Source: Bacteroidia bacterium | Lineage (GTDB): Bacteria; Bacteroidota; Bacteroidia; AKYH767-A; OLB10 | Reading direction: 5' to 3' | Length of the DNA stretch: 64,000 bases | NCBI GenBank assembly: GCA_016788165.1 | Contig: JAEUTH010000021.1 | Coordinates: 1 to 64,000, forward strand | In this document: piece by piece, positions 1-64,000 of the stretch | Numbering within the stretch: the first letter of the stretch is position 1 | How the letters are laid out: each line of letters begins with the position of its first letter | Notes under the pieces: generated by a model | What the model was told of the DNA's origin: nothing | Seen by the model: only the letters and a program-made list of their open reading frames with translations | Database searches by the model: none | Made by a program: the position numbers and the translations under genes

Positions 1-201
1 GCTTTTATCGCCACCTATTTGGCTTCTACTGGCACATCCCAAAACCCATGACTTATTAGGCCCATGACAAATAAAATGGCTGCCCCAAGCATCAGGGTAA
101 TCGGCACCAAATCCGCCAACACTTTTTTGCCAATCGGTAACAATGCCCTGACCGCTTAATGCAAAAGGCAGGTACAGCATTAATATTATTAATCGTTTCA
201 T
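1..201 (-). CDS. Secreted protein, N-terminal fragment (cut by window edge)
   Basis: An open frame starts at an ATG (complement of 199-201) and runs without a stop to base 1, giving 67 residues. It opens with a short charged stretch and a hydrophobic core (MKRLIILMLYLPFALSGQ), a typical Bacteroidota signal peptide ending before Gln. The mature start has a KSVGGFGADY stretch followed by a Trp-rich segment and GGDKS. This resembles the repeat units of T9SS cargo proteins of the kind encoded at 30347-31729, where lines such as KSFGSAGM recur. Inference: a secreted or surface repeat protein, probably sent out by T9SS, but the C-terminal sorting domain lies outside the window. Specific function unknown. 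Confidence 0.6.
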   Translation of the reverse strand, partial: MKRLIILMLYLPFALSGQGIVTDWQKSVGGFGADYPDAWGSHFICHGPNKSWVLGCASRSQIGGDKS

Positions 202-333
202 TTTTATTGGGTTTTTATGAGTTTATACACCTGTGTTTTCTGGCCGTTTTCCTTAAATGATTGCATGCGTTGTTGTATTATTTTTTTCATTTTATAATGG
301 ATTATAAGTTAAAGATTAAAGGATAAATTATCG

Positions 334-383
334 TTTAACTTACATCGCCATAACGAAGTTTACAATAGTAATGGGCTTGGTAA
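334..383. repeat. Dispersed intergenic repeat, copy 1
   Basis: These 50 bases match 11271-11320 at 47 positions by direct reading; the longest identical run is 35 bases (344-378). Both copies lie in non-coding DNA in the same orientation and both are followed within about 25 bases by heptameric tandem repeats. There is no transposase or obvious inverted terminal repeat. Function unknown; it could be a REP/MITE-type element or a conserved structured RNA or protein-binding site. Confidence 0.75.
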
Positions 384-403
384 TTTACAGCTACGCATAA
401 GCT

Positions 404-423
404 TAGCGTGTAGCGTGTAGCGT
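404..423. repeat. Heptamer tandem repeat (TAGCGTG, about 2.9 units)
   Basis: The unit TAGCGTG is repeated at 404-410 and 411-417, with a partial third unit at 418-423. It lies 20 bases downstream of dispersed repeat copy 1. Short tandem heptamers in intergenic DNA are known from cyanobacteria (STRR sequences); whether these are related is not known. Confidence 0.7.
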
Positions 424-602
424 AGGTTAAAATAAACGTTGCCAGATTAGCAAGTTTATTCATTGGGCAAAAACTTATGCATTATATTAATTGCTATTCG
501 CCATAAAATGAAAAATGAAAATATAGGTTCTGTTTTGAAATGCGTTGTGATGTAACATAGATTTATAATTAAATTACTTTGGCGCCTCCAAAAAAAACCT
601 CT

Positions 603-2951
603 ATGAAAAAAATCAGCGTTTTTATTCTAACTCTACTAACGGTAGTTGTAACCAACGGACAAAATTTGCAGTTCAGGTCGAAGCTTACCTACAATGGCGT
701 TCTGGCTAATATTGGTGGCATTGCAGTTAACGGGCATGAGTATGCCTTGGTAGGATGGGAGGAAGGCTTATCTATTGTAGATGTTACCAACCCCGATTCG
801 ATTTTTGAGCGTTATCAGGTGCCGGGCCCAACCAGTAACTGGCGCGAGGTAAAAACGTTTGGCAATTATGCTTATGTAACAACAGAAGGTTCGGGTGGGC
901 CTTACGAAGGTTTAACCATTATAAACCTAAGCGATTTGCCTGCAACAATAAATAACACCTATCACAAAACTTATAAAGGTGATGGCGCCATTCTTAATCA
1001 AATCCAAACCATACATGCATTGCATATTGACAGCGGTTATTTATACTTGTATGGCTCTAATTTATTTAGTGGTACGGCTGTTATTTGTAATTTGAATAAC
1101 GACCCCTGGAACCCGCAATATGTAGGCAACAGCTCCAATGCCGACCCAAACTACATTCACGATGGTTATGTACGAAACAATGTAATGTATGGTTGCCATA
1201 TTTATGACGGCTACTTTTCGATTATTGATGTAAGTAACAAAGCCAATCCTGTATTACTTAATACACAAACTACGCCTGATAATTTTAGTCATAACAGTTG
1301 GTTAAACGATGCAGGTAATGTGCTGTTTACAACCGATGAAGTTGACGATTCGTACCTGGCTGCTTACGATATAAGCGACCCGTTTAATATTCAGTTATTA
1401 GATAAATACCAAACGGCTCCGGGTTCGCAGGCTGTGGTGCATAACACGCATACCCTTAACGATTATCAGGTTGTATCCTGGTATAAAGAGGGTGTTGTAA
1501 TTGTTGATGCAGTGCGCCCCGATAATTTAATTGAAGTGGGGCATTACGATACATCGCCACAAACAGGTGGTGGCTTTGATGGTGCCTGGGGTGTGTATCC
1601 ATATTTGCCTTCGGGTAATGTATTGGTTAGCGATATGAGCGAAGGTTTATTTGTATTAACACCAACCTATCAACGTGCTTGCTATTTGGAGGGCCTTGTA
1701 AGCGATAGTATAACATTACAACCCATAAATGGCGTTGCTGTAAATATTTTAACAAGGGTACATATTGAAAACACCAATTTTACCGGTATGTATAAAACCG
1801 GCACGGCAACAGCAGGTTTATACGATATTGTTTTTACGAAGCAAGGTTACATTAGCAAAATAGTAACCGGTGTAAGTTTAAGCAATGGTGTGGTTACCAA
1901 TTTAAATGTGTTGTTGCAACCTTTAACTACAGTGGGCATTACAGGCAGTGTAACCGATGTGGTTGCCGGTATTAATAATGCAACGGTTTTTATGACGGGC
2001 ATTAATGGAAATTATACACTTGCAGCCGATGCTAATGGTAATTTTACAGCCAACGTATATCCGGGTAGTTATGACATTACGGTGGGCAAATGGGGTTATG
2101 TTACCCAATGTTTTGGTGGCATAAATATTACCCCGGGCAGTACTTTAAATTACCAACTAACTAAAGGTTATTATGATGATTTTTCGCTCGATTTTAATTG
2201 GAACACATCAGCAACTGCCAATACCGGAGTCTGGGTACGAGAAGTGCCTGTTGGTACAACACTAAATAATAATATTGCTAACCCCAATGCCGATGTTATT
2301 ACCGATTGCAATGCACAGGCATTTGTTACCGGCAATGCAGGCGGTGGGTCCGGTAACGATGATATTGACGGAGGTGCAGTTGTATTAACATCGCCTGTTT
2401 TTGATTTAACAACTTATGCAAGCCCGGTTTTAAGTTATGCCCGTTGGTTTTTTAACGCACAATCTGGCGGCAATGCGCCAAATGACAGTTTAACCATATA
2501 TATCAGCAATGGTTTACAAACAGTAGTTGTTGAAGCGGTAGGCAATTCATTGGTAAATAACAGCAAGTGGTTGAACAAAACCTATAATTTAAATAGTTTG
2601 ATTACGCCCACGGCAAATATGACTTTGATTGTAAAAGCCGAAGACATTTCGCCCGGCAATGTTACCGAAGCAGGTTTTGATGTGTTTCAAATAACCGATG
2701 GTATTGCCGCAATTGACGAACAAATTTTACCAGTAAGTGCCATGCCCAATCCGTTTAACGATGCTACTAAAATTATAATGCCGGTTGCAGGCCTGCTAAC
2801 TGTTACAAATGTAACAGGCCAGGTTGTTTATAAAGATGTATTGGAGGCTGATAAACCGGTATATATTGGTAAAAACTGGCAAGCCGGAGTTTACTTTTTA
2901 AAATTTGTTTCGGGCAATAATGTATTTTCAGGTAAACTAATTAAACAATAG
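603..2951 (+). CDS. LVIVD-repeat secreted protein (choice-of-anchor B type) with T9SS type A sorting domain
   Basis: A 782-residue secreted protein. The frame is open from a TTG at 579, but the ATG at 603 is preferred because it gives a clean signal peptide (MKKISVFILTLLTVVVTNGQ). Residues of roughly 25-360 form LVIVD-type beta-propeller repeats, with recurring LSIVDVTNPDS, FSIIDVSNKANP and LAAYDISDP units. About 365-530 look like two carboxypeptidase-regulatory-like (CarboxypepD_reg) beta-sandwiches. About 535-705 form a further beta-rich, possibly lectin/MAM-like module. The last 75 or so residues are a T9SS type A C-terminal domain (AMPNPFNDAT near its start, GVYFLKF and GKLIKQ near the end). 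Inference: exported through the outer membrane and anchored at or released from the surface. LVIVD proteins have no settled biochemical role. Confidence 0.88.
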   Translation: MKKISVFILTLLTVVVTNGQNLQFRSKLTYNGVLANIGGIAVNGHEYALVGWEEGLSIVDVTNPDSIFERYQVPGPTSNWREVKTFGNYAYVTTEGSGGPYEGLTIINLSDLPATINNTYHKTYKGDGAILNQIQTIHALHIDSGYLYLYGSNLFSGTAVICNLNNDPWNPQYVGNSSNADPNYIHDGYVRNNVMYGCHIYDGYFSIIDVSNKANPVLLNTQTTPDNFSHNSWLNDAGNVLFTTDEVDDSYLAAYDISDPFNIQLLDKYQTAPGSQAVVHNTHTLNDYQVVSWYKEGVVIVDAVRPDNLIEVGHYDTSPQTGGGFDGAWGVYPYLPSGNVLVSDMSEGLFVLTPTYQRACYLEGLVSDSITLQPINGVAVNILTRVHIENTNFTGMYKTGTATAGLYDIVFTKQGYISKIVTGVSLSNGVVTNLNVLLQPLTTVGITGSVTDVVAGINNATVFMTGINGNYTLAADANGNFTANVYPGSYDITVGKWGYVTQCFGGINITPGSTLNYQLTKGYYDDFSLDFNWNTSATANTGVWVREVPVGTTLNNNIANPNADVITDCNAQAFVTGNAGGGSGNDDIDGGAVVLTSPVFDLTTYASPVLSYARWFFNAQSGGNAPNDSLTIYISNGLQTVVVEAVGNSLVNNSKWLNKTYNLNSLITPTANMTLIVKAEDISPGNVTEAGFDVFQITDGIAAIDEQILPVSAMPNPFNDATKIIMPVAGLLTVTNVTGQVVYKDVLEADKPVYIGKNWQAGVYFLKFVSGNNVFSGKLIKQ

Positions 2952-2978
2952 CAAATACCAGCGCCTGCTATCGTTTAG

Positions 2979-3009
2979 TATAAGCAACATTTACGCATTG
3001 ATGCTTATA
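2979..3009. terminator. Possible terminator hairpin between convergent genes
   Basis: TATAAGCA (2979-2986) pairs with TGCTTATA (3002-3009) across a 15-base loop, with extra TTT/AAA pairing outside a bulge. It sits between two convergent stop codons and slightly overlaps the stop of the minus-strand gene. The stem is AT-rich and the flanking T tract is weak, so this is tentative. Confidence 0.3.
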
Positions 3010-4507
3010 AACTGTATATGTAACTGGTTTGATTTTTATTTTTTGGATTCAACCAAAACAAAATTTTATCAATCAAACTGGGTTCAATAGTTGTTACATA
3101 AGTTAGGTTCGGATACGTTTTTTTTACGGCATTAATACGCGCTTGTAAATTAACAGGCTGCATAAATATGATGAAATTAGGTTTAATTACAGTTGTATCG
3201 GTTTTTGCCTTTGCGCAATTGGCATCACACAATTTGGTTATGCCATAAACAGTTACCCATTTTCCGAGGTAAAATAACGGAGGTACTAAAAAATCATCAC
3301 GGTTGCTATCTTCAATTATAAGTGCATTTACATTTTGTGTGCTCAAATAAGTCATGGCCTCAACGCGATTTTTTTTACTGTACGAAACCGTTACAACTAA
3401 CAAGGGTGCTATACCAATGACTATAAAAAATATCCAACAAATGCGTAATAATTTGGTACGGCTTTGCCAAAACAACGATTGTTCAATCCATTGCTGCCAA
3501 CCAATGACACCGGCTGTAATAATAAAAGGAACAATGGGTAAAATAAAGCGCTCTTGCTTATTAGGAAAGTATGAGTGAAACAAAAGAAAAATCAGTGATG
3601 GCAGGCATAACAGTAAATTGCGTTTAAAGGTGTAGCCAAAACCCCAAAACAGAAAAATGCTAATAGGCGGTATTAAAATCCCGGCCAGCAATAAAGTATA
3701 AACATACCAAGGGCCCACAATATAATCGTTAGCTGCGCTAATATTGTATCTAACGTACTCCGTAAACTCAACAAAGGGTGCATGCCATATTACCCAATCG
3801 GTAATACCTTGTATGCTGCCGGCAGTAAGTAAAAATCCGAAAGCAACCCAACACATGCCTTTAAAACGACCCATAGCCCACAAGGCTAAACCAAAACCAC
3901 CTGCAAAAAGTAAAGTTTGAAAACGGGTACAAAAAGCAATACCTAATAAAAAACCAGCCAATAAATAATGTGCAGTTTTTAACTGATTTTGGTTCTTAAT
4001 AACAATGTATGATGCACCTATTAACGGAATGGCACATACTACTTCAACCAAATTACGCACACTTAAAAAAGGCATAAACCAATAAAGCGCCAATAACCAA
4101 CCAACAGTTTTAGCAACAGTTAAGCTGCTTTTTATAAAAGCAATTTTGTAGCCACAGTAAACCACAATTAGAGAGAGTGCAGCATGCAAAAAACGTATGG
4201 CATACATTTTACTTTGTGCATGCTCAAAACCTATCCATTTTAAAAATGATAATAAATAGTAGTGTATGCCCGTATAAAAAAAACTATGCCCCGATGGGGT
4301 GGGTGATTCATTACCGGCTTTGGGTAACCAATGGTTCTGATCTAAACCGTCAACCCACGATTGTGCTACTTCAATTATCAGAAAGTGATCGTCCATCATA
4401 CCAAAACCTTTGCTAAAAATTACAGCAAGCAGTCTGAAAAAAGCAGCTACAGCCAGTATTACAAAAAGTGGTTTTTGTTGATATAATTCCTTTAAATGTT
4501 TATTCAT
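3005..4507 (-). CDS. Multispanning membrane glycosyltransferase, GT-C fold (ALG9/PIG-B, GT22-like)
   Basis: A 500-residue integral membrane protein with about ten hydrophobic segments. After TM1 the first loop carries an acidic pair (MMDD near residue 38), the usual site of the catalytic acid in GT-C enzymes that use polyprenyl-phosphate sugars. Near residue 315 the motif NKQERFILPIVPF matches the HKEERFLLP-type signature of GT22 mannosyltransferases (ALG9, PIG-B). A soluble C-terminal tail follows the last TM. Known for the family: transfer of mannose or another sugar from a lipid-phosphate donor. Inference: glycosylation of envelope glycolipids or secreted proteins; acceptor unknown. It could equally be filed as GT39/ArnT-like. 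It faces the cargo gene at 603-2951 tail to tail. Confidence 0.7.
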   Translation of the reverse strand: MNKHLKELYQQKPLFVILAVAAFFRLLAVIFSKGFGMMDDHFLIIEVAQSWVDGLDQNHWLPKAGNESPTPSGHSFFYTGIHYYLLSFLKWIGFEHAQSKMYAIRFLHAALSLIVVYCGYKIAFIKSSLTVAKTVGWLLALYWFMPFLSVRNLVEVVCAIPLIGASYIVIKNQNQLKTAHYLLAGFLLGIAFCTRFQTLLFAGGFGLALWAMGRFKGMCWVAFGFLLTAGSIQGITDWVIWHAPFVEFTEYVRYNISAANDYIVGPWYVYTLLLAGILIPPISIFLFWGFGYTFKRNLLLCLPSLIFLLFHSYFPNKQERFILPIVPFIITAGVIGWQQWIEQSLFWQSRTKLLRICWIFFIVIGIAPLLVVTVSYSKKNRVEAMTYLSTQNVNALIIEDSNRDDFLVPPLFYLGKWVTVYGITKLCDANCAKAKTDTTVIKPNFIIFMQPVNLQARINAVKKTYPNLTYVTTIEPSLIDKILFWLNPKNKNQTSYIYSL

Positions 4508-4753
4508 AAGCCCTGCGTTATGCCAATAGTTTTGTTTTTATAAACTTCAAATTAAAAGTTACGAAAGAAGCATTAAATAAGATTTGGCAACAAGCATAAA
4601 AACTGTGGTTTTCGATAATTAGATGCATTTTATAAGCAGTAATAAATGCTTTTTCCAAACAATGTACTGTTAGTAAGTAGCGTTTTATTCAGCCAAATGT
4701 GTAGCTGCCTACCCTGCTCAATATTTAGTTTTACCATTTAAGTATTTTATAAT

Positions 4754-7297
4754 ATGTCGAACGGAAATAAATTCAAATCAAAACAAACGGATGATTTACC
4801 CGAAGAAAAACCGGTAAAAAAGCGCAGTTCAAAAACAACGCCTGCCGAACCTGTTCAAACTGAGGCAATTTCAAACAATTATCAAAAACCGTTACGTTGG
4901 TTGGGGTTGTCGTGTATGTTATTGTCTGTTTTTTTGCTCATTCCTTTTTTTTCATACTTGTTTACGCATGCTGCCGATTTTGATAAAGTAAATCAAACTT
5001 CATGGTTATCACTTTTGGGTAATGCCGATGTTATGGTTGATAATTGGTTGGGTAAATTGGGTGCCATAGTGGCTCATGCATTTATATACAACGGTTTTGG
5101 CATTGCCGCAGCAGTTTTTATTTTATTATCGTTTTTACTGGGTTTTAAACTGGTGTTTAAAGTTGACTTGCTACCCTGGCCAAAAACGTTGAAATACAGT
5201 TTTTTTGCATTATTGTTTTTAAGCATAACACTGGGTTACTTAATGGGTAAACACAGTCATTTATTATGGTTAGGTGGTGTTTATGGATATCAAATGAGTA
5301 CATGGTTAAATGCAACCATTGGCGTATTAGGTACAGGGTTGTTATTAGTTTTTGCCGCCATATTATTTGTGGCATCTGTTTTTAAATATTCATACCAATT
5401 GCCGGTATCTGCACAAAAAGCAGCACCCGAATCGGTTGTCGAAAATACACATGCACCTGCAGCCGGCAATGCCTTGCGCGATGAGGTGAGCACGCCAATT
5501 GTGATGAAAGTTAAAGATGAAATTGCACTCGAAATTGAAGATCCGGTTGAGCCTGAAATTTTTAATTCTGCTATAGAAGCTGATGAAAAGGAAGATGATG
5601 AAGCCGATTTGGAAATGGAAGTTCTAATGCCTGAACTAAAACCTGTTTCATTAGAAGTAACGCCAAACCAGCAGCCTATCGAAAATGAAAATGCAATTGC
5701 AGCAGTACCAATGGATATTGCCTTGCCCGAAGATGAAGCCGTTACTGCTGAAAACCTATTGGCCAAAATGGGTAAGTATGACCCTACTTTGGATTTGTCT
5801 GCTTATAAATATCCAACCATTGATTTGTTGGAAGATTATCAAAGCCGAAAAACGCGTCATACGCCTGAGGAGATTAAAGCCGAACTCGAAGCCAATAAAA
5901 ACAAAATTGTTGTAACCTTAGGACATTACAATATTGAAATAGAAAAAATTAAGGCCACCATTGGCCCAACGGTAACCCTTTTTGAAATTGTTCCCAAAGC
6001 AGGTATTCGAATCTCGAAAATTAAAAATCTGGAAGATGATATCGCATTAAATTTAATGGCCTACGGTATCCGCATTATCGCACCTATGCCGGGCAAAGGT
6101 ACTATAGGCATTGAAGTACCCAATCAACATCCCGAAACGGTAAGCATGCGCTCTGTAATTGCATCCGAAAAATTTAACCAGGGTAATTTTGAATTGCCAT
6201 TGGCCTTGGGTCGTACCATTAGCAACGAAGTATTTGTAACCGATTTGGCAAAAATGCCACACATGTTAATGGCCGGTGCTACAGGTCAGGGTAAATCGGT
6301 TGGCTTAAATGCTGTATTAACTTCGTTATTGTACAGCAAGCATCCATCGCAGGTAAAGTTTGTTTTAGTAGATCCCAAAAAAGTAGAGCTTACATTATTT
6401 AAACGCATCGAGCGTCACTTTTTAGCCAAACTGCCCAATGAAGAAGAAGCCATTATAACCGATACCAAAAAAGTGGTAGCAACATTAAACTCATTGTGTA
6501 TCGAAATGGATAACCGTTATGAGTTGCTTAAAGATGCACAGGTGCGTAACATCAAAGAATACAATCAGAAATTTAATAACCGCAGATTGAATCCCGAAAA
6601 CGGACATCAGTTTTTGCCCTACATTGTTTTGGTTGTTGATGAATTTGCCGATTTAATTATGACGGCCGGGCGCGAAGTTGAAACGCCCATTGCACGCTTA
6701 GCACAATTAGCACGCGCTATTGGTATTCATTTAATTATTGCTACACAGCGACCTTCGGTTAATATTATAACCGGAACAATTAAAGCCAATTTCCCTTGCC
6801 GGATTGCATTTAAAGTAACTTCTAAAATTGATTCACGTACGATTTTAGATGCCGGTGGTGCCGACCAATTAGTGGGTAATGGCGATATGCTGCTTTCAAC
6901 CGGTGCCGATTTAATCAGGTTGCAATGTGCTTTTGTTGATACGGCTGAGGTAGAAAAAATTACCGACTTTATCGGGCAACAACGTGGGTACCCCGATGCA
7001 TTTAAATTACCCGAGTATATTGATCCCAATGGCGAAGCCACAATGGCAACCGATTTTTCGGCTTCGGACAGAGATGCACTTTTTGAAGAAGCTGCCAAAA
7101 TTATTGTGCAACATCAGCAAGGCTCGGCATCGTTACTGCAACGCAGATTAAAATTGGGTTACAACCGTGCCGGACGATTAGTTGATCAGTTAGAAGCAGC
7201 CGGAATTATTGGTGCATTTGAAGGCAGTAAGGCACGCGAGGTAAAAGTAAAAACCGAAGCCGAATTGATGGAGATGCTACATGGACAAAGGGTTTAA
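4754..7297 (+). CDS. ftsK: DNA translocase FtsK/SpoIIIE family
   Basis: An 847-residue protein. The N-terminal 215 residues carry four membrane segments that anchor it at the division septum. An acidic, Ala/Glu-rich linker (about 220-330) follows. The alpha-beta motor has a Walker A P-loop at residues 508-515 (GATGQGKS), a Walker B region with VVDEFADLI, and the ATQRPSV segment typical of FtsK. The C-terminal gamma winged helix (about 775-835, RRLKLGYNRAGRLVDQLE) is the KOPS-reading domain. Role: pumps chromosome-terminus DNA through the closing septum and supports XerCD dimer resolution. All domains are present and the length is normal for Bacteroidota. It is followed 162 bases later by lolA, a common pairing in this phylum. 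Confidence 0.97.
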   Translation: MSNGNKFKSKQTDDLPEEKPVKKRSSKTTPAEPVQTEAISNNYQKPLRWLGLSCMLLSVFLLIPFFSYLFTHAADFDKVNQTSWLSLLGNADVMVDNWLGKLGAIVAHAFIYNGFGIAAAVFILLSFLLGFKLVFKVDLLPWPKTLKYSFFALLFLSITLGYLMGKHSHLLWLGGVYGYQMSTWLNATIGVLGTGLLLVFAAILFVASVFKYSYQLPVSAQKAAPESVVENTHAPAAGNALRDEVSTPIVMKVKDEIALEIEDPVEPEIFNSAIEADEKEDDEADLEMEVLMPELKPVSLEVTPNQQPIENENAIAAVPMDIALPEDEAVTAENLLAKMGKYDPTLDLSAYKYPTIDLLEDYQSRKTRHTPEEIKAELEANKNKIVVTLGHYNIEIEKIKATIGPTVTLFEIVPKAGIRISKIKNLEDDIALNLMAYGIRIIAPMPGKGTIGIEVPNQHPETVSMRSVIASEKFNQGNFELPLALGRTISNEVFVTDLAKMPHMLMAGATGQGKSVGLNAVLTSLLYSKHPSQVKFVLVDPKKVELTLFKRIERHFLAKLPNEEEAIITDTKKVVATLNSLCIEMDNRYELLKDAQVRNIKEYNQKFNNRRLNPENGHQFLPYIVLVVDEFADLIMTAGREVETPIARLAQLARAIGIHLIIATQRPSVNIITGTIKANFPCRIAFKVTSKIDSRTILDAGGADQLVGNGDMLLSTGADLIRLQCAFVDTAEVEKITDFIGQQRGYPDAFKLPEYIDPNGEATMATDFSASDRDALFEEAAKIIVQHQQGSASLLQRRLKLGYNRAGRLVDQLEAAGIIGAFEGSKAREVKVKTEAELMEMLHGQRV

Positions 7298-7430
7298 GCA
7301 TATATTTTAAAAAATATTTTTTTGGCCTTCATTTTAATTAATGAGTTTTTTATGAGCCAAAAACATGTTGAAACGGTTTTGGAAAACTTATTGTAATGCA
7401 CCATGCTTTAAGTGCATTCATTTAAAAGTT

Positions 7431-7438
7431 TAATTTTG
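7431..7438 (+). promoter_or_regulatory. Candidate -7 box upstream of lolA
   Basis: TAATTTTG matches the Bacteroidota -7 consensus TAnnTTTG at every fixed position and would start transcription about 15 bases before the lolA ATG at 7460. No convincing -33 TTG is seen at the expected distance. A 7-base-pair hairpin (7395-7418) just upstream could be a weak ftsK terminator. Confidence 0.4.
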
Positions 7439-7459
7439 AGCCCTCATTAATTTCCACCC

Positions 7460-8104
7460 ATGAAAAAAGTAGTAGTTGTATTGGTTTTTCTTGTATCAAA
7501 TATTTTAGCGCAAGCACAAGTTGACCCGAAAGCACAAGAAATTTTAAAAAGTGTAAGTGTAAAGTATAAATCATTCAAAACACTTAGTGCCAAGTTTAAA
7601 GTAAATGTTACCGACCAAAAAACCAAAACAAATGAAAGCCAGGTTGGTACCGTAATTTTAAAAGGCAATAAGTACAAGCTGCTTTTAGGCGCACAAGAAA
7701 TTATATCAGACGGTAACATTGTTTGGACTTATTTAAAGGATGCCAATGAAGTACAGTTAAACGATCCCAAAAGCGACCCAAATGCCATATCGCCTACCAA
7801 CATGTTTACTATTTATGAAAAAGGATTTAAATCGAAATTTATAGGCGAAAAAGTAGTAGGAGGTAAGGCTGTTCAAATTATTGAACTGGTACCTGAAGAT
7901 ACAAAGCGTAATTTTAGTAAAGTACAACTTACGGTTAGTAAAGCCGAAAAATATATTACGCAAGCAATTATCTATCAGAAAAACGGTGCCAATATAAGTT
8001 ACGCTGTGCAAGAGTTTAAGCCCAATATACCTGCCGATGATATTATGTTTACATTTAACAAAGCCAAGTACCCCGGCTGCGAAGAAGTTGATTTACGCAA
8101 CTAA
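7460..8104 (+). CDS. lolA: Outer-membrane lipoprotein carrier protein LolA-like
   Basis: A 214-residue periplasmic protein with a signal peptide of about 20 residues ending AQAQ. The mature part matches the LolA/LolB fold by sequence character: early QEILKSVSVKYKSFKTLSAKFKV, then alternating beta strands with GTVILKGNKYKL, a DGNIVWTYLKD strand, and a C-terminal strand FTFNKAKYPG. Family role: carries lipoproteins from the Lol ABC transporter across the periplasm. Bacteroidota have no canonical LolB, so the receiving end is unclear. Its position after ftsK supports the assignment. A stand-alone outer-membrane-lipoprotein sorting domain with another role cannot be excluded. Confidence 0.85.
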   Translation: MKKVVVVLVFLVSNILAQAQVDPKAQEILKSVSVKYKSFKTLSAKFKVNVTDQKTKTNESQVGTVILKGNKYKLLLGAQEIISDGNIVWTYLKDANEVQLNDPKSDPNAISPTNMFTIYEKGFKSKFIGEKVVGGKAVQIIELVPEDTKRNFSKVQLTVSKAEKYITQAIIYQKNGANISYAVQEFKPNIPADDIMFTFNKAKYPGCEEVDLRN

Positions 8105-8120
8105 TTTACGTTGATGTATT

Positions 8121-10289
8121 TTATCTGGCTTTAGGGTTTGATGCTTTAACCACTTTGTCTTTTGATTTTTTATCCGAACGTTTATTATCATTTTCATCAA
8201 TAGGCATTAAGTGTTGCACATCGGCTATGGTTTTAAAACTGCCAAATAAAATATGTGCTTTATTGTTTTGTAAATGTTCAAGCAAACCTAATGTTTTACT
8301 GCCTTTAAGCTTAACCCACATGCCGGGTTTTAATTGTGCAATATAGGCTTGTTGTTTTACAGCTTCGGCTTTGTTTACTACCTGCTCGTTGTTATTGCGT
8401 TGTTTATCGTATAGTTGTTTATATTTTTCAAGTACCTGTTTTTTATTTTTTGCATGATTCCATTCGTTAATAAACTTCAGCATTCTGCTATCAAATTCCT
8501 GAATTAACCTTAGTTCAGTTTTTTTTATCTTTTCGTCAAACTTCGATTTGCTGTTTTCGTTTTGTTGCCGTAGCTTTTCATACTTCTCCAACAAATCATT
8601 TAAATCTTTTTCTGCATGTTCAATCTGAATTAATTTGGATGTTATGGTGTTCTTGTCTTTCTCAACCTGTTGCAATAAATTTTCGAGCAACACATGGTTT
8701 TTCGAAACTTTACTTTGTGCACTTTCAATAACTTTTTTTGACAAGCCACTCCGTTCGGCAACTACAAAAGTATAGCTGCTGCCTGGCTTTCCAATAACTA
8801 ACTCATACATAGGCTCCAGCTTAATCTGGTCGAAAAGCATACTGCCATTTATTAATCCTGCAGTACGATCGGCTTGTACTTTTAAGTTTAAAAAATGGGT
8901 AGTTATCAATCCAAAACATTTTTTCTGATTTAGCGATTCCAAAATAGATTCGGCTAAGGCTCCACCCATTTCTGGGTCGGTGCCGGTACCAAACTCATCA
9001 ATTATAAACAACGATTTTGGGCCGGCTTCCTGTAAAAACATTTTCATTTTTTGTAAGCGCGATGCATACGTGCTTAATTCATAAGCAATGCTTTGTGAGT
9101 CGCCTATCTCAATTAAAAAATTATTAAAAAACCCACATACACTGCTTTCATGTGTACTAATTAAAAAACCGGCTTGCAGCATAATTTGTAAAAGTGCAGT
9201 AGCTTTCATGCATACTGTTTTGCCACCGGCATTAGGTCCGCTAATTACCAATATGCGGTTTTGTTGATTTAACAACAAAGTAAACGGAATGGTTTTTTTG
9301 CCCGATTTAATGTGTTGCAGTATCAACAATGGATGCCGTGCATCTTTTAGTTGTATAAACGGTTGCGATGATAGCAGCGGCATGCATGCTTTTAATTGAA
9401 GTGCAAATAAAGCTTTGGCTCGTAAAAAATCGGTAATGGTTATTAATTCAAAGTATTGGTTTAGTACCAATGTAAATTGCCTGAGGTTGGTAGTTAACGC
9501 CCGTAGTATGCGTAAAATTTCTTGACGCTCGTCTTGTTCTAATGCAGCTATTATATTGTTTATTTCAACTGCTGCTTCGGGCTCCAGGTAAGCCGTTTTG
9601 CCTGTGGCCGATACATCGTGTACAATGCCATTTAAACTCCGTTTTTGTTCGGCTACAATAGATATTACCCTACGGCCATTACGTGTACTTTCTTCTATTT
9701 CGCTAATCCATCCGTTTTTTTTATACTTATTTATCAGTTGTAAGTAGATGCGGTCGGCTTCGGCACGTTTGCGTTGCAACGTTTTTCTGATGTTTGCCAA
9801 TGCATCCGATGCCGATGATTTTACAATACCAAATTCATCGAAAACATTTTCAATCAGTAAACTAATTTGCGGCTCATAATAAATATTGTTTGCTGTTTGT
9901 GCTGCATGCGGATAAAGAACATGCTTGTTGCTGTAAAAAAGCAAAATGCTTTTTATGGCTTGTGTTAGCGATAAAATTTTAAGGCAATGCTCAGCACTCA
10001 AAACCGCATTTTCAATCCGCAAAATATTCAGCTCACGGCTAATGTCTTCGTAGCCTTCGGCAACAAACGACTCAGCATTGTCAATAATTTTTTTAAAGTC
10101 ATTGGTTTGGCTTAACCAGGTAAGCATCGTTTCGAAACTGCCTGTAGGTTGTGCGTTTTGCATACATGCTGCACCCATAGTACTAAGACAAAAAGTTTGG
10201 GCCTGTTTTTTAATTTGCTCAAACTCATCGGTAAGCAAGTTAGTAGTGGGATACACTTCGGCTTTTTGGTTCGGGTAGGGCAACATCAT
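8121..10289 (-). CDS. MutS2 family ATPase lacking a Smr domain
   Basis: A 722-residue MutS-family protein of the MutS2 branch, without the mismatch-reading MutS-I domain. Residues to about 310 are the core/lever helices, with an SATGKTAYLEPE segment. The ATPase has Walker A at 351-358 (GPNAGGKT), Walker B IIDEFGTGTDP near 440, and the helix with TTHFLNLK. A long coiled coil (about 510-635) is followed by a small KOW-like beta domain containing KPGMWVKLKG, then a Lys-rich tail. The C-terminal Smr nuclease domain of classic MutS2, with its LDLHG motif, is absent. Family roles include suppression of recombination and stalled-ribosome splitting; the Smr-less form probably keeps only the ATPase-clamp part. 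hslR starts upstream on the same strand, 8 bases away, so they are likely co-transcribed. Confidence 0.88.
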   Translation of the reverse strand: MMLPYPNQKAEVYPTTNLLTDEFEQIKKQAQTFCLSTMGAACMQNAQPTGSFETMLTWLSQTNDFKKIIDNAESFVAEGYEDISRELNILRIENAVLSAEHCLKILSLTQAIKSILLFYSNKHVLYPHAAQTANNIYYEPQISLLIENVFDEFGIVKSSASDALANIRKTLQRKRAEADRIYLQLINKYKKNGWISEIEESTRNGRRVISIVAEQKRSLNGIVHDVSATGKTAYLEPEAAVEINNIIAALEQDERQEILRILRALTTNLRQFTLVLNQYFELITITDFLRAKALFALQLKACMPLLSSQPFIQLKDARHPLLILQHIKSGKKTIPFTLLLNQQNRILVISGPNAGGKTVCMKATALLQIMLQAGFLISTHESSVCGFFNNFLIEIGDSQSIAYELSTYASRLQKMKMFLQEAGPKSLFIIDEFGTGTDPEMGGALAESILESLNQKKCFGLITTHFLNLKVQADRTAGLINGSMLFDQIKLEPMYELVIGKPGSSYTFVVAERSGLSKKVIESAQSKVSKNHVLLENLLQQVEKDKNTITSKLIQIEHAEKDLNDLLEKYEKLRQQNENSKSKFDEKIKKTELRLIQEFDSRMLKFINEWNHAKNKKQVLEKYKQLYDKQRNNNEQVVNKAEAVKQQAYIAQLKPGMWVKLKGSKTLGLLEHLQNNKAHILFGSFKTIADVQHLMPIDENDNKRSDKKSKDKVVKASNPKAR

Positions 10290-10297
10290 ACTAAAAT

Positions 10298-10678
10298 CTA
10301 TATCTCAAAATTGCCTTCCCAAATAAAGTCATCTAACTCGCGCCTGTCTTTTTTAGTAGGTCGCCCGCTGCCTTTATCGCGCCATACAGCCGTTGCTTTG
10401 CGCATGGCTGCATGTTTAAGCAGTAAATCGGGTGCAGTGGTTTCATTACAAAAATCTTTTACCAAGGCTGCACTAACACGGTTTGCAGGCAAAGCAAGCA
10501 CTGTAAAACTGCGCGTTAGCATGCCATAACTAAAAGTAATTGCATCGGTTGTTTTAATTGTACGAGCCGGCTTAACAACCTGCTCATTAACGGTAACTTT
10601 ACCCTTATTACATGCTTCGGCAGCTAACGACCTGCTTTTAAAAATCCTGACTGCCCAAAGCCACTTATCTATCCGCAT
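10298..10678 (-). CDS. hslR: S4-domain RNA-binding protein, HslR/Hsp15 family
   Basis: A 126-residue protein. Residues 1-65 form an S4 RNA-binding fold opening with the diagnostic MRIDKWLWAVRIFKSRSLA and continuing with GKVTVNE. The C-terminal half holds a short beta hairpin and a basic tail (GRPTKKDRRELDDF) typical of Hsp15. Family role: binds the free 50S subunit carrying a stalled nascent chain and helps recycle it. It precedes the MutS2-family gene by 8 bases. Both families have been linked to stalled-ribosome handling, which makes the pairing suggestive, but this is inference. Confidence 0.9.
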   Translation of the reverse strand: MRIDKWLWAVRIFKSRSLAAEACNKGKVTVNEQVVKPARTIKTTDAITFSYGMLTRSFTVLALPANRVSAALVKDFCNETTAPDLLLKHAAMRKATAVWRDKGSGRPTKKDRRELDDFIWEGNFEI

Positions 10679-10731
10679 AATTAAGTTCCATTTTTATAAA
10701 CTTCAATTTTATGTATTCATATAAAGTCGCA

Positions 10732-10739
10732 CAAATGTA
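10732..10739 (-). promoter_or_regulatory. Candidate -7 box upstream of hslR
   Basis: On the minus strand TACATTTG matches TAnnTTTG fully and lies 53 bases before the hslR start codon. A -33 element at the right spacing is not evident. Confidence 0.3.
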
Positions 10740-11270
10740 GTTGTAAAGCACAACATAATTAAGCTTTCATTTATTTTTGAAGTGTTGCTTCTGAATGGTG
10801 TTTTATGAAACTATATCTCAAACTGCAACTATTACAATTGTAGGCAAATAAAACGGCTGGTGCACTTGCCTGTTGCATGCAGTAACACCAGATGGAAGTA
10901 TAAAGCGGTAAGTAGTATTGCCATTTGCACAACTTGTAAACATTAGCTGGTTTTTTCAAAACAACGTTTCCGTATAAAAACACTTTTATTCTATCGGGCG
11001 AAATCCGGGAATAAGTGTCAGCATCTGTAACATCATTAATTTCGTTTTATGCCCGTATCGAATCGTTGGTAATTGTTGGCCGCCTGATTCATAGTTCATG
11101 AAACGGTCTTTATTGCAAAGCAGTATTTTTAAAGGTGCTCGCAATACAACCTCCTTAATTAAAAGAAAGCTTCGCTAAACTTTTTTGAGAATAACCGTTT
11201 ACAGAAGTAATGCATTTATTATAAATATACATATTTTTAAATGGAACTTTAAGTTAGGATTCTGCAATTA

Positions 11271-11320
11271 TTTAACCTAAATCGCCATAACGAAGTTTAC
11301 AATAGTAATGGGCTTTGTAA
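11271..11320. repeat. Dispersed intergenic repeat, copy 2
   Basis: The second copy of the 50-base repeat at 334-383, 47 of 50 bases identical and in the same orientation. It lies 330 bases upstream of ychF in non-coding DNA and is followed by two abutting heptamer arrays. Confidence 0.75.
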
Positions 11321-11345
11321 AACACCGGCACGTTTAGGCACAGCA

Positions 11346-11381
11346 TGAGGCTTGAGGCAAGTGGTATGTGGTATGTGGTAT
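11346..11381. repeat. Two abutting heptamer tandem arrays
   Basis: TGAGGCT and TGAGGCA occupy 11346-11352 and 11353-11359. After one base, three perfect GTGGTAT units run from 11361 to 11381. Both arrays have a 7-base period, as does the array after repeat copy 1, although the units differ in sequence. Confidence 0.75.
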
Positions 11382-11649
11382 AGATTGGAATGTGAACATT
11401 GAAAATAAAATTAATTGTTAGATTGAAGATATCAATTTGTTTGCTGCTTCCAAAAACTTGAAAAAGTTATTTTATAAAAAAACTAACAATATGTTACTTA
11501 GTTAATCATATTCAATTTAAAATTTATAAAACAAAATGTTTCCTTTGCCGCCCGAAAAATGGGTAGTTTTAAGTAGGAGCTACACGTCAATATAAAGGCG
11601 TGATTTTTATCTTTTATCCCCTTTTTTCATAACGCAAAAAATAATAATT

Positions 11650-12744
11650 ATGAAGTGTGGTATTGTAGGTTTACCCAATGTAGGTAAATCAACCTTATTT
11701 AATTGCTTAAGCAATGCCAAAGCGCAGGCAGCTAATTTTCCGTTTTGTACCATTGAACCCAATTTAGGGGTAATAACTGTACCCGATGAGCGTTTGCAAG
11801 CGTTAGAGGCAATAGTAAATCCGCAAAAGGTAGTGCCCACCACGGTTGAAATTGTGGATATAGCTGGCTTGGTAAAAGGTGCAAGCAAAGGCGAGGGTTT
11901 AGGTAATCAGTTTTTAGCCAACATACGCGAGTGTGATGCCATTTTACATGTACTGCGTTGCTTTGATGATGATAATATCATACACGTTGATGGCAGTGTT
12001 AACCCGGTACGTGATAAAGAAATTATAGATACCGAACTACAGCTTAAAGATTTAGAAACAATTGAAAAAAAAATGCAGCGTTTCGAAAAAGCTGCCAAAG
12101 TTGGTACTGATAAAGAGGCAAAAAAAACCTATGAAGTATTAAGCAGATATAAAGATGCATTAGAAGTAGGTAAAAGTGCCAGGGCAGCCGGTGTAAGTAT
12201 TGAAGATGCTGCCTATGCAGCCGATTGTTACCTGTTAACCAATAAGCCTGTACTGTATGTTTGTAATGTGGATGAAAAGTCGGTGGTTAACGGTAACCGC
12301 TATGTTGATGCAGTAAAAGCCGCAGTTGCTAATGAAGGCGCTGAAATTTTGATTATTGCAGCAGCAATAGAAGCTGATATTGCATCGCTCGAAAGTTTTG
12401 ATGAACGCCAAATGTTTTTAGCCGATTTGGGCTTGACAGAAAGCGGTGTTTCGAAATTGATTAAGCTCAGCTACAAGTTACTCAATCTTCAAACATACTT
12501 TACTGCCGGTGTAAAAGAAGTGCGTGCCTGGACCATAGAAAAGGGAATGACAGCCCCACAGGCAGCCGGTGTAATACATACCGATTTTGAAAAAGGGTTT
12601 ATACGTGCCGAAGTAATTAAGTACGATGATTTTATTAAATTAAAATCGGAAGCCGCTTGCAAAGAAGCCGGTAAAATGGGTGTAGAGGGTAAGGAGTATG
12701 TAGTAGCCGATGGCGATATCATGCATTTTAGATTTAATGTTTAA
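11650..12744 (+). CDS. ychF: Redox-regulated ATPase YchF (Obg-related OLA1 family)
   Basis: A 364-residue P-loop NTPase of normal family length. The G1 loop GLPNVGKS is at residues 7-14. The switch/G3 segment [20 protein letters not shown] follows, and the G4 position reads NVDE (206-209) rather than NKxD. That non-canonical G4 is the hallmark explaining ATP rather than GTP preference in this family. A helical hairpin lies about 130-190, and a C-terminal TGS domain closes the protein ([13 protein letters not shown] to [10 protein letters not shown]). Family role: ribosome-associated ATPase tied to stress and redox responses. It stands alone, preceded by the long non-coding region. Confidence 0.97.
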
Positions 12745-12898
12745 ATAGATAAGCCGTAGAGCTAAATTTCAGTTTTGAATTAAATCTATTTTAATTTTTA
12801 TTTCGTAGATATTTAGCTACAAAAATGTTTTATTAGCCGCTTCTATTTAGAATTTTAAACACAACGTTATTTTTTGACTTAAAAAACAACCTTTTATC

Positions 12899-13633
12899 AT
12901 GAGAATCAAAATTTCCTTTTTGCGTGATCAGTCATCGAGCAATTCAATACCATTACACCATCAAAAATTATTATCGGCTGCATTACATGAAATTGCCAGT
13001 GCTGTTTCGCCAACACCGGTTCCTTTTAATTTCAGTTCTATAAAAGGAACATCACGCATACAAAATGGCATCATGAAATTTTTATCAACCAAGGTTACTT
13101 TGGTTATTTCTGCACCCGATGCCGAATTTTTTAATAAACTGATAACTGAAATTTTCAGCCGTCCTTACATTAGTGTAGGCAAGCTAAATCTGATACCGAA
13201 AAATAAGGAAATGTTAGCCGACCCGGTGTTTCAAAAGCGTATGCGTTACTTATGTATTTCACCTTTGGTGCTTACCAATCCCGATATTGACCCGGATGTG
13301 AATCAAGAAATTATCTCACCTGTTTCAACCGAGTTTAGCGATGCACTTTTTAATGGTACATTGGATCGGATGGAAGCTGCCGGATATTCCGAGGATAAAT
13401 TGGCGCAGTATGCTGAGTTTGAAGTAAAACCTGACAGAGAGTATGTTGAAAAAATTCAAGACTCGGGTAAAAAATTTGCTCGCTATTATAAAAGCTCAAA
13501 AGGCAATAGTATGATGGGTTATTTATTGCCTTTTACCTTACATGCCCATCCCGATGTGCATGAATTTATTTGGAATAATGGTGCCGGTGCCCTTACCGAT
13601 CAAGGTTACGGTATGGTTGATATTGTAGCATAA
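12899..13633 (+). CDS. Orphan Cas6-like endoribonuclease family protein
   Basis: A 244-residue protein with the sequence character of CRISPR-associated Cas6. The first strand MRIKISF is followed by IPLHHQKLL (His20, His21), matching the usual start of the first ferredoxin-like domain, where a neighbouring histidine often serves catalysis. The C-terminus carries the glycine-rich loop NNGAGALTDQGYGMVDI (Gly228, Gly230, Gly236, Gly238), the most diagnostic Cas6 feature. Known family role: cleaves repeat RNA to make crRNAs. No other cas gene and no array exists in this window; neighbours are ychF and a cell-wall glycosyltransferase. Inference: either a crRNA processor acting on a distant array or a domesticated RNA-binding protein with another target. 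The fold call is reasonably sure, the activity is not. Confidence 0.72.
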   Translation: MRIKISFLRDQSSSNSIPLHHQKLLSAALHEIASAVSPTPVPFNFSSIKGTSRIQNGIMKFLSTKVTLVISAPDAEFFNKLITEIFSRPYISVGKLNLIPKNKEMLADPVFQKRMRYLCISPLVLTNPDIDPDVNQEIISPVSTEFSDALFNGTLDRMEAAGYSEDKLAQYAEFEVKPDREYVEKIQDSGKKFARYYKSSKGNSMMGYLLPFTLHAHPDVHEFIWNNGAGALTDQGYGMVDIVA

Positions 13634-13695
13634 CTTTTATAAAATTACTTTTTAAGGAGGATGCATAATGTCCTCCTCTTTTTATTTTAGCCAAC

Positions 13696-15639
13696 ATGAT
13701 ATTCAAGAAAATTGCCTGGAGTTTGCTGGCTTTGGTATTAGTTGTTTGCATAACTGCAGTACTAATGCGCAACACATTATTGCAATGGGGTTTTGAAAAA
13801 ATTCAGGAAAGAGCCAGAAAAAAAAATGTAAGCCTAACCGTTAGCGAAATTGATTTTAAGGGTTTAAAAACTATTAGCATAAACAATTTGTCTGTCAAGC
13901 CTGATAGTTCAGATACATTATTGGTGATAAAAAAAGCCGATGTAACAATTAGCTGGCTTACATTTTTAAAATTAGAACCGGTTATTAATAAACTGGATGC
14001 CGATAGTGTAATCCTTACCATATATCGTTTACAAAACCGAAACAATATTGCGTTTTTAAATAGCCATAAAACGGATACTACTCAAATAAACACTGCAAAT
14101 GGTTACAACCATAAAATATCGGGTATAGCAAACCGTGTTTTTAAATTATTAGATGTAGCTACAACCATTAACAACCTGTATTTATCTTATGCAGATAGCA
14201 CCTATAACCAAACCATTATAGTACCTTCATTTGTTTATGATTTAAAACAATTGCAAACCTGTGCATTATTAAAAACACAAAATAAGTTCGACACTTTATT
14301 TGTTTCGGCCCAAGTGGAAAAAGAGGGTAAAGTGTATCATTATAATATATCACATCCGGCCGGTGGTAAAACATACTTACCAATTTTAAAGCAAGAAAAA
14401 TTTCCGAAACTGGGTTTTAAATCCATTAGCGGTAAACTTACCTATAACTACCTTAACGACATTGAATTAGGTATTGATGCACAAATTGCCGACCTGCATA
14501 TAAATCATTGGCGCTTATCTGAAAGTGATGTGGTAATGCCTCAAACGCAATTTATAGGTACCATTAAAATTGGTGTTCAAAATTTATCTATTGACAGTAC
14601 ATCTGTTTTGAAGTTAAATAATGCACAGGCAATGTTGTATGCAAATTTTTCGAAAGCTGAAAAAAACAGCTATGCATTTAAAATTACAATGGAACCCACC
14701 CAAGCCGACACTTTTTTTAAAGCATTGCCCTTAGGCATGTTTAATACACTGAGAGGCATAAAAACAAAGGGTACCTTAAGTTTTAATTTAAATTTTGAAT
14801 TAAATGGTTCGAAACCTGATGATGTAAAGTTTGAAGCATCATTACAAAAGAAGAATTTTAGCATTATAAACTTTGGTGCCGAGTACTATGGTCGAATAAA
14901 TCAAACTTTTTTGTTTGATGCATTAGATGGCGACAGGTTAGTAAGGCAATTAACCGTTGGACCCGAGAGTAATACTTTTACACCTTTTGCAGATATAAGC
15001 AGTTACCTTAAATATGCAGTACTAACCAGCGAAGACGGTTCATTTATGTACCATCACGGCTTTAATGAGGACGCATTCAGGCAGTCAATAGCTACTAACT
15101 ACAAACAGGGACGTTTTGCCAGAGGCGGCAGCACCATAACCATGCAATTGGTTAAAAACTGCTTTTTAAGTCGCGATAAAACAGTATCGCGTAAAGCCGA
15201 AGAAGCATTAATAGTATGGCTTATCGAAAACTGTGGTTTGGTAAGTAAGGAGCGCATGCTCGAAGTATATTTAAACGTAATTGAATGGGGCCCTGACGTA
15301 TATGGCATAGGCGAAGCTGCAGGCTTTTATTTTGCCAAACAACCTAAAGATTTAACTTTAGCAGAAAGCATTTTTTTAGCAAGTATAATTCCACACCCAA
15401 AATATTTTAAATATTCGTTTAGTCAGGATGCAACATTAAAGCCTTTTTTAACATCATATTATAAATTACTTTCTAATAAGATGTTAGGCCGCAATTGGAT
15501 AACCGATGCCGATACAGTTGGCCTAACAGCAAATGTTATATTAACAGGGCCAGCTAAAAACTTTGTATTACAGGCAACCGATAGTTTGCCAATGCCAGCC
15601 GACTCCATATTGCAACAAGACTTACAAATTGTTGATTAG
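13696..15639 (+). CDS. AsmA-like / GT51 peptidoglycan glycosyltransferase fusion
   Basis: A 647-residue single-pass membrane protein. The N-terminal anchor (about 5-25) is followed by a long beta-rich region (about 30-400) whose FKGLKTISINNLSV style and repeated strands resemble AsmA/DUF748-type lipid-transfer-like domains. Residues about 425-600 form a GT51 domain: Glu446 in SEDGSF, the GGSTITMQLVKN block, RKAEEALIVWLIE with the second catalytic Glu, and LEVYLNVIEWG. There is no transpeptidase domain, so it should polymerise lipid II glycan strands but not cross-link them. The ATG at 13696 follows cas6-like by 62 bases. An AT-rich hairpin past the stop may end transcription. Confidence 0.85.
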   Translation: MIFKKIAWSLLALVLVVCITAVLMRNTLLQWGFEKIQERARKKNVSLTVSEIDFKGLKTISINNLSVKPDSSDTLLVIKKADVTISWLTFLKLEPVINKLDADSVILTIYRLQNRNNIAFLNSHKTDTTQINTANGYNHKISGIANRVFKLLDVATTINNLYLSYADSTYNQTIIVPSFVYDLKQLQTCALLKTQNKFDTLFVSAQVEKEGKVYHYNISHPAGGKTYLPILKQEKFPKLGFKSISGKLTYNYLNDIELGIDAQIADLHINHWRLSESDVVMPQTQFIGTIKIGVQNLSIDSTSVLKLNNAQAMLYANFSKAEKNSYAFKITMEPTQADTFFKALPLGMFNTLRGIKTKGTLSFNLNFELNGSKPDDVKFEASLQKKNFSIINFGAEYYGRINQTFLFDALDGDRLVRQLTVGPESNTFTPFADISSYLKYAVLTSEDGSFMYHHGFNEDAFRQSIATNYKQGRFARGGSTITMQLVKNCFLSRDKTVSRKAEEALIVWLIENCGLVSKERMLEVYLNVIEWGPDVYGIGEAAGFYFAKQPKDLTLAESIFLASIIPHPKYFKYSFSQDATLKPFLTSYYKLLSNKMLGRNWITDADTVGLTANVILTGPAKNFVLQATDSLPMPADSILQQDLQIVD

Positions 15640-15641
15640 AG

Positions 15642-15668
15642 ACAAAAATTGCGCGAATTAATTTTTGT
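15642..15668. terminator. Possible bidirectional terminator between GT51 gene and pyrB
   Basis: ACAAAAATT (15642-15650) pairs with AATTTTTGT (15660-15668) over a 9-base loop between two convergent genes. It overlaps the pyrB stop. The stem is AT-rich and therefore weak, but T/A tracts flank it on both sides. Confidence 0.4.
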
Positions 15669-16590
15669 TATTGGCCGCAAGCAGATATAAAACGGCCATA
15701 CGAATAGCAACACCGTTTTCAACCTGATTTAAAATAATGGCTTGTTCGCTATCGGCCACATCACTTGTTATTTCAACACCGCGGTTTATGGGCCCCGGAT
15801 GCATAATTACAATTGGTTTATCAAGTTGATTCAAAATGTTTTTGTTTAATCCATACATCATAGTGTATTCGCGCAACGATGGAAAATATTTAAGGTCTTG
15901 CCGTTCTAACTGGATACGAAGCATATTGGCTACATCGCACCACTGCAACGCTTTTTTCAAATCAAGTTCAATTGATACGCCTAGTTGCTCAATATACTTG
16001 GGCATAAGTGTAAGCGGGCCACAAACTTTTACTTCGGCACCTAATTTTTTAAGACATAAGATATTGCTTAAGGCTACCCGTGAGTGAAGTATATCGCCAA
16101 CAATAACCACTTTACGTCCAGCAACATCGCCTAAAGTTTGCTTTATGCTAAATGCATCAAGTAAGGCTTGTGTAGGGTGTTCATGTGCGCCATCACCGGC
16201 ATTTATAATATTGGCATTAACATAATTACTTAAAAAATAGGGTGCACCGGCTTTGGGATGGCGCATAACTATCATATCAACCTTCATGGCCAATATGTTG
16301 TTTACCGTATCAATTAATGTTTCACCTTTACTTACGCTACTGCCGCTGGTGCTAAAATTTATCACATCAGCACTTAAACGTTTTTCGGCAAGTTCGAATG
16401 ATAGTTTGGTGCGTGTACTGTTTTCGAAAAAAATATTGGCTACTGTAATATCTCTTAACGAGGGTACCTTTTTAATGGGCCTATTTATTACCTCTTTAAA
16501 ATTTTCGGCTGTAGAAAAAATAAGTTCAATATCATCGGCAGTCAGGTCTTTAATGCCTATCAGATGTTTAACACTTAATGCAGTGGCCAT
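15658..16590 (-). CDS. pyrB: Aspartate carbamoyltransferase catalytic subunit
   Basis: A 310-residue enzyme of the usual length. It joins carbamoyl phosphate and aspartate in the first committed step of pyrimidine synthesis. Visible motifs are the carbamoyl-phosphate loop FENSTRTKLSFE near residue 54, the HPTQALLD segment, and HPGPINRG near 265 in the aspartate domain. pyrR lies 21 bases upstream on the same strand, so the two form an operon. No pyrI regulatory-subunit gene is adjacent, consistent with the unregulated class of ATCase trimers, but pyrI elsewhere cannot be ruled out. Confidence 0.97.
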   Translation of the reverse strand: MATALSVKHLIGIKDLTADDIELIFSTAENFKEVINRPIKKVPSLRDITVANIFFENSTRTKLSFELAEKRLSADVINFSTSGSSVSKGETLIDTVNNILAMKVDMIVMRHPKAGAPYFLSNYVNANIINAGDGAHEHPTQALLDAFSIKQTLGDVAGRKVVIVGDILHSRVALSNILCLKKLGAEVKVCGPLTLMPKYIEQLGVSIELDLKKALQWCDVANMLRIQLERQDLKYFPSLREYTMMYGLNKNILNQLDKPIVIMHPGPINRGVEITSDVADSEQAIILNQVENGVAIRMAVLYLLAANNKN

Positions 16591-16611
16591 TAATTCTTTA
16601 ATTTTTCAGTA

Positions 16612-17157
16612 TCAGGTATTAGTTGTATGCAGCCAAACGCTGTCGTTTAAATCGGTTTCCTTCCATTGCACACTTACGGTATCTGCATCAATACTATCAA
16701 TTGCATGGCCTGTGTAATTGGGCGATATAGGTAGCTGGCGGGCAAATTTTCTGTCAATCAAGGTAAGCAATTCTACTTTGCGTGGTCTGCCAAATGCCAG
16801 TAAAGCATCTAAGCCAGCGCGTATGGTACGGCCTGTAAAAAGAACATCATCAACTAAAACCACTTTCTTATCTTCAATTATAAAATCAATTTTAGTTGCA
16901 TTGGCCTTCGCTACTTCTGCTCTGCGCCTAAAATCATCACGATAAAATGTTATATCTAACTCTCCATACAATACCGGTGTGTTAGGCAACCATGCATCAA
17001 GCATGGTTACAATGCGTCTGGCTAAAAAAATACCACGCGGTTGCAAGCCGATAATTGCCGAATGTTCAAAATTATGGTGATTCTCAATCAACTGATAGCA
17101 AAGCCTGCGTATGGTAATTTCAAAAGCTTGAGAATTTAATATTAATCGCGATTGCAT
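16612..17157 (-). CDS. pyrR: Bifunctional pyr operon regulator / uracil phosphoribosyltransferase PyrR
   Basis: A 181-residue PRTase-fold protein. The PRPP-binding loop reads VLVDDVLFTGRT and the N-terminal part has LIGLQPRGIFLARRI-type sequence. I place the start at the ATG complementary to 17155-17157. The frame extends 10 codons further to a TTG, but a -7 box (17185-17192) overlaps that TTG, which would put it upstream of the transcript. In Firmicutes PyrR binds pyr leader RNA to cause attenuation. Here the leader before the ATG would be only about 20 bases, so no attenuator is visible ahead of pyrR. Operon partner: pyrB. Confidence 0.93.
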   Translation of the reverse strand: MQSRLILNSQAFEITIRRLCYQLIENHHNFEHSAIIGLQPRGIFLARRIVTMLDAWLPNTPVLYGELDITFYRDDFRRRAEVAKANATKIDFIIEDKKVVLVDDVLFTGRTIRAGLDALLAFGRPRKVELLTLIDRKFARQLPISPNYTGHAIDSIDADTVSVQWKETDLNDSVWLHTTNT

Positions 17158-17184
17158 ACGCTGGTGTGAAGACTTATGTTGGGA

Positions 17185-17217
17185 CAAATGTAAAATTTAT
17201 GTGGTGTTACCACGCAA
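17185..17217 (-). promoter_or_regulatory. Candidate pyrRB promoter
   Basis: On the minus strand a TTG at 17217-17215 is followed after 22 bases by TACATTTG at 17192-17185, matching the Bacteroidota -33/-7 layout (TTG and TAnnTTTG). The predicted start of transcription is about 20 bases before the chosen pyrR ATG. Confidence 0.4.
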
Positions 17218-17276
17218 TAAAAATGTGATTTGATATCGTATTACTTTATTTGCACACTTTATAGCTATAAATCATA

Positions 17277-18146
17277 TTGAAAACTCAAAATAATTCAAGT
17301 TACATTTTACCGGATAAAACGGTTGAGGTTTCGCACGGTTTGCATATTAATTTTACGGAAACCGGTAAAGGCAAAACCTTATTATTTATTCACGGTTTGG
17401 CCAATTTTGCGCAAGTGTGGCAATTGCAACAAAACAAGTTAAGCAGTTTCCGTTGTATTGCAATTGATTTGCCCGGATGTGGCCATTCGAGTAAAGGATA
17501 TTTGCCTTATAGCATGGTTTATTATTCGGAAGTAATTGCCTTGTTTATAAAAAAAATGCAATTAACGGATGTTACCATTTGTGGTCACAGTATGGGTGGA
17601 CAAGTAGCTTTAATTTTTGCACTCCGTTATCCGCAATTAGCACAAAAACTTATATTGATTGCGCCATCGGGTTTTGAGCAATTTACGGCTTTCGAAATTG
17701 CTGCTATTAAACAAATGTTGCCCCTTAGCAATTGGTTTATTTCAGATGAAACAAAACTGGTACAAAGCCTCAAACAAAGTTTTTTTAAACTGAATGCAAC
17801 CGGCAGTCAGATTATTAATGACTTACAAGGTTTGCTTTCGCAAACAGATTTGGCGCAATGGCGGTATATGGTAAACCGTTGTATCGTAGGCATGCTAACC
17901 GAACCTGTTTATGATTTGTTACCATTTCTGGCATCCAAAACATTGGTAATTTTTGGATGTAACGATGCATTAATACCAAATACCATGTTACATTACAGTA
18001 CCACTCAAAAAATTGCGCAGCGTGCGTGCAAACAAATACCTGATGCACAGTTGCACATGATTGAACATGCCGGACATGCCGTGTTTTTAGAAAAGCCCGA
18101 TGAGGTAAACAGGTTGATTATTGATTTTATGAACGTTTCTGATTAG
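17277..18146 (+). CDS. Alpha/beta hydrolase
   Basis: A 289-residue alpha/beta-hydrolase-fold enzyme. The oxyanion-hole HG motif is in LLFIHGLANF near residue 37. The nucleophile elbow is GHSMGG with Ser105, the acid is Asp230 in GCNDALI, and the base is His267 in HAGHAVF, so the triad is complete. The start is a TTG at 17277: the first in-frame ATG is near residue 80, after the HG motif, and cannot be right. Substrate is unknown; the small cap and general pattern suit an ester hydrolase or a C-C hydrolase. It is transcribed divergently from pyrR and precedes the sigma-factor gene by 94 bases. Confidence 0.85.
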   Translation: MKTQNNSSYILPDKTVEVSHGLHINFTETGKGKTLLFIHGLANFAQVWQLQQNKLSSFRCIAIDLPGCGHSSKGYLPYSMVYYSEVIALFIKKMQLTDVTICGHSMGGQVALIFALRYPQLAQKLILIAPSGFEQFTAFEIAAIKQMLPLSNWFISDETKLVQSLKQSFFKLNATGSQIINDLQGLLSQTDLAQWRYMVNRCIVGMLTEPVYDLLPFLASKTLVIFGCNDALIPNTMLHYSTTQKIAQRACKQIPDAQLHMIEHAGHAVFLEKPDEVNRLIIDFMNVSD

Positions 18147-18240
18147 GTGTTTATTGGGGTTAAACAGCACATTTTTATTTATTTCGTGCAACTTTTTATC
18201 ACAAATACTATCTTACCATTTAAAGCGGCTTATTACGGAT

Positions 18241-18756
18241 ATGAGTGTTAACCCCAGTGATGATTGGATTGCAAAACAAAAGCAGTTTATGAATTTATAT
18301 GAACCCTTGCACGACAGATTGTCGAGGTTTGTGTATGCCATGGTATGGGATAGGGAAGAAGCACGTGATGTTATTAGTGATACCATTTTAGCAGCCTACG
18401 AAAGTTTTGAAAAAGTAAGAAACCATCAGGCTTTTTTAAGTTACTTATTTACCATAGCCAGCCGAACGTGGTCGAAGAAGGTTAGAAAAGCACAAATGGT
18501 AACAGCACTTACCGAAGTACATACAAATATTATCGCGGATGAAGCATCAAACATTGAAGCACGCTCAGAGCTGAACGAGTTTTACGCAGCTCTGAGCACT
18601 TTGCCCGAGAAACAAAGAGAAGCGATTACATTATTCGAAATTTCGGGATTATCGCTAAATGAAATTGTAGAAATTCAAGGGGGTACCTTATCGGGAGTTA
18701 AGTCGAGGGTTACTCGCGGGCGCGAGGAATTAGCACGGATGCTTGATAAACGATAA
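18241..18756 (+). CDS. ECF-type RNA polymerase sigma factor
   Basis: A 171-residue sigma-70 family protein of ECF size. The frame is open from 18154, but the ATG at 18241 (MSVNPSDDW) gives the normal ECF length. Region 2 is seen in RFVYAMVWDREEARDVISDT and SYLFTIASRTW. Region 4 is in LPEKQREAITLFEISGLSLNEI followed by the recognition helix GVKSRVTRGREEL. It is followed 42 bases later by a gene for a single-pass membrane protein that is probably its anti-sigma or signalling partner. Target genes cannot be told from the window. Confidence 0.9.
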   Translation: MSVNPSDDWIAKQKQFMNLYEPLHDRLSRFVYAMVWDREEARDVISDTILAAYESFEKVRNHQAFLSYLFTIASRTWSKKVRKAQMVTALTEVHTNIIADEASNIEARSELNEFYAALSTLPEKQREAITLFEISGLSLNEIVEIQGGTLSGVKSRVTRGREELARMLDKR

Positions 18757-18798
18757 TTGATTAAAAGTTTTATATTAATAATTTAAAATTGAGAGACA

Positions 18799-19761
18799 GT
18801 GGAAGATTCAGATAACACAAATACACAACTCGATTCATTGTTTAAACAGGCAAAGGAGTCGAAACCTGTAATGGATATAAATGAAGTACGCAACATTATT
18901 GCCGCAGTACCTGCACCTGCTTCAATAAGTAAAAAAAGCAATAACCTTAAATACATTATCCTTTTAGGTCTGTTATTAATATCATCAGGCTTGTTCTTAT
19001 ATTTAAATAAAGATACTGCTGAAAATGTTACCTCGGCTCAAATTACCAATGAAACTACGCAACCCAATGTAATTATCGAAACACCAACCGATAATCATAG
19101 CAACATTCAACAACCAATTGAACAAAGCAAAGATGAATTAGCAGAAGCACCTACAGCTAATGCAGAAGATGTAATCAATCCAACAACAAAAAATACAGAT
19201 GCCGAAGTAAAAACTGAGAACACGGATAAAAATATAGAAAAACCAAATAAAACAAATGCCCAACCCATTCTGCCTGAAGCATTAAGTACTAAAACCAGCA
19301 TTATTACGGGAAGCGATATGGAAGTTACTTTAAATGAAAATGGCAACAACATAAAAATGAAAGTTAATACCAATAATGCAGTAAAAGAATTGGTAATAAA
19401 TGGCAAAAGCATTTCAGAAAACGATTTTGGAAAATATAAAAATTATATAGAACAAGGGATTAAAATTGCCGGTACTGAGCGCATGTCGAAAGAAGTAGCG
19501 GAACCCAATACCAAAACTGCTGAAGAGCAGAAACGCGATGAGATAAATACCAATTTGTTTAATGCCATAACCGAACAACTTAAAAAAGACAAATTAGTAA
19601 CCGACTCAAAATACAGTTTTAAATTAAGTGCAGCCGAAATGCTAATTGATGGAAAAGCCTTGCCACAAGTTACACAAGCAAAATATTTAAAATTGTTCGA
19701 AACCACTTCGGGCCGCTCAATAGGCAATGCCACATTTAAATTTGAGCATGGTTTAAAATAG
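18799..19761 (+). CDS. Single-pass membrane protein, likely sigma-factor partner
   Basis: A 320-residue protein starting at GTG (18799), 42 bases after the ECF gene. Residues 1-48 are cytoplasmic and acidic, a TM helix spans about 50-67, and a Thr/Asn/Glu-rich low-complexity linker covers about 70-160. A folded C-terminal part (about 165-320) contains two similar motifs: ELVINGKSISENDFGKY and MLIDGKALPQVTQAKY. These look like a duplicated small module. The topology fits an anti-sigma factor with an N-terminal cytoplasmic sigma-binding part, but there is no recognisable zinc-type anti-sigma motif. Assignment as regulator rests on position and topology only. Confidence 0.7.
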   Translation: MEDSDNTNTQLDSLFKQAKESKPVMDINEVRNIIAAVPAPASISKKSNNLKYIILLGLLLISSGLFLYLNKDTAENVTSAQITNETTQPNVIIETPTDNHSNIQQPIEQSKDELAEAPTANAEDVINPTTKNTDAEVKTENTDKNIEKPNKTNAQPILPEALSTKTSIITGSDMEVTLNENGNNIKMKVNTNNAVKELVINGKSISENDFGKYKNYIEQGIKIAGTERMSKEVAEPNTKTAEEQKRDEINTNLFNAITEQLKKDKLVTDSKYSFKLSAAEMLIDGKALPQVTQAKYLKLFETTSGRSIGNATFKFEHGLK

Positions 19762-19785
19762 TAACCAGGTTGGATTTATATTTTA

Positions 19786-20550
19786 TCAAACCGATTGTTG
19801 TCTGAAAGCAGCCATCATTAATGCACCGGCAATACCGGCATTTAATGACTCGGCTTGATTTGAAGTTTTAAATGGCGGAATGGTAATTTGATGGTTGGCA
19901 ATAGCAATAACTTCATTACTAACCCCATGCGATTCGTTACCAATAACAATGGCACCGTTAGTTGCTAACCGGGTATTGTAAATGTTTTGCCCCCTAAGAG
20001 TTGAAACGTATATAGGCAATTTGGTTTCAACTTTATAGGCCAACAACCATGTAGGCAAATCAACATAATGCAGCTTACATCTGAATAGCGAACCCATGGT
20101 AGCCTGCACACTTTTAAAATTAAATGCATCAACTGTGTTATTGCTGCAAATTATATGGCTAATGCCAAACCAATCGGCAGTTCGAATAAGCGTTCCTAAA
20201 TTACCCGGATCATTTATTCCGTCTAAAACCAAAATCAATTCATTATTTAAATCATCCTGCTTTAAGTTCGATTGAGGCAAAAGTGCCATAGCAATTACTT
20301 GATTGGGTGTTACCAACTGACTTACTTCGTTTAATTGTTTTTGTGTAATTATTTCCGATGGAAACGAATGCTTATGTTGTAAGTTTTTTTCATACCAAAG
20401 TTGTGTTCCAAATATTTTATCCACCACAAAATCAGATGCAATTAATTCGGCAACAGCTTTTTCGCCCTCAACTAAAAATCTACCATGCTGTTTGCGATAT
20501 TTTTTTTGCTGAAGTTGTTTAATAAAATTTAATTGTGCTTTCGAAAGCAT
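19786..20550 (-). CDS. TrmH/SpoU-family RNA 2'-O-methyltransferase
   Basis: A 254-residue SPOUT enzyme. A small N-terminal substrate-binding domain (QQKKYRKQHGRFLVEGEKAV, residues about 15-34) precedes the knotted catalytic domain. Motif 1 is DGINDPGNLGTLIRTADWFG with the conserved Asn and Arg, motif 2 is IVIGNESHGVS, and motif 3 is AESLNAGIAGALMMAAF. Family role: methylation of a ribose 2'-OH in rRNA or tRNA using S-adenosylmethionine. The exact target (for example 23S rRNA) is not certain. It is divergent from tamL, an arrangement I recall as frequent in Bacteroidota. An imperfect hairpin at 19768-19792 overlaps its stop. Confidence 0.93.
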   Translation of the reverse strand: MLSKAQLNFIKQLQQKKYRKQHGRFLVEGEKAVAELIASDFVVDKIFGTQLWYEKNLQHKHSFPSEIITQKQLNEVSQLVTPNQVIAMALLPQSNLKQDDLNNELILVLDGINDPGNLGTLIRTADWFGISHIICSNNTVDAFNFKSVQATMGSLFRCKLHYVDLPTWLLAYKVETKLPIYVSTLRGQNIYNTRLATNGAIVIGNESHGVSNEVIAIANHQITIPPFKTSNQAESLNAGIAGALMMAAFRQQSV

Positions 20551-20656
20551 ATTAGATTAATAAAAGTTTGAAATAAAAATCGATTCGACAAATAAACCGA
20601 TAATGTGATTTTGAAATGCAATTTATATCAATACTTACTAAAGTAATTTCAATTTC

Positions 20657-20664
20657 TATTTTTG
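20657..20664 (+). promoter_or_regulatory. Candidate -7 box directly before tamL
   Basis: TATTTTTG matches TAnnTTTG completely and ends 8 bases before the tamL ATG at 20673, so the transcript would have almost no leader. No -33 TTG stands at the usual distance. Confidence 0.35.
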
Positions 20665-20672
20665 GGGCATAA

Positions 20673-23063
20673 ATGAAAAATATCTGGTGGCTTAGTAGCA
20701 AAGAAGTATGGCTAATACTTTTTGCAGCAACATTGTTTTCAGCTTGTAATAGCACCAAACTTCTGGGTCCACAGCAATATTTGCTAAATAATGTTTCCGT
20801 AAAAGCTAAGCCCGGAAACCTAAAAAGCCAATTACTGCCTATTATAAAACAAAAGCCCAATCGTAAAATATTAGGAGGCATTCGTTTTCATTTAGGTGCA
20901 TACCAATTAGGTTATTTGGGTAAGGTGGACTCGGCAGGTAACCGCAAAGGCTTTAATCGCTGGCTTATGCAAACCGTAGGCGAGCCACCGGTAATTTTAG
21001 ATACATTTCTTACAACCAAATCGGTAAATCAGTTAAAACAATACATGCAAAATTGTGGTTATTTTAATGTGGTTGTAACCGATACAATTATTTATAAAAA
21101 GAACCGGCATGCCAATGTTATTTATAAAATAATACCACACCAGCCCTATATAATTGATACCATTAGTTACAAATTATCAGACATTAAAATAGATGCAATT
21201 TTAAAGAGCAACACACCTGCTACCGATTTAAAGCCTGGGCAAATTTATAATGCAACCGGTTTGCAAAAAGAGCGTGAGCGTATTAGTAAAATATTGCGAA
21301 ACAATGGCTACTACAACTTTACACAACAATACGTACACTTTTTAATTGATAGTTCAAATAATAATCAAAAGGTAAAAGTGGTGGTGGTTATTGATAATCC
21401 TGAAATTGATGCCTCCAGCACCTCGGAAAGTGATTTGTTTCATCAGCCATATTACATTAACCAAACCTATGTATTGCCGCAATTTGACATTTTAGATAAG
21501 GTTGATAATACACAAGCCACCGATACCATTTTAAAAAACAGAGTTTATTTTTTAATAAAAAGTAATAAATCAATGCCTTTTAAAAAGGCCATAATCGAAC
21601 AACACATTTTTTTACAACCTGGCACCTTATACAGGCAAAAGGATGTGGATTTAACCTATCAACGACTGCAAGATTTGGGCGTGTTTCGATTTATAAATAT
21701 TGCAATGACTCAATTGCCATTAACCACACCTGACGATAGCAGTACATTAAACGATACGGCAAAACTTGTAAATGCATACATACAGCTAACCAAAGCCGAC
21801 CAACAAGATTATTCACTCGAAAATGAAGTAACCACAAGTGGTGGCAATGTTGGTATTGCAGGAAGTATTGCTTACCGGCATAAAAACTTTTTTAGAGGTA
21901 CTGAATTATTTGAATTTAAAATTAGAGGTGCCGTTAGCTCACAGCCCGATTTTACTACCGATGCCGAAGTGCAAGAACAAAATCCTTTTAACTTAAACAC
22001 ATTTGAATTAGGTGCCGAAACAAGGCTTACCTTTCATCAGTTTTTACTGCCATTTAAAACATCGCGTAACGAAAAATATTTTGAACCTACCACACGTTTA
22101 ACTGCTAATTTTAATACAGAACTTAGAGTAGAGTATGATAGAAATATTTCAACTTTTTCGCTTTCATACGCTTATCGCAGAAACCCAAAAATCCGCCATT
22201 TTATATACCCGGTCGAAATTAATTTTGTATCAGTTACCACCACCGAAGCTTATCAGCAACGGTTAGATAGCCTAAACGACCAGGCAATTTTATATTCCTA
22301 CAGCGACCATTTAATTAGTAGCGGGCGTTATAGTATGACGTATAACAACCAGTTTATTGGACTTATTAAAAACATATTTTTCTTTCGTTTCAATTTCGAG
22401 CTTGCGGGCAATACATTATACATGTATGATAAAATTACCGGAGCAACACCATCAGCCACCACCGGCAATTATCAGCGTTTTGGAGTTGACTATGCACAAT
22501 ACGTAAGGCCTGATATTGATTTAAGATATTATCAGGTTTTTAGCAAGTATGCGCAATTGGTATATAGATTACAAGCCGGTTTTGTGCGGCCTTATGGCAA
22601 TAACACCGAAGTGCTTTTCGAAAAAGCATTTTTTTGTGGTGGTTCTATTGATAACCGTGCTTTCCAACCTTATACAATAGGGCCCGGAGGATACAAGCCC
22701 ACAACTACAGTTCAACAATTTGGCAGCATTAAGCTGGCTTTCAACTTCGAGCATCGGTTCGATATTTTTAAAATGCTGCAAGGGGCTGCTTTTATTGATG
22801 GTGGCAATGTTTGGTTACGCAACCCCGACCCACAACGCCCTTTAGCCGATTTTCAAATCAATCGTTTTTATAAAGAATTTGCTATTGGTGGCGGATTAGG
22901 CGCACGCCTTAATTTCAATTTTTTTATTATCAGACTTGATGCCGCTATTCCCATTAAAGACCCATCACAACCTGACGGACAGCGCTTTGTATTAGACCAG
23001 ATTACATGGGGTAATGTTATAAGCCGCAGTACTTTTAATTTAGGCATTGGATACCCTTTTTAA
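20673..23063 (+). CDS. tamL: BamA/TamA-family outer-membrane lipoprotein TamL
   Basis: A 796-residue Omp85-superfamily protein. The signal sequence ends in a lipobox-like FSACNS with Cys25, so the protein should be lipidated, which marks the Bacteroidota TamL subtype. Residues about 35-420 hold POTRA-like modules (LNNVSVKAKPG, GQIYNATGLQKER, PGTLYRQKDVDLTYQRL). The C-terminal 370 or so residues form a D15/Omp85 barrel, with FFCGGSIDNRAFQPYTIGPGG matching the conserved lid-loop region and a final strand NLGIGYPF ending in Phe. Role: assembly of outer-membrane or surface proteins, usually with TamB in the periplasm. tamB is not adjacent here. Confidence 0.9.
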   Translation: MKNIWWLSSKEVWLILFAATLFSACNSTKLLGPQQYLLNNVSVKAKPGNLKSQLLPIIKQKPNRKILGGIRFHLGAYQLGYLGKVDSAGNRKGFNRWLMQTVGEPPVILDTFLTTKSVNQLKQYMQNCGYFNVVVTDTIIYKKNRHANVIYKIIPHQPYIIDTISYKLSDIKIDAILKSNTPATDLKPGQIYNATGLQKERERISKILRNNGYYNFTQQYVHFLIDSSNNNQKVKVVVVIDNPEIDASSTSESDLFHQPYYINQTYVLPQFDILDKVDNTQATDTILKNRVYFLIKSNKSMPFKKAIIEQHIFLQPGTLYRQKDVDLTYQRLQDLGVFRFINIAMTQLPLTTPDDSSTLNDTAKLVNAYIQLTKADQQDYSLENEVTTSGGNVGIAGSIAYRHKNFFRGTELFEFKIRGAVSSQPDFTTDAEVQEQNPFNLNTFELGAETRLTFHQFLLPFKTSRNEKYFEPTTRLTANFNTELRVEYDRNISTFSLSYAYRRNPKIRHFIYPVEINFVSVTTTEAYQQRLDSLNDQAILYSYSDHLISSGRYSMTYNNQFIGLIKNIFFFRFNFELAGNTLYMYDKITGATPSATTGNYQRFGVDYAQYVRPDIDLRYYQVFSKYAQLVYRLQAGFVRPYGNNTEVLFEKAFFCGGSIDNRAFQPYTIGPGGYKPTTTVQQFGSIKLAFNFEHRFDIFKMLQGAAFIDGGNVWLRNPDPQRPLADFQINRFYKEFAIGGGLGARLNFNFFIIRLDAAIPIKDPSQPDGQRFVLDQITWGNVISRSTFNLGIGYPF

Positions 23064-23106
23064 TTTGATTAAATAGTTTAAAAATATTTTTATCTCATAA
23101 ATATGC

Positions 23107-23144
23107 GCACTTATTAAATACATTTTTGTGCACTATTAAATACA
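23107..23144. repeat. Imperfect direct repeat upstream of the Ddl gene
   Basis: GCACTTATTAAATACA (23107-23122) recurs as GCACTATTAAATACA (23130-23144), start-to-start spacing 23 bases, just before the ATG at 23155. The second unit overlaps the expected leader or promoter. It may be an operator or chance in AT-rich DNA. Confidence 0.4.
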
Positions 23145-23154
23145 AGCATTTTAC

Positions 23155-25827
23155 ATGAAATTACGTATTGGAATTTTATTTGGAGGAACATCGCGCGAAC
23201 GCGAAATATCGTTTGCAGGAGGCCGAACTGTTTACGATAATCTAAACAAAAATTTATTCGAACCCATACCGGTTTTCATTGATAGTTTCGGTAATATGGT
23301 ACTGCTCAACTGGCAAAATATTTATAAAGGCAGTATTAGGGACTTTTACCCGCCAGCATCGCAACTTACCCATTCGAACTTTCAAAACTACGCTGAAAAT
23401 TTGGGTAACCTTACTACGCATCAACAATTAAAAATGCTTGCCACCATTGGTACACCTGTTACCATGGAGGCGCTGAAAGACCAAATAGATTTCGCATTTC
23501 TTTGTTTGCACGGTGCCGATGGCGAGGATGGTCGGATGCAAGGCGCATTGGCATTATACCGCATTCCATATTCGGGCTCGGGTATATTTAGCTCGGCAGT
23601 TGGCATGAATAAAGCCTTGCAAAAAGAATTAATGCAGAAGATGGGATTTAATTTGCCTGCTTATGCAACATTAAGCAGGCTAAAATGGTTAACTATCCGA
23701 GGTAATGCATCCCTTTTGCAACAAGAAATATGCGCCAAAGTTTCGTTGCCTATAGTAGTAAAGGCAGCTAATCAAGGTAGCAGCATTGGCATTAGTGTTT
23801 TAAATACACCCGAAGTTAGTGAATGGGTTAGGGCAGTAGATAAAGCATTTTTTATGGAAGAGGTTACCTATAACCAATGGGTAGAACTCCATGATAATGC
23901 CAAACTACATTTTGTACGCAGGCTTACCGATATACGCGAAGGCATTGGCTTACCCATAATTTGGGATGAAATAATTTACAATGCCGATGCATTACTTCAT
24001 AAGCTGCAAATGCATTTTGATGTCAATAAAACCAACGTATTACTACAAGCATTCGATTCGGAAAACGAAATTGTTTTCGAAAGTTTTTTAGAAGGCAAAG
24101 AGTTTAGTTGCATTGTGATAGCCGATTTAAACGGCAACCCCGTTGCACTGCCACCTACTGAAATAAAAAAAGGGAAAGAACTGTTCGACTATCGCGCCAA
24201 ATACTTGCCGGGCATGGCACGTAAAATTACGCCCATTCAATTACCCGATGCTGCAATTTATAGCATCATGCAAACCTGCGAACAGCTTTTTAAGCAATTA
24301 CATTTTAATGTGTATGCGCGTATTGATGGATTTATTAAAACTGATGGAAGCATTTATTTAAATGACCCCAACACCACTTCTGGCATGTTGCCATCATCAT
24401 TTTTCTTTCATCAGGCAGCCGAAATTGGACTGAATCCATCACAGTTTTTAAGCTACATTATCAGAACTTCGTTAGTGGCACGTTGCATTGATTTTATGCA
24501 GCCAACTTTAAAAAATTTGATTAATCAATTTGATGAACTACTACTGCAGGAACAATCATCTGCTCAAAATAAAATTAAAGTAGCAGTTATGTTGGGCGGC
24601 TATTCAACCGAGCGCCATATCAGTGTAGAAAGTGGTCGTAACGTATTCGAAAAACTTGCCTCAAGTACCAAATATATTCCAATGCCTGTATTTGTAAGTG
24701 GCAATGCTAAAGCGCATCAGTTACATGCAATACCAATAAATTTGTTGTTAAAAGATAATGCCGATGATATTGCCGATAAAATAAATAGTTACGAAGTACA
24801 TCCCGTAATCGAAAATATTAAAAGCCGATGCGCTGAAATAACCATGCGGTTTGCATCTGCACAAAACGTAAGTAAGCCATTTGCTTTAACTTATGAAGCA
24901 TTGGCACAGCAAGCTAATTTTGTATTTATTGCTTTACATGGCCGCCCTGGCGAAGATGGTGACGCACAACAACACCTTGAAAAAGCAGGCTTGCCATATA
25001 ATGGAAGTGGTATAAAATCATCACAAATAACCATTGATAAGTTTAAAACAACCGAAATACTCATGCATGCAGGCATGCATGCTGCCAAGCATTTAATGAT
25101 TTATAAAAAGGACTGGCTAAGCGATAAGCAAAAACTTTATAATTCGGTTATCGAAAAATTTAAATTTCCTTTTATTGCCAAACCCGTTGATGACGGATGT
25201 AGCAGTGCCGTTAAAATGATAAGAACTGAAGAAGAGCTGGATGCTTTTGCCACTTTGCTTTTCAGAGATACGGCAGCATTTGATGCCAATGCCGCAAACA
25301 TGCTGAAAATAAAATTAAATGAAGAGTTACCGATTAAAGAAACCATACTTATTGAAGCGCTTATTGATAAAGAAAATGCAGTACAGTTTTTAGAAGTAAC
25401 CGGAGGTATGTTGGCTTGCAAAAATAAGGCAGGCCAAATTGAATACGAAGTTTTTGAAGCCAGCGAAACGTTACGCGAGGGAGATATATTAAGCTTAGAA
25501 GAAAAATTTTTAGCCGGCCAAGGTCAAAATATTACACCAGCCCGTTACGCTACCAATGAAAACTCAAACAGAAATATTTCGCAACAAGTAAAATTAGCAT
25601 TAGAGCAAGCCGCAAGCACCTTGCAAATAGAAGGCTATTGCCGTATTGATGCATTTGTGCGTATTTATAACAATGAACAGGTTGAAGTTGTATTTATCGA
25701 AGTAAATTCATTACCCGGTATGACACCGGCCACTTGTATATTTCATCAGGCAGCAATAAATAACTACAAGCCTTATGAGTTTATTGATAAAATTATTACT
25801 TATGGTTTTGCAAAGGCAGGTAAATAA
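23155..25827 (+). CDS. ddl: Tandem (fused) D-alanine--D-alanine ligase
   Basis: An 890-residue protein made of two complete ATP-grasp D-Ala-D-Ala ligase units in one chain, about 1-460 and 470-890. Each has an N-terminal GG-S-x-E-R motif, a His-Gly...Gly-Glu-Asp-Gly motif (residues 119-126 and 595-602) and a C-terminal metal-site block. That last block is canonical in the second half (EVNSLPGM, 849-856) but reads DPNTTSGM (404-411) in the first. Conversely the first half keeps a normal NQGSSIG loop while the second has DDGCSSAV. Role: makes the D-Ala-D-Ala end of peptidoglycan precursors. The halves may differ in activity or specificity. A double ligase of this size is unusual compared with the 300-350 residues typical of Ddl. 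Confidence 0.9.
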   Translation: MKLRIGILFGGTSREREISFAGGRTVYDNLNKNLFEPIPVFIDSFGNMVLLNWQNIYKGSIRDFYPPASQLTHSNFQNYAENLGNLTTHQQLKMLATIGTPVTMEALKDQIDFAFLCLHGADGEDGRMQGALALYRIPYSGSGIFSSAVGMNKALQKELMQKMGFNLPAYATLSRLKWLTIRGNASLLQQEICAKVSLPIVVKAANQGSSIGISVLNTPEVSEWVRAVDKAFFMEEVTYNQWVELHDNAKLHFVRRLTDIREGIGLPIIWDEIIYNADALLHKLQMHFDVNKTNVLLQAFDSENEIVFESFLEGKEFSCIVIADLNGNPVALPPTEIKKGKELFDYRAKYLPGMARKITPIQLPDAAIYSIMQTCEQLFKQLHFNVYARIDGFIKTDGSIYLNDPNTTSGMLPSSFFFHQAAEIGLNPSQFLSYIIRTSLVARCIDFMQPTLKNLINQFDELLLQEQSSAQNKIKVAVMLGGYSTERHISVESGRNVFEKLASSTKYIPMPVFVSGNAKAHQLHAIPINLLLKDNADDIADKINSYEVHPVIENIKSRCAEITMRFASAQNVSKPFALTYEALAQQANFVFIALHGRPGEDGDAQQHLEKAGLPYNGSGIKSSQITIDKFKTTEILMHAGMHAAKHLMIYKKDWLSDKQKLYNSVIEKFKFPFIAKPVDDGCSSAVKMIRTEEELDAFATLLFRDTAAFDANAANMLKIKLNEELPIKETILIEALIDKENAVQFLEVTGGMLACKNKAGQIEYEVFEASETLREGDILSLEEKFLAGQGQNITPARYATNENSNRNISQQVKLALEQAASTLQIEGYCRIDAFVRIYNNEQVEVVFIEVNSLPGMTPATCIFHQAAINNYKPYEFIDKIITYGFAKAGK

Positions 25828-25929
25828 TAACTACCAACATGGCTTTTAAATAATTTTTAGATTTGCCCGCTCAATTATTACAAACAATTTAAAATCAAAT
25901 ATTTTTATAAAGAAAAACTCCATATTGAT

Positions 25930-26991
25930 ATGATGAATATAAACGACATTAAAAACTTGTTAGGTAACGATGCCGATAGCTTATTAAACCATAAAAGTAC
26001 TACCATCAGCAAAGACCAGTTACATAAGCCGGGTAACGATTTTGTAGATAGAATTTTTGCACCTACAAACCGCAATGTAAATGTACTGCGCAACTTGCAA
26101 TCAATTTATGGTACCGGCCGCTTAGCTAATACCGGCTATGTAAGCATACTACCCGTTGACCAAGGCATTGAACACAGTGCTGGTGCTTCGTTTGCACCAA
26201 ACCCCATGTTTTTTGATGCCGAAAATATTGTAAAGTTAGCCGTAGAAGGTGGCTGCAATGCAGTAGCAAGTACGTATGGCGTATTGGCAATGGTAGCACG
26301 TAAATACGCACACAAAATACCTTTCGTAGTTAAAATTAATCACAACGAATTTTTATCATATCCGAATAAGTTCGACCAGATTATGTTTGGTACAGTAGAA
26401 AGTGCCTACCAAATGGGTGCAGCTGCAGTTGGAGCAACTATATATTTTGGTAGTGCCGAAAGTGGCCGTCAGATAGTTGAAGTAGCGCGTGCTTTTGAAC
26501 GTGCACATGAATTAGGCATGGCAACAATATTGTGGTGTTATACACGTAACAATGCATTTAAAGTTGATGGCGTTGATTACCATACTTCAGCCGATTTAAC
26601 CGGTCAGGCAAATCACCTGGGTGTTACCATTCAGGCCGATATTATTAAACAAAAATTGGCCACCAACAATGGGGGTTATAATGCAGTTAAGTTTGGCAAA
26701 ACGCATAAAGATGTATATGACAAACTTACAAGCAGCCATCCAATAGACTTATGTCGTTATCAGGTTGCCAACTGTTATATGGGCCGCGCAGGACTTATTA
26801 ATAGTGGAGGCGAGTCGAAAGGAGCCAGCGATATGGCCGAAGCAGTTACAACAGCAGTAATTAATAAACGTGCAGGCGGGCAAGGATTAATAAGTGGCCG
26901 TAAAGCGTTCCAAAAACCATTTGATGATGGTATTGCCATGCTAAATGCCATTCAGGATGTTTACTTGTGCAAAGACATTGATTTGGCATAA
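25930..26991 (+). CDS. fbaB: Class I fructose-bisphosphate aldolase (archaeal/FbaB type)
   Basis: A 353-residue TIM-barrel aldolase of the DeoC/FbaB class. The early motif [12 protein letters not shown] matches the family, [14 protein letters not shown] carries the Schiff-base-type Lys region, and [14 protein letters not shown] and [13 protein letters not shown] complete the phosphate-binding loops. It splits fructose 1,6-bisphosphate to DHAP and glyceraldehyde 3-phosphate in glycolysis and gluconeogenesis. Two Met codons stand in a row at 25930 and 25933, and either could start translation. It is flanked by ddl and accD with about 100- and 75-base gaps, so an operon is possible but not evident. 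Confidence 0.95.
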
Positions 26992-27066
26992 ACATATATA
27001 GTAACCGTTATGCTATATGCAAACTAAATAGCTTGCACATTTTTTTTAAGCAATAAAAAGTTAAAC

Positions 27067-27912
27067 ATGAGTTGGTTTACCCGCATCAAAAAAGGGATTA
27101 CTACATCCACCAAAGAAAAAAAGGAAACACCTGAAGGTCTTTGGTACAAATGTCCATCCTGCAAACATATTCAACCCAGCAACGAACATGAGGATAACAA
27201 CTATGTTTGTTTAAAGTGCGATTATCATCAACGTATCGGTTCGCACGAGTATTTTGCATTGTTGTTTGACAACAATTTATTTGCTGAGATAAATGAAAAA
27301 ATGACATCGGGCGATCCATTGTCATTTGTTGATACAAAAAAATACACAGACCGCGTTCGCGAAAGCATTAAAAAAACCGGCCTCAATGATGCGGTTCGAA
27401 CTGCATCAGGCAAAATTGACGGCATGCCAGCTATGATTGCTTGTATGGATTTTGCATTTATAGGTGGCTCGATGGGCAGCGTTGTTGGCGAAAAAATTGC
27501 ACGCGCAATTGATTATAGCCTCCAACATAAAGTGCCCTTTATAATGATTAGCAAAAGTGGTGGCGCGCGTATGATGGAAGCCGCACACTCCTTAATGCAA
27601 ATGGCCAAAACCAGCGCTAAACTGGCATTGCTAAGCCAGGCAAAGGTGCCTTACATCTCTTATATAACCGACCCAACTACCGGTGGTGTTACAGCAAGTT
27701 TTGCCATGTTAGGCGATTTTAATGTGGCCGAGCCCAATGCCTTAATTGGTTTTGCAGGCCCCAGAGTAGTAAAAGAAACCATTGGTAAAGATTTGCCAAA
27801 AGGATTTCAAACTTCTGAATTTGTACTCGAACATGGATTTCTTGACTTCATCATTAATCGTAAAGAAATAAAACCACGTATAAGTCAGTTGTTAAGGTTG
27901 TTAGCAAACTAA
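27067..27912 (+). CDS. accD: Acetyl-CoA carboxylase carboxyltransferase subunit beta
   Basis: A 281-residue protein of normal length. The N-terminal zinc ribbon has Cys29, Cys32, Cys48 and Cys51 (YKCPSCKHI and VCLKCDY). A crotonase-fold carboxyltransferase domain follows, with [25 protein letters not shown] and the [13 protein letters not shown] loop that shapes the acetyl-CoA site. Together with AccA it moves the carboxyl group from biotin to acetyl-CoA, giving malonyl-CoA for fatty acid synthesis. accA is not in the window. Confidence 0.97.
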
Positions 27913-28069
27913 TACCTCTTTGAATTATTAGTCAAAAATTTTTGCATGGCTTAAGTTTTATCGGTGCGTTTAAACAAAATTGCCATTACTATGCACAACA
28001 TTAACTGGTTTGAATTATAGATTTTTACTTCTGTTACTTCAATTTTATCAAGATAAAACAAACCACATT

Positions 28070-30337
28070 ATGTATAAATTAATTTGCTTTTTGCTTTGCA
28101 TTAATGCTGCTTCTGCACAAACTTTCTTTAGAGCCTATGTACCCGTATCCGAAAACAATGTAACGTTTACCAATGCCTTTGCCGGTGGCTTAAACAGTGG
28201 TTTGTTAAGTTCTATTGATTTAAACCAAGATGGCATTAACGATGTATTTGTATTCGACAATACAACCGATAGAATAACAACCTATTTACATTCAGGCTTG
28301 CCCAATAATGCAGATTTTACGTATGCTCCCCAATATGAAAACTTGTTTCCACCACTTAAAAAATGGACTTTTTTAGTAGATTATAATTGTGATGGCAAAC
28401 CTGATATTTTTACACGTAGCGATAGTTTGGGAAGTATTGCACTTTATAGAAACGATTTTCAACCCGGTGTAGGCTTAACATTTACTTTAATTACCCATGA
28501 AATTCCGGCAACGGTTGCAGGTATAAATGATAAAGTACGGTGCAGTAATTTAGGCGAAACCTATACCCGATTTGCCGACATTGATAATGATGGCGATATA
28601 GATGCATTGGGTTGGCCCGATCCTCCAACCGGTCGAATTGCTTACTACCAAAATAAATCAGTTGAAATGGGTCTTCCTTGCGATAGTTTCAGGTATGAGT
28701 TGGTGTCGCTGTGTTGGGGCAAATTTCAATTGGCTTTTGGAAGTAATAGCATAAGTGCATTTAATATTTTTTGCTTGCCACCTAAACCTGCGCCAATCAA
28801 TAAAAAACCAATACCATCACCCAACGCAAACTTTAAACTATCGCAAGCCGATTTAGCTAAAACTATCGAAAATGCATCAGTAGCAAAAAAAGATGATACT
28901 GTAACCAGTTTATTCCCTTTTGATATTGATGCCGATAACGATATGGATTTGCTTATTGGCGATGTAGGAAGCCACAGGGCATTGCTTGCGCTTAACGGTG
29001 GCACAGCAACACAAGATTTAATGATTTCGCAAGACACTGTTTTTCCCAATGGCCCTCATGCCCTTGATGTACACTCATACTTAAACTTTTCAGCTATTGA
29101 TGCAAACAATGATGGCAGGTTAGATTTGGTTGCAACAGCCAATCGCGAAAGCGTAAATAACAGCTACCATTTGCTTACTGATGTTAGTAGTACCAGTGTT
29201 CCAAATTATGCTTTTGCACAAAACGATTTTTTACAGCAAACCATGATTGATTTGGGTGTAAATGCTTACCCGGCTTTTTTTGATTACAATGGTGATGGAT
29301 TGTTAGATTTAGTTTCTGGCAATAACTATTATGAGCCTCAGGTAAATAACACCAAGGTAGGTTTAGCACTATTTGTAAATACAGGTACATTAACACAACC
29401 ACAGTATAACCTTATAAACCGCAATTTTGCTGACTTTAGCAGTATTGCAGTTGGTATAAATGCCACCGCTTGTGCACCTGCTTTTGGCGATTTAGATGCC
29501 GATGGCGATGCCGATATGATTATTGGAACTGAAAGCGGCCGGCTGTTTTATTATAACAATACACCGGTTGGTGGGTTAGCTAATTTCAATTTAATTTCGC
29601 CATTTATGGATAGTATTGATGTAGGAAATTTTAGCATGCCAAACATTGTTGATTTAAACAACGATGGCTTGCTTGATTTAGTGGTTGGCAAACGAAATGG
29701 GCGTATTAATTATTATCAAAATTTTGGTACAACTACCAATGCCGACTTTAATAAAACACCAACAAGCGATACATTAGGCAAAGTTGTTTTATTAACTAAT
29801 GCCAATGGTGTTACAGGTTATACATCACCTACTTTTTATAAAAGCAATGGATTAACTTACATGTTGGTTGGTAACGAAAAAGGCGAAGTGCTTTTATATG
29901 ACAGCATAACCAACAACATAAATGGAACCTGGCGCCTTGCACAAACCACTGTAGTTACAGGCACACAAGGTAAATATACAGCACCGGCAGCAGCCGATGT
30001 AAACAACGATGGCTATGTAGATTTTATGGTTGGCAATTCAGGTGGTGGTTTGGCGCTTTACATGCAACAAAATCCAACGGGCATTGCACCTTTGCAGTTT
30101 GGCGAGTCGGATATAAAGTTACAACCCAACCCGGCTAATGATGTGGTAGTTATTCAAGCAAACATTTTTGTGCCGTTGCAGCTTGCCTTATATAATTTAA
30201 ATGGAAATGTGTTGCATCGGCAGCTAATGCAAGGCAGTACAAAATTACCTGTTAAAAATTTAGCTAACGGAGTTTATATACTAAGTGTAGAATCCGGTAG
30301 TAAACGTGTGCATAAGCGATTAGTGGTTATGCATTAA
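28070..30337 (+). CDS. FG-GAP/VCBS-repeat secreted protein with T9SS type A sorting domain
   Basis: A 755-residue secreted protein. The frame is open from 27980, but the ATG at 28070 starts a clear signal peptide (MYKLICFLLCINAASAQ). Throughout the mature part, calcium-binding-like units of the form D-x-N-x-D-G-x-x-D recur (for example DLNQDGINDVFVFD, DIDNDGDIDALG, DYNGDGLLDLVSG, DLNNDGLLDLVVG, DVNNDGYVDFMVG), forming a seven-bladed FG-GAP beta-propeller or a pair of them. The last 75 or so residues are a T9SS type A domain (LQPNPANDVVVIQ, NGVYILSV). Inference: exported surface or secreted protein, perhaps for adhesion. It converges with the gene at 30347 with only 9 bases between stops. Confidence 0.88.
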   Translation: MYKLICFLLCINAASAQTFFRAYVPVSENNVTFTNAFAGGLNSGLLSSIDLNQDGINDVFVFDNTTDRITTYLHSGLPNNADFTYAPQYENLFPPLKKWTFLVDYNCDGKPDIFTRSDSLGSIALYRNDFQPGVGLTFTLITHEIPATVAGINDKVRCSNLGETYTRFADIDNDGDIDALGWPDPPTGRIAYYQNKSVEMGLPCDSFRYELVSLCWGKFQLAFGSNSISAFNIFCLPPKPAPINKKPIPSPNANFKLSQADLAKTIENASVAKKDDTVTSLFPFDIDADNDMDLLIGDVGSHRALLALNGGTATQDLMISQDTVFPNGPHALDVHSYLNFSAIDANNDGRLDLVATANRESVNNSYHLLTDVSSTSVPNYAFAQNDFLQQTMIDLGVNAYPAFFDYNGDGLLDLVSGNNYYEPQVNNTKVGLALFVNTGTLTQPQYNLINRNFADFSSIAVGINATACAPAFGDLDADGDADMIIGTESGRLFYYNNTPVGGLANFNLISPFMDSIDVGNFSMPNIVDLNNDGLLDLVVGKRNGRINYYQNFGTTTNADFNKTPTSDTLGKVVLLTNANGVTGYTSPTFYKSNGLTYMLVGNEKGEVLLYDSITNNINGTWRLAQTTVVTGTQGKYTAPAAADVNNDGYVDFMVGNSGGGLALYMQQNPTGIAPLQFGESDIKLQPNPANDVVVIQANIFVPLQLALYNLNGNVLHRQLMQGSTKLPVKNLANGVYILSVESGSKRVHKRLVVMH

Positions 30338-30346
30338 AATGCAACA

Positions 30347-31729
30347 TTAAATCTTAAAAAACTTTTGCCTGATTACCTGGTTTCCAATGGTAGCTACAAT
30401 TATATAACAACCATTTGGCAAACTGCTTACATCAATTTGTTGCAATGGTGTGTCAATTAAACATTGCCCCAAATGGTTTACAATTTTAAAAGTTCCACGT
30501 TTGCTGATGTTTAAAATATGACTGGTCGGATTTGGAAATATAGTTATATCAGGTTTTTCAAACTGAACAACACTTGAAGTAGTGAGCACTGGTTGATGTA
30601 TTAAAAAATATTTACCCTCGCCATTTACTAATGTCATACCGGCAGCATAAAAACTATTGCTACTGTTATCTAAAATCAGATTGAAAGCCTGGTCATATCC
30701 ACTGTTTCCAAAATATTGTTTATTAGTTTCATTGCCGTTCGAGTCTAAATAAATAATCATTAAATCGGTATTGCCTGTTGACTGATTTAAACCAAAACCT
30801 GTAATTATGTATTGTTGTGGTAAGTATTCAATAACGTCATAACCGGCTTCGGGACCATTGCCACAAGGTACAATATGCGACCATAAAATATTACCAGCAG
30901 TATCAAGCAACGTAATAAACGGATCGAAATAAGCACTGGTTGCTGTGGCCGCTTCGCCAACTAATAAATAATTGCCATTAACCGTTTCTAAAATGTTTTT
31001 ACAGCCACTGTTGAAAGCGTAGGTTATATCCGTATTCCAAATTATTGTACCAGAAGTATCAATTTTAATTACTTGTGCATTGTAGTCTATACTTGCCGTT
31101 TTCTTATCGCCTCCAAAAACAAAATTGCCGTCTGAAGTAGCGCTAATATCATCGCCAACGGCATTTACGTTATAGCTATAAATTTTACTCCATATTTCAT
31201 TTCCTACAGAATCAATGCGAAGCAAATAAACAGCATTGCCCGGCCCAGTTGGATTACTGGTAAAACCCGATAAAACAAAACCACCATCCTTATCCGGTGC
31301 AATACCCGAAAACATTTCAGTTGAAGCTAATTGACCAAAAGTTTTATTAAATATTATTTGTCCGGTAGTATCTGCCAAAAGTACCATTGCATCGGCATTG
31401 CCGGCACTGTCATCAACCTGACCAATAATGGCCAATTTGTTTTGTGCTGTATAAATAATGCGGTTGGCATGTGCGGTTTGCGAGCCAATAAAATTGCGCC
31501 AGATAATATTACCTGCAGCATCGAGTTTGTATAGCTCCATGCCGTGTTCTGACGTTTGCAAATTTACATAGTTGCCAATATAATATAATGCATTATCAAT
31601 TGCTTGTGCTACTCCCTTACCGGTGCATGCCATGCCTGCACTACCGAACGATTTCGAAAAATAAGATTGAGCAAAGGTGCAAGTAGTAAAAAAAGTTGTA
31701 AAAATTATAACCGCAAATTTTATTCTCAT
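30347..31729 (-). CDS. Secreted beta-repeat protein with T9SS type A sorting domain
   Basis: A 460-residue secreted protein. The frame opens at 31762, but the ATG complementary to 31727-31729 (MRIKFAVIIFTTFFTT) gives a standard signal peptide. The mature part repeats a unit with G-G-D or G-G-F turns and a Trp (IIWRNFIGSQ, EIWSKIYSYN, IIWNTDITYA, ILWSHIVPCG), a propeller-like fold common in Bacteroidota T9SS cargo. The C-terminal sorting domain contains IFPNPTSHILNIS and NGCYIIVAT. The left-edge gene (1-201) begins with a similar unit. Biochemical role unknown. Confidence 0.82.
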   Translation of the reverse strand: MRIKFAVIIFTTFFTTCTFAQSYFSKSFGSAGMACTGKGVAQAIDNALYYIGNYVNLQTSEHGMELYKLDAAGNIIWRNFIGSQTAHANRIIYTAQNKLAIIGQVDDSAGNADAMVLLADTTGQIIFNKTFGQLASTEMFSGIAPDKDGGFVLSGFTSNPTGPGNAVYLLRIDSVGNEIWSKIYSYNVNAVGDDISATSDGNFVFGGDKKTASIDYNAQVIKIDTSGTIIWNTDITYAFNSGCKNILETVNGNYLLVGEAATATSAYFDPFITLLDTAGNILWSHIVPCGNGPEAGYDVIEYLPQQYIITGFGLNQSTGNTDLMIIYLDSNGNETNKQYFGNSGYDQAFNLILDNSSNSFYAAGMTLVNGEGKYFLIHQPVLTTSSVVQFEKPDITIFPNPTSHILNISKRGTFKIVNHLGQCLIDTPLQQIDVSSLPNGCYIIVATIGNQVIRQKFFKI

Positions 31730-31896
31730 TGGAGTCATAACTGGGAATATAAATAAATGCAAAGCAACGTTTTGTTATTGAATAGTTTTGCAATTTTATC
31801 ATTTAATATAGCCGCAAAATATGATTTTTGTTATTTGCCAAATGCTAAATTGAAATAGCTTATTTAAATTTTAAAACTTTTCGAAACCAGAAATAT

Positions 31897-32679
31897 ATGT
31901 TCGACTTATTTAGGGTTGATTTTATTCATTTCAGACTATTAGATTTAATAGATATTTTACTTGTTACCTATATATTTTATCGTGTTTTTTTAATAATACG
32001 GGATAGCGTTGCAGTAAAAATATTATTAGGCGTTTTACTGATTTATTTACTATGGTGGCTTTTTGCACGTGTACTGCACATGACACTTATTGGTACCTTA
32101 ATGGGTATTTTTATAAACGTTGGTATTATTGGGTTAATTATTGTGTTTCAGCCCGAAATCAGGCGGTTCTTGGTTCTTATTGGTACCAACAGTTTTTTTA
32201 CCAAACGCTTTTTTAAATCAGGGTTGTTTGGTTTTGATAGCGTACAAGCCAGCCCATTAAATGCAACACCTATTTTAGATGCATGCCAATTGCTTAGTAA
32301 ATCAAATACAGGGGCACTTATTGTTATAAGCAGGGCTACCAGCTTGAATTATATTATTGAAACCGGGCAAAAAATAGCTGCTGAAATATCAACTCCTTTA
32401 ATAGAAAGTATTTTTTTAAGAACAGCACCGATGCATGATGGAGCTCTTATTATTGAAAACAATCAAATTGCAGCAGCGCGTTGTTTGTTACCTGTTTCGG
32501 CTAACGATAACCTGCCTGTACATTTGGGTACACGTCATAGAGCAGCCATTGGGATAACTGAAAACACCGATGCTATTGCCTTGGTAGTAAGTGAAGAAAC
32601 AGGAAGTATTTCATTAGCAATTGACGGTGAGTTGCACTCAAATTTAAAAATAGAGGCAATAGAAGCGTTTTTAAAGTGA
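31897..32679 (+). CDS. cdaA: Diadenylate cyclase CdaA (c-di-AMP synthase)
   Basis: A 260-residue membrane enzyme. Three membrane helices cover about residues 15-95, followed by the DAC (DisA_N) domain. The catalytic DGA motif is at 181-183 (MHDGALI) and the RHR motif at 213-215 (GTRHRAA), both intact. It condenses two ATP into cyclic di-AMP, a second messenger for cell-wall and osmotic balance. In many bacteria cdaA is followed by cdaR and glmM. Here a terminator lies directly after it and the next gene is on the other strand, so no CdaR partner is adjacent. Confidence 0.96.
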   Translation: MFDLFRVDFIHFRLLDLIDILLVTYIFYRVFLIIRDSVAVKILLGVLLIYLLWWLFARVLHMTLIGTLMGIFINVGIIGLIIVFQPEIRRFLVLIGTNSFFTKRFFKSGLFGFDSVQASPLNATPILDACQLLSKSNTGALIVISRATSLNYIIETGQKIAAEISTPLIESIFLRTAPMHDGALIIENNQIAAARCLLPVSANDNLPVHLGTRHRAAIGITENTDAIALVVSEETGSISLAIDGELHSNLKIEAIEAFLK

Positions 32680-32705
32680 TGGTTAAGTTTCTAAATGGTG
32701 CAAAA

Positions 32706-32732
32706 AAAAACCTTGCATTTTGCAAGGTTTTT
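32706..32732. terminator. Bidirectional rho-independent terminator between cdaA and rpmE2
   Basis: CCTTGCA and TGCAAGG pair around a TTT loop, extended by flanking A and T tracts (AAAAA...TTTTT), between the convergent genes. The symmetric tracts allow termination in both directions. Confidence 0.8.
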
Positions 32733-32736
32733 AAAT

Positions 32737-32997
32737 TTATGCGTTAGCTGTCTTTTTAGCATAACGTGTGCGGAACTTATCAACGCGGCCTGCTGTATCA
32801 ACCAACTTCATCTTACCGGTATAAAAAGGATGACTCATGTGCGAAAGTTCTAATTTTACCAATGGATACTCATTTCCATCTTCCCATTTTATTGTGTCTT
32901 TGGTTTCAACTGCCGAACGGGTTAAAAACGCATAATCACATGATATATCTTTGAAAACAACTAAACGGTAGTTCTTTGGATGAATGTCTTTTTTCAT
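32737..32997 (-). CDS. rpmE2: 50S ribosomal protein L31, type B
   Basis: An 86-residue ribosomal protein. The frame opens at 33021, but the ATG complementary to 32995-32997 ([17 protein letters not shown]) matches the family start. There is no zinc CxxC pair, the residues that mark the type A form, so this is the type B (zinc-independent) paralogue. The segment [21 protein letters not shown] near the end is diagnostic. A conventional type A rpmE, if present, is elsewhere. The terminator at 32706-32732 ends the transcript. Confidence 0.96.
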
Positions 32998-33110
32998 TTC
33001 TTTAAAAATTTGAGGCGGCAAATGTAATTTTTTTAGGTATTAAAACAAACCACTAAGTCATTTTAATCAAACTTCTATTGTTAATAAACCAAAAAGCTTT
33101 TACCTGTAGT

Positions 33111-36100
33111 TTATAAAATAATACGTATGGAGCCTTTATTAATGTGTAACTTGTTTTTATTGTCTTTAACTTCTAACTCATAAACATAATTGCCCTCTTG
33201 AACCGTGTTTCCATTATCGTCTTTACCATCCCAGGCAAAATTCATATTACTGGTATTGTAAATAAGTTGTCCATGCCGGTTAAAAATTTTCATCTTAAAA
33301 TCTCTAACTCCAAAACCGGCTACGCTAAAGTAATCATTAATAGCATCGCCATTGGGGCTAAATGCATTAGGTACGTATAAAGTGTAATAATCATTTATTA
33401 CTACGGTTTGTGTTGTACTATCACTGCAACCGCCCGAATTGGTTACAACTAATGTAACAACGTAGGTTCCCGTATCAGTATAATCGTGTGAAATAAAACA
33501 TGCATTAGCTGTGCCGCCATCACCAAAATTATAAAAGCAACTATCGGTATTGGTGCTGGTGCTTGTAAAGGTTATAACAGGTTGCAGTATGGAAGTTTCT
33601 TTTGGGTCGGCAATAAAGGATGCAACTGGCACATCAACCACTTTAATTAAATTGGTTTTTGTTTTAGTGGATACACATCCACTTAATGAAGTAATTGCCA
33701 AACTCACCGTGTATTGCCCTGCCGAAGTATAGGTTTGCGCAGGTGGATTTACTAAAGTAGAGGTGTTGCCATTGCCAAATGTCCATAAATAGCTACTACC
33801 GGCAGCAACAGCCGTGCTTAGGTCGGTAAAGGTGGCTGTAAATGGTGGGCATCCAATCGAATCGTCTTGCATAAAATTGGCAGTCGCTGCATCATTAACA
33901 TAAATTGATTGGGTATCAGTTAATGCAGGGCAGCTACCGGTTGTTGCTGTTAAAGTTATTAAATAAGTACCCGCTGTAGTATATGTAATACCCGAGACGT
34001 TGGCAGTAGTTGCAGTAGTGGTATTAGCAGCAGGTGTAAAGTTCCAACTATAAGTACTGCCGGTAACAGCAGTGGCATTGTTGCTAAAATTGAAATTATT
34101 TACATCTAAACATTGTGATATACCCGGTGTAACAGCAATGTTAACTTTTTGACGGGGTTCAACCGTAACTGCTACTGTATCTTTATCACTACAAAAGTTG
34201 TTTAATGCTGTTACAATAAGGTTAGTAGTACTTGGTGCTGATGTATTGTTGCTTAATACTGCATAAGGGTTACTTATTGCTGCATTGTTTACACTATTAG
34301 CGGGCATCCAACTATAACTGTAACCAACTGAACTTATATCGCCAATTTGTACACTATCTCCATTACAAATAGTAACATCTGTACCGGCATTAGCATTAGC
34401 ATTTGCTGCTATTATAATGGAATCGGTAAAAAGCACTGAATTACAACCATTTTCAAAAACAGTTAAGGTAATATATTGCATACCTGTGCTAACATAGTTT
34501 ATATCATAAGGGCCGCTGCCACTACCACTGCTAATAGTTGCTGATCCGAAATTATAATTATATGTAGCTGTACTACTTCCGCTGCCTGTATAAGTAATTA
34601 TTGTGTTTTCATTTCCGCATAAACTATCATCACTAATTGTAAATGTGCTGGTAGGTGCCTGGGTTACATATACACTATCAGTTGTTTTATTTGATAAGCA
34701 ACCAGCTTCGTTTACCACCAATGTTATTACTTGATAACCCGATGCGGAAAAGCCTATGTTTTGAGGGCCGGCAACAGTACCACCAGGGGCTGCTGTGCCA
34801 CTTCCAAAATCCCAGTCATATTGTGCAGTGCCGGTCGAAGTACCGGTATAAGTTGCAATAGCTTGAGCGCTGCTGCATATTGAATCGGTAAGTGAAAATG
34901 TTGAAATGGGCTTTGTGCCTAATGTAATATATTGAGTAGTTGTATTTGAAATGCATCCCAATTGATCAATAATCAAATAAACGCTGTCTAATCCGGCTGC
35001 TCCCCAGGTTACTAAAAACGTGTCAATATTATTGCCACCGGCAATAAATGAATTACCTAAACTCCAATAATAAAGTGCCGTTGAAGCTGCATTGCCATTG
35101 TAAGCAATCATTATGGTATCGCCAACACAACCTGATGCCGGCATACTAAATGTAGAAGTAGGTGGGTCGTTAACCGTTACATTTACGTTGGTGGGATTAG
35201 ATTGACAACCGTTTTCAGTTACAGTAAGTGTTACAGTTTTAGTACCTGAAGTATTCCATTGTACAATGTAAGGGCCACTACCACTGCCACTCACTATTGT
35301 TGCACCGTTAAAATTCCAATTAAAAGTTGCTAATGGTCCGCCATTGCCTGTGTAATTGATTGTATCGTTAAGTCCAACGCATATCGTAGCCTGCGAAGTT
35401 GTAAAAGTACTTGATGGCCCTGCACCTACCTGAATTAAACGAGACGTAGCGTTGGTACAACCTGTTGCAGCATGCGACAGAACCAATCCCACAACGTAAT
35501 TGCCTGCAAGCGGATAGTTTTGTTGTGGTGGATTGTTACCAACAAAAGTGTTTCCGTTTCCAAAACTCCAATTATAGGTTGTGCCGGCATAACTCGAATC
35601 TGTAAAATCGGTTGTATGCGGGAAACAACCTCCGGGCGCATCAACATAAAAATCGGGGTAGGGGGCAATTTGAAAAGTGCCGCCAAAGCTCATATCAAAA
35701 GTGTTTAAACTTGGGTTGGTGTAGTTTAAGTGGATGGCGTATGTATTACCGGCAGTTACATTTATAGCAGTACAAATATGTGCTGCACCACCGCATGGCG
35801 AACCAACAGAAGCACTTAAACCGGTTGGGTCGCCACCGGCACCATTGTATGTATAATTGCAAGCAACTACAGGCGCACCGGCACATCCGGCTGTTACGTT
35901 TAATACTTCCCAATCAATATCTAATCCTACTTGTGGAGTGCATAAAAATTCGAAAGTGCCCGATTTTGCAACCGTAAACTTATACCAAACATCGCTTAAA
36001 TAAGCAGCCGGGAATGTGTAACAACTAATTTGCTGGCCCGAATTGCTGAAAATAGGGGGTGGGTTACCGGTAAAACTTTGTTTGTTACATAAACGTATGC

Positions 36101-36608
36101 TGGTTGCGCAACTATCGCCAATACCGGCAGCATAATTAGGCACAGGGGTTATAGATGTAACACATAAATTAAATGAACCGCTTGCACCCAAACTGCTCAC
36201 TTCAAACCAAACTTGTGTACCAACAGGCACAGCAAAATTTACACTTGCCGGCCCACCCGGACTAATGGCTGCATTACATACCAAAGAGGTGTTGCTGTTG
36301 CAATTACCATTAGGCACGCTAATTACAAGCGATGAAGCCGGACCCGGAGCAATTGGTAAAGCAGTAATGGTGTTTTGGGTACCTGTTGTAATAAAGCTGT
36401 ACCATACCTCATTACCACCTGTTGGTGCATTACAGGTATTGGGTGTAACTCCATCGGGTGTAGCTGACGCATTGGTACTATTTAAACATAACGAACCGGT
36501 AGCTGGCAATGTAATCAATTGTGCAAATGCACAATTATCGTTCGAGGGTTGGGCAACTGCAGTTTGTAAGTAGCATAATATTGCTATTGCCGTTAAGATA
36601 TTTTTCAT
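33111..36608 (-). CDS. Large PKD-repeat surface protein with gliding-motility (T9SS type B) C-terminal domain
   Basis: A 1165-residue secreted protein. The ATG complementary to 36606-36608 (MKNILTAIAILCYLQTAVAQ) is preferred over a start 16 codons upstream. Residues up to about 320 form two beta-sandwich modules (SNDNCAFAQLI, GDSCATSIRLC). After that, about ten PKD-type domains follow, with cores such as YNWSFGNGN, TFNWNFNG, YYWSLGNS, YDWDFGS, YNYNFGS and YLWTFGNGN. The last 90 or so residues are the gliding-motility-associated domain (YVPNAFSPNGDAINDYF, MKIFNRHGQLIY). Inference: T9SS-exported adhesin or matrix component, not tied by operon to a PorP gene here. Codon use resembles its neighbours. 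Confidence 0.92.
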   Translation of the reverse strand: MKNILTAIAILCYLQTAVAQPSNDNCAFAQLITLPATGSLCLNSTNASATPDGVTPNTCNAPTGGNEVWYSFITTGTQNTITALPIAPGPASSLVISVPNGNCNSNTSLVCNAAISPGGPASVNFAVPVGTQVWFEVSSLGASGSFNLCVTSITPVPNYAAGIGDSCATSIRLCNKQSFTGNPPPIFSNSGQQISCYTFPAAYLSDVWYKFTVAKSGTFEFLCTPQVGLDIDWEVLNVTAGCAGAPVVACNYTYNGAGGDPTGLSASVGSPCGGAAHICTAINVTAGNTYAIHLNYTNPSLNTFDMSFGGTFQIAPYPDFYVDAPGGCFPHTTDFTDSSYAGTTYNWSFGNGNTFVGNNPPQQNYPLAGNYVVGLVLSHAATGCTNATSRLIQVGAGPSSTFTTSQATICVGLNDTINYTGNGGPLATFNWNFNGATIVSGSGSGPYIVQWNTSGTKTVTLTVTENGCQSNPTNVNVTVNDPPTSTFSMPASGCVGDTIMIAYNGNAASTALYYWSLGNSFIAGGNNIDTFLVTWGAAGLDSVYLIIDQLGCISNTTTQYITLGTKPISTFSLTDSICSSAQAIATYTGTSTGTAQYDWDFGSGTAAPGGTVAGPQNIGFSASGYQVITLVVNEAGCLSNKTTDSVYVTQAPTSTFTISDDSLCGNENTIITYTGSGSSTATYNYNFGSATISSGSGSGPYDINYVSTGMQYITLTVFENGCNSVLFTDSIIIAANANANAGTDVTICNGDSVQIGDISSVGYSYSWMPANSVNNAAISNPYAVLSNNTSAPSTTNLIVTALNNFCSDKDTVAVTVEPRQKVNIAVTPGISQCLDVNNFNFSNNATAVTGSTYSWNFTPAANTTTATTANVSGITYTTAGTYLITLTATTGSCPALTDTQSIYVNDAATANFMQDDSIGCPPFTATFTDLSTAVAAGSSYLWTFGNGNTSTLVNPPAQTYTSAGQYTVSLAITSLSGCVSTKTKTNLIKVVDVPVASFIADPKETSILQPVITFTSTSTNTDSCFYNFGDGGTANACFISHDYTDTGTYVVTLVVTNSGGCSDSTTQTVVINDYYTLYVPNAFSPNGDAINDYFSVAGFGVRDFKMKIFNRHGQLIYNTSNMNFAWDGKDDNGNTVQEGNYVYELEVKDNKNKLHINKGSIRIIL

Positions 36609-36839
36609 AGGTCTAAAAGCGCGAATTGCTTTGAATTCTAAGGCCGTAAAGTTCAAATTTTATGTGGATTATTTAGTTGAAGATTGTAAAAAGTTATTCA
36701 TATTTAAAAAGGTAGCCTACTTGTTTTTGCTTGGCTGAAAATGTAAGCCATTGGTGATGATTTTCTAAAACATTGCCTAAACAAAATGTGTAATTTAAGT
36801 GGAGAGAGTTCTATATTGGCGGCCACTAAATTTTCTTTT

Positions 36840-38213
36840 ATGGAGTATATAAACCAATTTATTGACACTAACAAACAGCGTTTCATTGATGAATTAATGG
36901 CATTTCTGCGGATACCCAGCGTAAGTGCCGATTCGGCATACAAGCATCATGTTGCTGATGCGGCTGCTTTTGTAGCTCAAAAGTTAGAAGCTGCAGGTGC
37001 TACCGATGTAGAAATTTGTAACACAGCAGGCCATCCAATTGTTTATGGTCAAAAACTTATCAATCCACAACTGCCAACCGTTGTGGTTTATGGCCATTAT
37101 GATGTGCAACCTCCCGACCCATTGGATTTATGGAACTCGCCACCATTTGAACCTGTAATTAAGGATGAAAAAATTTATGCACGGGGTGCTTGTGATGATA
37201 AGGGCCAGGTTTATATGCACATCAAAGCTTTTGAGTTAATGATGAAGAATAATGCCTTGCCATGTAATATAAAGTTTATGATTGAGGGCGAGGAGGAAGT
37301 TGGCTCGGCAAACTTAGGCGATTGGATACGAGCAAATAAGGAAAGGCTTAAAGGGGATGTAATTTTAATTTCTGATACATCTATTATCAGCAACGATACA
37401 CCCAGCATTGATGTGGGCCTGCGCGGCTTGAGTTATTTAGAAGTTGAGGTTACCGGCCCTAACAGAGATTTGCACTCAGGTGTTTATGGTGGCGCAGTTG
37501 CTAACCCTATTCAAGTGCTTTGTGAAATGATTTCACAATTAAAAGATACCAAACAGCACATTACTGTTGACGGGTTTTATGATGATGTGCTATCCGTATC
37601 GGATGCCGATAGAAAAGCTATGGCTTTAACTCCTTTTGATTTAAATGAATACAAAGCTGACTTAGGCATTAACGAAGTTAGAGGCGAAACCGGCTACACC
37701 ACATTAGAGCGAACCGGAATCAGACCCACATTAGAGTTAAATGGTATTTGGGGCGGTTATACAGGCGAGGGTAGTAAAACGGTTTTACCATCAAAAGCTT
37801 ATGCAAAAATAAGCATGCGATTGGTACCCAATCAAAACCATGAAACCATTACAAAATTGTTTGCGCAACATTTTGAAAAAATGGCGCCATCATACGTAAA
37901 AGTTAAAGTTACACCCCATCATGGTGGCATGCCGTATTTAACCGAAACCACAAGCGATGCTTACATAGCTGCCGAAAAAGCGATGGAAACAACCTTTGGT
38001 AAAAAACCCATACCTACAAGGGGTGGTGGCAGTATTCCTATTGTAGCCTTATTTGAAAAAGAATTGGGTTTAAAAAGTGTATTGATGGGATTTGGATTAG
38101 ATAGTGACTTAATACATTCGCCTAATGAGCATTTTGGAATTTTTAATTTTCTGAAAGGTATTGAAACCATTCCTCACTTCTTTCATAACTACACAGCAAT
38201 AAAAACGAAATAA
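36840..38213 (+). CDS. M20-family dipeptidase
   Basis: A 457-residue metallopeptidase. The ATG at 36840 (MEYINQFIDT) is chosen over one at 36786 because family members start here. Metal and catalytic residues are visible: His86 and Asp88 in YGHYDVQPP, Asp119 in RGACDDKG, the EGEEEVGS block (Glu151 region), and the C-terminal His in LIHSPNEHF. The lid/dimerisation domain is in the middle (HSGVYGGAVANP). Family role: cytosolic hydrolysis of dipeptides and similar substrates with two zinc ions. Substrate range is unknown. It is followed by a strong terminator. Confidence 0.94.
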   Translation: MEYINQFIDTNKQRFIDELMAFLRIPSVSADSAYKHHVADAAAFVAQKLEAAGATDVEICNTAGHPIVYGQKLINPQLPTVVVYGHYDVQPPDPLDLWNSPPFEPVIKDEKIYARGACDDKGQVYMHIKAFELMMKNNALPCNIKFMIEGEEEVGSANLGDWIRANKERLKGDVILISDTSIISNDTPSIDVGLRGLSYLEVEVTGPNRDLHSGVYGGAVANPIQVLCEMISQLKDTKQHITVDGFYDDVLSVSDADRKAMALTPFDLNEYKADLGINEVRGETGYTTLERTGIRPTLELNGIWGGYTGEGSKTVLPSKAYAKISMRLVPNQNHETITKLFAQHFEKMAPSYVKVKVTPHHGGMPYLTETTSDAYIAAEKAMETTFGKKPIPTRGGGSIPIVALFEKELGLKSVLMGFGLDSDLIHSPNEHFGIFNFLKGIETIPHFFHNYTAIKTK

Positions 38214-38302
38214 GCATATCAGGAATATTCAGATTAAAGGGGCATTACTTATATGAAAGAAGTTGAAAACAAGACTTCAATTTTTTATTTACCCAAACAA
38301 AG

Positions 38303-38326
38303 AGGCTGCCTAAATTTTGGCAGCCT
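38303..38326. terminator. Bidirectional terminator between dipeptidase and OmpA genes
   Basis: AGGCTGCC (38303-38310) pairs perfectly with GGCAGCCT (38319-38326) over an 8-base loop, followed by T-rich sequence. It sits between convergent genes at 38213 and 38330. Confidence 0.82.
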
Positions 38327-38329
38327 TTA

Positions 38330-40318
38330 TTATTTGAAGGATAAAGAAGTAACTTCAATTTTACGGGCTAAAGCTGCTTCGGGGCTATATACTGATTGTG
38401 CTTTGTTGCGCACATCATCACTAACTTTTACTACATCAGCCTCGCCCATTGCTTCTTTAACAATGATTAGCTTACCGCCATCAAAATAGCTTTGCAAAAT
38501 GTTTTGATTGTATTTATTCAAATAGTTAATAAAGCAACTGATTCTTCGTTGTGATAAACGAAAGTTATATTGACTATCAGCTAACGGACTCGACATACCA
38601 CGTACCGTTATTGTAACCGTTTTATCGCGTTGCAAAAGAGATAAAACATATTGACACATCTTTTCAAGCCGTTGATATCCGTCTAATAAATCATCTTCAA
38701 AAAAAGTATGCATTCTTAATGCTGCTTTTTCTCTTTCATTTACTGCAAAGCCAAGTGCGTAATTTTCTTTGTAGGTACTTGCGGTTAATTGGTACTTCTT
38801 AAAGAGGGCATCATAATCAGCTTTAGTTGTTTCTTTTAAAGTTTTTGGGTCGGGTTCATCATTGTCAAAATATAATCGTAAAGGGAAAGAAAATTCTAAT
38901 TCATTTTCAATGATACTTCGTGTTAAACTATCGCGTGTGCTAACCGGACCCTCATCTAATGTTATAACACCATAACTTTTTTGTACTTCGCCTTTTATTT
39001 TTTGTTTTTCGAGCCGGTTAATTTTGTAGGCATACAAATCATAACAACAGGTTTCGGAATTGATATGCAATGCGCCTTTTCTGTTGGTAGTTAATATGCC
39101 GCTTGTATCGTTATCATTTACGGTAAAATATAAATCATTATAACTGCTGTTTAAAGGTAAGCCTAAATTTGTAGCTGTTTTAAACTGCCCCGTTAAGTTA
39201 TCCGATCTAAAAACATCAAAACCGCCAAAGCCATAATGACCTTCGCTACTAAAGTACAATGCTTCTTCAGTTTTTGCATAAAAGGGTGTTTCGTCATCAG
39301 CAAAAGTGTTTATGGCATCTCCTGCATTAATGGGTGTTGTAAATTGTCCCTGTAAATCCAATTGCATCTGCCAAATATCCATTTTGCCATAACCACCGGG
39401 CATGTTACTAACGAAGTGAATTAAATATCCTTTGTTACCATTGGTGGTAATATTGGGTTGTGTGTAAGTATAAGCCTCGTTAAATGAACTGAAGTTTACA
39501 GGCTGTGGCATTGTCCATTTTTTATCAGCAAAATAGCTCATCATTAAACGGCATTTAAACTTAATGCCGGTATCGGGCTTACAATCGCAGAACAACATTA
39601 TTTTTTTATCAGGACTAATAGCTGCATTGTTTCTGTTTTTATCATCGCTGTTAATGGGCAGGGGAAGTGTTTCGGCATTGGCGTAACGATTGTTTCTGAT
39701 TTTGCTGCTTAATATTTTTGGAATATATATTTTTTGATGTCGTTTATCAGGGTTAGCTACGTCAAAACGGTTTGATGAAAAGTATAATTCGTTAGCAATA
39801 ACCTGGCCGGCATAATCAGCATGTATTGTATTTATCTGGCTGCCTAAATTATTGACGGTTGCTTTAAGTGGTTGCTTGGCCCAAAGGATGGCCGAGTCGC
39901 ATGCAGCAATTTCAAGCAGCGTTTTTTTGCCTTTATAGGTTGTTGTGTCTAATCCTAATTTTTGATATTGCTTGTAATAAACTTTGGCTGTTTCATACAT
40001 GCCATTATACTTTTTCATTTCGGCCAGATAAAATATTGCATCCGGGTAAATTTGCATGTCATCGTTCGAAACAATGTTTGTATAAGTAGCGGCAGCATGT
40101 ATATAATCGTTGCCTAAACGTTGCGCCTCCGCTTTTTTTATTAGTAATGGTAATTGCTTTGGGTTTGCAAGTAAGGCTTGCTCGTAGTAAAAAGCAGCAT
40201 TAAAATAATCGAACTTTGACATAGCTTTATCACCGGCTTTTTCAAAGCCTGCAGCCGTTTGTGCTATTATGGGTTGGGCTGCAAATACAAACCAAATTAT
40301 GGCAAGCCATTTTCTCAT
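38330..40318 (-). CDS. OmpA-family protein with TPR and PD40-type repeats
   Basis: A 662-residue envelope protein, third gene of the adhesin - PorP/SprF - OmpA operon. A signal peptide (to about 19, ending IIAQ) is followed by TPR-like helices (about 22-140, FEKAGDKAMSKFDYFNAAFYYEQALL). A WD40/PD40-like propeller covers about 175-430 (DKKIMLFCDC, YFSSEGHYGFGGFDVF). The C-terminal OmpA-like domain covers about 480-662, with LYFDNDEPD and the RLSQRRISCFINYLN segment for peptidoglycan contact. Such TPR-PD40-OmpA proteins typically accompany PorP/SprF and are thought to link the outer-membrane complex to peptidoglycan. The gene begins 9 bases after porP. Confidence 0.88.
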   Translation of the reverse strand: MRKWLAIIWFVFAAQPIIAQTAAGFEKAGDKAMSKFDYFNAAFYYEQALLANPKQLPLLIKKAEAQRLGNDYIHAAATYTNIVSNDDMQIYPDAIFYLAEMKKYNGMYETAKVYYKQYQKLGLDTTTYKGKKTLLEIAACDSAILWAKQPLKATVNNLGSQINTIHADYAGQVIANELYFSSNRFDVANPDKRHQKIYIPKILSSKIRNNRYANAETLPLPINSDDKNRNNAAISPDKKIMLFCDCKPDTGIKFKCRLMMSYFADKKWTMPQPVNFSSFNEAYTYTQPNITTNGNKGYLIHFVSNMPGGYGKMDIWQMQLDLQGQFTTPINAGDAINTFADDETPFYAKTEEALYFSSEGHYGFGGFDVFRSDNLTGQFKTATNLGLPLNSSYNDLYFTVNDNDTSGILTTNRKGALHINSETCCYDLYAYKINRLEKQKIKGEVQKSYGVITLDEGPVSTRDSLTRSIIENELEFSFPLRLYFDNDEPDPKTLKETTKADYDALFKKYQLTASTYKENYALGFAVNEREKAALRMHTFFEDDLLDGYQRLEKMCQYVLSLLQRDKTVTITVRGMSSPLADSQYNFRLSQRRISCFINYLNKYNQNILQSYFDGGKLIIVKEAMGEADVVKVSDDVRNKAQSVYSPEAALARKIEVTSLSFK

Positions 40319-40327
40319 TTTAATTTA

Positions 40328-41371
40328 TCAATAAATAATACATGGGGGTGATGGTGCCAAAGGTCTGATTTTATAAATCTTATATATCAGTGCTGCTTCA
40401 AAGCCGCCACGTCCTTTGCTTGCATTTGTTAGTTGGCTGATATTTATGTCATAACTTAATCCTACATACAAATTTTTTAAGCCTAAACCCGTTTGTAGTA
40501 CTATAGCATCGGCCCAACGGTAAGATACACCAGCTTCCAACAAACTAACCTTTTCAAATTTATGCCACTGTATGTGTCCGCCAAAATGTATTTGTTGTAA
40601 AGTGTTTTGACGCATATACAATAAATGTGGTATAATGGTTACGTTATTTACTTGTTGCTGCCAGTGTGCGTATGCAGTAAGGCGGGGCATAATTTTTACG
40701 TTACCCGAATTATAGAAACTGTTTTTTGCCCGGTTTATATGGTGTAGTGCAACACCCAATTGAAACTGCCTGGTTTCATTTTTAAACAATTGTCCATGCA
40801 AGCCTATACCTAAATCAAAGTAGCCCATTTTATCATCGGTTACCGGTTCGCCTGTTGGCGCAGTAGGATCAAAAAAATCGCCAGTAAATTGATTGTTAAA
40901 AGACAACCCGTTTATATCAAAACTTTTTTGAGTATAGCCTAACAAAACGCCTATACTTATGATGTTTATCGAATCGGCATCAAGTGTTTGTTGGAAACCG
41001 GTTGTGAAATTAATATTGGTTGTACGCAGGTGCGAGTCGCCATCAACATCGCTGTTAACCATTAGCCCAACACCGGTGTTGGGATGAAAAGTTCCAATGC
41101 CTATTGCTTTCATATCAAAAGCGGCTGAGTAAGTGCGATATGGAACCGTTACTGATTTCCACTGACTGCGGGTATTAAGCACCATCCGGTAATCGGCATT
41201 GGCACCCGTTAAAGCAGGATTGAGGTTTAAAGGCGAGTTGTAATATTGAGAGTAGTGTAAATCTTGCCCAATCGAATGTTTTGAAAATAACAAAAGCAAC
41301 AATACCCATATACGTAGTGCATGTATATGGTTTACTGTTTTCAGTTTGGTTATATAATTTGCTATTTTCAA
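40328..41371 (-). CDS. PorP/SprF-family T9SS outer-membrane protein
   Basis: A 347-residue predicted beta-barrel. It starts with a TTG (complement of 41369-41371), preceded by an AAGG ribosome-binding-type sequence; no ATG lies before the hydrophobic signal segment (IWVLLLLLFSKHSIGQ). The mature N-terminus DLHYSQYYNSPLNLNPALTG is the PorP/SprF signature, and GLHGQLFKN, GVALHHIN and VGLSYDIN are barrel strands typical of the family. Role: partner of a type B cargo protein, needed for its surface attachment or secretion through T9SS. The adhesin upstream ends 4 bases before it, which fixes the pair as cargo and dedicated SprF-like partner. Confidence 0.92.
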   Translation of the reverse strand: MKIANYITKLKTVNHIHALRIWVLLLLLFSKHSIGQDLHYSQYYNSPLNLNPALTGANADYRMVLNTRSQWKSVTVPYRTYSAAFDMKAIGIGTFHPNTGVGLMVNSDVDGDSHLRTTNINFTTGFQQTLDADSINIISIGVLLGYTQKSFDINGLSFNNQFTGDFFDPTAPTGEPVTDDKMGYFDLGIGLHGQLFKNETRQFQLGVALHHINRAKNSFYNSGNVKIMPRLTAYAHWQQQVNNVTIIPHLLYMRQNTLQQIHFGGHIQWHKFEKVSLLEAGVSYRWADAIVLQTGLGLKNLYVGLSYDINISQLTNASKGRGGFEAALIYKIYKIRPLAPSPPCIIY

Positions 41372-41375
41372 ATGA

Positions 41376-43724
41376 CTACCTTAATAGTGTAATGTTTCCT
41401 TTTTTATAAAACTTTTGTTGATCAAAACAAGTTATCTCTATATAATAGTCGAAAACGGCCGGTGTTAATGCTTTGCCTTTATACATACCATCCCAACCAT
41501 TATTGGGGTTATTACTTTCGAAAACTTTTTGACCCCACCGGTCAAATATTTTAAAGTTCATTTCTAATATCGTATTGCCTTTTACATACAGTACATCGTT
41601 TTCGTTGTCGCCATTTGGCGAAAAAGCGCTTGGTACAAATAGCTCAGGTTCTATACAGTTCACATCTTTGATATAGATTGAAACAGTATCGGTATTGGTG
41701 CAGCCATTTGCATCGGAAATTACAACTACAAATTGGTGGTAGCCGGTATCGGGTTTAGTGGTGGGATTATATATGACTGCATTATTTAATATGTTGCCCG
41801 GTTGCCATGTATAGTTGTAATTGGCTTGTGTGGCAATTAACTGCACAAGCTGACCTAAATATGCAGTATCGTAATTTATGGTTGCAATCAGTGGTGGAAG
41901 TGAGTCGCTAAATAAAACATGTACACTATCAGTAACACTACAGCCATTATCATCGGTAACTATTACGGTATATATACCCGGACACAGGTTATTTGCTGTG
42001 GCTGAAGTTTGTTGTTGCGTATCGTTCCAAATATATTGGTATGGACTTGTACCTCCGTTATTATTAATTGTAGCAGTACCTATACACAAACCGTTACAGT
42101 AGGCAGTTGTAGCTTGTATGGTTTTATTAAGTTTTGGAGGTGCAGTTATAGTTACAGTACGCTGTACGGCACAACCTTTACCATCGCTAACGGTAACAGT
42201 GTAAACACCGCTGCACAGGTTTATTGCAGTTGGTGTAGTTTGATTCTGACTATCACTCCACAAAATGTTGTAGGGTGCATTGCCTCCGGTATGGTTAACC
42301 GTTGCTGTTCCGTTACAATCGTCAAAACATAAATTGTTGGTGCTTGAAAGCAGTTGCGCATTAAATGCATTACTGGTGTTTATAGTAAGTGTAACAGTAT
42401 CTTTGCAACCATATTGCGAAGTACTGATAAAGGTTGCCACAAAGGTACCGGCAACATTATACGCATGGGTAGGGTTTCTAGTAGAGCCGGTTATTCCATC
42501 GCCAAAATCGTAATAAATGTTACTGGCAAGTCCGCCACTTATAACACTATCTTTGAAATAAGCAATGGCATTACAACTGTCAATGTTTACGGTTAGATTT
42601 GCAATATGTTGTGGGTAAATGGTTATGTTTTGTATTGATGTATCGTTACATAACGGATTGTTAGAATAAGCGATCAATGTAACTGCATAAGTACCAGGTT
42701 GTGTGTATTGATATGTAGGATGAATGACAGTACTGGTATCGTTGGTAGTTAGTAAATTGCCAAAATCCCATTTATAATTAGTTGCACCGGCACTTAAATT
42801 CGTAAAGTTTACAGCATTAATGCCACATTGTGTTTGTGGGTTAGTAAAAAATGCAGTTACCAATCCTGAGCAAGGAACCACATTTATCTGAAAATCGCGT
42901 TTGGTGGTGCTTAACAAATATCCATTTCGGTATTCATTTGCACAAACCCCTACAACAAATTGGCCGGCTGCATTCGGAATTGCTGTGAGTATGCCTGTAA
43001 CGCTGTCAATTTTTAAAGGGAATGGCCCCCCCAGCATATTATTCACATTAAAACCTGGTGCCCATGTAACCGGAGCATAAGGCGGGTCTTCGGGTGGGTC
43101 GGGTTGTGGTGTACTTAAGGCACCATTTAAAGGTGCGCATAGTTCATATCGTATTACATCACCATCCAGATCGGTTGCGCTATGATTAAATTCGAATGGA
43201 TAATTCTGACAAATAAACGGTGGAGGCCAATTATTAAAAACAGGGTTGCTGTTTATTGGAACGGGTATGCGGTCGGGTATAGTTGTATATATGGTTATTC
43301 CCTGATCATCGGGCAGGGCTAAGTTGGTTATGGTAACATTACGGCAACAACGCTGATAAACTAATTGGTAACCGCCCGGTATTGGAGGTAAGCTAACATT
43401 AATGATGTAGGTAGTACGCTCATAACATACATCGGTGGGTGGGGTAAGGCATGGCGAATTTATAAATGGCTGAACGGTATCTTTAAACAAAAAGGGCATC
43501 TGAAAATTATAAAGCAAATCGTTAAACACATTAAAAACGCCTAATGCCGCAGGGTCATCAAATTGCGGCACACCATTATAACAATCGCGGTAAACCGTTA
43601 CCCTTATCTCATAATTATCTCCGCCCAAATATTTGTAATTGATTTCGCCTCCGACAATATGTGTGGCTTTTGACGATTGTACAAAAAGTAGTATGAAGAG
43701 TGGGAGTAGTAGTTTTATTTTCAT
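41376..43724 (-). CDS. SprB-like gliding-motility-associated adhesin (T9SS type B)
   Basis: A 782-residue surface protein, first gene of the operon. A signal peptide (about 20 residues) leads to the THIVGGEINYKYLGGDNYEI module usual at the N-terminus of these adhesins (about 21-280). Two PKD-like domains follow (WDFGNLLTTNDT, YYDFGDGITG). Next come two SprB repeats (GNAPYNILWSDSQNQ, GTSPYQYIWNDTQQQ) and the type B domain (FVPSAFSPNGDNENDVLYV, MNFKIFDRWGQKVFES). Known: SprB in Flavobacterium johnsoniae is the mobile gliding adhesin and needs SprF. Whether this organism glides cannot be inferred, because such operons also occur in non-gliding species. The Cys-rich N-terminal module probably carries disulfides. 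Confidence 0.92.
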   Translation of the reverse strand: MKIKLLLPLFILLFVQSSKATHIVGGEINYKYLGGDNYEIRVTVYRDCYNGVPQFDDPAALGVFNVFNDLLYNFQMPFLFKDTVQPFINSPCLTPPTDVCYERTTYIINVSLPPIPGGYQLVYQRCCRNVTITNLALPDDQGITIYTTIPDRIPVPINSNPVFNNWPPPFICQNYPFEFNHSATDLDGDVIRYELCAPLNGALSTPQPDPPEDPPYAPVTWAPGFNVNNMLGGPFPLKIDSVTGILTAIPNAAGQFVVGVCANEYRNGYLLSTTKRDFQINVVPCSGLVTAFFTNPQTQCGINAVNFTNLSAGATNYKWDFGNLLTTNDTSTVIHPTYQYTQPGTYAVTLIAYSNNPLCNDTSIQNITIYPQHIANLTVNIDSCNAIAYFKDSVISGGLASNIYYDFGDGITGSTRNPTHAYNVAGTFVATFISTSQYGCKDTVTLTINTSNAFNAQLLSSTNNLCFDDCNGTATVNHTGGNAPYNILWSDSQNQTTPTAINLCSGVYTVTVSDGKGCAVQRTVTITAPPKLNKTIQATTAYCNGLCIGTATINNNGGTSPYQYIWNDTQQQTSATANNLCPGIYTVIVTDDNGCSVTDSVHVLFSDSLPPLIATINYDTAYLGQLVQLIATQANYNYTWQPGNILNNAVIYNPTTKPDTGYHQFVVVISDANGCTNTDTVSIYIKDVNCIEPELFVPSAFSPNGDNENDVLYVKGNTILEMNFKIFDRWGQKVFESNNPNNGWDGMYKGKALTPAVFDYYIEITCFDQQKFYKKGNITLLR

Positions 43725-43747
43725 GAACGCTCATGCGTATAGTTTCA

Positions 43748-43755
43748 CAAAAATA
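43748..43755 (-). promoter_or_regulatory. Candidate -7 box of the adhesin-porP-ompA operon
   Basis: On the minus strand TATTTTTG matches TAnnTTTG fully, 23 bases before the adhesin start codon. The nearest TTG is too close for a regular -33 element. Confidence 0.4.
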
Positions 43756-43783
43756 AAAACAGACCAATGCCGATGAAGAAAAA

Positions 43784-45403
43784 TTATTGAACGATGGTAG
43801 GTTTTGCGTCAGTTTCGGTTATTACGGTAAAACTATTAGCTATGGGCAAAGTATTTTGCAATATGGTTTCGATAAATGTTTTACCATGCTTGCAATAAAA
43901 CATAGTGAAGTTAAAATACCGCTCTTGAAGCGATTGCATGGGAAACAAATTTTCCTTTATCGTATCAATTTGCAATAAGGCCGTTTCATTTTTTCGTTTG
44001 ATTGCTTTAAGGGCTTTATCTTCTAAAATTTTTATGCCATTTAATGCTTTTTGTTTTTCGGATTGGGCTGTTGCTAAAAGTGTTGTGTCAATATTTGATA
44101 TAGCTGTAGCCAATTGGTTGTAAACAAGTTCAATTTGATGGTTAGCAGGCAATGCAAATTTACTTATCGTATCATCCTGTAATAAAAAGCGCTTAACCAA
44201 TGTAGTTTTGTCTAAGAATAAATCTACGATTGGCAATTTGAGTTGATTTATTTTTTTGTCAATTGATTTTTCAATCCATAAAAATGAATTGCGCAATAGA
44301 ACAACAGGATAGAAGATGTTATAAGCGTCAAACATTTTTTTGTATTGAAGCCAATAACTTACTTCGGCACCACCACCAATGTAAGCAACATTTGGAAGCA
44401 AAACCTCCTGATAAACAGGACGCAAAATTACATTGGGTGAAAATCGTTCGGGATTGCTTTCGATTTCATGTTCTATTTCGGTTTTATTAAACGAAATAGT
44501 AGTATTAAGTACCCGATAATTATCGCCTTCTGACTCAATTCTTTCGCGAATACCATCTATCATGTAAAACAAATTTATAGGCCTTGCAAATACTTGTGTT
44601 TTATATTTTTTGCTCAGTTGTTTTGTTGTATCATCAACATTTTTGTAAGCTAAACTGTCAAAAATGTCAGCTTTCAAATACGGAATAAACAGTTGCTTAA
44701 GTGTTTTGTCAGATGCATCAATAATTACCAAACCATTTTGGCCGAAAAGTTCGTTAACTAAAGCGCGTGTTGCTTCGGCTAAGTTTTTTTTGTTTTGGTA
44801 AGCAATGCTAATCAGGTTTATTATTTCGTTTGCAAATACGTTTGCGCCTAAAGCTTCTTTTAATTGGGTTAAGCAATTGTCAATATTTGTTATGGGTAAA
44901 CTTCCGGTTGCACCCTTATTTGTTTCTGTCCAATTTATTTTTTTATCGAAAACATACGTATGGTTTATCTCATCAAAATCATGATCTTCTGAAGCCATCC
45001 AGTAAACCGGTACAAAATGTTTGTCGCTATATTGTTGGTTAAGGATTTGCGCCAGTTTTATTGCCGATGCTATTTTGTAAATGAAATACAAAGGGCCTGT
45101 AAAAAGGTTTAGCTGGTGGCCGGTAGTTACAGTAAATGTTTGGCTGTTTAATAATGAACTTAAGTTTGATTTTACTTCGTTATGAGTAGGCAAATTGCTA
45201 TACTGCTTTTGTAATGCATGATGCAACAATTTACGATTGGGGGCTGTATTGGTGCGTTTTTCTATAGCTTCGTTAATTCCATTTAGGTTTGGTTCGAAAG
45301 CATAGTATGTTTCCAGATTTTTATTGCCTGTATAGTAATCGGTAACCAATGCATTAACTGCATTGGTTTGTGCGAATGGAATATGCGATACTTTAAAATC
45401 CAC
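43784..45403 (-). CDS. bshC: Bacillithiol biosynthesis cysteine-adding enzyme BshC
   Basis: A 539-residue protein of family length. It starts with GTG (complement of 45401-45403). The family segments are clear: FTVTTGHQLNLFTGPLYFIYKI, FVPVYWMASEDHDFDEIN and ILRPVYQEVLLPNVAYIGGGAEVSYW. A coiled-coil region lies in the C-terminal third. Role: last step of bacillithiol synthesis, adding cysteine to GlcN-malate. Its presence implies this organism makes bacillithiol as its thiol buffer; bshA and bshB are not in the window. It follows rimO on the minus strand with a 21-base gap. Confidence 0.96.
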   Translation of the reverse strand: MDFKVSHIPFAQTNAVNALVTDYYTGNKNLETYYAFEPNLNGINEAIEKRTNTAPNRKLLHHALQKQYSNLPTHNEVKSNLSSLLNSQTFTVTTGHQLNLFTGPLYFIYKIASAIKLAQILNQQYSDKHFVPVYWMASEDHDFDEINHTYVFDKKINWTETNKGATGSLPITNIDNCLTQLKEALGANVFANEIINLISIAYQNKKNLAEATRALVNELFGQNGLVIIDASDKTLKQLFIPYLKADIFDSLAYKNVDDTTKQLSKKYKTQVFARPINLFYMIDGIRERIESEGDNYRVLNTTISFNKTEIEHEIESNPERFSPNVILRPVYQEVLLPNVAYIGGGAEVSYWLQYKKMFDAYNIFYPVVLLRNSFLWIEKSIDKKINQLKLPIVDLFLDKTTLVKRFLLQDDTISKFALPANHQIELVYNQLATAISNIDTTLLATAQSEKQKALNGIKILEDKALKAIKRKNETALLQIDTIKENLFPMQSLQERYFNFTMFYCKHGKTFIETILQNTLPIANSFTVITETDAKPTIVQ

Positions 45404-45424
45404 AAATAATAAGCTTGTTTTTAA

Positions 45425-46747
45425 TTATTTTAATTCAGTTGGTACGCCAAATAAATCAAACTCTTCGGCTTTGTTTATGTGTACATTAATGAAGCTGCCT
45501 ACGCGCAAATAATTATTTTGGGTATCAATAATTACTTCATTATCTACTTCGGGCGAATCGGCTTCGGTTCGGCCTATGTAGTAGTTGCCCTCTTTTCTAT
45601 CAACCAATACATTAAAAGTTTTTCCAATTTTTGATTGATTTAATTGCCATGAGATTTCCTGTTGTGCATTCATTATTTCGGCTACACGGTGTTGTTTCAC
45701 TTCATCGGCAACATTGTCAATTAAATTATATGCATGTGTATCTTCTTCATGCGAATAGGCAAAAACACCTAAACGGTCAAATTTCACTTCATTAATAAAG
45801 TTCAACAAGTCCTGATGTTGTGCATCTGTTTCGCCCGGGTACCCTGATATTAATGTAGTTCGTAAAGTTATATCCGGTACTTTTTTACGTATGGTTTGTA
45901 ACAGTTGTAGTGTTTTTTCGCGTGTGGTACCTCTGCGCATCGACTTTAATATGTCGTTGTTTACATGTTGTAGTGGTATATCTAAATAATTGCAAATGTT
46001 TTTGTGTTTGGCCATAACATCTAAAACGTCTAATGGGAATCCCATTGGAAAAGCATAATGCAATCTAATCCACTCAATACCTTCAACTTGTGCCAAATTA
46101 TCTAATAATTGGGCAAGCTTTCTTTCTTTATATAAGTCTAAGCCATAATAAGTGCTGTCTTGTGCAATTAATAAAAGCTCTTTAGTTCCTTTTGCCGCAA
46201 GTGTTTTTGCTTCGGATATTATTTGTTCAATCGGTTTCGAAACATGTCCACCACGCATTAATGGTATAGCGCAAAAGGAGCATGGCCTATCGCAGCCTTC
46301 CGAAATTTTTAAATAAGCAAAGTGCTTGGGCGTAGTAACCATACGTTCACCTACCAGTTCGTGCTTATAATTGGCACCTAATGTTTTAAGTAAATGTTGC
46401 AGGTCTCTGGTTCCAAAAAAAGCATCAACGTTGGTAATTTCTTTTTCTAAGTCGGGTTTATAGCGCTCGCTTAAACATCCGGTAACTATTAATTTTTCAA
46501 TTTGCCCTTTTTCTTTTTTACGAGCATAGTGCAAAATGGTATCAATACTTTCTTGCTTGGCATTATCAATAAAACCGCAAGTATTTATAATAACCACTTC
46601 GGCTTGCTTTTTAGCTTGCGACTCATGTTTTACATCAAAATCATTGGCCTTTAATTGCCCCATTAATTCCTCGCTGTCAACTAAATTTTTTGAGCAGCCT
46701 AATGTTACAACATTAACACTGGTTTGTTGGGTTGATTTTGTTTTCAA
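45425..46747 (-). CDS. rimO: Ribosomal protein S12 methylthiotransferase
   Basis: A 440-residue radical-SAM methylthiotransferase. The start is TTG (complement of 46745-46747); an in-frame stop lies upstream with no ATG between, and the N-terminus then fits the family. The first [4Fe-4S] cluster uses Cys18, Cys57 and Cys91, the radical-SAM cluster Cys152, Cys156 and Cys159 (GCDRPCSFC). A C-terminal TRAM-type domain (about 375-440) recognises the target. Known role: adds methylthio to the conserved Asp of ribosomal protein S12. It lies between ftsY and bshC, all on the minus strand. Confidence 0.95.
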   Translation of the reverse strand: MKTKSTQQTSVNVVTLGCSKNLVDSEELMGQLKANDFDVKHESQAKKQAEVVIINTCGFIDNAKQESIDTILHYARKKEKGQIEKLIVTGCLSERYKPDLEKEITNVDAFFGTRDLQHLLKTLGANYKHELVGERMVTTPKHFAYLKISEGCDRPCSFCAIPLMRGGHVSKPIEQIISEAKTLAAKGTKELLLIAQDSTYYGLDLYKERKLAQLLDNLAQVEGIEWIRLHYAFPMGFPLDVLDVMAKHKNICNYLDIPLQHVNNDILKSMRRGTTREKTLQLLQTIRKKVPDITLRTTLISGYPGETDAQHQDLLNFINEVKFDRLGVFAYSHEEDTHAYNLIDNVADEVKQHRVAEIMNAQQEISWQLNQSKIGKTFNVLVDRKEGNYYIGRTEADSPEVDNEVIIDTQNNYLRVGSFINVHINKAEEFDLFGVPTELK

Positions 46748-46797
46748 AGTATATGGTTTGTAAAGCGTTATAAATAATTCATGATTTTAGTGTCTGG

Positions 46798-47751
46798 CTA
46801 TTGGGTTTTAAAAAGAGAGTCTATAAAGGCTTCGCGGTTAAATACCTGTAAATCATCCATCTTTTCGCCAACACCAATGTATTTCACCGGTATCTTAAAC
46901 ATATCAGAAATGCCAATAACAACGCCACCTTTTGCTGTACCATCTAATTTGGTTAGGGCTAATGCATTTACTTCGGTAGCTGCTGTAAATTGTTTGGCTT
47001 GTTCAATTGCATTTTGCCCCGTACTTGCATCGAGTACTAAAAGAACTTCATGTGGTGCATCGGGCATCAGTTTTTGTAATACCCTTTTTATTTTACCCAA
47101 TTCATTCATTAATCCAACTTTATTGTGAAGTCGCCCGGCTGTATCAATTATAGCAACGTCATAATTTTTGCTTATGGCCGATTGCAGTGTATCGTATGCA
47201 ACTGAGGCGGGGTCGGCATTCATACCTTGCGATACAATTTCAACTCCTACACGGTTACTCCAAATGGTTAACTGATCAACAGCAGCCGCCCTAAAAGTAT
47301 CGGCAGCGCCAAGTAACACTTGATTGCCCTGGCTTTTAAATTGATGCGCTAACTTGCCTATGGTAGTAGTTTTACCCACACCGTTTACACCTACAACTAA
47401 AATAATGTATGGCTTTTTATTGGGGGTAAATGTATTCTCAATTCCTGTATCTGTTTCGCTTAGTAAATCAACTATTTCTTCTTTAAGCATTTGATTTAAT
47501 GCTTCACTGCCAATGTATTTGTCGCGTGCAACACGTTTTTGTATGCGTTCAATAATTTTTAAAGTAGTTGGCACGCCCACGTCTGACGACACTAAGACCT
47601 CTTCCAAATTGTCCAGCACTTCATCATCAATGGTTGTTTTACCAACTATGGCTTTCGAAACTCTGGTGAAAAAGTTTTCGCGTGTTTTTTCTAAGCCTTT
47701 ATCTAAAGTTTCTTTTTTCTCTTTAGAAAACAATTTGCTAAAAAAACTCAT
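46798..47751 (-). CDS. ftsY: Signal recognition particle receptor FtsY
   Basis: A 317-residue SRP-type GTPase. A short N-domain (about 20-95) precedes the G-domain. The P-loop GVNGVGKT is at residues 121-128, followed by the DTFRAAAVDQL insertion-box segment, DTAGRLHN (G3) and LTKLDGTAKGG (G4/G5). There is no long acidic A-domain as in Escherichia coli, which is usual here. Role: receives ribosome-nascent-chain-SRP complexes at the inner membrane. A terminator hairpin separates it from the upstream ribosomal operon. Confidence 0.97.
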   Translation of the reverse strand: MSFFSKLFSKEKKETLDKGLEKTRENFFTRVSKAIVGKTTIDDEVLDNLEEVLVSSDVGVPTTLKIIERIQKRVARDKYIGSEALNQMLKEEIVDLLSETDTGIENTFTPNKKPYIILVVGVNGVGKTTTIGKLAHQFKSQGNQVLLGAADTFRAAAVDQLTIWSNRVGVEIVSQGMNADPASVAYDTLQSAISKNYDVAIIDTAGRLHNKVGLMNELGKIKRVLQKLMPDAPHEVLLVLDASTGQNAIEQAKQFTAATEVNALALTKLDGTAKGGVVIGISDMFKIPVKYIGVGEKMDDLQVFNREAFIDSLFKTQ

Positions 47752-47800
47752 AGGATTACTTATAATTAATTTAATGGTTGTGGAGAGGCTAAAAACAAAA

Positions 47801-47830
47801 AAAGCCTCCTACGATATCGCAAGAAGCTTT
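47801..47830 (-). terminator. Terminator of the rpmB-rpmG-DUF4295 operon
   Basis: On the minus strand AAAGC...GCTTT arms enclose inner pairs around CGATATCG, with a few mismatches, followed by a T-rich run. It lies 20 bases past the DUF4295 stop and upstream of ftsY. Confidence 0.6.
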
Positions 47831-47850
47831 ATTACATTTTAGCTTTAAAA

Positions 47851-48003
47851 TTATTTTTCTTTCAAAAAATCTTTAATGTGGTCATTGTGTACCACTTCTT
47901 CTTTAAAAGCATATGAGCCTGATGGGTTTTTAACCATCTTAATCACTTTCGAAAATTCTTTGCCTTTACCGGATTTAAGTGTTGCCACTACTTTCTTTGC
48001 CAT
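47851..48003 (-). CDS. DUF4295 small basic protein
   Basis: A 50-residue, Lys-rich protein translated from the ATG complementary to 48001-48003. It begins MAKKVVATLKSGKGKEF and ends DHIKDFLKEK. It matches by eye the DUF4295 family, which is largely confined to Bacteroidota and sits next to rpmG and rpmB. Inference: a ribosome-associated small protein, given the company of two ribosomal-protein genes 32 and 256 bases away, but no function is proven. It ends before a terminator, so it is the last gene of the operon. Confidence 0.88.
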   Translation of the reverse strand: MAKKVVATLKSGKGKEFSKVIKMVKNPSGSYAFKEEVVHNDHIKDFLKEK

Positions 48004-48035
48004 GCTTGGTGCTTATTTTGAGTTATAAAATCAGA

Positions 48036-48218
48036 TTACTTAATTTCTTTATGTACAGTCATTTTCTTTAAAACCGGATTGTACTTTTTAAGTTCTAAAC
48101 GCTCGGGGTTATTTTTTTTGTTTTTAGTAGTAATGTATCTTGAAGTGCCTGCAACACCACTGTTTTTATGTTCGGTGCATTCCATTATCACTTGAATTCT
48201 GTTGCCTTTCTTTGCCAT
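48036..48218 (-). CDS. rpmG: 50S ribosomal protein L33
   Basis: A 60-residue ribosomal protein starting [17 protein letters not shown], with the characteristic [12 protein letters not shown] segment and a C-terminal [16 protein letters not shown]. Only one Cys is present, so it is the zinc-free form. The gene lies between rpmB (42-base gap) and the DUF4295 gene (32-base gap), all minus strand. Confidence 0.97.
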
Positions 48219-48259
48219 CGTTTTTACTTGTTAATCGTTTTCATTAAATACCGTAATAA

Positions 48260-48493
48260 TTATAAACTGCCTTTACGGATGGCTTTATCTATTGCCGCAC
48301 TGATACCTAACTTATTGATGGTGCGTAATGCTGAAGTAGATACCTTAAGTCTGATATATTCGCCTGTTTCGGGAATGAAAAACTTTTTTGTTTGCAAGTT
48401 CGGATTAAACCTGCGTTTTGTTTTGCGGTTCGAAAACGAAACACTGTTACCAACAATAGATGTTTTACCGGTTAAGTCACAAATCTTTGACAT
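48260..48493 (-). CDS. rpmB: 50S ribosomal protein L28
   Basis: A 77-residue ribosomal protein. The start is the ATG complementary to 48491-48493 (MSKICDLTGKTS), which is the family start; a longer frame upstream is not used. The NRKTKRRFNPNLQTK and LKVSTSALRTI segments are diagnostic. It is the first gene of rpmB-rpmG-DUF4295. Confidence 0.97.
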   Translation of the reverse strand: MSKICDLTGKTSIVGNSVSFSNRKTKRRFNPNLQTKKFFIPETGEYIRLKVSTSALRTINKLGISAAIDKAIRKGSL

Positions 48494-48877
48494 AATGTTA
48501 TTTTTAATTTTAACGGGGTGCAAATATATTCTTTTTTGTTTTCCAAAAAACAAAATTCTTGCAGTTATTCATATTGCATTGTTAATACCTTTTTATTCAA
48601 CTGTGGCACATGCTTTTGGCCTGTAAATCTTATTTGCCAGTTTAATAATTAGTTATTCTGCCATTTTTATTTTGTACCAATAGACTTAAAAAAATGAATA
48701 AGATGCCAAACAAACACTCTGTTTGTCAACTTGAGGTTTCACTCAAAGCATTGAAAAAATTACGTAAGCTTGGCTTGGAAGAACATGTATGTTAACATGA
48801 ACGTGTTGGTAATTAGCGTACAAGCTTTAAAGCAAGCAATTTAATATCGGTAATTTTATAACGTTAAAAATTTATTT
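48494..48877. other. Intergenic region between divergent rpmB operon and MBL-fold gene
   Basis: A 384-base AT-rich stretch that must hold both promoters. It contains small hairpins (for example CAAACACTCTGTTTG near 48711) and a 33-codon frame, 48694-48795, with peptide MNKMPNKHSVCQLEVSLKAL near its start and a basic helix after. That frame has no support beyond being open and is not annotated as a gene. I see no tRNA or known RNA fold. Confidence 0.5.
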
Positions 48878-49558
48878 ATGCAAGTAACGTATTACGGCCA
48901 TTCCTGTTTTTTAACTGAAATTAATGGTGCACGTATTTTATTCGATCCTTTTATTACGCCCAATGAACTGGCAAAACATATAGATATTAACAACATTCGT
49001 TGCGATTATATACTAATTTCTCACGGCCATTTTGATCATTTAATTGATGCCGAAGTAATTGCCAAGCAAACCGGTGCATTATTGGTTAGCAATTGGGAAA
49101 TTGTAAATTGGTACATAAAAAAAGGTGTTACCAATACGCACCCCATGAATATAGGAGGCCATTGGATGTTTGATTTTGGGAAGGTAAAATGTATAAATGC
49201 AGTTCATAGCAGCTCCATGCCCGATGGTAGTTATGGTGGTCAGGCAATGGGTTTTTTAATTGAGACACCTGAAGGAAATTTTTACTACTCGGGCGATACA
49301 GCATTAAATTACGATATGAAACTGATAGGGGAGTTTAAAACGATGGATGTGGTTTTTTTGCCCATTGGCAATAATTTTACCATGGGTGTTGATAATGCCA
49401 TAATTGCTTCTGACTTTATTAACTGTGATCATGTTGTTGGGCTTCACTACGATACTTTTGGATACATAACTATAAATCATGACGAAGCTGTTGAGAAATT
49501 TGATGCTGCCGGTAAAAAACTACACCTTATACCTATTGGAAACACCATTGAAATATAA
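48878..49558 (+). CDS. UPF0173-family metal-dependent hydrolase (MBL fold)
   Basis: A 226-residue metallo-beta-lactamase-fold protein. The metal site motif HGHFDH is at residues 49-54, and further metal-binding His/Asp residues appear in INAVHSSSMPDGS, YSGDTAL and VGLHYDTF. The length and the short form without a lactamase N-terminal extension match the UPF0173/YtkL family. Substrate unknown. No operon partner: the next gene begins 149 bases downstream. Confidence 0.92.
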   Translation: MQVTYYGHSCFLTEINGARILFDPFITPNELAKHIDINNIRCDYILISHGHFDHLIDAEVIAKQTGALLVSNWEIVNWYIKKGVTNTHPMNIGGHWMFDFGKVKCINAVHSSSMPDGSYGGQAMGFLIETPEGNFYYSGDTALNYDMKLIGEFKTMDVVFLPIGNNFTMGVDNAIIASDFINCDHVVGLHYDTFGYITINHDEAVEKFDAAGKKLHLIPIGNTIEI

Positions 49559-49707
49559 TTGTTAAAAACTAAATTATGAAATCCATTTGCGTTAAAAACC
49601 TTTGTTGCTACATGTTTTGGGGTGTTTTAGCATTTGAGCTAATCTAATTGTGTTTTAAAGTACACATGTATAATTGTAAATTGCCGGCCCATTTTAAAAA
49701 TCAAACC

Positions 49708-50256
49708 ATGCATAAGCATCCATTTAGAAAAATAACCGTTTTAGCCGGTATATGTTGCATTTTATTGAGTGCATGTAAAAAGGCGGAGTATTATCAACTT
49801 TCGCAAGAGGAACAGGATGAGTGGAGCACCTATGGGGCTAACCAAAGCTTTAACTTTATTTCAACCCAAGGTAATTTAATTCCTTATAAAAGCGGAGGCT
49901 TGTATCGCGCCTACCATCAAAGCGGTGATTTATATGAAGAGTACTTATATACTGCCATCAATAGAACCGATACAAGTATTGAAAGTAATGTAGGTGGTGT
50001 TTTTATTGATAAAAAGGCATCAGGTATAGAAGTGAAAGTTGGTTTACCTAATTTCTATAAAAATGTGAAAATCAATGGTTTGCAACAAACCATACAAAGC
50101 ATTAACGGCAAAAACTACCCGGATGTTTACATATTAGTTGCCGACCCGTTACAAACCGACAGCATACATAATATTGATTCGATATTTTACTCAAAGGCAT
50201 ACGGTTTCCTTAAGTACACGGACATCTATGGCGAAACTTACACAATCACACAATAA
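49708..50256 (+). CDS. Hypothetical lipoprotein
   Basis: A 182-residue protein. The frame opens at 49648, but the ATG at 49708 gives a lipoprotein signal peptide (about 22 residues, LLSAC lipobox) directly after a basic N-terminus. The mature part is beta-rich with NKKASG/IEVKVGLPNF type strands and one DIYGETYTIT end. No family recognised. Being a lipoprotein, it is probably at the outer membrane; Bacteroidota place many such proteins on the surface. It is followed by parA after 23 bases. Confidence 0.6.
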   Translation: MHKHPFRKITVLAGICCILLSACKKAEYYQLSQEEQDEWSTYGANQSFNFISTQGNLIPYKSGGLYRAYHQSGDLYEEYLYTAINRTDTSIESNVGGVFIDKKASGIEVKVGLPNFYKNVKINGLQQTIQSINGKNYPDVYILVADPLQTDSIHNIDSIFYSKAYGFLKYTDIYGETYTITQ

Positions 50257-50279
50257 TCAAACTTAATAATTAAAAAACT

Positions 50280-51116
50280 ATGTCGAAAGTTATTGCCATT
50301 GCAAACCAAAAAGGAGGTGTAGGTAAAACTACTACTGCAATAAACCTGGCTGCTTCACTAGCGGTACTCGAATACAAAACGCTTTTGGTTGATTGCGATC
50401 CGCAGGCTAATGCTACCTCTGGAGTAGGCTTTGATCCACGTAATATAAAAACGAGTATTTACGAGTGCATTATCAATGACATAAAACCAATGGATATTAT
50501 ACTCGAAACCAAAACGCCAAATTTATACTTGTTGCCATCGCATATTGACTTGGTAGGTGCTGAAATTGAAATGATAAATATGCCCAATCGCGAGCGTATG
50601 ATGAAACAATCGTTAGATAGCATGAAAGATGAGTTTGATTTTATCATTTTAGATTGTTCGCCATCGTTGGGTTTGATCACCATAAATTGTTTGGTTGCAG
50701 CCGACTCAGTTATGATTCCGGTGCAGTGCGAATATTTTGCTTTAGAAGGCTTAGGCAAATTACTTAACACCATTAAAATAGTGCAGAACCGGCTTAATGT
50801 AAATTTAGCTATCGAAGGTATTTTACTAACTATGTATGATGTACGTCTTCGATTATCAAACCAGGTTGTTGAAGAAGTTAAAACGCATTTTCAAACCATG
50901 GTTTTCGATACAATTATACAACGTAATACCAAATTGGGTGAAGCCCCGAGCTATGGCGAATCAATAATTATGTTTGATGCCGAAAGCAAAGGTGCTATCA
51001 ATTACCTAAACCTTGCCCGCGAAGTGCTTCAAAAAAATAATCTGACAGCCATTCCAAATCGCGACAAAATTTTGTCTGCTGAAAATAGAAACCCTATTGA
51101 TTTATCGCTAAACTAA
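50280..51116 (+). CDS. parA: Chromosome-partitioning ATPase ParA/Soj
   Basis: A 278-residue MinD/ParA-type ATPase. The deviant Walker A KGGVGKTT lies at residues 11-18, with ASSDCDPQANATSG-type switch and LDCSPSLGLIT. The small size, with no N-terminal DNA-binding domain, marks the chromosomal Soj type. With ParB and parS it segregates origins. parB starts 22 bases downstream, followed by DUF5683, dapB and lepB, an arrangement common in Bacteroidota. I looked for parS-like palindromes and saw none nearby. Confidence 0.96.
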   Translation: MSKVIAIANQKGGVGKTTTAINLAASLAVLEYKTLLVDCDPQANATSGVGFDPRNIKTSIYECIINDIKPMDIILETKTPNLYLLPSHIDLVGAEIEMINMPNRERMMKQSLDSMKDEFDFIILDCSPSLGLITINCLVAADSVMIPVQCEYFALEGLGKLLNTIKIVQNRLNVNLAIEGILLTMYDVRLRLSNQVVEEVKTHFQTMVFDTIIQRNTKLGEAPSYGESIIMFDAESKGAINYLNLAREVLQKNNLTAIPNRDKILSAENRNPIDLSLN

Positions 51117-51138
51117 TTAGCAACGTTTACCATCCAAA

Positions 51139-52026
51139 ATGACTAAGAAAACTGCTTTAGGCAAAGGATTAAGTGCCCTGCTCGAAAACACTGCAACCGA
51201 TATTACCCATAATGCCAATATGGGCGACATAGCTGCGGTTGCAGGTGCTATTTCAAATATTGATATAAGAAAAATTGAAGCCAATCCTTTTCAACCACGT
51301 ACCGAATTTGACGAAACCGCATTAAAAGAACTTTCGGCTTCGATAAAACAGCAAGGTATTATACAACCCATTACCGTTCGTAAAATGGGTTATGACAAGT
51401 ATCAGATAATTTCAGGCGAAAGACGATATAGGGCATCGCTTTTAGCCGGTATAGAATCGTTACCGGCTTATGTACGTATAGCAGATGATCAGGCAATGCT
51501 TGAGATGGCTTTGGTTGAAAACATCCAACGCGAAAACCTGAATGCATTAGAAGTTGCCATCAGCTACAAACGGTTAATAGATGAATGCCATATTTCGCAA
51601 GAAATGTTAGCTGACAAAGTAGGCAAGGAGCGAAGCACCGTAACCAATTATTTGCGCTTACTAAAATTACCACCGCAAATCCAACTGGCCATTAAGGAAT
51701 CGAAAATAACAATGGGGCATGCCCGCGCCTTAATTAATGTAAATGATGTAGTAATGCAGCTACAGCTTTTTAATGAAATTTTAAATAATGGTTTATCGGT
51801 TCGTAAAGCCGAAGAGTTGGTGCGCAATACAAACAAAGTTGCAAAACCAAAAAGTACACAAGCTGCGCTTTCGCCTGATTTAAAAAGCGTTCAAGATAAG
51901 TTGTCATCTTTGTACGAAACCCGTGTAACCTTTACTAATGGTAAAAAAGGTTCAGGTAAAATAGTAATTAACTACTACTCAAACGAAGACCTGACCCGCA
52001 TTATCGAAATGCTCGATTACGAGTAA
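51139..52026 (+). CDS. parB: ParB/Spo0J chromosome-partitioning protein
   Basis: A 295-residue protein. The N-terminus TKKTALGKGLSALL is the ParA-contact region. The CTPase/ParB nuclease-fold segment contains NPFQPRTEFDE, the ISGERRYRASLLAGI block with GERR (the CTP-binding motif) and ALVENIQRENLNALE. A helix-turn-helix with GKERSTVTNYLRLLKLP follows, and a C-terminal dimerisation region closes it. Binds parS and spreads as a CTP-dependent clamp. Its stop overlaps the next start by one base (TAATG). Confidence 0.97.
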   Translation: MTKKTALGKGLSALLENTATDITHNANMGDIAAVAGAISNIDIRKIEANPFQPRTEFDETALKELSASIKQQGIIQPITVRKMGYDKYQIISGERRYRASLLAGIESLPAYVRIADDQAMLEMALVENIQRENLNALEVAISYKRLIDECHISQEMLADKVGKERSTVTNYLRLLKLPPQIQLAIKESKITMGHARALINVNDVVMQLQLFNEILNNGLSVRKAEELVRNTNKVAKPKSTQAALSPDLKSVQDKLSSLYETRVTFTNGKKGSGKIVINYYSNEDLTRIIEMLDYE

Positions 52027-52601
52027 TGAATCGCGCTGCAATATTAAGTTTGAAATCAATGCGCTTTAAAGTTAAAGCCGCATTATTTTTTTTTCTGGCA
52101 TTCAGTAATACATCCGAAGCACAATCAGTTTCAAGTATTGATAGCCTTGAGTTTATGCACTCGCCAAGTAAAGCCGCACTTAGGTCGGCAATTTTGCCGG
52201 GTTTAGGTCAGGCATACAACAATAAATATTGGAAAATACCAGTTATTTATGCCGGTGCAGCTACACTGGGTTATTTTATATATTTTAATAACAACCAATA
52301 CCAACGTTATAAAGAGGCCTACATCTACCGGTTAGATAACGACCCTTCAACAATTGATGAGTTTGAGCAATTGGGCTTGCAACCTGAAGATATTAAAGCA
52401 CAAAAAGACTATTGGCGCAGGAACCGCGATTTGTGCATTATAGGCATGGGCGCTTTATATACTTTAAATATTATTGATGCTTATGTTGATGCACATTTGT
52501 TTTATTTTAATGTAGCCGAAAAAATAAGCATGCAGGTTACACCTTATGCCGGTTTTAATCAAGTAGCTTATACAGGTATTAATTTAAATTTCAAATTCTG
52601 A
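52026..52601 (+). CDS. DUF5683 family protein, predicted outer-envelope
   Basis: A 191-residue protein. The first ATG overlaps the parB stop; a second in-frame Met at 52059 (MRFKVKAALFFFLAF) also gives a good signal peptide ending SEAQ, and either start is possible. The mature part has the family motif SKAALRSAILPGLGQAYNNKYWK followed by a hydrophobic segment (IPVIYAGAATLGYFIYF) and a Tyr-rich loop, then another hydrophobic stretch near IIGMGALYTLNIIDAYVDAHL. Family members sit between parB and dapB in many Bacteroidota. Function is unknown. Confidence 0.85.
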   Translation: MNRAAILSLKSMRFKVKAALFFFLAFSNTSEAQSVSSIDSLEFMHSPSKAALRSAILPGLGQAYNNKYWKIPVIYAGAATLGYFIYFNNNQYQRYKEAYIYRLDNDPSTIDEFEQLGLQPEDIKAQKDYWRRNRDLCIIGMGALYTLNIIDAYVDAHLFYFNVAEKISMQVTPYAGFNQVAYTGINLNFKF

Positions 52602-52605
52602 TTCT

Positions 52606-53319
52606 ATGAAAATCGGACTGATTGGCTACGGAAAAATGGGGCAAATTATTGGTACCCTTGCCGAAAAACAAAACCATGAAATTGTTTTAAAAATAAATTC
52701 TGCAAACAGTAACCTGCTCAATCATGATTGGCTTAAGCAATGTGATGTATGTATCGAATTTTCAACCCCACAAACAGTAGTAAAAAATATTGTAGCCTGT
52801 TTCGAAGCCCATGTTCCTGTGGTTTGCGGCACTACCGGTTGGTACGAAACTTTGCCCGAATTAGCTGCCAGTTATAAAGATTCAACTTTATTTTATGCCT
52901 CAAATTTTAGTATAGGTGTAAACTTAATGTTTGCCATAAATAAGTTTATGGCCGGGCTTATGCATACACAAGCGAGTTATAAAGTAAGCATGCAGGAAAT
53001 ACATCACCTACAAAAAAAAGATATGCCAAGCGGTACTGCTATAACGTTAGCGCAAGATGTGTTGGTTGCTTATAAAGAATTAAACGGATTTGGTATCACC
53101 CCTGATAAAAGCAAACTTGTTATAGATTGTGTGCGTGCCGAAGGTGTTATAGGAACACATCTGGTACAATATCAATCAGAAATTGACGAAATAACCTTAT
53201 CACATAAAGCATTTAACAGACAAGGTTTTGCCGAAGGCGCTTTATTAGCTGCCAATTGGATTTTTGGTAAAAAAGGATTTTTTACGATGCAGGATATGCT
53301 GCATTTAAATTTACGTTAA
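52606..53319 (+). CDS. dapB: 4-hydroxy-tetrahydrodipicolinate reductase
   Basis: A 237-residue enzyme. An NAD(P)-binding motif GYGKMG is near residues 7-12, the GTTGWYE loop is in the middle, and the substrate site EIHHLQKKDMPSGTA includes the catalytic His-His and Lys. Role: second step of the DAP branch, supplying lysine and the peptidoglycan diaminopimelate. It is co-transcribed after DUF5683 (4-base gap), and lepB lies 80 bases on. It is slightly shorter than the 270 residues usual for enterobacterial DapB, normal for this phylum. Confidence 0.95.
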   Translation: MKIGLIGYGKMGQIIGTLAEKQNHEIVLKINSANSNLLNHDWLKQCDVCIEFSTPQTVVKNIVACFEAHVPVVCGTTGWYETLPELAASYKDSTLFYASNFSIGVNLMFAINKFMAGLMHTQASYKVSMQEIHHLQKKDMPSGTAITLAQDVLVAYKELNGFGITPDKSKLVIDCVRAEGVIGTHLVQYQSEIDEITLSHKAFNRQGFAEGALLAANWIFGKKGFFTMQDMLHLNLR

Positions 53320-53399
53320 CCGCGTAACCCTGTTAACTAAATTAACTCCATATTGCAAGCCCCACTTTTAATTAACTGTTATTGTAACTGTTACACTAT

Positions 53400-54503
53400 A
53401 TGTTTTCAAACAAAGAAAAAACCAAGAAACCAAAGAGTAAAGCACGCGAATGGTTTGATGCCATTATTTTTGCCGTAGTTGCTGCTACTTTAATCCGTAC
53501 TTTTTTGCTCGAAGCTTTTACCATACCTACACCAAGTATGGAAGAGACACTTATGGTTGGCGATTTTTTATTCGTAAGCAAGGTTAATTATGGGCCACGC
53601 ATACCACAAACTCCGCTTTCATTACCTTTTGTACATAATGAAATTTTAGGCTTTAAATCATATAGCGAGGCTATAAAATTAGATTACAAGCGACTGCCGG
53701 GCTTCGCTACCATTAAAAATAACGACATTGTTGTATTTAATTACCCGGGTATGCCGGGCGAACCGGATGATACACGCCCTGTTGATAAGAAAACACACTA
53801 TATTAAACGATGCATTGCCATTGCAGGCGATAGCATAAAAATAATTGATGGTGAAGTGTATGTAAACGGCAAACCCAGCCAATTTCCTAAACGCGCACAA
53901 AAAATTTACAGAGTTTATTCAAGAGCCTTTATGTTTGATGAAAGTACTTTGTATAACCTGGGTATTACAAACTGGGACATGCAACAGTTTAATGATAATA
54001 TTTTAATGCTTACACCCGATGCTGCTGTTCAATTAACGCAGTTGCCAAATATTGATAGTGTGGTGGCTGTGTTTCAACCAAAGGAGTATCCTGATAGCCG
54101 TATTTTTTGTTATGATTCCTTACACTTATATAATGGCGATAATTTTGGATCTATTTATGTACCAAAGGCAGGCGATGTTGTTCCTATAAACAGTGCAACA
54201 TATAGCATTTATAAACGTGCCATTACTGCCTACGAACACAACAGTTTAGAAGAGAAAGCTGGCAAGTATTATATTAATGGCAAAGAAATTACAAGCTATA
54301 CTTTTAAAATGAATTATTACTTTATGATGGGTGATAACAGGTATAACTCATTAGATTGCAGGTACTGGGGTTTTGTGCCCGAGGATCATGTTACGGGCAA
54401 AGCGGTTTTTGTATGGCTCAGTTTAGATTATGATGCAGACTGGCTACATAAAATCAGATGGAACAGATTGTTTAGATTTATACACTGGGGATCGGAGGTT
54501 TAG
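53400..54503 (+). CDS. lepB: Signal peptidase I
   Basis: A 367-residue membrane protease. A TM helix (about 19-38) precedes the catalytic Ser46 in TIPTPSMEETL. Lys136 lies in HYIKRCIAIAGD, and the GDNRYNSLDCRYWGFV box is intact near 315. It is longer than typical enzymes because of an insertion of about 120 residues between the Lys box and the GDNR box. It removes signal peptides from secreted proteins, fitting the many signal-bearing genes in this window. The first helix has no second TM, which is also common here. It converges with the sulfatase gene with a 4-base gap. Confidence 0.96.
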   Translation: MFSNKEKTKKPKSKAREWFDAIIFAVVAATLIRTFLLEAFTIPTPSMEETLMVGDFLFVSKVNYGPRIPQTPLSLPFVHNEILGFKSYSEAIKLDYKRLPGFATIKNNDIVVFNYPGMPGEPDDTRPVDKKTHYIKRCIAIAGDSIKIIDGEVYVNGKPSQFPKRAQKIYRVYSRAFMFDESTLYNLGITNWDMQQFNDNILMLTPDAAVQLTQLPNIDSVVAVFQPKEYPDSRIFCYDSLHLYNGDNFGSIYVPKAGDVVPINSATYSIYKRAITAYEHNSLEEKAGKYYINGKEITSYTFKMNYYFMMGDNRYNSLDCRYWGFVPEDHVTGKAVFVWLSLDYDADWLHKIRWNRLFRFIHWGSEV

Positions 54504-54507
54504 CCCA

Positions 54508-57500
54508 TTACTTTTCAATAACTAATTTCGATATTAGGGTTTCGTTGCCAATCGATATTTTTACAAAATAAATTCCCGCACTTATATCAGCAAGCAGTAT
54601 GTTACATTGGTTATCGCCTATCTCTGCCATTTTACTTTGTCCTTTTAAAACATGTCCCATTAAATCAAATATCTCAATTTGATATGCTGTTATTTGCTCA
54701 CTTACAAAACTAACTTGTACTATATCGTTTGCAGGATTTGGCATAATTATAATTTCAGACGCTTGTAAGCTTCCATTACGACAGTTCATATTAACCGTTA
54801 AACTTTTGGCATCGCTATTACCGCATACGTTGGTTGCCATTACTTTTACCTTACCACCATTATTCTGAAAATTTAATAGAACGTTTGTTGTTCCCCGGCC
54901 GCTTACTATTTGTGTATTGGCAGGTTTTAGCCATTGATAACTACTTGCATTGGGTACAGGTAAAATTTCATAAAGTACATTATTTTGGTTAGCACAAACA
55001 CTTACAGGCCCAATGATACTTGAAGGTACTGCAGGTACTGATCGGATAGTTAAAAATCGTTGTTGGCCCATGCCGCATTGGTTAAATGCTTGGGCATACA
55101 AAGTACCCGAAACAAAATTTGAATCGTAGTTTAATACAATGGATGTGGTTCCTTGACCTGAAACCAAAGTACTGTTTACAGGTATTACCCAATGATAACC
55201 TATTGAATTAGCTACCGGATTAATTTGATATAACACATTATTTGTTCCGGCACATACGGTATTATTTTGTCCTGCAATAGGTTGTGGTTTATCGGGTACA
55301 ACACCGGTATCGGCCAATTGAGTTACCAATGTTTTTTTACATTTTAATGAATCGGTCACAGTTACTAAATAGGTGCCACCGCTTAATTGACTTATGCCGG
55401 CAGTAGTGTTTCCATTGCTCCATAAATATGAATAAGGTGGAATACCATTGCTGGCAGTTGCTAACAGTGCACCTTGGTTACTGTTGCACGTAACAGCTGT
55501 AACCGTTACAATTATTTTGGGTGCCGATAAATAAGGTATAAAAATGGTTGAATCGTACCTACAGCCATGCCCATCTATTACTGAAATATTATGAAAGCCT
55601 GATATTAAACGGTTACTAAAAACACCATTTGGTATATTATTCCATAAATAGGTAAAGGGGCTATGCCCATTGGTTACAATAAGATTGGCACGACCTGTTT
55701 TTGTTTTTGGACAATTTGCAGGAAGTACATTTGCGGTAAATTGTAATAAGTTTTTTCCTTTTATTTCTGCTGTTGCACTTGCTGTACAGTTATTGGTATT
55801 GCTAATGGTAACGGTATATAAACCGGCACAAATATTTTGTATGGATTGTGTGGTTGCACTATTACTCCACAAAAAACTATAACCATTTAAAGTGTTGTCG
55901 CTAAGCACTTGTGCAGCACCATCACAAAATTTGTCGCATTCCGGTGCCGTAAAGCTAAAGAAGCAAGTTTCCGGTTGTGTTTCAATAATTATAAAGTCCG
56001 TTGTTTTTTTACAGCCAACAGCATCCGTAACTGTTAGTGTATAGGTAGCGTTGGTTAAATTAAAAGCATCTTTTGTGGTAAGTCCATTACTCCATAAATA
56101 ATTATATGGCCATTTACCTCCGGTAATAGTTGTTTGTACGCTTCCATTATTAAAGCCATTACATAAAACATTGGTGGCATTACCGGTTACTTCCAATAAG
56201 GGTATTGTTTGAATAGAAATTGAATTACTTAATGTGCAACCATTTTGATCGGTTATGGTTACCGTATATACACCGGCACTTAGGTTGTATTGTGCTCCTG
56301 TTGTATTTCCATTATCCCATAAATACGTATAGGGCTTAACGCCACCCGTAACCATACTGCGTGCTGCCTTATTGCAATTCCAAATACTATCAGTGGCAGT
56401 TAAACTATCCGGTTGTGTAACGTGGTAAGTAAATTGTCGGTTTTGTCCGACATTATCTGTAACGGTTAGTGTATAGGTACCAGCGGTTACATTGGTTAAG
56501 TTTTGTTGCGAACTGCCATTGCTCCATAAATAAGTATAAGGCGCAACAGCACCTGTTATGGTAGGTGTTATTTGTGTGGTTTGTCCATAACAAGTAATGG
56601 GCGAAATAACAACAGAGGCATCTATCATTGCATTGCATAAAGCATAACCACTATCGAGAAGGGTTGCCATTTCATTACACAGATATTGATAATTTACAAA
56701 GTCGCTATCGGTAACGGTGGTTTTTAGCAGGTTATTTGTCTCATCACTGTCATTGGGTAAGTAGTAAAATTCGCGCTTGCCTTTATTAAAATGCAACAAC
56801 TTGTATGAACCGTTTTTTATTGCTTTCCCATCATTAGCTTTACTTTTTGAATTAAACATTTCGGTAAAATTCCAGGGCCTTATTTGTTGCGCTTGGTTTT
56901 TTATAATGGGCATTATGCTTTTTGTATCAACAGGCTTGTTAGGGTAGATGTACGATTGCCAATTATTAAAACCAAATAACTCTAGCACGGTTGCAAAAAT
57001 ATCAACGGTATTTACCAATGCATCACTACTGCGGCCCGGATTAACAACCGATGGTCCTGAAATTACAAAAGGCACCTGTACACCATTTTCATAGATAGTG
57101 CCTTTACTTAAAAGCGAATCAAGATTTTGGGCAACCTCATTGGGCGATCCATTATCGCCAATAAAAATAATATCGGTGCTATCCATTAATTGCAGCGTTT
57201 CTAACGAATCCAACAGCCGGCCCATTTCTGTATCCAAAGCTTCTAAAGCAGCCATAAAATAAGGTTTTGGATTGTTGTTTATATCCTGAGGTGTACCGCT
57301 TAAATTCGGAAACGAATGCAAGTTGGTAGGCGCGTAATGATAAGGTTCATGTGGTGCATTATAGGACACCCATAAAAAGAATGGATTGGTGCTTTGCGAT
57401 TTTATCCAACTAACAGCATCATTGGTAGTTTCTACAGTTGCATAATTATTTATCATTTGATAACTGCCATTGGTAATCTTTTTCCAATGGTAGTAGTTAT

Positions 57501-58008
57501 TTACCAGCGCTTTAAAGTTGCCACTATAAAAATCATAACCCATTTTGTTGGGTATAAGCATGGCTGTTGCAGGTGTATCCTGATGCAAATGCCATTTACC
57601 TATATGAGCCATTTTAATTTGGTTTTGAAAATTTAAACGCATCAAACGAGGTAAGCTTAATTCATTTGTATCTAACGGTGTTGCATTGGCGTTGCCATCG
57701 CCCACCGAAGTACCTACACCGGTACGAAAACAATAGCGCCCGGTAAAAATACCGGCACGTGTTGGCGAACAAATAGGGTTGGCTGTTGCATTTTTAAACC
57801 GAACTCCTTTGTTTAACAGGCGGTTTAAATTTGGTGCATTAATAGTATCCTTATGATTTTCGTAGCATCCAAAATAATCTGTACCAATATCGTCAGCAAT
57901 TATCAGTATCACATTTCGTTGCGCATATAGGGTATTGGTAATGCCCAAAAAAAATAGCAATACCAATTTTCTGATTAATAAAGATTGATGATGTGCAAAT
58001 TGAAACAT
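54508..58008 (-). CDS. Secreted sulfatase with SprB-type repeats and T9SS type A sorting domain
   Basis: A 1166-residue protein. A signal peptide ends near residue 30 (TLYAQ). The sulfatase domain (about 31-460) has the metal-binding IADDIG (Asp39, Asp40) and the formylglycine motif C-x-P-x-R with Cys80 (CSPTRAGIFTG). After it, about five SprB-like repeats of the form SPYTYLWSNG...AGTYTLTVTD run to about 830. Two PKD-like domains follow (YHWVIPVNS, YQWLKPANT), then a T9SS type A sorting domain (MPNPANDIVQVSF to ISKLVIEK). Known: such Cys is converted to formylglycine by a maturase (FGE or anSME) before the enzyme works. Substrate unknown. The combination of sulfatase and SprB repeats is unusual. 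Confidence 0.9.
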   Translation of the reverse strand: MFQFAHHQSLLIRKLVLLFFLGITNTLYAQRNVILIIADDIGTDYFGCYENHKDTINAPNLNRLLNKGVRFKNATANPICSPTRAGIFTGRYCFRTGVGTSVGDGNANATPLDTNELSLPRLMRLNFQNQIKMAHIGKWHLHQDTPATAMLIPNKMGYDFYSGNFKALVNNYYHWKKITNGSYQMINNYATVETTNDAVSWIKSQSTNPFFLWVSYNAPHEPYHYAPTNLHSFPNLSGTPQDINNNPKPYFMAALEALDTEMGRLLDSLETLQLMDSTDIIFIGDNGSPNEVAQNLDSLLSKGTIYENGVQVPFVISGPSVVNPGRSSDALVNTVDIFATVLELFGFNNWQSYIYPNKPVDTKSIMPIIKNQAQQIRPWNFTEMFNSKSKANDGKAIKNGSYKLLHFNKGKREFYYLPNDSDETNNLLKTTVTDSDFVNYQYLCNEMATLLDSGYALCNAMIDASVVISPITCYGQTTQITPTITGAVAPYTYLWSNGSSQQNLTNVTAGTYTLTVTDNVGQNRQFTYHVTQPDSLTATDSIWNCNKAARSMVTGGVKPYTYLWDNGNTTGAQYNLSAGVYTVTITDQNGCTLSNSISIQTIPLLEVTGNATNVLCNGFNNGSVQTTITGGKWPYNYLWSNGLTTKDAFNLTNATYTLTVTDAVGCKKTTDFIIIETQPETCFFSFTAPECDKFCDGAAQVLSDNTLNGYSFLWSNSATTQSIQNICAGLYTVTISNTNNCTASATAEIKGKNLLQFTANVLPANCPKTKTGRANLIVTNGHSPFTYLWNNIPNGVFSNRLISGFHNISVIDGHGCRYDSTIFIPYLSAPKIIVTVTAVTCNSNQGALLATASNGIPPYSYLWSNGNTTAGISQLSGGTYLVTVTDSLKCKKTLVTQLADTGVVPDKPQPIAGQNNTVCAGTNNVLYQINPVANSIGYHWVIPVNSTLVSGQGTTSIVLNYDSNFVSGTLYAQAFNQCGMGQQRFLTIRSVPAVPSSIIGPVSVCANQNNVLYEILPVPNASSYQWLKPANTQIVSGRGTTNVLLNFQNNGGKVKVMATNVCGNSDAKSLTVNMNCRNGSLQASEIIIMPNPANDIVQVSFVSEQITAYQIEIFDLMGHVLKGQSKMAEIGDNQCNILLADISAGIYFVKISIGNETLISKLVIEK

Positions 58009-58058
58009 AATGGTTTTGTTCTTAACGAATGGCTGTTTAAAGTTTAAAGAAATGGATA

Positions 58059-58784
58059 TTAGTTAGAGGTTAAAAAATGTCGAATAACTACAGATGCAGT
58101 TACTGCGCCAAATGTAGCAGGTAAATATGATATCGTACCATAAGCCGATTTTTTATAGTTGGTACCATCGGTTAGCATTAAGCTGCTGCGTATGGGTGTT
58201 TCGGGCGAAAATACAGCGGTAATACCTTTGTAAATACCATGTTTTCGTAGCGTTTTGCGAATTTGTTGTGCAAATGGACAATTATAGGTTTTCGAAATAT
58301 CTACTACTTGTAATTGTGTAGGATCTAATTTTGCGCCAGCTCCCATACTGCTTACTACTTTAATTTTTAGATTAAATGCTTGCGTCAGCAGTGTAAGCTT
58401 AGGGGTAATGCTATCTATGGCATCAATAATATAATTAGGGTTTAATAGCAACAATTGCGCAACAGCATCCGGAGTAATAAACTCTTTAATAACGGTTAAC
58501 TTTAGTTCGGGATTTATGGCCAATAATCTTTGCGCCATTATTTCGGCTTTACTTTGGCCATGATTGGTTGATAAGGCCGGTAATTGGCGATTTCGGTTTG
58601 TTGGGTCAACTACATCACCATCAACAATGGTAATGATACCAATGCCACTACGAGCAATAAATTCGGCAGCATAACTACCCACACCGCCCATGCCTACTAT
58701 CATAACATGTTTTTGCGATAGAGCCTTTACTTTTTCATCGCCCACTAATAGAGAAGTACGTTGTAACCAGCTAAAATCCTGCAT
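58059..58784 (-). CDS. tcdA: tRNA threonylcarbamoyladenosine dehydratase TcdA (ThiF family)
   Basis: A 241-residue E1-like enzyme. The start is the ATG complementary to 58782-58784 (MQDFSWLQRT), chosen over a frame start 15 codons upstream that would overlap tatD. The nucleotide motif GMGGVGS is at residues 31-37, with DGDVVDPTNRNRQ following, and SSMGAGAKLDP is the family's central loop. Family role: dehydrates t6A37 to the cyclic ct6A form in tRNA using ATP. The TatD gene ends 1 base upstream of this start, so they form an operon. An alternative ThiF/MoeB role is possible, but the MoeB partner is absent. Confidence 0.92.
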   Translation of the reverse strand: MQDFSWLQRTSLLVGDEKVKALSQKHVMIVGMGGVGSYAAEFIARSGIGIITIVDGDVVDPTNRNRQLPALSTNHGQSKAEIMAQRLLAINPELKLTVIKEFITPDAVAQLLLLNPNYIIDAIDSITPKLTLLTQAFNLKIKVVSSMGAGAKLDPTQLQVVDISKTYNCPFAQQIRKTLRKHGIYKGITAVFSPETPIRSSLMLTDGTNYKKSAYGTISYLPATFGAVTASVVIRHFLTSN

Positions 58785-58785
58785 A

Positions 58786-59430
58786 TTATAAAATAAGTTT
58801 TTTGCCAAAAAAGTGTTCGCAATTGTCAAATATTTGTTCTTGCAACCTATCTAATTGCATGGCTAATGTTTGGGCTGCAAGGGTGTAAACTTTTTCAATT
58901 TGTATGGTTGCATAATCTGTTTCTAACAAAACTTGTTTCAGGTTTATATGTTTTAAGGTTTCTTGATTTCTTGGATGTGCTAATGCTTCACCAAATGATA
59001 AATAATAACCGCGTTTTGTTATTTGCTGGGCTAACGATACATTTTTATTAAATCCATGAAATGCAGCATGCACTTTTGGATAATCTTTTAATATGCCTAA
59101 AACTTTGTCAAATGATTTTACACAATGAATTATTAATGGCAACTGTAATTTACATGCTGTTTCAATTTGCACTCTAAATGCTTCGGTTTGTATTTCAATT
59201 GGAGTTTTGCAAAGCGCATCCAAGCCACATTCGCCCACAGCCCAAATATGTTTGTTGTTTAGTAAAGGCAAGTATTGTTCCCAAGCATTTTGCCACTGAC
59301 TGTTTACATGCCAGGGATGTAAGCCTATTGAATAGTTTTGCGTAAAAGGATATGCATAACCTGACTCATATTGCATTAAGGTAAACACATGCCTGGGTTG
59401 TTGCGTATGACAATGGATATTGATGTACAA
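58786..59430 (-). CDS. TatD-family metal-dependent hydrolase
   Basis: A 214-residue TIM-barrel nuclease/hydrolase. It starts with TTG (complement of 59428-59430); no ATG lies upstream in frame before the stop. The metal-binding HCH (His6, His8) opens the protein (INIHCHT). Further sites are in VGECGLD, PLIIHC and LLETDYAT. It is shorter than the usual 255-265 residues, mainly from short loops. Family members have 3'-5' exonuclease activity. Co-transcribed with tcdA (1-base spacing). Confidence 0.9.
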   Translation of the reverse strand: MYINIHCHTQQPRHVFTLMQYESGYAYPFTQNYSIGLHPWHVNSQWQNAWEQYLPLLNNKHIWAVGECGLDALCKTPIEIQTEAFRVQIETACKLQLPLIIHCVKSFDKVLGILKDYPKVHAAFHGFNKNVSLAQQITKRGYYLSFGEALAHPRNQETLKHINLKQVLLETDYATIQIEKVYTLAAQTLAMQLDRLQEQIFDNCEHFFGKKLIL

Positions 59431-59666
59431 AGTATTTTTAAGAGTTGACTTAATAGTTGCCGTTAGCTTCTGATTTTAAAGCAATAAGCAAAAGATATAT
59501 GCTTAAAAGTAACAGCAAACACTACCTTTTTCAACCAGATTACTTTAATAACTTTATTTGCTAAAACCACCTGCTTCAATAACTATATAATTAAATTGGG
59601 AGTTAATAAACCCTTTGTAACAAATACACATCCGGTGGGTCGAAACAACGCTGCGCAAATTTAAGT

Positions 59667-60164
59667 ATGCAAAACAAAACGCAAGAGTTTAAGGAAATTT
59701 ACAATAAACACAGAAGTAAAATTTACAAGCTATGTTTTGGGTATGCCGGCAATGCCGATTTAGCCAAAGATTTATTGCAGGATACTTTTATCAAAGTATG
59801 GGAAAACTTAGATAAGTTCAGAAACGAATCGGCAATAAGTACCTGGATTTATCGGATTGCTGTAAACACTTGTTTAAGTTATTTAAGAAGTGAAAAAAAC
59901 AAACCCAAAGACCCGCTTAGTGATTTTATACTCGAAACCAAACCTGAAGAAATAAATGAAAAAAATCAGCAGGTTGCTTTGTTATATAAATGCATTAACC
60001 AACTTGAAGAAAATGATAGAATGATAATTACCATGGTTTTAGATGAAGTAGAATACCTGGATATAGCGCAGGTTTTTGGTATATCAGAAGGTAATTTGCG
60101 TGTAAAAATTCATCGCATCAAACAAAAGTTAACCGAAATATATAACTACCATGCAAGACTTTGA
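59667..60164 (+). CDS. ECF-type RNA polymerase sigma factor
   Basis: A 165-residue sigma factor. Region 2 is seen in FGYAGNADLAKDLLQDTFIKVWENL and ISTWIYRIAVNTCLSYLR. Region 4 has LEENDRMIITMVLDEVEYLDIAQVF with the GISEGNLRVKIHRIKQKL recognition helix. It overlaps the next frame by 14 bases (60151-60164), so both are translated from one mRNA. Unlike the sigma at 18241, its partner has several TM helices. Confidence 0.92.
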   Translation: MQNKTQEFKEIYNKHRSKIYKLCFGYAGNADLAKDLLQDTFIKVWENLDKFRNESAISTWIYRIAVNTCLSYLRSEKNKPKDPLSDFILETKPEEINEKNQQVALLYKCINQLEENDRMIITMVLDEVEYLDIAQVFGISEGNLRVKIHRIKQKLTEIYNYHARL

Positions 60165-60747
60165 AGCGTTAAAAAAGATGTGGCAGTTAAATCAGGAGCA
60201 ACAGGCTATGCCCGAAGCAAATGATATTTTATTGCAGGTATCCAACACAAAAAATGTGCTTGCCAAAAATTTGCTTAAAGCGGTTTGGCAACTCATACCG
60301 GCTATGGTTATCGTAATATTAATTGCCGTTTTTATAAAATTTGTAAACATTATTACTTATGTAGGTATCATACTGGTGTTGGTTTCAATTGTTGTATATG
60401 GTGCAGCATTAATATGGCATTACTTTAATCTGTCAAAAGATTACAGTACTTTAAAACCTGCCGATTATTTAAAAGTGATACAACATCAATATGAAATCCG
60501 TAAAAAGTTTAATCAGATAGGTGGGTATTTATATTCGCTGATATTATACATAGGCAGCATGCTGTATTTAGTAGAAGTTACTGCACATGTAACCCCATTG
60601 TGGCAATGGTTTGGATTTATAATTACTACTGTTTGGTTTCTATATGTTGTTTTTGTTTTAAGTAAAAAGGTTATCGCATACGAAAACCAAAAGTTTGAAG
60701 ATATTATTACCCAATTAAAAAAACTTAACCAACAATTAGAAACGTAA
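60151..60747 (+). CDS. Multispanning membrane protein, likely anti-sigma factor
   Basis: A 198-residue protein beginning inside the sigma gene (14-base overlap). The first 45 residues are cytoplasmic, with no obvious zinc motif. About four TM helices are predicted (about 47-68, 70-92, 128-146, 150-170). A short basic/coiled C-terminus follows (FEDIITQLKKLNQQLE). The overlap with the sigma gene is the main argument for an anti-sigma role. No sequence family recognised. Confidence 0.75.
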   Translation: MQDFEALKKMWQLNQEQQAMPEANDILLQVSNTKNVLAKNLLKAVWQLIPAMVIVILIAVFIKFVNIITYVGIILVLVSIVVYGAALIWHYFNLSKDYSTLKPADYLKVIQHQYEIRKKFNQIGGYLYSLILYIGSMLYLVEVTAHVTPLWQWFGFIITTVWFLYVVFVLSKKVIAYENQKFEDIITQLKKLNQQLET

Positions 60748-60781
60748 CAGCATTAAACAGCATCTTTTTTAAGTTTGCCTG

Positions 60782-61552
60782 ATGCAAATTGAGTGGCTGT
60801 GGATACTACTTTGTTTAACCGCTTTATTAGCAGGTTTTACTGATGCCGTTGTTGGTGGTGGTGGTTTAATTCAACTTCCGGTTTTGTTCTTAGTTTTTCC
60901 GGCATGGCTACCGGTAAATATTATTGCAACGGGTCGTTTGGCGGGTGCATGCGGCACATTTGTAGCAGCTTTTCAATATGTAAAAAAAGTACAAGTAAAA
61001 TGGCCTTGGCTACTGGCAACTATGGTAGCTGCCATGTTAATGGCTTTAGTTGGCGCTTTTGCTATGAAACAAACACCACCGCAAACATTTAAGCCGCTGG
61101 TTTTTATTGTGCTGGTTGTAATGGCTTTGTACACATTTGCTAAAAAGCAATGGGGCTTTGCCCACCATCCTTCAACAGTTAGCAAACCTGTTTTGTGGGC
61201 CGGTTTAATAGGAATGATTATAGGCTTTTATAACGGATATATGGGGCCGGGTACAGGCAGTTTACTGGTATTTGCATACATCAGTATTTTAAAACATGAT
61301 TTTCTGCATGCTTCGGCATCGGCTAAAGTCATTAATTTTTTTACGGATTTAAGCACCATCATCTATTTTATATTCATAGATGCCATTGCATATAAAATTG
61401 CAATTCCGATGGCTATTTGTAATGTGGCAGGTGGCTATCTTGGGTCGCATTTGGCAATTGCAAAAGGGAGTGCCTTTGTAAGAGTTTTTTTTATGATTTT
61501 AATGATTGTACTTATTCTTAGGTTTGGGTATGAAATTTTTATTGTTAGATAA
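60782..61552 (+). CDS. TSUP-family (TauE/SafE) membrane transporter
   Basis: A 256-residue membrane protein with about eight TM helices and two repeats of the sulfite-exporter TauE/SafE (TSUP) type. The repeated motif pattern is visible in LLAGFTDAVVGGGGLIQLPVLFL at the start and IGFYNGYMGPGTGSLLVFAY mid-protein. Family members move sulfite, organosulfonates or related anions, or are of unknown substrate. It is followed by the class D beta-lactamase-like gene with a 1-base overlap (TAATG), so the two are translationally coupled. Confidence 0.9.
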   Translation: MQIEWLWILLCLTALLAGFTDAVVGGGGLIQLPVLFLVFPAWLPVNIIATGRLAGACGTFVAAFQYVKKVQVKWPWLLATMVAAMLMALVGAFAMKQTPPQTFKPLVFIVLVVMALYTFAKKQWGFAHHPSTVSKPVLWAGLIGMIIGFYNGYMGPGTGSLLVFAYISILKHDFLHASASAKVINFFTDLSTIIYFIFIDAIAYKIAIPMAICNVAGGYLGSHLAIAKGSAFVRVFFMILMIVLILRFGYEIFIVR

Positions 61553-62364
61553 TGAATAGTTTTTTTCGCACCATATTTTTTATCTGGTTTTTGTTTAGCA
61601 CAAACGTAGGTGTTGCACAATTAAATGAGGTGCATAATAATTGGCTTACTTTTTTTGATGCTTATAAAGTAAAAGGCAGCAGCGTTATATGGGATGCACA
61701 AACCAATAAATTCCATTTTTATAACAGGGCAGCATTTACTATGCCTATAGTACCGGCAGGCACCTTCGATATAATGCAGGTTTTAGTTGCATTACAACTA
61801 AAAAATATTGCCGATACTCATAGCGTTATTTTGTGGGATGGTATTAAGCGTGCACAACCCGTTTGGAATACCAACACCACCATAGCACAGGCATTTAGAA
61901 ACAATAACAGTGCAGCACTTACGCAATTATCAAATAAAGTGCCTCATAAATATTGGAAAAAGCAGATTAGAAAAGCAAAGTATGGCAAAGTGCTAACCGA
62001 AAAATTAGATGGCGAATTTTGGAACAATGGTCAATTTGTAATTAGCTCTGCCGGCCAAATTGACTTTTTAAAAAGATTAAACAGCAATAAATTACCATTT
62101 AAAAATAAATACTGCCAATGGGCTAAAAAGCTGATGCTTATTGAAGAAGATAAAAATTATAAACTTTATGCTAAAACAGGTTTGCAAGAATTACCTGATA
62201 AAAATGTGGGCTGGTTTATTGGTTTTATCGAAAAACCTAATGGCATATTTTATTTTGCAACCACCATCGAAAGTACATTGCCTGTGCCCGAATCGTTTTC
62301 GATGAGCAGGGTTTATATAACCAAAAAAATTTTAGCCGATTTGGGTATTATCGTTTCTAAATAA
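61552..62364 (+). CDS. Class D beta-lactamase-like protein lacking catalytic residues
   Basis: A 270-residue exported protein with a signal peptide (about 20 residues, VGVAQ). The fold clearly follows class D beta-lactamase/BlaR sensor domains: a KTG triad at 208-210, GWFIGF near 220, and the expected order of motifs. The active-site S-x-x-K is replaced by G-T-F-D (Gly70, Asp73), so both nucleophile and carboxylated Lys are missing. The S-x-V site reads SAA at 120-122 and Y-G-N reads YGK (144-146). It therefore cannot be a lactamase by the known mechanism. Inference: a ligand-binding or structural pseudoenzyme in the cell envelope. Its 1-base overlap with the TSUP gene suggests a linked role. 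Confidence 0.82.
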   Translation: MNSFFRTIFFIWFLFSTNVGVAQLNEVHNNWLTFFDAYKVKGSSVIWDAQTNKFHFYNRAAFTMPIVPAGTFDIMQVLVALQLKNIADTHSVILWDGIKRAQPVWNTNTTIAQAFRNNNSAALTQLSNKVPHKYWKKQIRKAKYGKVLTEKLDGEFWNNGQFVISSAGQIDFLKRLNSNKLPFKNKYCQWAKKLMLIEEDKNYKLYAKTGLQELPDKNVGWFIGFIEKPNGIFYFATTIESTLPVPESFSMSRVYITKKILADLGIIVSK

Positions 62365-63286
62365 AGTGTGGTGTAACTAAATCAATTGCCTCATTTAAAA
62401 TAGTTTGTTGTGGCATAGCTGCATCAAGCCAGTTTATTTTTAATCCTTCGCGCTCAAGCTTTTTAAAAAAAGTTACCTGCCTTTTGGCAAACTGATTTAT
62501 GGCTGTACCAAGTTTATCCTGCAATTGATCACTACTTAAGAACCCTTGCAAATATTGAAGTACAAATTTGTACTCTAAACCGTAATACTGTAATTCGTTT
62601 TCTAATCCATTCTCTTTTAACCGAGCAACTTCGTCAATTAAACCATTCTCTAAGCGCATTGATAACCTGTTAGATATACGTTGTATTAACACCGCTCTGT
62701 CACATTGCAAACCAATAACAAATGGTGTAACCGCATTATTTACTTTAAGTGGTAAGGTGTGATTTTGTAACCATGAATTAATTTCGATTGCGCGTATAAT
62801 TCTTTTACTGCTGCTGGTATCAATGTGTGGTGTGTAAATAGTTGCCGGTATTTGCGCTAACATTTTTAGCAGCGTTTGTTTTTCAATATGCTGCAACTTG
62901 TTTCGTAAATCGCTGTTTATTGGTACAGCGGTAAAAGGTAAATCAAACAAACAAGCCTGTAAGTATAAGCCACTGCCACCACATATAATGGGTAACTTTT
63001 TATTATTTATAGTTTGCAAAAAAGCGTTTGAAAAATCTTGCTTAAACTGATGAATGTGGTATTTGCTGCCGGCCGGTACTATATCAATCAGATGATGTCT
63101 GACTGATTGATTATTTATACTATAATCTTCTAAATCTTTACCTGTACCGATATCCATATCTTTATAAACCTGACGGCTATCGGCACTAATAATTTCGCCA
63201 TTGAAATGGTAAGCAAGTTGTGTTGCCAATTTGGTTTTGCCTGTTGCAGTGGCACCTAAAATAACTAAGGCATTATACTTATTCAT
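62357..63286 (-). CDS. miaA: tRNA dimethylallyltransferase
   Basis: A 309-residue enzyme of family length. The P-loop GATATGKT is at residues 11-18, and SADSRQVYKDMDIGTGK is the diagnostic substrate-binding block, with the GGSGLYLQA segment following. It transfers dimethylallyl from DMAPP to A37 of tRNAs reading UNN codons. The last 8 bases overlap the end of the convergent class D-like gene. It begins with an ATGA overlap to the upstream gene (63283). Confidence 0.97.
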   Translation of the reverse strand: MNKYNALVILGATATGKTKLATQLAYHFNGEIISADSRQVYKDMDIGTGKDLEDYSINNQSVRHHLIDIVPAGSKYHIHQFKQDFSNAFLQTINNKKLPIICGGSGLYLQACLFDLPFTAVPINSDLRNKLQHIEKQTLLKMLAQIPATIYTPHIDTSSSKRIIRAIEINSWLQNHTLPLKVNNAVTPFVIGLQCDRAVLIQRISNRLSMRLENGLIDEVARLKENGLENELQYYGLEYKFVLQYLQGFLSSDQLQDKLGTAINQFAKRQVTFFKKLEREGLKINWLDAAMPQQTILNEAIDLVTPHFI

Positions 63287-64000
63287 CGCAAATCGAGTAC
63301 ATATTTTTTGCTGCCTGCATTATACACTTTGAGTAAACTGTTGCCTGTATCATTATTTCGATTTGATGGAATTCGAATATAATTTGAGCTAATAATAAAC
63401 GCTTGCGGGGGTACTGTTTCGATGTATTTAAATCCCAATATTTCAAAACTTTTTCCGCTTCCCAATGCGCTATCAGTATAAGTCATAATGTGTTTTGCGC
63501 CTGTAATTTCAATAAAATGAGTCAATATTTTACTAAGGCCACCTGTTACACTGTATTGGTTTAATGTGGCAAAGCGTAACAATTCGTACGATCTGAAATG
63601 GGGTAAATCGTAATTCATTAAACGACTCTTGCTAAATGTTGCTACTGCATATACGGTTTGCTTTTGCAATGCAATGTTTTTCCATCCGGCTACACTACCC
63701 AACAAATGATTTTGGTTGTAAAAGTTTTCTGCAGTTGTTTTATCCAAATTGCTTAATTCAAGTGTGCGGGCAAATACGCGTTTACTTTGTTTCGTAGTAT
63801 GAATTATACGACTTAAAATAATGGGTTGCTGTTTGTACCATTGATCTTCAAATACAGTCATACATTCCATTTCTTGCTGTTGGCATAATTCCATAAAGCT
63901 GCTCAAAAAATCTGAAGGCAATACTTGCGTTTTATAGGTTTTAAAATCGATAATGTGTAACCAAATTTTATTGACAATACAAATAAACTGAAAGGGCGAA
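63283..64000 (-). CDS. Hypothetical protein, C-terminal part (cut by window edge)
   Basis: The open frame continues past an in-frame TTG at 63921 to the edge of the window without a stop (SPFQFICIVNKIWLH is the last part read), so the real start is outside. At least 239 residues are visible. The core contains FYNQNHLLGSV, VYAVATFSKSRLMNYD and a YELLRFAT...SVTGGLSKIL...YTDSALGSGKSFEILGFKY pattern. I recall a similar, GNAT-like arrangement from phage- and homing-endonuclease-linked proteins, but cannot name the family. It overlaps miaA by 4 bases (ATGA), so they should be translated together. Confidence 0.6.
   Translation of the reverse strand, partial: SPFQFICIVNKIWLHIIDFKTYKTQVLPSDFLSSFMELCQQQEMECMTVFEDQWYKQQPIILSRIIHTTKQSKRVFARTLELSNLDKTTAENFYNQNHLLGSVAGWKNIALQKQTVYAVATFSKSRLMNYDLPHFRSYELLRFATLNQYSVTGGLSKILTHFIEITGAKHIMTYTDSALGSGKSFEILGFKYIETVPPQAFIISSNYIRIPSNRNNDTGNSLLKVYNAGSKKYVLDLR

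Follow-up and report, generated by a model that had tools for sequence, protein, structure and literature searches.

A very probably domesticated Cas6 without its nuclease triad, encoded outside CRISPR loci in several Bacteroidota lineages and often beside ychF

The locus and its surroundings

The window (the whole 64-kb stretch of DNA analysed here) carries the gene of a 244-residue Cas6-like protein between ychF and a GT51 transglycosylase gene, the latter starting after a gap of 62 nt (Table 1). An earlier sequence-only reading of this DNA had described the reading frame, its glycines at positions 228, 230, 236 and 238 and both neighbours, and all of these were confirmed, the neighbours by matches to PF06071 and PF00912. 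That reading was also right in seeing no repeat-spacer array: zero direct repeats of at least 20 nt spaced within 150 nt occur in the 64 kb. Neither class 1 cas genes nor an array lay beside the gene in the window or in the other loci examined, and the gene and its orthologs are hereafter called solo cas6.

Table 1. Features of the solo cas6 locus and of the type II CRISPR locus in the same genome (the latter numbered within the piece L030, G000:C10:33000-46181)
Feature	Position	Strand	Remarks
ychF (Obg-family ATPase; PF06071)	11650..12744	+	154 nt upstream of cas6; neighbour kept in three lineages
ychF-cas6 intergenic region	12745..12898	+	neither conserved RNA structure (relatives) nor Rfam match
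solo Cas6-fold protein gene	12899..13633	+	244 aa; end includes stop codon; canonical catalytic triad lost
codons 20-22, His-His-Gln	12956..12964	+	no alignment to catalytic His
GT51 transglycosylase (PF00912), N-terminal DUF748-like part	13696..15639	+	after cas6 in most family members and in other families of the order
cas9 (L030)	4612-8904		type II locus
cas1 (L030)	10215-11150		type II locus
cas2 (L030)	11460-11801		type II locus
array (L030)	12435-13165		type II locus

The suggestion that the protein might act on a structured UTR was followed up for its own mRNA and found no footing there, as no conserved structured leader was detected upstream of cas6 in either the window's family or the second family described below (RNAalifold energy 0.0), nor any Rfam match at positions 10000-17000 of the window; an autoregulatory RNA in the leader was accordingly rejected. 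A mobile origin of the gene was rejected as well: searches with solo Cas6 turned up neither a phage match nor a related viral contig, the sole match in the plasmid collection was a large Bernardetia replicon of 602 kb carrying purQ and rimM, and the G+C content of the gene (0.38) is near that of the window (0.37).

Cas6 fold of the predicted protein

The window protein exceeds the cut-offs of two curated Cas6 models, scoring 69.4 bits on TIGR01877 (cut-off 58.65) and 56.5 on PF01881, Cas_Cas6_C (cut-off 23), and it matches Cas6b of PADLOC at 4e-30; unlike these two models, PF10040 gave no match. TIGR01877, an NCBIfam equivalog, matches all 31 members of one ortholog alignment, with the window's protein above the cut-off. 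One member of the second family scores 46.3 on it, which is below the cut-off, yet passes PF01881.

The AlphaFold2 model of the protein, made with 31 orthologs, reached a pLDDT of 93.1 and a pTM of 0.88. Its comparison with Cas6 structures (Foldseek, VIA-align), a check proposed in the sequence-only reading, aligned it over its full length (214-224 residues) at rmsd 2.2-2.4 Å and Z 24.5-25.6, with 5yi6 first (25.6), followed by PH0350 and PfuCas6nc (3UFC), both at 25.2, and P. furiosus Cas6 (24.5). The model has the tandem RRM/ferredoxin-like RAMP fold, and the comparison settles the Cas6 fold of the protein. Moreover, the C-terminal glycine-rich loop is intact throughout, G228, G230, G236 and G238 being invariant in 81 solo and 21 CRISPR Cas6 proteins.

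Loss of the catalytic triad

The catalytic residues of P. furiosus Cas6 are Tyr31, His46 and Lys52 (PMC3652601), and in our alignment their equivalents are invariant in all 21 CRISPR Cas6 proteins of Bacteroidota. Unlike these, the 81 aligned solo proteins (39 from the window's own order, 39 from the second family, f9, and three from the third, f95) have the catalytic histidine deleted together with its loop without exception, and so does the protein of Bernardetia. The f95 proteins look intermediate, with a longer loop that has no conserved histidine. The tyrosine is replaced in f9 and f95 and kept in 5 of 39 proteins of the own order; the lysine, in a stretch where the alignment is uncertain, is replaced in these two groups as well, and again 5 of 39 own-order proteins keep it. 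We class the window protein as a member of the Cas6 superfamily but not among the CRISPR Cas6 endoribonucleases.

The sequence-only reading had found His20 and His21 in their usual place. Both are present and conserved, but they were ruled out as the catalytic histidine of Cas6, since the true position is deleted and residues 20-22 pair with the N-H-Q of 5yi6, a protein that has its LH and FK residues opposite the gap of the solo proteins. Conservation across relatives divides the two: His21 is invariant in 81 of 81 aligned solo proteins and in Bernardetia, whereas His20, invariant like the rest of the His-His-Gln motif in the own order and the second family, gives way to asparagine in the third lineage (N-H-L) and to tyrosine in Bernardetia (Y-H-Q). 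Since the motif aligns with a part of 5yi6 separate from its LH/FK residues, it looks structural, and His21 is on this alignment probably a structural residue.

A further set of residues marks the solo proteins: K49 (in LKG), S147-D148 (in FSD, at a helix start) and K191, R195 and Y197 (in KxxxRxY) are present in 80-81 of the 81 and in Bernardetia and are missing as a set from CRISPR Cas6. The proteins are also acidic, with a median pI of 5.7-5.9 (net charge about -5) as opposed to 8.4 for the CRISPR Cas6 compared, which argues against broad RNA binding and weakens a simple RNA-binding picture.

These features bear on whether the protein still cuts RNA. The active site might have moved, for instance to His21 or to K49, K191, R195 and Y197, leaving a ribonuclease that trims or cuts cellular RNA. 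The invariance of His21 and the very low dN/dS (see below) would fit such an enzyme, and so would the plasticity of Cas6 active sites: S. solfataricus Cas6 has no catalytic histidine and still cleaves RNA, slowly (PMC3652601), so that loss of the triad is no proof of lost activity. We nevertheless judge a relocated nuclease distinctly unlikely, given the structural look of residues 20-22, the variation of the motif in f95 and Bernardetia, and the loss of the tyrosine and lysine positions, too, in most solo proteins. As judged from the alignment, solo Cas6 is probably non-cleaving.

The acidity and the solo-specific S147-D148, together with the ychF neighbourhood, could also be explained if the RAMP scaffold now served as an acidic adaptor for YchF or some ribosome factor, making protein contacts in place of RNA binding. 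This we consider rather unlikely, because the glycine-rich loop, K49, K191, R195 and Y197 show no or almost no variation, as would be expected of a putative RNA-facing surface. Rather than such an adaptor, we favour a protein that may bind some cellular RNA.

Distribution, inheritance and selection

Solo cas6 is single-copy in all 24 genomes of the window's family and likewise occurs once in 41 of 42 genomes of its order (33/33 of the good-quality ones). The second family, f9, which is probably Cyclobacteriaceae since a genome of that name falls inside it, has the gene in 128 of 148 genomes and 75 of 84 genera. Further carriers are one genus of f95 and Bernardetia (Bernardetiaceae), where the gene lies on the 602-kb replicon. 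In samples of 392 genomes from the phylum and 395 from the class, strong matches were limited to the own order, f9 and the single f95 genus.

The 20 genomes of f9 without solo cas6 make up largely whole genera. Half of the eight non-carriers inspected have an intact neighbourhood with ychF followed at once by the next gene, cas6 having been cleanly removed, so the absence is a loss of the gene. In L253, L254, L256 and L261, which come from several genera, the gene now following ychF is that of a T9SS plug protein, and such genomes are natural deletion strains for comparison. The clean loss in some genera indicates that solo cas6 is not essential. Where kept, the gene is under strong purifying selection (dN/dS 0.006-0.051, median 0.025 over 85 pairs). 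In the tree, solo and CRISPR Cas6 split at a support of 100/100 and the solo lineages follow taxonomy. The distribution, trees, alignment and model together leave us highly confident that solo cas6 is a vertically inherited core gene of several Bacteroidota lineages.

Relation to CRISPR

The genome of the window (3.34 Mb in 46 contigs, 99.8% complete) is not devoid of CRISPR. The window is array-free, but contig C10 of its genome carries a type II locus with cas9, cas1, cas2 and an array (Table 1). The encoded Cas9 has 1430 residues, and the array consists of 46-nt repeats with about 30-nt spacers and runs to the contig end; an ATPase-like reading frame (9073-10206) lies between cas9 and cas1. 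The search for effector cas genes through the rest of the genome, likewise proposed in the sequence-only reading, found no RAMP gene (PF03787) and no Cas3 above the cut-off, so type II is the only CRISPR system detected; Cas3 above the cut-off was also absent from all 42 genomes of the order. Type II systems need no Cas6, as their crRNA is matured with tracrRNA and RNase III.

Since the genome does have an array, and since Cas6 is provided in trans for most type III systems (PMC12669027), the protein might be thought to process crRNA for an array elsewhere in the genome, as the sequence-only reading had considered. This is now highly improbable: the one array locus detected is of type II, neither RAMP nor Cas3 above the cut-off was found in the genome, no member of the ortholog group retains the canonical triad, and most carriers have no cas1 at all. 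Indeed, cas1 was found in 5 of 24 genomes of the window's family and 60 of 148 of f9, where no association of solo cas6 with cas1 carriage was found (Fisher p=0.15). Genomes with a Cas6-using system have a second Cas6 of their own. In f9, where it serves as an internal control, it appears as a weak match of 25-47 bits, while the solo copy scores 175-222. Of 17 such second matches, 15 have a cas1 on their contig at a distance of no more than 10 kb; the f9 solo copies examined, by contrast, follow ychF.

Two other CRISPR loci had unusual features. In L033 (G022:C39), the repeats of an array next to a gene of Cas9 size come in two forms (20-339 compared with the rest of the array): four repeats at one end carry CCCCGACCCATCGGGG (a hairpin) where the others read TTTCTA, which makes the four longer. 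In genome G011, an RT-Cas1 fusion of 876 residues (L031:1971-4598, minus strand) lies next to an array whose repeats measure about 36 nt. The N-terminal ~290 residues of the fusion close with the glycine-rich GSEFGFGTRLSNAQG, resembling the Cas6 loop, but a Cas6 domain in this fusion was not confirmed by Pfam or PADLOC.

Neighbourhood of solo cas6

Immediately upstream of cas6, and on its strand, stands ychF in every one of the 24 loci examined from f9, two of which are near-identical; the same holds for 3 of 3 f95 loci and for five own-order loci from three families (the window, L120, L183, L184 and L186). What else flanks cas6 varies with the lineage: f9 has DUF3276, a membrane protein and a T9SS plug protein, the own order either a ParE/GyrB-like gene or GT51, and f95 a T9SS-sorted protein or dxr. 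The gene order ychF-cas6-GT51, expected by the sequence-only reading to be worth tracing in relatives, thus persists in its first part across three lineages, while the GT51 neighbour is limited to the own order. In about 50 other families, ychF is not followed by cas6.

Many own-order members have no ychF adjacency, and in several of these cas6 has been relocated, often together with GT51, so that linkage to ychF is not strictly required. In much of the window's family (L105-L117) the cas6-GT51 pair now stands behind two tandem rhomboid-protease genes, in some cases with an endonuclease/exonuclease/phosphatase gene upstream of cas6 as well. Within f9 the whole neighbourhood is conserved, and adjacency to ychF may there be plain synteny. 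The ychF trees broadly follow taxonomy, which makes a recent joint transfer of a ychF-cas6 cassette unlikely. Either a common ancestor already had the pair and many descendants lost it, or cas6 came to lie behind ychF repeatedly; in both cases coupling would be suggested.

The adjacency might instead be functionless, and the protein serve some other purpose, such as one shared with the GT51 cell-wall enzyme of the window's order, where cas6-GT51 adjacency is common and the gap is down to -4 to 12 nt in some genomes. We regard this as unlikely, as cas6 of the second and third lineages is not followed by GT51 and ychF is the only neighbour common to all three.

A proposed role beside YchF

The distribution, trees, alignment and model point with high confidence to a domesticated Cas6 that left CRISPR and lost the nuclease triad together with the His loop. 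Because the triad is lost and the gene is kept with or without CRISPR, often beside ychF, it probably has a new cellular job. In the course of events that we propose, a two-RRM RAMP protein would have left the CRISPR context, shed Tyr, His and Lys along with the histidine-bearing loop and settled as a core gene, passed on vertically, in several lineages of Bacteroidota. It would have retained the Cas6 fold and the glycine-rich loop without cleaving, and might use K49, S147-D148, K191, R195 and Y197 to bind a particular cellular RNA or an RNA-protein surface, acting with or beside the ribosome-associated ATPase YchF in translation or stress control.

In E. coli, YchF is a binding partner of IF3 and of the small ribosomal subunit and keeps the translation of leaderless mRNA in check (PMC8138138), and in enterobacteria ychF and pth share an operon (PMC8779481); both make an RNA-related partner for YchF plausible. 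RNA binding linked to YchF or translation is what we tentatively judge the most likely role, going by its fold, the residues it has kept and its place near ychF, and we give the full explanation, a domesticated Cas6 with a non-cleaving RNA-binding mechanism involving YchF, an even chance. The idea that the protein was recruited to a cellular RNA fares well as to a non-CRISPR role, favoured by core status, vertical inheritance, independence of cas1, the ychF neighbourhood and the Cas6 fold; the cutting of such RNA, which had been offered as an alternative, found no positive support.

Relation to described Cas proteins and significance

The nearest described precedent is the non-catalytic Cas6 of Pyrococcus. 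3UFC, PfuCas6nc, has been termed a non-catalytic Cas6 (PMC3652601); by sequence profile, no solved structures come closer than it (5e-13) and PH0350 (3QJJ/3QJL/3QJP; 1.7e-10), and both are also among the top ones by fold. Judged by model and alignment, the solo protein likewise combines a Cas6 fold with absence of the catalytic residues. However, it is only about 20% identical to the Pyrococcus paralogs, and these are archaeal proteins from hosts with catalytic Cas6 and CRISPR, while the solo group is bacterial, core, mostly CRISPR-less and found beside ychF. With CRISPR Cas6/Cas6b (TIGR01877, PF01881) it shares the two-RRM fold, the glycine-rich loop and the Cas6 label given by curated models; it differs in having no triad, in lying away from cas genes and arrays, in vertical, cas1-independent inheritance, in its acidity and in its own signature. 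Solo Cas4 and solo Cas1 (casposase) are similar cases of a Cas family encoded outside CRISPR loci, and no description of a Cas6 counterpart to them was found. A literature search, mainly of open-access papers, returned no account of a bacterial Cas6 that is core or solo, nor any paper in which ychF and Cas6 are both named.

Cas6 is regarded as dedicated to CRISPR maturation, and here strong purifying selection keeps a whole Cas6 ortholog group, most of whose genomes have no cas1, for a non-CRISPR use. Automated annotation (TIGR01877, PGAP) labels this core gene a CRISPR-associated endoribonuclease, as in Bernardetia NZ_CP147018.1 ('CRISPR-associated endoribonuclease Cas6'), and surveys of orphan cas6 in Bacteroidota are thereby misled. 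It is possible, though less likely than not, that solo Cas6 is a housekeeping RNA-binding factor recruited long ago to work with YchF, and the first core, CRISPR-independent Cas6 of bacteria. The pairing with ychF offers a concrete candidate partner for the poorly understood YchF/Ola1 ATPase and, if true, would link the CRISPR RNA-recognition fold to translation control, a cellular use of that fold that is directly testable in cultivable bacteria.
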